The position numbers and the translations under genes are program-made. Shown here piece by piece: positions 1 through 21,872 of a stretch of 21,872 bases of DNA (its first letter is position 1; each line of letters starts with the position of its first letter). Source of the DNA: a virus. The stretch covers positions 1 through 21,872 of the IMG/VR virus record IMGVR_UViG_3300027881_000096; one strand, written 5' to 3'. Below the pieces are notes generated by a model. The model searched no databases. It was not told the origin of the DNA and saw only the letters and a list, made by a program, of their open reading frames with translations.

Positions 1-195
1 GACCTGAGTGGTGCCGACCTGAGTGGTGCCAACCTGAGATATGCCGACCTGAGTGGTGCCAACCTGAGTGGTGCCAACCTGAGTGGTGCCAACCTGAGAC
101 ATGCCGACCTGAGATATGCCGACCTGAGTGGTGCCAACCTGAGTGGTGCCAACCTGAGACATGCCAACCTGAGATATGCCGACCTGAGTGGTGCG
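1..195 (+). repeat. Thirteen tandem 15-bp units coding pentapeptides
   Basis: Thirteen consecutive 15-bp units lie head to tail. The first base is G or A (Asp or Asn), followed by constant ACCTGAG, and the last codons give only three variants: SGA, RYA and RHA. Apart from these few variable bases and the final base of the last unit, the units are identical in DNA as well as in protein. The array probably continues upstream of the window. Confidence 0.97.
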
Positions 196-531
196 AAAAA
201 TATATTAGATGAAATTGAATTTTTGTCGGACATGGAAAGATGTAAGGAGGGCATAATTGCCTATAAGACTTTTGGGGAAAATTATAGTTTACCCCAAGAT
301 TGGAAAATTAAAGAAGGTTCAGTATTAACGGAAGTTGTGCATCCCGATAGGTGTTTAGACTGTGCTTGTGGAATAAATGTAGCTAAAAAATCTTGGTTTA
401 AAACCCAAAAGAAATTATGGAAAGTTCTTATTCGATGGGAATGGTTGCCGTCGGTCGTTGTCCCCTATAATACTGACGGGAAATTCCGGTGTGGTAGAAT
501 AGAATTATTGAAGGAGGAAGACCGTGAGTGA
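1..531 (+). CDS. Pentapeptide-repeat protein with C-terminal globular domain (5' partial)
   Basis: The reading frame is open from base 1, so the gene starts upstream of the window; 176 residues are visible. Residues 1-65 are thirteen pentapeptide units of the A(D/N)LxxA type ([20 protein letters not shown]), which fold as a right-handed quadrilateral beta-helix in known family members. The rest (about residues 66-176) is a different domain with an IIAYK motif, a WKIKEGSV motif, a cysteine cluster (CLDCACGIN) and a KFRCGR motif near the end. It resembles domains found after pentapeptide repeats in other phage and giant-virus proteins (DUF5758-like, from memory, unsearched). A TTG at 223 would start only the C-terminal part and is unlikely because the repeats continue upstream in frame. 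The stop overlaps the next gene by 8 bases. Function unknown; a binding or scaffold role is a guess. Confidence 0.85.
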
Positions 532-730
532 GAAATTAAAACGTTTCAACGAAATACTTGAGCCTACTGAATTTCAATGTAAGAATTGTAAAAGTTATGA
601 GGTGAAATTTATAAGATGTGAGAATATACCCGATGATGGTTTTGAGAAGATAGATTATGAATGCAAAATATGCGGTGCAACGGTTGTTGTGAGACTTCCG
701 CATTCACGTATTTACAAGGAGTCCCAATGA
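524..730 (+). CDS. Small zinc-ribbon protein
   Basis: A 68-residue protein starting at GTG, preceded by a strong SD (AAGGAGG at 511-517) that lies inside the end of the upstream gene. The GTG overlaps that gene's stop. Two CxxC knuckles (CKNC near residues 19-22 and CKIC near 47-50) are separated by a beta-rich stretch, the usual layout of a single treble-clef or zinc-ribbon domain. Nothing else is present, so it is probably a stand-alone metal-binding module that may contact nucleic acid or protein. It overlaps the next gene by four bases (ATGA), implying translational coupling. The specific role is unknown. Confidence 0.8.
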
Positions 731-915
731 ACACTGAAATAAAATGGTGTTGTCCGTATTGTGGGGATAAAAAGACAATGAATATTAGTGAACCATTCAA
801 ATTTAATATGGAATGTAAGAAGTGTAAAAATAAATACTTGGTTGATATTCATTTTTCGGTCACTATTACTCGTGATGATACAAAATTTCCACTAAAACCA
901 AAAGGCGGTAAATAA
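727..915 (+). CDS. Small zinc-ribbon protein
   Basis: A 62-residue protein. The frame is open further upstream, but the ATG at 727 has an AAGGAG SD at 716-721 and forms an ATGA overlap with the preceding stop, so it is the likely start. CPYC near residues 9-12 and CKKC near residues 30-33 form a zinc ribbon, followed by a beta-strand and a basic tail (PLKPKGGK). It is similar in plan to its upstream neighbour but not obviously a copy of it. Two adjacent zinc-ribbon mini-genes suggest a shared accessory role. Function unknown. Confidence 0.75.
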   Translation: MNTEIKWCCPYCGDKKTMNISEPFKFNMECKKCKNKYLVDIHFSVTITRDDTKFPLKPKGGK

Positions 916-996
916 ATGAACGATAAAGAAATAAAACGGCTGGAATCAGCGTATTTGATATTGATAAATTACCAGAAGGTGGTGAATGATGGCTAA
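916..996 (+). CDS. Tiny ORF, 26 residues, hypothetical
   Basis: The ATG follows directly on the TAA of the upstream gene and the ORF encodes 26 residues with an amphipathic, Lys/Glu-rich then Leu/Ile/Tyr-rich composition (MNDKEIKRLESAYLILINYQ). There is no separate SD beyond the GGCGG-like bases in the upstream tail, so it would rely on re-initiation. It overlaps the start of the next gene, so its translation could feed that gene's start. It may be a real leader or coupling peptide or only a chance ORF. Confidence 0.4.
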   Translation: MNDKEIKRLESAYLILINYQKVVNDG

Positions 997-1522
997 ATAT
1001 AAAATACCTCATAAAATAATATGGTTGCAATGTCACCACGAAGATTGTGATGGTGGTGATTGTAAATGTTTTGATGAAATTGATGAAGCGACTTGGTGTC
1101 AAGATAATATTAACAGCAAGGCAGATATTGAATACATCAATAAAGATGAATATGACCAACTCCGCATCCAAGTATCTGAGCTGACAAAGGAACGGGACAA
1201 CTGGCACATGAAATTTGATGATGTAAATGATAGGTTTGCTGAAACAGTTATTGAACGGGATAAGTTGAAAATTATTAAAACATCAAATGAAATATCAATT
1301 TCTGGATATAAGCAAGAAATGTTTAAACAAATGAATATGGCATCCGAAGCGGTGGAGTTGTTGGGGAAAGGATTTTCTAATTCTGAGGCTGAAGCTCAGC
1401 ATAGTCGCAGTGACTTGCCTTCTGGTCGGTTGATAGTAAATAAAAAAACCGTAAAAGAAATTAACGCCTTCCTCGCCGAGCACAAGGAGGCATCGGATGC
1501 CACTAACGAAGACAAAGATTGA
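989..1522 (+). CDS. Hypothetical coiled-coil phage protein
   Basis: A 177-residue protein. Two adjacent ATG codons (986 and 989) are available. The SD-like GGTGGTGA ends at 985, which favours 989. The N-terminal part (about residues 1-55) has cysteines and acidic residues (QCHHEDCDGGDCKC) and an ATWCQDNI...DIEYI motif of the sort common in phage accessory proteins of unknown role. About residues 57-110 are heptad-like and charged, predicted coiled coil. The C-terminal part has a VKEINAFLAEHKEA helix. It overlaps the next gene by 26 bases. The N-terminal Cys/His cluster could bind metal. Function unknown. Confidence 0.7.
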   Translation: MAKYKIPHKIIWLQCHHEDCDGGDCKCFDEIDEATWCQDNINSKADIEYINKDEYDQLRIQVSELTKERDNWHMKFDDVNDRFAETVIERDKLKIIKTSNEISISGYKQEMFKQMNMASEAVELLGKGFSNSEAEAQHSRSDLPSGRLIVNKKTVKEINAFLAEHKEASDATNEDKD

Positions 1523-2240
1523 GTGGACGGAGTATTCGTGGAACGTGGTTACCGGATGTTCCCCCGTTTCTGACGGATGTGATAATTGCTATGCTAATCT
1601 AATGGCAAGCCGATTCCCGGAGCAGTTCAATGATTTCAAGGTAACCGAGCGTCCAGACAGACTTGACCAACCAATGAAACTGAAAAAGCCATCAAAGATA
1701 TTTGTCTGTTCTATGGGGGATTTGTTTCATCCTGACGTGACCGACGAGTTTCTCGAACAAGTCGAATATATAATTAAGAAGTGTCCACAACATGTTTTCC
1801 AGATATTAACGAAACGTCCAAATTTGATACATGATTATTTTAAAGAACTAAACAATGTTTGGCTCGGCGTCTCAGTGGAAAACCAAAAGACTGCCGATGA
1901 ACGGATTCCCATGCTGCTTGATACTCCAGCAGCTCTCCGGTTTGTATCTCTTGAGCCGTTGTTGGGGGAAATTGAGTTGTATGGTGTAATCCCTATTCTT
2001 GATTCTGATGTTATAGAACCATCGCTCGATTGGGTTATCGTCGGCTGTGAGACCGGACATAAAAGCAAACGCCGACCCTGTAAAATAGAATGGGTGCGAA
2101 GTATTGTTGACCAGTGTCAAAACGCTCAAGTTCCCGTATTCGTCAAACAACTCGACATAGATGGAAAAGCAATCAAAGATATAAACAAATTCCCGGTTGA
2201 CCTGCAAATCAGGCAGTTCCCGGGGGAGGTAGCACCATGA
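1497..2240 (+). CDS. Phage Gp37/Gp68 family protein (DUF5131, COG4422-like)
   Basis: A 247-residue protein, typical length for this family. The start has a perfect AAGGAGG at 1484-1490. Family hallmarks visible: IEWTEYSWNVVTGC at the N terminus, three cysteines C21, C28 and C31 (CX6CX2C) followed by YA, a SMGDLFH motif, ILTKRP, GVSVENQ, FVSLEPLLG, WVIVGCETG with an RRPC segment, and PVFVKQL near the C terminus. The alternation of hydrophobic strands suggests a TIM-barrel-like fold, and the cysteine trio invites comparison with iron-sulfur radical-SAM-type enzymes, but the spacing is not the classic CX3CX2C. The family is widespread in phages and its reaction is not established as far as I know. 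It overlaps the next gene by four bases (ATGA). Confidence 0.88.
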   Translation: MPLTKTKIEWTEYSWNVVTGCSPVSDGCDNCYANLMASRFPEQFNDFKVTERPDRLDQPMKLKKPSKIFVCSMGDLFHPDVTDEFLEQVEYIIKKCPQHVFQILTKRPNLIHDYFKELNNVWLGVSVENQKTADERIPMLLDTPAALRFVSLEPLLGEIELYGVIPILDSDVIEPSLDWVIVGCETGHKSKRRPCKIEWVRSIVDQCQNAQVPVFVKQLDIDGKAIKDINKFPVDLQIRQFPGEVAP

Positions 2241-2488
2241 CTAATCTTGCTATCATCGAAAAATCTAATCCTGATGGATACTGTAAAAAATGTGGTGATA
2301 ATAGTATAGATGTTTATTACAGAGAATCTTGTACGTCTAAAGAGCTTAATCCGTTTGGCTTTCCGCCAATATCGGAAGAAGAACTCCGTCACAAAGCTTA
2401 TTTTTGTAATGTCAAGACTGAGCATTTGCATAAGATTTGTAATATGTGCGGCTACAGGTGGATTGAGCAAACGATAGACATAAAATAA
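2237..2488 (+). CDS. Small zinc-binding protein
   Basis: An 83-residue protein with a strong SD (GGGGGAGGT at 2222-2230) and an ATGA overlap with the upstream Gp37/Gp68 gene. Two CxxC pairs, CKKC near residues 17-20 and CNMC near residues 71-74, plus extra Cys and His in between (ESC, FCNVKTEHLH) give a zinc-ribbon-like plan with a long insertion. The spacing and coupling suggest co-expression with the Gp37/Gp68 protein. Function unknown. Confidence 0.75.
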   Translation: MTNLAIIEKSNPDGYCKKCGDNSIDVYYRESCTSKELNPFGFPPISEEELRHKAYFCNVKTEHLHKICNMCGYRWIEQTIDIK

Positions 2489-2511
2489 TATTCAAAAACT
2501 TAGAGGGGAAA

Positions 2512-3048
2512 ATGACAAGGATAAAGAATAAGAACATTTACGTGGTGACAACCGGAAGCTATTCGGACTATCAAATAGTGGGAGTCTTCGAAAGCAAGGT
2601 GTTTGCGGAAGATTTTGTTGAGCTTTACCGTGAAGTGAGTGCATCTCGTTATTTTTGTGATCCAATTGAAGTTGGAACATTCCCCCTAAATTACGGACAT
2701 AATTCCGGGCGATATAATTATATTATTGATATGCACGAAGGTGGAAGGGTTATAAATTCAAACATAATAACTGAATCGTCTAACGAAGAATGGAAGCGCA
2801 ATTTTAAATTTAATAAGCAAATATCTATATCGCCCCACATTGTTGAACGTCAAATGTTAGATAAAAGGCAATTTGAGATTGAATGCATTGTGAGTGCTAA
2901 AAATTTAAAACATGCAGTTAAGATTGTGAACGAAAAAAGGATTCAACTTATTGCACAGTACGGAAGTATTGAGAATGTTTATAAGTATATGGAGCAACAT
3001 GACAAGGATAGTCAAAACATTAGTCCTCGACGGGACACCACAGAATAA
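2512..3048 (+). CDS. Hypothetical phage protein with N-terminal YSDY motif
   Basis: A 178-residue protein with an AGAGGGG SD just upstream of the ATG. The N-terminal 60 residues (IYVVTTGSYSDYQIVGVFESKVFAEDFVELYRE) match a small alpha/beta module common in phage and bacterial accessory proteins, in which Y-S-D-Y is followed by a 'gVF.s...Ae.f' helix (DUF7336-like, from memory, unsearched). The remainder has no motif I recognise; residues about 120-165 look helical and may form a second domain. The end overlaps the next gene by 50 bases. No catalytic signature is visible. Confidence 0.65.
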   Translation: MTRIKNKNIYVVTTGSYSDYQIVGVFESKVFAEDFVELYREVSASRYFCDPIEVGTFPLNYGHNSGRYNYIIDMHEGGRVINSNIITESSNEEWKRNFKFNKQISISPHIVERQMLDKRQFEIECIVSAKNLKHAVKIVNEKRIQLIAQYGSIENVYKYMEQHDKDSQNISPRRDTTE

Positions 3049-3367
3049 ACACGACAACTGCCGGTTCCGTGTTTACATCAACGACCAAGAATATTGGCTG
3101 ACAGCGAAATCTTTTCTCTATATCGTCAAGCTCGCATACGGCAGGATGTACGGACAGCAGGGTTGGATATATCGGGAAGAAATCGAAAAAGGAAATAACC
3201 AGTACAAGTACATCAATCGCATGAGGGAAGAGGTTGGTAATATCATCGAAGTATTGAACGACCGACATGGTTTCTACCGGCTCGAAGTCGAGGAGAGAGC
3301 TATTATATTTAATCATAAACAATTGCACGAGTTTCCTCATATCGAGGTTGCTGAAATGTTTAGGTGA
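2999..3367 (+). CDS. Winged-helix-like protein, possible DNA-binding regulator
   Basis: The ATG at 2999 with GGAG at 2991-2994 gives 122 residues; the frame is open 48 bases further upstream but without a better start. About residues 33-96 follow the pattern of an OmpR/PhoB-type winged helix: WLTAKSFLYIVKLAYG (first helix), a GWIYREEI segment, then YKYINRMREEVG (recognition-helix position) and IIEVLNDRHGFYRL (wing hairpin ending in G-x-YRL). There is no receiver domain. Similar short winged-helix proteins occur in phage genomes. It could regulate phage genes or be a nucleic-acid adaptor. The fold call rests on pattern only. Confidence 0.6.
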   Translation: MTRIVKTLVLDGTPQNKHDNCRFRVYINDQEYWLTAKSFLYIVKLAYGRMYGQQGWIYREEIEKGNNQYKYINRMREEVGNIIEVLNDRHGFYRLEVEERAIIFNHKQLHEFPHIEVAEMFR

Positions 3368-3380
3368 AAAGGAGTTAAGG

Positions 3381-3650
3381 ATGAGCAAAGTACATGAATT
3401 ATTTCCGGATGAAATGAGTGTTGAAATTTCTGATACTGGATGGGATGTGATGAGACAACAATATGTCTATAGTATTATTATGAAGTCAGGTGATAATGAG
3501 GTGATTGTTATCCGGATGTTCATTGATGCTGAGTTGAAAAAGGAATTTCAAATCGACTATAAAGAACCTCTCAAACAATTCAAAGATTATCAACGACTAC
3601 AAATGATTGCTGACCTCATCAACAAAGAGAAAGAGAAATCATGCGATTAA
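3381..3650 (+). CDS. Hypothetical protein
   Basis: An 89-residue protein; the start is chosen at the ATG preceded by AAAAGGAG (3367-3374), although the frame is open upstream inside the previous gene. Pattern: an N-terminal acidic segment, a beta-rich middle (YVYSIIMKSGDNEVIVIRMFID) and a C-terminal helix rich in Lys/Glu/Gln. It overlaps the next gene by 10 bases. No recognised family. Confidence 0.6.
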   Translation: MSKVHELFPDEMSVEISDTGWDVMRQQYVYSIIMKSGDNEVIVIRMFIDAELKKEFQIDYKEPLKQFKDYQRLQMIADLINKEKEKSCD

Positions 3651-4054
3651 CATTTGACCAATGTAAAAAATTGAAAGAGTGGGGGATGGATCAGTACGGG
3701 CAATATTTTTACGAGGAACCTAATAATCCGCCTGCTGGTTATCCTGGTCGTTATAAATATATGGTCGAGGTACGACAAACAATGGAGAGAGAAGGATATA
3801 CGACCTACAAAAGTCCGGACTTAAAGGAACTGCTTGAATTTGCACAAGATTTGTGTCTTAAAAAGAAAACATCTAATAAATTTTTAGGAATAATATTATT
3901 TTCTTATTGTTATGAAAAGGTTTCTCAGCATTATCATTGCATAGCCTGCTTTATGGTTCACGGGAAATCAAACGGGAACTACGGTGGCAAGACAGACCCC
4001 AGCCCCGAACAGGCTGTTTATAACTTGATTGAGAAAATTATGGAGGTGGCGTGA
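3641..4054 (+). CDS. Hypothetical phage protein
   Basis: A 137-residue protein. Its N terminus lies in the end of the previous gene, with only a weak purine-rich SD (AAAGAGAAAGAG). It has a YKSPDLKELLEFAQDLC helix and a C-terminal PSPEQAVYNLIEKIM helix, both typical of small phage proteins that probably fold as alpha/beta domains with the motif 'tPeeAvynLi'. The middle (about residues 78-110) holds several Cys and His residues (SYCYEKVSQHYHCIACF), possibly a metal site. Function unknown. The final TGA overlaps the next tiny ORF by one base. Confidence 0.6.
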   Translation: MRLTFDQCKKLKEWGMDQYGQYFYEEPNNPPAGYPGRYKYMVEVRQTMEREGYTTYKSPDLKELLEFAQDLCLKKKTSNKFLGIILFSYCYEKVSQHYHCIACFMVHGKSNGNYGGKTDPSPEQAVYNLIEKIMEVA

Positions 4055-4131
4055 TGGTGAAAAATAAAATAATAAGATACCTAATCAAGCGACTTTGTAA
4101 GGATATAGCTGAAAAACATTTAAGGAGGTGA
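4054..4131 (+). CDS. Tiny basic ORF, 25 residues
   Basis: The ATG overlaps the stop of the upstream gene (TGATG) and is preceded by a good SD (TGGAGGTGG at 4041-4049). The peptide is short and strongly basic (MVKNKIIRYLIKRLCKDIAE then KHLRR). Its last two sense codons and stop (AGG AGG TGA) are themselves the SD of the next gene, so translating it would deliver ribosomes to that start. This is either a genuine coupling peptide or a decayed gene. Confidence 0.5.
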   Translation: MVKNKIIRYLIKRLCKDIAEKHLRR

Positions 4132-4132
4132 C

Positions 4133-4270
4133 ATGAAAAAGCTGTACTGTTTCGGTTGGCTTATGGTGTTCAATTTAATCTTATGGTTTGATAAGCCGGA
4201 ATCGTCAGAAGTGTTATTGTTATTATTTGCAATATCTTATTGGTGGTATAAACTAATTTGGGACGATTGA
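4133..4270 (+). CDS. Small membrane protein, 45 residues
   Basis: The ATG is preceded by a near-perfect SD (AAGGAGGTGA, ending one base before C-ATG). The protein has two hydrophobic stretches, CFGWLMVFNLILWF (about residues 6-19) and VLLLLFAISYWWYKLIW (about residues 27-43), separated by a polar DKPESSE turn, so it is probably a two-helix inner-membrane hairpin. It is too short to call a holin and is far from any recognisable lysis gene. It belongs to a string of small genes with very strong SDs. Confidence 0.6.
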   Translation: MKKLYCFGWLMVFNLILWFDKPESSEVLLLLFAISYWWYKLIWDD

Positions 4271-4272
4271 AA

Positions 4273-4512
4273 ATGGAAAGCCATAAAGATTCGGATGCTG
4301 AGAATGAAGAATTAAGGGAAAGAATAAAACAGTTAGAATCTATGCTTAAAGAATTTATAGACTTTGATTTTTGGAATGAATGCTCGGAATTTAAAAATAA
4401 CGATTTCATGGATTTAACAAATAAAGCGTCTGAGTTGATAGGAGTAACTCTTGTCGATGTCAAGGCGCTCAACACCACATTTAAAGTGGCTGGAAAGAAA
4501 ATTGAAAGCTAA
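4273..4512 (+). CDS. Small helical hypothetical protein
   Basis: 79 residues from the ATG at 4273, three bases after the preceding stop. A TTG at 4258 would add five residues and overlap the upstream gene; neither has a strong SD, so the start is uncertain. About residues 8-28 (AENEELRERIKQLESMLKEF) look like a short coiled coil. The rest is mixed, with an N-E-C-S-E-F segment and a basic C terminus. Such short leucine-heptad proteins are common in phages and often dimerise. Function unknown. Confidence 0.6.
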   Translation: MESHKDSDAENEELRERIKQLESMLKEFIDFDFWNECSEFKNNDFMDLTNKASELIGVTLVDVKALNTTFKVAGKKIES

Positions 4513-4524
4513 AGGAGGTGGTCA

Positions 4525-4821
4525 ATGAAGATAATCAAACTTAAAGAATTAGCTCAAATGCCAACAGGAACGATATTCTCAAGGTGGTTCCCCGTGTATT
4601 TTGGTGGGCTGTATAGATTAGCCGAAGGTATATCAGATGAGGATTTTTTCTATCAAAATCTTGAAGCGGAATTACCCTGCGGTTGTTGGGACGACTATAC
4701 TAAATTGAAAGTTAGTGATGATTGGAGCAGGTGGGGTCTTTACGACCCCGAAGAAGAATTTGCCGTTTATGGAAAAGAAGATATAAAAGAAATAATTAAA
4801 ATGTTAGGAGGTGACGAGTGA
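4525..4821 (+). CDS. Hypothetical acidic phage protein
   Basis: A 98-residue protein with a strong SD (AAAGGAGGTGG) 4-5 bases before the ATG. It opens with MKIIKLKELAQMPTGTIFSR followed by an aromatic segment (WFPVYFGGLYRLAEG), a layout seen in small phage proteins built around 'mP.GTiy...' in a small beta fold. The C-terminal half is acidic. The stop region encodes the SD of the next gene (GGAGGTGAC), and the last bases overlap that gene's GTG start. No function can be assigned. Confidence 0.65.
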   Translation: MKIIKLKELAQMPTGTIFSRWFPVYFGGLYRLAEGISDEDFFYQNLEAELPCGCWDDYTKLKVSDDWSRWGLYDPEEEFAVYGKEDIKEIIKMLGGDE

Positions 4822-5060
4822 TTGAATGCACGGAAAGTATGCCGGAAATATTAACTGTGTTATGGAGCATAATTATTGTCGGATTTATCGCATGGATTGT
4901 GACAAATTCTATCGGTCGAGCTATATTCAAGGCGTCAGAAGATTCAAGGTTGTATTTTAAAAACGATAAAACGTTGGCTGGGATTGCTTTTGTCGTTGTG
5001 TTTACAATAATATTTCTGGTCAGCTATACGATATATCATTTTGTAAAATGTTTAGTTTAA
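4818..5060 (+). CDS. Small two-helix membrane protein
   Basis: An 80-residue protein starting with GTG, placed a few bases after GGAGGTGA (4808-4815). Two clear hydrophobic segments are visible: ILTVLWSIIIVGFIAWIV (about residues 11-28) and GIAFVVVFTIIFLVSYTIYHFV (about residues 54-75), with a polar, partly charged loop of about 25 residues between them. It is probably an inner-membrane protein with both termini on the same side. Size and topology would fit a holin-like or superinfection-exclusion protein, but no lysis gene is adjacent, so this stays open. Confidence 0.65.
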   Translation: MIECTESMPEILTVLWSIIIVGFIAWIVTNSIGRAIFKASEDSRLYFKNDKTLAGIAFVVVFTIIFLVSYTIYHFVKCLV

Positions 5061-5092
5061 AGGAGGTGACGATACACATGGCTGTGACCTAA
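5059..5092 (+). other. Strong SD with 4-codon minigene (M-A-V-T-stop)
   Basis: A textbook SD (AAAGGAGGTGAC, 5059-5070), as strong as those of the real genes upstream, is followed by ATG GCT GTG ACC TAA at 5078-5092. No longer ORF uses this SD. The terminator lies 41 bases after the stop. It may be a minigene or leader peptide, or the remnant of a deleted small gene. What the sequence shows is only the SD and the 4-codon frame. Confidence 0.5.
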
Positions 5093-5133
5093 ACCCTTAG
5101 AGATTATCATGTTAGATGTGTGTTAATAGGAAT

Positions 5134-5163
5134 CCCGGCAGATATAATCCGCCGGGCTTTTTT
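5134..5163 (+). terminator. Intrinsic terminator closing the accessory block
   Basis: CCCGGC at 5134-5139 pairs with GCCGGG at 5151-5156. After one A/C mismatch an inner GAT/ATC pairing leaves a 3-base loop. The stem is followed by CTTTTTTA. This is a standard rho-independent terminator on the plus strand, and it separates the small-gene block from the late structural operon. Confidence 0.88.
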
Positions 5164-5317
5164 ATCCCCCAGTCTGACATATTGAATACGCAAGTCAAGA
5201 TGTCAGAGTCAAATCCTTGACAATGTATTAAACTGCCGGCGAGTCTTTGTTATTTGTGGTATTCCGGGACGTTGCCTTACAACGCCATGTCCCGGATAAA
5301 TAAATGAAGGTTTTGAT
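5164..5317 (+). promoter_or_regulatory. Non-coding region before the terminase genes: dyads, repeated words, candidate cos/promoter region
   Basis: No ORF fits here. Dyad 1: TCTGACAT (5173-5180) pairs with ATGTCAGA (5200-5207), with an inner TTGA/TCAA pairing. Dyad 2: TCCGGGAC (5263-5270) pairs with GTCCCGGA (5289-5296), with an inner GTTG/CAAC pairing, a 5-base loop and a 5-base bulge. GTCAA occurs at 5194 and 5208 and its complement TTGAC at 5217. TTGACA (5217-5222) could be a -35 box, but I see no good -10 box at normal spacing. The late operon needs transcription from here or by read-through past the terminator. In lambda-like phages with GpA terminases, cos lies just before the small terminase gene, so a packaging site is also plausible. 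Confidence 0.5.
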
Positions 5318-5788
5318 ATGAGCGACGACAAAGAAAAGCTGAGTTTAAATCAAGAAGAGATAATAATATACGCTGATTATATCGCTAAAATTCCTATATC
5401 ACAGACCGTGAAGAAAACAGGGCTGTCGGAATCAACCATTAACAGACGCCGGATTCAGCTTAAACAATTCCTGAGAAAGAATGTTAACCTTCAAAAATAT
5501 CAGGCTCGAATATTTGGATTATATCCACTCGTTATAAATTCGTTAGTACATCACTTAGTGAACAAAGACAAAGACGTGACTCTCAAAGTAGCGCAGTCAT
5601 TGGGACTGTTAGCTAAAGATTTTGAAGAATTCAAAGAGATATTACTGGCTGTTGCCGGTAATAAATCAGGGGACGTGAATTACAATGTCGTTGTCAATCA
5701 GTTCACAGCCGAACAGCAAGAACTTAACAACAGGAACGCCGCTTCAATCCTCGATGGACTTGGAGCAAGCCCAAGCTCACGCTTATAA
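5318..5788 (+). CDS. terS: Terminase small subunit (TerS), probable
   Basis: A 156-residue protein with a GAAGG SD seven bases before the ATG. About residues 12-52 are helical and include a helix-turn-helix of the form ISQTVKKTGLSESTINRRR, followed by a basic helix. The middle (about residues 60-110) is helical and suits oligomerisation. The C-terminal 40 residues are polar and could bind the large subunit. In the family, the small subunit binds the packaging site and regulates the large subunit. Its place as first gene of the late operon, overlapping the large terminase gene, supports the call more than sequence similarity does. Part of its tail is read from DNA that may also encode the start of TerL. 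Confidence 0.75.
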   Translation: MSDDKEKLSLNQEEIIIYADYIAKIPISQTVKKTGLSESTINRRRIQLKQFLRKNVNLQKYQARIFGLYPLVINSLVHHLVNKDKDVTLKVAQSLGLLAKDFEEFKEILLAVAGNKSGDVNYNVVVNQFTAEQQELNNRNAASILDGLGASPSSRL

Positions 5789-7382
5789 CGTTCTGCTCGA
5801 CTATCCACGTTTGCATCTGGCAAACTATTATCATCGTACAGCAGAAAATACAATGCTCAATTTTGCTGATAATAAGTGGCAGCAAAAGCTCTACATGGAA
5901 GATGCTGACAGGATCGTTGTAATGAAATCCTCGAAGGTCGGCATATCTGAATGGCTGATATGCGATATGTTCACGCAGGCAAAGCTCGGATTGAACGGAA
6001 TGTATGTTCTTCCAGACCAACCAATTCGCAACCGGTTCATATCGAGTCGCATTGACAGGGTGATCGGCAATACCGGTGAATATAACGCTAATGTCGTGAC
6101 CAAGAAAAAAGATGTCAATGCTAAAGGGCTTAAAACAATCTACAACAAAACATGGGCGTTTGTCGGTGCTAACAATCCCGATACCTTCTACGAGTTCAAT
6201 TCTGATATAAACATCTACGACGAATACGATAAATGTAATCAGTTGTCGCTTGAGACGGCTACCGACAGGACATTAGGGTCGAGTTGTGACCGGTGGCGCA
6301 AAGTCGGCAATCCAACAATCTCAGGGTATGGCATATCGGAAGAATTAGACAAATCATGCCAGTACACATGGCATTTGAAATGCTGGCGATGTAACAAGTG
6401 GCAGCCGTTGGGATGGTTTACTCATTTCGTTGATCAGGAAGATAATAACGTTTACAGGCTTAAAGATTCCTCTGTGCCTTGTGTTGAAAACCCCGATGTC
6501 GGCGATGATGCTAAAGGTTATTGCATTAAATGCGGTAAACCAATTGACCGGTTAGGACACGGCAACTGGGTTGATAAGCACCTGGACCGTGACATCAAGG
6601 GTTTTCACGTTATGCGTTTGTTTGGTTCGGTAGCCAGAAACCGGAACGTAATCAGGGAAGATTTCAAGAAGATGATAGATTGTGTCGGCAACTTGTCGCT
6701 GATGCAATGGTTTTACAACAACCGGTTGGGCATCCCGTATGAAGCTGACGGTTCGAAAATCACAGAAGCATTGCTTTCGGAATGTGTTCAAGCTGACTAT
6801 GTGATGCCCGACAAGGTTGCTGAAGGAAAGGGCTATTCAATTGGTGGTGCAGACATTGGTGCAAAAATTCATATTCAAGCGTCGTTGCCGTTGCCGGACG
6901 GTCGCCGTAAGAAGGTCTGTATTTGTACTGTTCCGTTGAACATGGAAGCATTTGAGGCGGTGATAAAGAAATACCGAATCGCACACGGTGTTGTCGATGC
7001 TTTACCGGAAACTGATTTCGTTAAAAGGTTCTTACAAAGGAACAGGGGATGGGCACGCTGTTTTTATGGTCAACGGGAAAATCCTAATTTATCAATTGAT
7101 TATATACCCAAAGAAAAGAAGGTCAAAGCCGGTCGGACAGAAACCCTCGACGCATCCCTACTGCAATATCTGACACATAACATGATTCTACCAAAGAACT
7201 TTATGTCGATTGATGGCGGCAACTATGTAAAGCAAATGATAATGCCAACGAGGATATATGACGAGAAGACAGAGCGATTCATCTGGACGAAAGGCGAAGA
7301 CCATTACCGGCATGCGGACAATTATGAGAACATTGCGTTCGATATTTTCAGAGCAGGCGGAATAAATATAAGAGTTTACTGA
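5685..7382 (+). CDS. terL: Terminase large subunit, GpA-type (TerL)
   Basis: 565 residues from the ATG at 5685 (AGGGGA SD at 5668-5673, overlap of 104 bases with terS), or 542 from the ATG at 5754, which has no clear SD. Packaging motor and genome-cutting nuclease. The ATPase shows a lambda gpA-like deviant Walker A, KSSKVGIS (residues 81-88), and Walker B INIYDE (175-180). Two CxxC pairs (C233/C236 and C280/C283) form the zinc-ribbon-like insertion typical of GpA. The RNase-H-like nuclease has acidic positions at D390 (GGADIG), D438 (GVVDALPE) and D545 (RHADNYEN). All parts are present and in order, so the protein looks intact. Confidence 0.95.
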   Translation: MSLSISSQPNSKNLTTGTPLQSSMDLEQAQAHAYNVLLDYPRLHLANYYHRTAENTMLNFADNKWQQKLYMEDADRIVVMKSSKVGISEWLICDMFTQAKLGLNGMYVLPDQPIRNRFISSRIDRVIGNTGEYNANVVTKKKDVNAKGLKTIYNKTWAFVGANNPDTFYEFNSDINIYDEYDKCNQLSLETATDRTLGSSCDRWRKVGNPTISGYGISEELDKSCQYTWHLKCWRCNKWQPLGWFTHFVDQEDNNVYRLKDSSVPCVENPDVGDDAKGYCIKCGKPIDRLGHGNWVDKHLDRDIKGFHVMRLFGSVARNRNVIREDFKKMIDCVGNLSLMQWFYNNRLGIPYEADGSKITEALLSECVQADYVMPDKVAEGKGYSIGGADIGAKIHIQASLPLPDGRRKKVCICTVPLNMEAFEAVIKKYRIAHGVVDALPETDFVKRFLQRNRGWARCFYGQRENPNLSIDYIPKEKKVKAGRTETLDASLLQYLTHNMILPKNFMSIDGGNYVKQMIMPTRIYDEKTERFIWTKGEDHYRHADNYENIAFDIFRAGGINIRVY

Positions 7383-7394
7383 ATAAAGGAAAGA

Positions 7395-7898
7395 ATGATG
7401 AAAAGATTATTGATGATGTTGTTGGTGATAGGGTTGCCGGTGTCGTTTGTGGTTGGTAGCGCAACCAAAGCATCTAAACAAGCACGACTTAGAGCCGTTG
7501 ACAGCTTGACGGCGTTAGATACCGTTGAAACTACACTCCGGACTGATGCTGATACGTCGGATGCGTGGAATGTAATGGACATGACCAAGCTGTCATTTGT
7601 ATATGCAACTGAGCATGATACTAACTTTGTAAATGATACGGTCGGATTTATCTTAGAGTATTCCGTTGACTTAACCGACGCAAATTTATGGACTCTACTT
7701 GATACAATCAAGGTATCGTTGGCAACCGACACGTCATATTCTGATGTCTGGTATAGTTTAGATTCGCTCCCCCCGATGAATTATATCCGATTTATTCTTT
7801 ATCACAAAGACGCACTGGAATCGTCCGCCGATAACGTGGGACTATTTGAGAACACATACAACTTCGATGGTTATGTCTGGCTTAAAGGTTGGAAATAA
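7395..7898 (+). CDS. Exported small beta-rich protein in the head module
   Basis: A 167-residue protein. Two ATG codons (7395 and 7398) follow AAGGA at 7386-7390; the second has better spacing. The N terminus is a Sec signal peptide: MMKR, a hydrophobic core LLMMLLVIGLPVSFVVG, then an SA cleavage-like site near residue 23. The mature part seems to be an internal duplication: TLRTDADTSDAWNVMDMTKL (about 48-67) resembles SLATDTSYSDVWYSLDSLPP (about 108-127), each followed by a beta stretch. It is Asp/Thr/Ser-rich and has no cysteines, in line with a secreted beta-sandwich. It sits between terL and the portal gene. It could act at the cell surface or envelope during infection, or be a virion surface protein. 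Function unknown. Confidence 0.75.
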   Translation: MMKRLLMMLLVIGLPVSFVVGSATKASKQARLRAVDSLTALDTVETTLRTDADTSDAWNVMDMTKLSFVYATEHDTNFVNDTVGFILEYSVDLTDANLWTLLDTIKVSLATDTSYSDVWYSLDSLPPMNYIRFILYHKDALESSADNVGLFENTYNFDGYVWLKGWK

Positions 7899-7903
7899 AT
7901 TAG

Positions 7904-10009
7904 ATGTTCAAAATATGGAGTAACATCAAGCGTTGGTTTTCTGGGGGGTTTAAAAAGAATCCTGCGTCGCATATTGGCAAGACTCAATTCCATGACGGCG
8001 AACAACATCCGAAATACGACCATACAGTTCATCTTGCCGTTTACACTATTGACGTATGGGCTTATGCATCTATCAGAGCAATTGCAAGAGCAATATCGCA
8101 ATTGCCTCTATTGGCTCAACAGCAACAAAAGATTGACGGTAAGATGCAATGGGAAACTCTGGAAAAGGGCGAATTATACGAGTTAGTGAATAAGCCGAAT
8201 CCCGATGAACCGATGAATCATTTGGTTGAAAGATGGATTTCGAGTGCGTTGGCGGCTGGTGATGGATATTTGCTATACGATTCCGACGACCATGAACTGT
8301 ATTATGTCAAACCGGATTTAGTTAAAGTCAAAACAGACAAGATGGGGAGATTCGTTAAGTATCAAATCTCCGATGGTGTACGAACAATATCTCAAGAACC
8401 TGAACAACTGATACATATCAAATTGACGAATCCGGACGGCGACTACTATGGATTCCCGCCGTCACAGGTCGTCAAACAAACGATTCTGACTAAACTTGCA
8501 ATGTCGAAGTATATCAATTCATATTTTAAAAATAACGCTTTAGCAGGGACGACGTTCAGCACTGAACACACATTGATTGAGGAACAGCGAGCCGAAATCA
8601 GACAGGAATTTGATAGAATGCACAAGGGGGCGGATAATGCTTTCAAGATGGCAATACTTGACGGAGGCGTCAAACTTGATCGCCTGAGTCATAATCTTAA
8701 AGATTTAATCCCTGACCAGATATACAAATTGATTCGTGAGGAAGTTCTTGCCGCTTATGGTGTGCCTCATGTCATGGTTGGAGTGTTGGATGATGCCAGT
8801 TATGCAAACGCCGATATTCAAAAGCGGTTGTTCTATGAAAACAGCGTCTTGCCGTTACTGACGATGATTGAATCCTTCATCAACTTACAATTGACTCCGC
8901 AGTTCGGGAATGACTTACGATTATGGTTCGACCGGTCATTGATTCAGGCATTGCAGGAACAACCGAATGAGAAGGCTGAACGGCTGAATAAGTTAATCAA
9001 CGGTCGCAATCAGATATTAACAGTCAACGAAGCACGAATCGAATTAGGTTATGAAGCTATTGTGGGATTCGACGAATTGAGCACTCCGCCCGATCCGTCG
9101 CAATTCATGTTCGGTCTTGGTGATGAAGAAGAACCCGAAGAAGATGCTGACGACGGTTCTGCTGATGAAAACGAGGAAGAAAAACGCTACAGGGTAATGA
9201 TCAAGCGGTGGAGAGCACATCACAGCAAGGTCTTAAAAGCAGAGAAAGAGTTTGCCGGAATCATGGTCAAGTTTTTCGATGAACAGGAAAACCGGATACT
9301 GGCACGGTTGACTGATTTAAATTTCAACGGGAAGCTGATGTCGTCGGTCTTGCACCATGAACTCGAAATGATGGAACGAAAAGACCTGTTGGATGATACT
9401 AACGTTTTATTTAATCGTAAACGTGAGAATAGATTATTAAAGAAGGCTGTCGAGCCAAAGATTAAGCGTGAGATTGTTATTGCCGGACAACAGGGCATAA
9501 ATCAAACGGCACGGAAAAACCTAATCCCAATAAGAAGGAAAAATGACCAGTTCAGGGTAACTGAACCGGAAGTACAGACGATGCTTCGCATGTTTTTGAA
9601 TCGGATGGATGATGTTAATGACACCACTTACGAAGCGATTAAATCCATTATCAGCGTTGCTTATGACGAAGGGCAGGGAGCGGATACGGTCGCAAGTGCA
9701 ATAAAAAAAGAATATGACATGATTAACAGAGTTCGCTCAAAGCGAATAGCTAAGACTGAGATGAATGGAATTGTAAACGGTGGGAATCTGCTCGGTGCAG
9801 TTCAAGGCGGTTCGACTCACAAGGAATGGGTGTGTGCATATTTGCCAGACACACGACAGGCACATTCCGACGCAGGTGGACAACCGCCTGTAACAATTGA
9901 TAAGCCGTTCATAGTGGGTAATGATGCAATGATGCATCCGGGTGATCCTAACGCATCGGTCGGTAACGTCGTGAACTGTTACTGTTCGATGGTGTGGTTT
10001 ATAGCATGA
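7904..10009 (+). CDS. Portal protein fused to Mu gpF-like minor head protein
   Basis: A 701-residue protein. About residues 1-405 form an HK97-type portal (Phage_portal): IDVWAYASIRAIARAISQLPL, then a WISSALAAGDGYL segment, YYGFPPSQV, and YGVPHVMVGV before the stem and crown region. An acidic linker (about residues 406-428, nearly all Asp/Glu) follows. About residues 430-600 are charged and helical. About residues 610-701 carry the Phage_Mu_F signature: RIAKTE, a W near 640, TRQAH, GGQPP, a MHPGDP motif and a final NCYC. Portals form the dodecameric DNA gate; gpF-like proteins are minor head or ejected proteins. In many phages these are two adjacent genes; here they are one continuous frame with no internal stop. 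Confidence 0.93.
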   Translation: MFKIWSNIKRWFSGGFKKNPASHIGKTQFHDGEQHPKYDHTVHLAVYTIDVWAYASIRAIARAISQLPLLAQQQQKIDGKMQWETLEKGELYELVNKPNPDEPMNHLVERWISSALAAGDGYLLYDSDDHELYYVKPDLVKVKTDKMGRFVKYQISDGVRTISQEPEQLIHIKLTNPDGDYYGFPPSQVVKQTILTKLAMSKYINSYFKNNALAGTTFSTEHTLIEEQRAEIRQEFDRMHKGADNAFKMAILDGGVKLDRLSHNLKDLIPDQIYKLIREEVLAAYGVPHVMVGVLDDASYANADIQKRLFYENSVLPLLTMIESFINLQLTPQFGNDLRLWFDRSLIQALQEQPNEKAERLNKLINGRNQILTVNEARIELGYEAIVGFDELSTPPDPSQFMFGLGDEEEPEEDADDGSADENEEEKRYRVMIKRWRAHHSKVLKAEKEFAGIMVKFFDEQENRILARLTDLNFNGKLMSSVLHHELEMMERKDLLDDTNVLFNRKRENRLLKKAVEPKIKREIVIAGQQGINQTARKNLIPIRRKNDQFRVTEPEVQTMLRMFLNRMDDVNDTTYEAIKSIISVAYDEGQGADTVASAIKKEYDMINRVRSKRIAKTEMNGIVNGGNLLGAVQGGSTHKEWVCAYLPDTRQAHSDAGGQPPVTIDKPFIVGNDAMMHPGDPNASVGNVVNCYCSMVWFIA

Positions 10010-10019
10010 AAGGGAATTT

Positions 10020-12143
10020 ATGAATAAACGGATTTATGGACAAGTTTTAGACTTTAAAGATTTCAAGGGTGATAGTGAATCACCTTACGAGATGATTGTC
10101 ACGATTAGACCGGCAACCAGTGATGTTGATCGGTACAATGAGATCACCGATCAGGACGCATTTATGAAGGCGATGCCGGAGTTTATGAAGAATCCGGTGT
10201 CAATGTATAACCATGAACATAACATCGGCAAGATATTGGCTTACGACAAAGACAAAAAGAGTGTCATTGTTGATATTGGGTTGGCTAAGACTGATAAGGC
10301 TCGTGAAGTCGCTGAATTGGTACGCATCGGTGCAGTGTCACGTTCATCGTTCATGTTTGGTAAGGCAAACTATAAAAACGAAGAAGGGCGTGATGACGTC
10401 AGGCGGTTAGTTGATTTCGAAATCTATGAAATGGGCTTGGTTGATATACCGGCGAATCCCAATGCTGGAATAATAAACTTCAAAAATTACAAAGACAATG
10501 AATTCATCGTGATAAACGAAAACGAGGATAATTCCAACAATTTATTAAAAGGAAAAAAAACGATGGATTTAGACAAAAAGAAATTGCTCGATGACATGAG
10601 AGCAATAGTTGATCCGATGCAATTGGAAGTTGATGGGTTGCGTTCGGATTGGGTGACCATGAAGGAAAACGCTGAGTCGGCGACGAAGCTGATGAAGCAG
10701 GTTGAAGAGAAGCAGCAACAGTTGGTGGACGGTCGAATCAACAAAGAGGAATTCGAAACATTCGCCGGTAAAATCGGAACTGATATTCTTGACATCCAGA
10801 AGGATTTGAAAAGGTTTGAACAAGCCGGTAAAATTCAGGCGAATCGTCTGCCATATTCCGACTGGAAGGCTTTAAGTTCTGACATCAAGGTTGTGTTTGA
10901 TGAAAACGGTCAGGCATTGTCGGCGAAACATCAGAAGGCGTATCATTTCTTGCATACACCATTTGACTTTGATACCGATGAAGGAAAGCGGTTGAGAGAC
11001 TTACGAGACTTGAACGACACCATTATTATCGCTCATGCTTATTTCAAGAAGATGGGGACTGGCAATTACAGGATGGAAAACCTGAAATGTTTCCAATTGT
11101 TCGAAAAATTGCTGAAAGACTTCGATCCTGAACTTCAAAAAGCCATGTATTCGACCGGTACTGGCGTCGGTGATGAATGGGTTCCGACTAATTTCTCCGC
11201 ACAATTGCACGAAGCATACGAATTGGAAATGAACCTGGAAACACATATCCCCCGTTGGGAGATGCCTTCTAATTCAGCTTATTACCCGATAAGCGGTGCA
11301 CGACCGAGAATGTATCGTGTCGGTGAAGCGGCTGTCAATAACCCGACTCAGATGGTTAAATCTAACCATACCACAAGCAATACACTGTTCACGACTGAAA
11401 CTTTTGGCGTCGCTGTTATGTCGTCACCGGAATTCATCGAGGATTCTATTATTGCTGCCGCTCCGGCATTACGGAAATCAATATCCAAAGCTATGAGTGA
11501 AGGCAATGAAAGCCGTTACCTCAATGCTGACGATTCCACTGCCGGAACTCACATGGATACGGCTGCCGATTGGGCGACTGACACAACTTATCCCGAAGCC
11601 TACGAAAAAGGGTTCAGGAAATTCGCTATTGCCGGTTCGAGAAACATTAGTGCACAGTCAGCATCAGCCGGTGTTGGTGATGGAACTACTGCTTTTGTTG
11701 CAGAGGATGTTCGCAGTTTACGTGGTGACTTACCGTCCGGTATGGGACATAAAGCCAAAGACCTGGTGTATGTCACTTCAATCAATGTCTGGTTGAATAT
11801 GTTGAGTTTTAATCAATATTCACAGATCGGGACATACGGAGCAAACGCTTCATGGTTGACGGGTGATTTGCCGGCATTTGACGGTTCACCGTTAGTCGTG
11901 ACTTCCGAATTGTCTGAAACGATGGCATCGACTGGATTGAAAACTGGCTCCGATACAACCAAAGGTCTGGTTTGTTACAACAAAACAGATTTCAAGGTTG
12001 GATATAAACGTAATGTGACGCTTGAATTTGATAAAGACATTTTGACTCAGCAGTATGCTTTTGTGGCAACACAGAGGAACTCATTCAAGTCAATGTCGGC
12101 GTCAACTTACGAAGCCGTCGCATACTTAATAAATATTCCATAA
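10020..12143 (+). CDS. HK97-type prohead protease fused to major capsid protein
   Basis: A 707-residue frame, SD AAAGGGA just before the ATG. About residues 1-165 are a prohead protease (peptidase family S78): catalytic His in MYNHEHN (H65), Ser in AVSRSSFMF (probably S110) and YEMGLVDIPANPNAG. A poly-Asn/Glu/Lys junction follows. Residues 182-290 are helical and coiled-coil-like, suiting an HK97 delta/scaffold domain. About residues 300-707 are the HK97-fold capsid: GVGDEWVPTNFSAQLHEA (E loop and N arm region), a TETFGVAVMSSPEF segment and a C-terminal KVGYKRNVTLEFDKD beta region. In HK97 itself, protease and capsid are separate genes. An in-frame ATG with its own SD and an A8 run lie at the junction, so separate products may also be made. 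Confidence 0.93.
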   Translation: MNKRIYGQVLDFKDFKGDSESPYEMIVTIRPATSDVDRYNEITDQDAFMKAMPEFMKNPVSMYNHEHNIGKILAYDKDKKSVIVDIGLAKTDKAREVAELVRIGAVSRSSFMFGKANYKNEEGRDDVRRLVDFEIYEMGLVDIPANPNAGIINFKNYKDNEFIVINENEDNSNNLLKGKKTMDLDKKKLLDDMRAIVDPMQLEVDGLRSDWVTMKENAESATKLMKQVEEKQQQLVDGRINKEEFETFAGKIGTDILDIQKDLKRFEQAGKIQANRLPYSDWKALSSDIKVVFDENGQALSAKHQKAYHFLHTPFDFDTDEGKRLRDLRDLNDTIIIAHAYFKKMGTGNYRMENLKCFQLFEKLLKDFDPELQKAMYSTGTGVGDEWVPTNFSAQLHEAYELEMNLETHIPRWEMPSNSAYYPISGARPRMYRVGEAAVNNPTQMVKSNHTTSNTLFTTETFGVAVMSSPEFIEDSIIAAAPALRKSISKAMSEGNESRYLNADDSTAGTHMDTAADWATDTTYPEAYEKGFRKFAIAGSRNISAQSASAGVGDGTTAFVAEDVRSLRGDLPSGMGHKAKDLVYVTSINVWLNMLSFNQYSQIGTYGANASWLTGDLPAFDGSPLVVTSELSETMASTGLKTGSDTTKGLVCYNKTDFKVGYKRNVTLEFDKDILTQQYAFVATQRNSFKSMSASTYEAVAYLINIP
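10547..10565 (+). promoter_or_regulatory. Internal in-frame SD and start, with A8 slippery run, at the protease-capsid junction
   Basis: AAAAGGA (10547-10553) lies 9 bases before an in-frame ATG at 10563 (residue 182), which would start a free capsid protein of 526 residues. The same spot has eight consecutive A (10553-10560), read in frame as A-AAA-AAA. A -1 shift meets TGA at 10592-10594 and a +1 shift meets TAG at 10570-10572, so slippage would end translation within about a dozen codons and leave a free protease. Confidence 0.6.
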
Positions 12144-12178
12144 CCCTCCTTGTTTATGGATTGTTTTATTGTCGCAAT

Positions 12179-12221
12179 GTCGGGTGTTGATGGTAGCACC
12201 CGACTTAAATTGAGAACTTTT
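12179..12221 (+). terminator. Hairpin after the capsid gene, possible weak terminator or attenuator
   Basis: GTCGGGTG (12179-12186) pairs perfectly with CACCCGAC (12197-12204) around a 10-base loop. The downstream T run (TTTTT, 12217-12221) is 12 bases after the stem rather than directly next to it, so termination would be inefficient. It lies in the 96-base gap between capsid and decoration genes and may instead stabilise the 3' end of the capsid message. Confidence 0.5.
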
Positions 12222-12239
12222 TAATTAAGGAATATAAAT

Positions 12240-12983
12240 ATGGCACTATCAAAAGCGGTATCAGCCATGAGTTTAAAGTTTGCGGTTACTGCCGGTGCTG
12301 CTGCCACAACCAATATCACTGTTACGGGTATTGCTACTACTGACCATTTGATTGGGGTACAGGAATCGGCGGTAACGTCTGCCGATCCAACCGACAGAAC
12401 CTCCGAAGCGTCAATTACATCAACCGATAACATCCAACTATCGACGACCTCAACGGCGACTGATAAGTTGATTGTCTTGTATCACGATTCGGACGGTCGA
12501 GCGATTGATGCACCCTGCTATAAGTTTATCCTGACGACGGGAACGACAGCGGCAGCCAATATCACGGCGACCGGGATTGCAACTGCGGACACGTTGATAT
12601 TTGTAACTGAAATATCAGCAACGGACGCAATCTGGACTGACAGAACATCAGAAGCATCAATCACGGCAGCGAATGTTATCCAGTGCTCAACAACGGATAC
12701 TTCAACTGACCAGATTTTAATCTGTTATCACGATGCATCAGGTAGGGGAATCGCTTCACCGGCGTTGAAGTGGGGACAGTGTAACGGTTCAGCAACTACG
12801 AGTACTTTAACTGGTGTTGCAACTGGTGATACTTTGCTGATGGTCTTGGAATTGGCACAGACAACCAATGTGGCGACTTTGCGGACGTCAACAACTACAA
12901 TATCGGCGGCTAATACTTTGACCAGTGGTGTATCTACTGTCAATGATGTTTTGCTCGTGTTGTATCACGACGGTTCGGCATGA
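12240..12983 (+). CDS. Three-repeat beta protein, probable capsid decoration protein
   Basis: A 247-residue protein with AAGGA at 12227-12231. It consists of three tandem repeats of about 80 residues, starting near residues 13, 95 and 177. Each contains a TNITxTGIAT-like segment, then LIxV, TDRTSEASIT, an STT..T.TD motif and an LYHD(S/A)xGR ending; the third repeat is more divergent and ends in LYHDGSA. It is very rich in Thr, Ser and Ala with beta-strand alternation. Directly after the capsid gene, such proteins are often head decoration or head fibre proteins, so one repeat could bind each subunit of a capsid trimer. The role is inferred from position and repeat structure, not from family recognition. 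Confidence 0.8.
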   Translation: MALSKAVSAMSLKFAVTAGAAATTNITVTGIATTDHLIGVQESAVTSADPTDRTSEASITSTDNIQLSTTSTATDKLIVLYHDSDGRAIDAPCYKFILTTGTTAAANITATGIATADTLIFVTEISATDAIWTDRTSEASITAANVIQCSTTDTSTDQILICYHDASGRGIASPALKWGQCNGSATTSTLTGVATGDTLLMVLELAQTTNVATLRTSTTTISAANTLTSGVSTVNDVLLVLYHDGSA

Positions 12984-13001
12984 TAAAAATAGACGGGATG
13001 T

Positions 13002-13030
13002 CCGGCTCATATAAGTCGGGAATTTTGTTT
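13002..13030 (+). terminator. Possible weak terminator after the decoration gene
   Basis: CCGGCT (13002-13007) pairs with AGTCGG (13014-13019), including one G-T pair, around a 6-base loop. It is followed by GAATTTTGTTT. The short stem with a T-rich but interrupted tail makes a weak intrinsic terminator plausible. It lies 18 bases after the stop of the decoration gene. Confidence 0.45.
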
Positions 13031-13047
13031 CATGTAACTCTCAAAAC

Positions 13048-13075
13048 TACGCCGGTTGCCTATTCGACCGGCGTA
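13048..13075 (+). other. Strong hairpin upstream of the next head gene
   Basis: TACGCCGGT (13048-13056) pairs perfectly with ACCGGCGTA (13067-13075). The pairing can extend inward by a T-G and a G-C pair to a 6-base loop. No T run follows on the plus strand, so this is not a plus-strand terminator. It ends 8 bases before the SD of the next gene and could be an RNA stability or processing element. Confidence 0.6.
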
Positions 13076-13096
13076 AGAAAAAGAAGGACTTAAAAG

Positions 13097-13363
13097 ATGA
13101 AGAATTTGAAATTTACGGGCGGTGACGTTCATGTTGGAATTCATGACTTTGGTTTCAATTGGAAACGTGGTGACGAACATGAAGTCGAAGATGCTGTTGC
13201 TAATTTGGCTGTTAAGACTTTTCCGACGTTGTTCGTTATCGTGAGACCATTAACGGCTGCTGAGAAAAAAGCAATTGAGGATGTTAAAAAAGCTGAAGAA
13301 GAAGCTAATAAAAAAGCATTAAAAGACGCTGACAATAAAAAGTTCGAAGGTGACAACAAGTAA
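13097..13363 (+). CDS. Small head protein with charged C-terminal tail
   Basis: An 88-residue protein with AAGGA at 13084-13088, eight bases before the ATG. The N-terminal half (KFTGGDVHVGIHDFGFNWKRGDEHEVEDAVANL then LFVIVRP) is a small beta domain of the kind often coded between capsid and connector genes. The C-terminal 35 residues are a Lys/Glu/Ala helix. Its TAA overlaps the next ATG by one base (TAATG), so it is translationally coupled to the connector gene. A minor head or assembly role is inferred from location only. Confidence 0.7.
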   Translation: MKNLKFTGGDVHVGIHDFGFNWKRGDEHEVEDAVANLAVKTFPTLFVIVRPLTAAEKKAIEDVKKAEEEANKKALKDADNKKFEGDNK

Positions 13364-13956
13364 TGCCGGTATTGTCGGATTATGCTGTAATTGATGTCAA
13401 TTACTATAAGTTGTACGCCGGATATGAACTTGATGACACTAATATCAACGACGATGAGTTGAATCAGTTCATCAATCAGGCATCGAGGTTAATGGAGCAG
13501 GAAGCTAATCGTGCCTTCCGCTCCAGTACGGCAACGGAGGTATTTCACGGTAACGGCACAGTTAATTATATGGTCAGGCAGAAGCGGATCACAACCTTAA
13601 CGACCTTGCATTATTGGGATGGTACGGCATGGGAGGCTGTTGCTTCGCCTACTTATGAGTTCGATTCAGTCGAATCGACCGGTTTAATCTATTTCACCGA
13701 TGGTAATGTATTCCATACAGGCAACCAGAACTGGAAAGTAGTTTATGTTTACGGTTGGGATTTGGCGTCGATACCAGAGGAATTGAAATTGTGTTGCTGT
13801 GAGATTGTTGAGTGGTTGAAGCAGTTGCGGAAAAAATCCGGTATCGCATCAGAAACTTTAGGCGATAAAAGCATCTCTTATAAGGCTGAAAACAGCAAGA
13901 TGCCGGAATCTGCGAAGGAAATCTTGTTTAAATACAGGAGTTACAGATATGCCTGA
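13363..13956 (+). CDS. Head-tail connector, HK97 gp6-like
   Basis: A 197-residue protein starting in a TAATG overlap. Gp6-like features: an N-terminal helical part with ELNQFINQASRLMEQEANRAF, a central beta region (RQKRITTLTTLHYWDGTAWEAV, VYVYGWDLASIPEELKLCCCEIVEWLKQLRK) and a polar C terminus with EILFKYRSYR. The 'Y.yGwd..siPeelk.a...iv.wl' pattern is typical of phage head-tail connector adaptors (Phage_connect_1/gp6 group), which form the ring below the portal. It overlaps the next gene by 8 bases. Confidence 0.88.
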   Translation: MPVLSDYAVIDVNYYKLYAGYELDDTNINDDELNQFINQASRLMEQEANRAFRSSTATEVFHGNGTVNYMVRQKRITTLTTLHYWDGTAWEAVASPTYEFDSVESTGLIYFTDGNVFHTGNQNWKVVYVYGWDLASIPEELKLCCCEIVEWLKQLRKKSGIASETLGDKSISYKAENSKMPESAKEILFKYRSYRYA

Positions 13957-14368
13957 GATAGCTATCAAAATGACGCCGAATCATAGCGTTAAGCTCAAAA
14001 GGTTCAAGGCACAAACCGGTACAAACATGAAGAAGGCATTGTCACAAATAGGTCGTGTGATTGCAAAACAGGCGAAGCGTAACATTTCGGGTGAAGGATT
14101 CACTCGTAATCCAGGTAGAGGTTCAATATATCCAGGTCAAAAGAGCGGTGGTCTGAATAGAGGCTTGATTCCCAAGATGGGTCCGAAGGGTGATTACGTT
14201 GATATTGGCTCTAATGTTCATTACGCACGGCATGTTGTTCCGGCAAGTATGGGTGGAACTTACAAGGGGAAAAAGATAACGGGACATTTTTTATTTGATG
14301 TTTTAAAGCAGAAGGATAAAGAAATCCTTGACATTTTCAACGGTAAATTATGGAAGCCGCTTAAATGA
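13949..14368 (+). CDS. HK97 gp10-like head closure or tail-joining protein
   Basis: A 139-residue protein with an AGGAG SD eight bases before the ATG. It has an N-terminal helix with LSQIGRVIAKQAKRNI, a glycine-rich region (TRNPGRGSIYPGQKSGGLNRGL), the typical VDIGSNVHYARHV motif and a late GHFLFDVLKQKDKEI segment that corresponds to the 'rPFl..Al' part of the gp10 family. These proteins act at the head-tail joint. It is flanked by the gp6-like connector (8-base overlap) and a tail-terminator-like gene (ATGA overlap), the classic order. Confidence 0.85.
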   Translation: MPEIAIKMTPNHSVKLKRFKAQTGTNMKKALSQIGRVIAKQAKRNISGEGFTRNPGRGSIYPGQKSGGLNRGLIPKMGPKGDYVDIGSNVHYARHVVPASMGGTYKGKKITGHFLFDVLKQKDKEILDIFNGKLWKPLK

Positions 14369-14832
14369 GTGTACGTAAAGAGATAATAGGCGGATTAGTA
14401 GATGCTCTGATTGCTGTAAAATCAGACAGCAGTTACCCGATTGTGATTAGGTCGGTGAAAGAGTACGATGAAAATTATTTGACGTTTGAGAATCACGAAG
14501 TTCCGTCAATAATGATAAACGATACCGGAGTTGAATCGCTTGTGGTGCGCAAGGGGAACGCATACAAGTATTCGCTCGATTTCTCTATGGTTGGCTTTGT
14601 TCATGCGTCTTCGAAGTCGGAACTTCGTAAAAATCTTAACGATGTCCACTCATTCATCAAGATGTTTATAGATTTAACGGCAGGCTCAACGATTCATGCT
14701 AATGCACAGTCGTTGGAATATGAATCGGGTGAAAGTCATTACTTTCAATCAGACGATGACCCTGACCAGATAATGGGTGCGGTGACAATCAATGTATCAA
14801 TGCGATATTACATAACGGGAGGTGCGTTTTGA
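14365..14832 (+). CDS. Tail-terminator-like (neck/tail completion) protein
   Basis: A 155-residue protein with GGAAG at 14352-14356 and an ATGA overlap with the gp10-like gene. It begins with a helix (VRKEIIGGLVDALIAVK), then PSIMINDTGVES, a beta segment with YKYSLDFSMVGFVH, a helix of about 15 residues (SELRKNLNDVHSFIKMFID) and a C-terminal strand pair (GAVTINVSMRYYI). This order of helix, strands, helix and strands is that of tail terminator proteins (gpU/Gp9-like), which cap the tail tube. The call rests on topology and gene order. A TTG-start gene overlaps its end. Confidence 0.75.
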   Translation: MSVRKEIIGGLVDALIAVKSDSSYPIVIRSVKEYDENYLTFENHEVPSIMINDTGVESLVVRKGNAYKYSLDFSMVGFVHASSKSELRKNLNDVHSFIKMFIDLTAGSTIHANAQSLEYESGESHYFQSDDDPDQIMGAVTINVSMRYYITGGAF

Positions 14833-15113
14833 AAAATTCAGATATTAAAAAATTAGAGAGGCAAAACAGAAAATCTATCTTTAAGCAAATAGCCGAAGAA
14901 TGGAAAATGCTTTGGTGTGACCATGAATGGAAAACGAATAAAGACAGATGGCAAAAAGGCCTATATGGGGGTTGGCGTTATTCCCATACTTACTTTGAAG
15001 GCAGTGAAGGTAAGGCGTTGCAATGTATAATTTGTGGTAAAGAAAAAAACATCAAAGAACCATATTATTCACAGATAGTCGAGAGTGACGAGGAATTATT
15101 GTCTAATGGGTGA
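14829..15113 (+). CDS. Zinc-ribbon-like protein wedged between tail completion genes
   Basis: A 94-residue protein that starts with TTG overlapping the previous stop. The start is supported by an excellent SD (GGGAGGTG) four to five bases before the TTG. An N-terminal basic amphipathic helix (SDIKKLERQNRKSIFKQIAE) is followed by WCDHEW and later CIICGKEK, giving Cys-x-His and Cys-x-x-Cys ligands separated by about 35 residues, a plausible zinc site. It is lysine-rich and of different character from the structural proteins around it, so it may be an insertion (moron-like) although it lacks its own promoter or terminator. It overlaps the following gene by 8 bases. Confidence 0.75.
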   Translation: MKNSDIKKLERQNRKSIFKQIAEEWKMLWCDHEWKTNKDRWQKGLYGGWRYSHTYFEGSEGKALQCIICGKEKNIKEPYYSQIVESDEELLSNG

Positions 15114-15582
15114 GATATACGGAACAGATGTATTTGAAGCCGGAAAAGATAAAATCAAGGCGTTAATGGACACCCTGATAACCAACATGGCAGCCGATGA
15201 CCCGAAGATTTCAGCCGCTTATGATTATCCGAATATTATCAACCCGACATTCAATGCGGTGTCGGTACACTTGGTTGGAACGGAATCATTAGACCCGAAT
15301 AGTTACAGCCAGACATCACTCGGAAACGACGTCTTGTACGAAATGACTTTTGCGATGCGGATTCATATTGCTCATGTTGGAGGTGCATTTGATTCGGATA
15401 AAATCGCACGGTTGATGAATTCCGTTAATAACAAATTGCATAAAAATAAAAATCTTGGTGATAAATTCAGGATAAAATACACATCGGATTTCAAATTCAA
15501 TGAGGAATTTGAATTGTCTGATACAATCGGCGGTGAATTTATGTGTGTTGTGCATAAATACACTTCGCATACACAGGAGTAA
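15106..15582 (+). CDS. Second tail-terminator-like protein
   Basis: 158 residues from the ATG at 15106 (GAGGA at 15090-15094); a GTG at 15085 would add seven residues. N-terminal helix (DKIKALMDTLITNMA), then PTFNAVSVHLVGTES, a strand with YEMTFAMRIHIAHV, a helix (DKIARLMNSVNNKLHK) and a final strand (GGEFMCVVHKYTSH). This is the same order of elements as in the protein at 14365-14832, from which it differs strongly in sequence. One may be the neck or head completion protein and the other the tail terminator. Call from topology and position. Confidence 0.7.
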   Translation: MGEIYGTDVFEAGKDKIKALMDTLITNMAADDPKISAAYDYPNIINPTFNAVSVHLVGTESLDPNSYSQTSLGNDVLYEMTFAMRIHIAHVGGAFDSDKIARLMNSVNNKLHKNKNLGDKFRIKYTSDFKFNEEFELSDTIGGEFMCVVHKYTSHTQE

Positions 15583-15585
15583 GCT

Positions 15586-15885
15586 ATGAAATATAAATTA
15601 ACAGATGCCGCTAAAGCAATGAACAAGCATGAATTTGCTGTCAATTATGGAATCCATTTCAAGGTTGCACAGGATGCGATCTTGAAGGGAGAGATTGAGA
15701 TTACTGATAAGGTTGTTATTGGCGGACTCGAAAAAGACGGTATGATTGGCAGTAGTGACAAGGAAGTTGAAAAATTGAATAAAGGTGCTATCGCAAAAAA
15801 ATCTAAAGAGAAAGCTGAAGAAGAAAAACAACAATTATTAGATGATGCCGAATTGGAGTTTTACGATAGAGAAGAAAATCAATAA
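15586..15885 (+). CDS. Small charged protein upstream of the tail tube gene
   Basis: A 99-residue protein with AGGAG at 15575-15579. The N-terminal half (KYKLTDAAKAMNKHEFAVNYGIHFKVAQDAILKGEIEITDKVVI) looks like a small helical module, perhaps HTH-like, and residues about 58-99 form a Lys/Glu-rich helix. The gene lies between the second tail-terminator-like gene and the tail tube gene, so it is probably a tail assembly or minor tail protein. Not recognised as a family. Confidence 0.6.
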   Translation: MKYKLTDAAKAMNKHEFAVNYGIHFKVAQDAILKGEIEITDKVVIGGLEKDGMIGSSDKEVEKLNKGAIAKKSKEKAEEEKQQLLDDAELEFYDREENQ

Positions 15886-15905
15886 TAAAAGTAAAGGAAT
15901 AAATT

Positions 15906-16931
15906 ATGAGTATTACATCTGTTCCGCAAACGCCGAACGAGTTCAGGTATGGCATAGCACAGCAAATTGCTTTAGGAACTGCTATTGCCGACGATGCTGC
16001 ATTCGTCGAGCTTGATTGTGAACAAGCGGAAGTCAATTACGGTGTCAAACAATTAGATACCACAAGTTCACATGGTTACAGATATAAAACCGACAATGAT
16101 ATTATCACTCATCAATACGGTGTGTCGCCGTCGGTTACATTATCGGGAATAGCCAACCACAACAGCATCGACTATTTCTCTTATGCGTTCTGTCAATCGG
16201 TGACTGAGGCAGTTGCAACTCCATACTTAAAGACATTCATCGTGCACGCATCACAGCCGAATTTTTCTGACATTTCGGCGGTGTCAAGTGCCGGTCAATT
16301 GCTGACTGTCGTCCTTCGTGATCCAGAGGCATCAAAGTCGGTCAAGCTGACAGATTGTGTTGCAAAGTCATTAACTTATACCTGGTCACAGGGCGAACCG
16401 TTGAGATATTCTGTTGAACTGGTTAGTCGTGCGGCGGCTTCATTCTCAAGCAACCCGTCCGGTACTTGGACGAAGGTAACGTCGGGCGACTTTTTCTATT
16501 TTGAAGATTTGGATACGGTTCAGATTGATTCGACAGATTTTCATCTGACAGAATTTGAATTGTCGTTGTCACAGGACGTTGCACCAATCGGTCAGGATGG
16601 ATCGGGCAACTTCGCTGATTATGGATTAGTGAATAAACAGCTTGGATTTAAAATCAAGGTCGTAAAAGATGCTGATTGGGAGGCTAATCTGACGGCATGG
16701 ACAACCAATACTGCTATTGTTGGTGATGTTAAGATCGGCACTGGCACTGTTGACGGTGATATTACTTTTGATTTCAGGGGCAAGATGAACGCCGAAACCG
16801 GTGCACAGAAGGTGTACGATGATTTGGTCAGTGGAGAATTGAATGGAATTTTAACCCATGACGGAACGTCTGCTGTACCATTGACCATTGGTATTGCTAA
16901 TGCCGTTGATAGAACTTGGGTGACTGCATAA
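15906..16931 (+). CDS. Major tail tube protein
   Basis: A 341-residue protein with AAAGGA upstream. Position (after the tail terminators, before the chaperone and tape measure genes), length and beta-rich pattern fit the major tail protein, which polymerises as hexamer rings into the tail tube. Features include EFRYGIAQQIALGTA at the N terminus, a LTYTWSQGEPLRYSVELVSRAA beta segment, repeated FELSLSQDVAPIG and FKIKVVKDADWEANLTAW segments and a GDITFDFRGKMNAETGAQKV segment near the end. The second half (from about residue 215) repeats the 'strand plus v..da.w...l' style often seen in tube proteins. It is longer than many tail tube proteins. Confidence 0.85.
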   Translation: MSITSVPQTPNEFRYGIAQQIALGTAIADDAAFVELDCEQAEVNYGVKQLDTTSSHGYRYKTDNDIITHQYGVSPSVTLSGIANHNSIDYFSYAFCQSVTEAVATPYLKTFIVHASQPNFSDISAVSSAGQLLTVVLRDPEASKSVKLTDCVAKSLTYTWSQGEPLRYSVELVSRAAASFSSNPSGTWTKVTSGDFFYFEDLDTVQIDSTDFHLTEFELSLSQDVAPIGQDGSGNFADYGLVNKQLGFKIKVVKDADWEANLTAWTTNTAIVGDVKIGTGTVDGDITFDFRGKMNAETGAQKVYDDLVSGELNGILTHDGTSAVPLTIGIANAVDRTWVTA

Positions 16932-16960
16932 CGAAAACAAAACAAACGAAAGGAATTGTT

Positions 16961-17377
16961 ATGACATGGATTAGACCAGGGAAAGAGATAGAAATTGAAG
17001 TTGAGGGTTTGAATATCAGTTTCTTGCCTGTCGGACGTCGTGAACGTGTCGAGATGGAAACAGTATTAGAAGATGATGGCGCTGTAAACTGGATGATAGC
17101 CATTTTTGATTTTGTTGAGAAGCACGTAATTAAGATTGATGATGTTGAAGATGCCCTCGAATTCATTGAAGTCCAACCCGGACGGATGGTTGTTAAATTG
17201 TATAACGCAATCATGCTTCACGGTACAATCTCGAAAGATGCGGCTGAAAATTTAGACTTGCCGTCGGAATCATCGCAACCGGCATCTCCGACGGCGACTG
17301 TAGAAAATGCCGAGAAGGACGATGTTTCAACAAATCAAGAATCGTCGAAGCAAAGAGAAAAGGCAAAGTTGAATTAA
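16961..17377 (+). CDS. Tail assembly chaperone (gpG-like)
   Basis: 138 residues from the ATG at 16961, which has AAAGGA a few bases upstream; an upstream in-frame start at 16916 would overlap the tail tube gene and lacks an SD. The folded part (about residues 1-95) has ITKTKQ-free N terminus MTWIRPGKEIEIEVEG, LPVGRRERVEMETVLED and FIEVQPGRMVVKLYNAI. The last 40 residues are Ser/Glu/Pro/Lys-rich. A reading frame with good coding character continues in the -1 frame to 17661. This is the arrangement of lambda G/GT, in which a fraction of ribosomes shifts and makes a longer chaperone that binds the tape measure protein. Confidence 0.8.
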   Translation: MTWIRPGKEIEIEVEGLNISFLPVGRRERVEMETVLEDDGAVNWMIAIFDFVEKHVIKIDDVEDALEFIEVQPGRMVVKLYNAIMLHGTISKDAAENLDLPSESSQPASPTATVENAEKDDVSTNQESSKQREKAKLN

Positions 17378-17661
17378 CAGTTACCAAAAAGGAATGGTAT
17401 AAAATTGTTGAACTTGCACATGAACAGATTGATGCGAATCTTCCGCCGTTGCCGTGCCTTGCTCAATATTCCGTCTGTCCGATGGGTGCAGTATCGGTTG
17501 AGAGCAATATGTTGCTTGAGTTATATCATGCAGTCGATGGTTTCAGGCGGTTATCTACGCCGGACGAATATCTTAACCAGTTGGATTACTATGTTGAAGC
17601 GTTCAAGGTTATTGATAATGAATTTGCAAAGTTCAATAAGATAAAGGCAAGCAATGGGTAG
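17359..17661 (+). CDS. Tail chaperone -1 frameshift extension (gpT-like part of GT)
   Basis: This frame is open from 17248 to the stop at 17659-17661 and lacks an ATG or GTG with an SD at its beginning, so it is read most simply by a -1 shift from the gpG-like gene. From about 17359 it encodes KGKVELTVTKKEWYKIVELA and a conserved-looking helical domain with LPPLPCLAQYSVCPMG and YLNQLDYYVEAFKVIDNE; 100 residues. A shift at A-AAG (17359-17362) would join residues 1-133 of G to this part, giving about 233 residues. It ends 8 bases into the tape measure gene, as T does in other phages. The exact slip point is inferred. Confidence 0.65.
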   Translation, partial: KGKVELTVTKKEWYKIVELAHEQIDANLPPLPCLAQYSVCPMGAVSVESNMLLELYHAVDGFRRLSTPDEYLNQLDYYVEAFKVIDNEFAKFNKIKASNG

Positions 17662-19339
17662 TAATACTGAGAATCTTCGCTTACGAGTAACGGCGAAGGA
17701 TGCGACTAAGAAGGCATTGGGTGGTGTTGCTAATTCCCTGAAGGGTATCGTCGGTGCTTACATCGGTTTCAAGGCAGTCACTGGAATAATAAAGTCGGTA
17801 ACTAAGGCAGCAATGGAACATGAAAAGGCATGGAACGCTGTTGCCGCATCATTGGTTCGACATGGACAAATGGTGGATGGTAATATATTTAAGATAAAAA
17901 AATTCTCAGGTGAAATGCAAGCGATGTCGGGTGAATCGGATGAAGTCATAGGTAAAATGGTTCAATCGTTTGTTGATTATGGGCAATCAGTTGAAGAAGC
18001 AATGGACACAGCAAGAGTTGCTATGGATTTGGCTGCTGGTGGTAATATGAATTTAATGGCGGCATCCGATTTACTTGCGAAAGCTGCTGTTGGTTATACC
18101 GGGACATTATCACGGTATGGAATTATCATTGATGAAAGTGTTCCAAAGTCTGAACGATTTGCGGCAGCGATTGAACAAATCAATGACAGATTTGGCGGTG
18201 CGGCACAAGCACAGGCAGAAACGTTTGATGTTAAATTAAAGTCAATGACTCAATCATGGGGTGACCTGACCGAAGCCGTTGGATTGTTTATAACAGAAGC
18301 AAAATCAGTCGGTGGTTTATTTGATGGTATCATTGAGGGGTTGAATGCTGTAACAGAGGAATTGACTGATAGTGTTTCATTTTGGGATAAAGCGGTAGCA
18401 AAATTTTATCAAGTTACCGGACAGCAAGAAAAATATTTAGAAAAAGTCAGTGAAATAGTTGAAGCGGAACTTGAAGGTCGTCGAAAAATTGAAAAAGCAC
18501 AAAAGGCACGACTGGAAATTGCTCAACAAGTTAATGCTGATTTACTGATAATAGAAACACAACAATTGGCAGAGATGGAATTGCTTCACTTGAACGCTGA
18601 AATTGCAAGGGGCATGAAATTAAAAGAACTTACCTTACAATTACGACAAGAAACAGACGAAGAGTTGATTGCGAACGTTGTGGAAACAAACGAGGAACTT
18701 CAATATCATGCTGATTTATTATTTAAGAAGTTACAGGACAATAATAAAAAAGAACTTAAAGCATATAAAGATTTACAGCAAGAGAAAAAAGAGGCATCGG
18801 CTGAATTTGCGAGAGCTGCCGGTAACATATTAAATTCTGGTGTCGATTCGATGGTTGATGCAATGTTTGATGGACAACAAAGTTTTCAAGATATATTCAA
18901 AGGTATGGCAGAGGATTTCATGAAATTCTTCATCAAACAAGGCTTGGCGTCAATTGCAAATGTCTTTATTCCTGGATTGGGTGCATTACTTGGCGGAATA
19001 TTTGATACAGCTAAAAATGACAGGATGGCAATGACACAGGGATTACATTTTGCACAATATTTCTCAAAGGGTGCAATGTTTGAATTTAATAGGTTTGCGA
19101 ATAGCGTTCCGTCAGCGTTAGCATTTAATAGTTCTGCCTTTGGTTCGTTGTCACTTGCAGGTGTTTCCGGCGGCGGTGGAGGCAATATAACAATCAATAT
19201 AAGCGATTCAGTTGTTGAGGAGAGTTTTGTTAGAGATAAACTTGTACCTGCAATCGAATCGGCAATCAATTCCGGGCATACGGATATATCAATAGATAAT
19301 TCCAATCTAACCGGAACTCCTAACGTGAGGTTGGCATAA
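17654..19339 (+). CDS. Tail tape measure protein
   Basis: A 561-residue protein with AAAGG upstream and an 8-base overlap with the chaperone extension. Features of tape measures: an N-terminal basic and glycine-rich start with a hydrophobic segment (LKGIVGAYIGFKAVTGIIKSV), the motif TKAAMEHEKAWNAV followed by the family-typical helix-rich block with VDYGQSVEEAMDTARVAMDLA and GIIIDESVPKSERFAAAIEQINDRFGGAA, a long charged helical region (about residues 250-390), and a C-terminal hydrophobic part (SIANVFIPGLGALLGGIFD). At the usual 1.5 Angstrom per residue this predicts a tail of roughly 80-85 nm, short for a siphovirus. It appears complete. Confidence 0.93.
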   Translation: MGSNTENLRLRVTAKDATKKALGGVANSLKGIVGAYIGFKAVTGIIKSVTKAAMEHEKAWNAVAASLVRHGQMVDGNIFKIKKFSGEMQAMSGESDEVIGKMVQSFVDYGQSVEEAMDTARVAMDLAAGGNMNLMAASDLLAKAAVGYTGTLSRYGIIIDESVPKSERFAAAIEQINDRFGGAAQAQAETFDVKLKSMTQSWGDLTEAVGLFITEAKSVGGLFDGIIEGLNAVTEELTDSVSFWDKAVAKFYQVTGQQEKYLEKVSEIVEAELEGRRKIEKAQKARLEIAQQVNADLLIIETQQLAEMELLHLNAEIARGMKLKELTLQLRQETDEELIANVVETNEELQYHADLLFKKLQDNNKKELKAYKDLQQEKKEASAEFARAAGNILNSGVDSMVDAMFDGQQSFQDIFKGMAEDFMKFFIKQGLASIANVFIPGLGALLGGIFDTAKNDRMAMTQGLHFAQYFSKGAMFEFNRFANSVPSALAFNSSAFGSLSLAGVSGGGGGNITINISDSVVEESFVRDKLVPAIESAINSGHTDISIDNSNLTGTPNVRLA

Positions 19340-20121
19340 TGGCAAGTACAGTTACTTTATATAATCAAATAATGTCAGGTCTGTCATCAGTAACGGCGAC
19401 ATCGGCTGAAAGTAATCGTCCTGTTGAAAATATGTTTGATAATAATTTATATACAATCTGGAAAGGCACATCAACGGCACAGCAAGCAATAACGATGGAT
19501 TTTGGTTCTGCCATCGCCATAACAGGTGCTTACGCATTTGTAAGAAATTATGGAGGAATATTATCGGGTAATACGTGGGAATTATATTATTCAAGTAACG
19601 GTTCAGATTTCTTTGATTTTAGTCCTTATGGAGAAGGTACTTTTGTTGATACAACAACGCCGCATAGAATTATGACATTTGGTGAAAGAAATTTTCGTTA
19701 TTGGAGAATGTATTTTAGTAATAATAATTATATACCACAAATTACAATGTTGGCATTATTAACAACTAAAGCAATAACGATTGGCAATCAATTCCCAGAA
19801 GATGATACAACTATTTATAGTAATGTAAAAACAAGGGCTGCTGGTGGTCAATTATTTGTGAGAAGTATAAATCAGACACCACAAATAAGATTTAGTCGAA
19901 CATATATGATTAACGGCACAACTAATAATGATTTATTGCAAGCTGCTTTTGATGATTCTTTTGGTTCATTGATTCCTATTATAATACAAGAAGGATCAAC
20001 GCAATCTGACCTAAGGGTTGTCAGGTTTCTTGATGATGAATTGAAAAAAAATGAAATCGAATATCAGATGTATAAACCGACGGTGAATTTTGAAACTCTG
20101 CCGTATGATGATATTTATTGA
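19339..20121 (+). CDS. Distal tail protein with discoidin-like (F5/8 type C) N-terminal domain
   Basis: A 260-residue protein whose ATG overlaps the tape measure stop (TAATG). About residues 25-140 show the F5/8 type C pattern: NRPVENMFDNNLYTIWKGTS, then AITMDFGSAIAITGAYAF, WELYYSSNGSDFFDF and RYWRMYFSNNN near the end. This fold usually binds carbohydrates or surfaces. About residues 145-260 form a second beta-rich domain (TIGNQFPEDDTTIYS, IRFSRTYMINGTTN, DLRVVRFLDDELKKNEIEYQMY), whose location fits a Dit-like distal tail protein. A receptor-facing role is an inference. The TGA is followed by C and then six sense codons to the next ATG. Confidence 0.7.
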   Translation: MASTVTLYNQIMSGLSSVTATSAESNRPVENMFDNNLYTIWKGTSTAQQAITMDFGSAIAITGAYAFVRNYGGILSGNTWELYYSSNGSDFFDFSPYGEGTFVDTTTPHRIMTFGERNFRYWRMYFSNNNYIPQITMLALLTTKAITIGNQFPEDDTTIYSNVKTRAAGGQLFVRSINQTPQIRFSRTYMINGTTNNDLLQAAFDDSFGSLIPIIIQEGSTQSDLRVVRFLDDELKKNEIEYQMYKPTVNFETLPYDDIY

Positions 20122-20139
20122 CGATGGGAATTATTTCTA

Positions 20140-21872
20140 ATGATTGATACATCGGGAAAAACACAATATCTTCTCAATCAAAATAATACAGGGACAACTA
20201 CGTTTCATGTTGTATCTGTTACCGATGGGGTCGATACTTATTATTTATCTGACGTTGATGTGCTATTGACTGATGGTCATGTTCATTCTGTATTGATGGC
20301 AACTCCGTCAATATCAGAGTCGGTAAATATATTCACTAAAAAGTGGCAGGTAAATAATTGTAGTGTAACGGCGACGGATATTGCTTTTATGAAAGATTCG
20401 TCACTTAATGATGTAAGATTATCGGATGTTGCCGATGGGTTTGTCGGTAATGATTTTATAGTTTATGAACTTGTCGGACAGGTCACGGCATTATCGGATG
20501 GAATAATAATCTTTAACGGGGTTGTATCTAAAACGCCGAGTTACGATGAAAAGAATATCAATATTACAGCGGTTGCCGCATATACTCTGATAGATAAGAT
20601 GTTGCCGGATAGGTTTGTAAAAGATGTTTCCGGTTTCAATCCGCCGACGGATTATTTAGATGAGAAACTACCTATTGTTTATGGGGATTTCACTTTCAAC
20701 AGTACACTATATGACGGATCAGGAAAAGGAATGGCGGTTGCGATACCGACTGACAGATTCTCACAGAATAAATTTGTAGTATCTGACCATGCCTTGAATG
20801 ATTTAACGGCTATTTATTTCAAGGATGAACTCGAAGACCCCGTGAAGTTTTCGTCACCGTCATTAGATGCAAGTGAAACTATTGGTGCTTCGGATTATGG
20901 CACGGCAGAAGCCGGTTCGCTTGTCGAGGGCGTTATATATCCCGACGAAGAAACCGTCTGTGATAGAAATTATTCAACCAAAATAACAATAACCAATTCA
21001 GATGTTCAGGGTGACGGCACAAATTACAATCCGCAGGGTTCAGTAAGATTTGACTTTGATAATCAGGAATTTCTCGAAGATTTAGCAACATATTATTCGG
21101 CAACTGCGAAATTTAGGTATGCGTGTGCTTATGATGATATATCAATCAACAATAATGTCAGTGACATGATACGACTCATATATGGAACGGGTGAAACGAC
21201 TTGCGATAATGCGGCGGCAGTTGATAAGGGTGATGGCACAGTTGGGGTTCCATCAACGGCACACGGTAGAATTTCAGGAGATAAGATTACAATAAGCGGT
21301 TCGACAAATTACGATGATTCATATCGGATTGTATCAGTCACGGCAAACGAAATCGTGATTGAGGAAACTTATGTTGCTGAAACTTTTGGCGGTTCAGAAA
21401 CAATTACCTATGAATTACACACGACAAATACTGTTTTGACATTAGCCTCAACTGAATCCATTGCGACGATTGGTGTATGGACAGATTTCCCGACGGACAC
21501 TACTCATAATGGAGATTATGCTGTTGAGATATGGGTAAAGGGGCATATCAGCGATGATGGTGAAATTCTGTCGGAGGTAAGCGAGTGCCGTCTTAATTTT
21601 AGAGGCGGAACACGAAAACGATTTGTCGGTTTCGCTGAATGTGAAGGCAAAGAATATTCTTCTCATATTACTGGACGTTCATCTAATTATGCTGTCGGCG
21701 ATATGATAGAAGACCCATCGGGTATTTGCGAATGGATTGCCAGAGATTATTTGGGTTTAGCAGATGCCGATATTGATATGCCAAGTTTTATTACAGCCGA
21801 AAATACTTCCATGACAGCACGATTGAATTTACATAGTCAGAATGAAATGACGGCGATTGATGCGATGCGTCG
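20140..21872 (+). CDS. Baseplate hub-like tail protein (3' partial)
   Basis: Open to the end of the window, 577 codons visible without a stop. The ATG at 20140 is the first in-frame start after the previous TGA at 20119-20121, with a GATGGGA SD about 10 bases before it. The protein begins MIDTSGKTQYLLNQNNTGTT and is beta-rich throughout, with a KLPIVYGDFTF motif (about residues 177-187), NYSTKITITNSDVQGDG, a VGVPSTAHGRISGDKITISG segment and a GICEWIARDYLGLADADID segment in the last 70 residues. Its position after the distal tail protein and the LPIVYG motif suggest a baseplate or hub protein, but no catalytic motif is visible. Confidence 0.7.
   Translation, partial: MIDTSGKTQYLLNQNNTGTTTFHVVSVTDGVDTYYLSDVDVLLTDGHVHSVLMATPSISESVNIFTKKWQVNNCSVTATDIAFMKDSSLNDVRLSDVADGFVGNDFIVYELVGQVTALSDGIIIFNGVVSKTPSYDEKNINITAVAAYTLIDKMLPDRFVKDVSGFNPPTDYLDEKLPIVYGDFTFNSTLYDGSGKGMAVAIPTDRFSQNKFVVSDHALNDLTAIYFKDELEDPVKFSSPSLDASETIGASDYGTAEAGSLVEGVIYPDEETVCDRNYSTKITITNSDVQGDGTNYNPQGSVRFDFDNQEFLEDLATYYSATAKFRYACAYDDISINNNVSDMIRLIYGTGETTCDNAAAVDKGDGTVGVPSTAHGRISGDKITISGSTNYDDSYRIVSVTANEIVIEETYVAETFGGSETITYELHTTNTVLTLASTESIATIGVWTDFPTDTTHNGDYAVEIWVKGHISDDGEILSEVSECRLNFRGGTRKRFVGFAECEGKEYSSHITGRSSNYAVGDMIEDPSGICEWIARDYLGLADADIDMPSFITAENTSMTARLNLHSQNEMTAIDAMR

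Follow-up and report, generated by a model that had tools for sequence, protein, structure and literature searches.

Fusions of a phage maturation protease to the capsid protein have already been published (Anseraureola, PMC9671004; ScienceWizSam, PMC9753647; PMC12760985; Pseudomonas phage MD8 gp5, PMC8508860). In HK97 (gp4/gp5) and T5 (pb11/pb8), a minor S78-type protease is encoded upstream of a major, delta-domain HK97-fold capsid protein, but the genes are separate, and the protease is packaged with no covalent bond to the capsid protein (PMC12749128, PMC5292684). The classical in-frame nested protease gene is lambda C/Nu3 (Shaw and Murialdo 1980, as cited in PMC8508860); in lambda, the long product is the protease, and initiation at the internal start gives a short product, the abundant assembly partner, which is a scaffold; capsid protein E is encoded by a separate gene.

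Many sequenced phages have one capsid-protease fusion protein in their annotation, which raises the question of how a shell built from hundreds of subunits could cope with a protease on every one. In herpesviruses, UL26/UL26.5 is a protease-scaffold gene nested in frame; its short product, UL26.5, is the more abundant one, has its own transcript and is scaffold rather than shell protein. The gene described here, from a window of 21,872 bases (a virus fragment, analysed as a whole), is likewise a nested in-frame protease gene, but its predicted short product is the shell protein. From its sequence it appears to resemble C/Nu3 in its working without being a member of that class: 19 of 20 fused loci have a conserved in-frame start inside the gene, complete with a ribosome site, but the nested product carries an HK97-fold capsid with a built-in scaffold domain, instead of being a scaffold with the capsid elsewhere. 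Anseraureola, ScienceWizSam and MD8 gp5 share with the window a single frame and, in the records examined, a candidate start at the joint; they differ in being described as one product and in belonging to other capsid lineages, and the MD8 protease is ClpP-like. No mention of an internal start in protease-capsid fusions was found in the open-access literature, the partial coverage of which makes this weak evidence of absence. The fusions themselves were thus known already; for fusions that retain the capsid's start, the new element here, we found no report.

Gene order in the window is typical from head to tail: terminase, portal-MuF fusion, protease-capsid, head-tail genes and tape measure. 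On the + strand, where all features of this locus lie, a single uninterrupted frame of 707 codons (10020..12143) begins with ATG, is served by the Shine-Dalgarno (SD) sequence AAAGGGA (10009..10015; -4.7 kcal/mol) and encodes protease, linker, delta domain and capsid, a fusion also present in 19 other contigs. The Peptidase_S78 domain (PF04586; residues 35–152, 10122..10475) scores 41.3 bits against a curated cut-off of 21 (Pfam E 2.3e-10). Its H65, S110 and E137 are invariant in the alignment of 19 fused relatives, and the catalytic His/Ser (H65, S110) are likewise kept in six split or named phages. The capsid part is an HK97-fold, T5-type major capsid protein: by profile it hits T5-type capsids of the PDB at E about 1e-43, and with an AlphaFold2 model of residues 182–707 (mean pLDDT 73) Foldseek ranked the DT57C and T5 capsids first (probability 1.00). 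A model of the entire fusion was poor (pLDDT 46) and was set aside. From profile, model and alignment to the T5-type precursor, the fusion is predicted to divide into protease (residues 1–181), a mainly helical delta (scaffold) domain (residues 182–374; 10563..11141) and a mature capsid protein with the HK97 fold (residues 375–707; 11142..12140). Removal of the delta domain is predicted at K374/A375 (11139..11144), a putative maturation cleavage site kept in 27 of 30 relatives; its counterpart in the aligned T5-type precursor is K159/A160, at which the mature chain of 299 residues begins.

At the joint, which reads GGA AAA AAA ACG ATG in phase, codon 182 is an in-frame ATG (10563..10565) preceded by the SD AAAAGGA (10547..10553; -5.6 kcal/mol). 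A preliminary description of this DNA, made from the letters and their open reading frames, had reported both the 707-residue S78-capsid frame and this start with its own SD, and our domain matches and coordinates agree with it. The nested capsid gene so defined (10563..12143, 526 residues) is the part recovered by profile match, AlphaFold2 model and Foldseek. The strength of its SD is typical for this phage, whose other starts have values between -3.2 and -6.9 kcal/mol. Considered alone, the joint site is unremarkable, ranking third among 26 in-frame ATGs with p about 0.24–0.48 under a synonymous-codon null; its significance comes from the relatives, not from the window sequence alone. A predicted RNA stem (10500–10510 with 10560–10570; 10500..10570) pairs the internal AUG, which counts against its use as a start, and leaves the SD open. 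The modelled stem could couple internal initiation to ribosomes coming from the protease; it is not conserved across the relatives compared. As for an internal capsid promoter, promoter-like hits were no more numerous than in shuffles, with none on the + strand in 9900–10563, and this candidate was rejected.

Scans of viral and genome collections with single proteins returned no relatives, and the portal alignment gave no usable motif. Distant homologues were reached by alignments instead, and two domain profiles were then scanned for both domains in one frame. This yielded 20 distinct fused contigs, the window and 19 others, with many further cases in separate ORFs. The capsid parts of the other fused members are only 21–41% identical to that of the window, and on this sequence divergence the fused state appears to be long-lived. 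The window and L010 form a pair on the capsid tree (support 100/96), within a fused clade of ten members. Six changes of the fused label are needed on this tree, of which well-supported branches force at least three, and placing all fused members in one clade is rejected (p_AU 3e-6); the fused state has therefore been gained or lost several times. In split relatives, the capsid ORF begins at the place equivalent to the joint start; in Proteus phage PM135, the separate protease and capsid genes are in the same frame, 12 nt apart.

An in-frame ATG at the joint with an SD of -5.6 kcal/mol or stronger is present in 19 of the 20 fused loci, window included (18 of 19 relatives), 8–38 codons past the S78 domain. 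Examples are AAAAGGAGCCACAAA-ATG in L012, AAAAGGAGCAAATGCA-ATG in L011 and ACAGGAGGTTCTGGG-ATG in L127. The exception, L057, has the SD GGAAAGGGAAT ahead of CTG and no ATG, GTG or TTG at the joint, and is a point against two starts there. When a fixed window of 8–38 codons beyond the S78 end was applied, ATG plus SD occurred in 18/20 fused loci and in 170 of 2,346 same-frame control windows (7.2%); the nominal p of 5e-19 is too small, because it ignores the shared ancestry of the fused loci, and the SD threshold, equal to the window's own value, was chosen after the first loci had been seen. One relative, L051 (contig VGOG01000264.1), comes from a Chloroflexi metagenome-assembled genome, where a 4.9-kb contig holds a 786-residue protease-capsid frame with a strong joint start, AGGAGG..ATG at 2201; possibly, this contig is DNA of a phage or prophage that was binned together with its host.

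The most serious competing explanation is that capsid subunits are all synthesised as the fusion, from which the protease cuts itself free; the SD would then be a relic of an old gene border or a by-product of a linker rich in Lys, Gly and Glu. The frame is open throughout, database records annotate a single fusion product, and purine-rich linker codons often make SD words by chance: per-locus synonymous shuffles fell below 0.05 in only 4/19 loci. Weak as these nulls are for a second start, shuffling is a weak test, since Lys/Gly/Glu codons yield SD words anyway, and region-matched control windows and the portal-MuF joint replaced it as our main test. Nor do we take as proof the SD profile averaged over the joint ATGs, which is biased because these ATGs had been picked for their SD. 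Against a by-product of the linker, SD and ATG recur at the same place across large divergence. The SD core occurs in each of the three codon registers, and the residues that it overlies vary from phage to phage, which suggests that it is kept as an RNA signal and is not a shadow of protein conservation. Moreover, in the portal-MuF fusions of the same phages, the matching window after the portal domain contains an SD-led ATG in only 1 of 19 loci, and the window's own portal-MuF fusion (7904-10009) shows no internal ribosome start; fused genes of these phages thus do not keep a start at the joint as a rule.

Joint starts also recur in other protease-capsid fusion families, which a single product would not lead one to expect, although database records annotate these fusions as one product too. 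In a Microbacterium/Curtobacterium small-genome group (Anseraureola, Barebow and Efeko), the strongest internal SD and ATG lie at the joint, at codons 166–173, in all three. In an Arthrobacter-Gordonia-Streptomyces-Rhodococcus-Bifidobacterium-Lactococcus group, SD and ATG are found in 11/13, compared with 10% of ATG control windows; Eevee and CHPC971 have an SD with GTG or TTG, so that the count is 13/13 only if these codons are included, and the candidates were chosen near the joint by eye, with no pre-set window. The SD here is mostly GAAGGA, which encodes a recurrent Glu-Gly; conservation at the protein level thus partly confounds the comparison, which counts against the two-start reading. 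MD8 gp5, with its ClpP-type protease, has AGGAG..ATG at codon 220, directly past the protease, and also a stronger SD-led ATG within the protease domain. When the actinophage fusions were searched against the PDB, no match that would show a processed N-terminus came up. Five annotated actinophage or lactococcal fusions (L205, L207, L208, L213 and L214) have two candidate internal starts, separated by about 50–120 codons, and might thus make three nested products.

Protease dose bears on the same choice. The protease:capsid ratio of proheads is about 60:415 in HK97 and about 90:540 in D3 (PMC12749128), and a protease on each subunit would greatly exceed it; a minor fusion with a major free precursor would suit these ratios. 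Taking this together with the recurrent joint starts, we judge that the fusion is improbable as the only product.

The reading we consider likely is that translation begins at two sites of a gene nested in frame, giving a minor fusion and a major free precursor, with self-cleavage at K374/A375. Initiation at 10020 would give the 707-residue protease-delta-capsid fusion as the minor product, and initiation at 10563 a capsid precursor of 526 residues, made up of delta and the HK97-fold capsid, as the bulk product that would build the prohead. The fusion would co-assemble as a minor subunit and so carry the S78 protease into the prohead, where cleavage between K374 and A375 would free the protease-delta piece and trim delta off all subunits. 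From the frame, domains, conserved catalytic residues, internal SD and ATG and K/A site computed here, we infer that both starts are used and in what ratio, that the fusion co-assembles and that it cleaves itself. The conserved K/A site argues that self-cleavage and internal initiation both operate, the two not being mutually exclusive. In the simplest history, the protease would have lost its stop codon while the capsid's ribosome site was retained. The preliminary description had proposed that the joint sets the capsid to protease ratio through three products: the fusion, a free 526-residue capsid protein and a frameshift-made free protease. Comparison of sequences supports well the part that rests on internal initiation, namely a free capsid protein and an uneven capsid:protease ratio, since SD and ATG are conserved in nearly all fused loci, as that description had asked to be checked, and recur in other families. 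The third product is not supported, the run of eight A residues on which it depended being unconserved.

That run (A8, 10553..10560) is real and phased as A_AAA_AAA, as had been noted, and the frame closes soon after a shift in either direction: after 191 residues for a -1 slip and after 183 for a +1 slip, close to the 185–193 residues first given. Programmed ribosomal or transcriptional slippage here, with or without internal initiation, would therefore release a free protease of 183–191 residues. However, the A8 is absent from 18/18 relatives examined: no A run of 7 or more was found at the joint in any of them, the nearest, L010, included, and the longest near the joint was 6. No relative has an in-frame slippery heptamer at the joint, and stray ones lie outside it, 55–73 nt upstream (two loci) or 29 nt downstream (one locus), so that the conserved slippery site that would mark a programmed -1 frameshift of the dnaX or T7 10A/10B kind was not found. 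In dnaX, the SD lies about 10 nt upstream of the slippery site, whereas in the window the SD abuts the A8; the nearest downstream RNA stem begins about 24 nt after the run, and a second A8 occurs elsewhere in the window, at 20044. We set the frameshift reading aside because the run is confined to the window, the SD touches it and the stem is distant. Programmed slippage is very unlikely, low-level slippage at the A8 may still occur, and the run, being found only in the window, is most likely simply an A-rich spacer from SD to ATG. That the real homopolymer is not eight long and the genes are actually separate in this phage is conceivable, as homopolymers are error-prone and one A gained or lost would split the frame, but such an assembly artefact is extremely improbable with the window nested in a ten-member fused clade whose nearest relatives are fused without an A run of such length.

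Beyond this phage, we lean towards a general rule, that fusions of a tailed-phage maturation protease to a capsid protein, whatever the protease and capsid families, retain the capsid's own start inside the frame. Annotated fusions would then be two-product genes making mainly free capsid, with the fusion as a covalent means of loading a measured protease dose. A conserved nested start would be a simple answer to the problem of a protease on each subunit: dose would be set by translation and the protease addressed to the prohead interior by fusion, and, if the internal start is used, only a minority of shell subunits need bear it. For annotators, a nested capsid gene is to be added to such records.

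Several other genes of the window were noted. Portal and MuF-like domains share one 701-residue frame at 7904-10009, as in GBK2 and Silence. A pentapeptide-repeat protein lies at the left edge of the fragment (1-531; Pfam E 6.5e-28), and 1497-2240 encodes a DUF5131 protein, phage Gp37/Gp68-like (Pfam E 3.6e-73). Directly after the tape measure, a tail-region gene (19339-20121) has an F5/8 type C (discoidin-like) domain (Pfam E 3.8e-9). Immediately upstream of the tape measure, the frame 16916-17377 ends in REKAKLN*, and the -1 frame continues as a long plausible coding stretch (about 17365-17661) that includes KVELTVTKKEWYKIVELAHEQ; the whole arrangement (16916-17661) looks like a tail-assembly-chaperone -1 frameshift.
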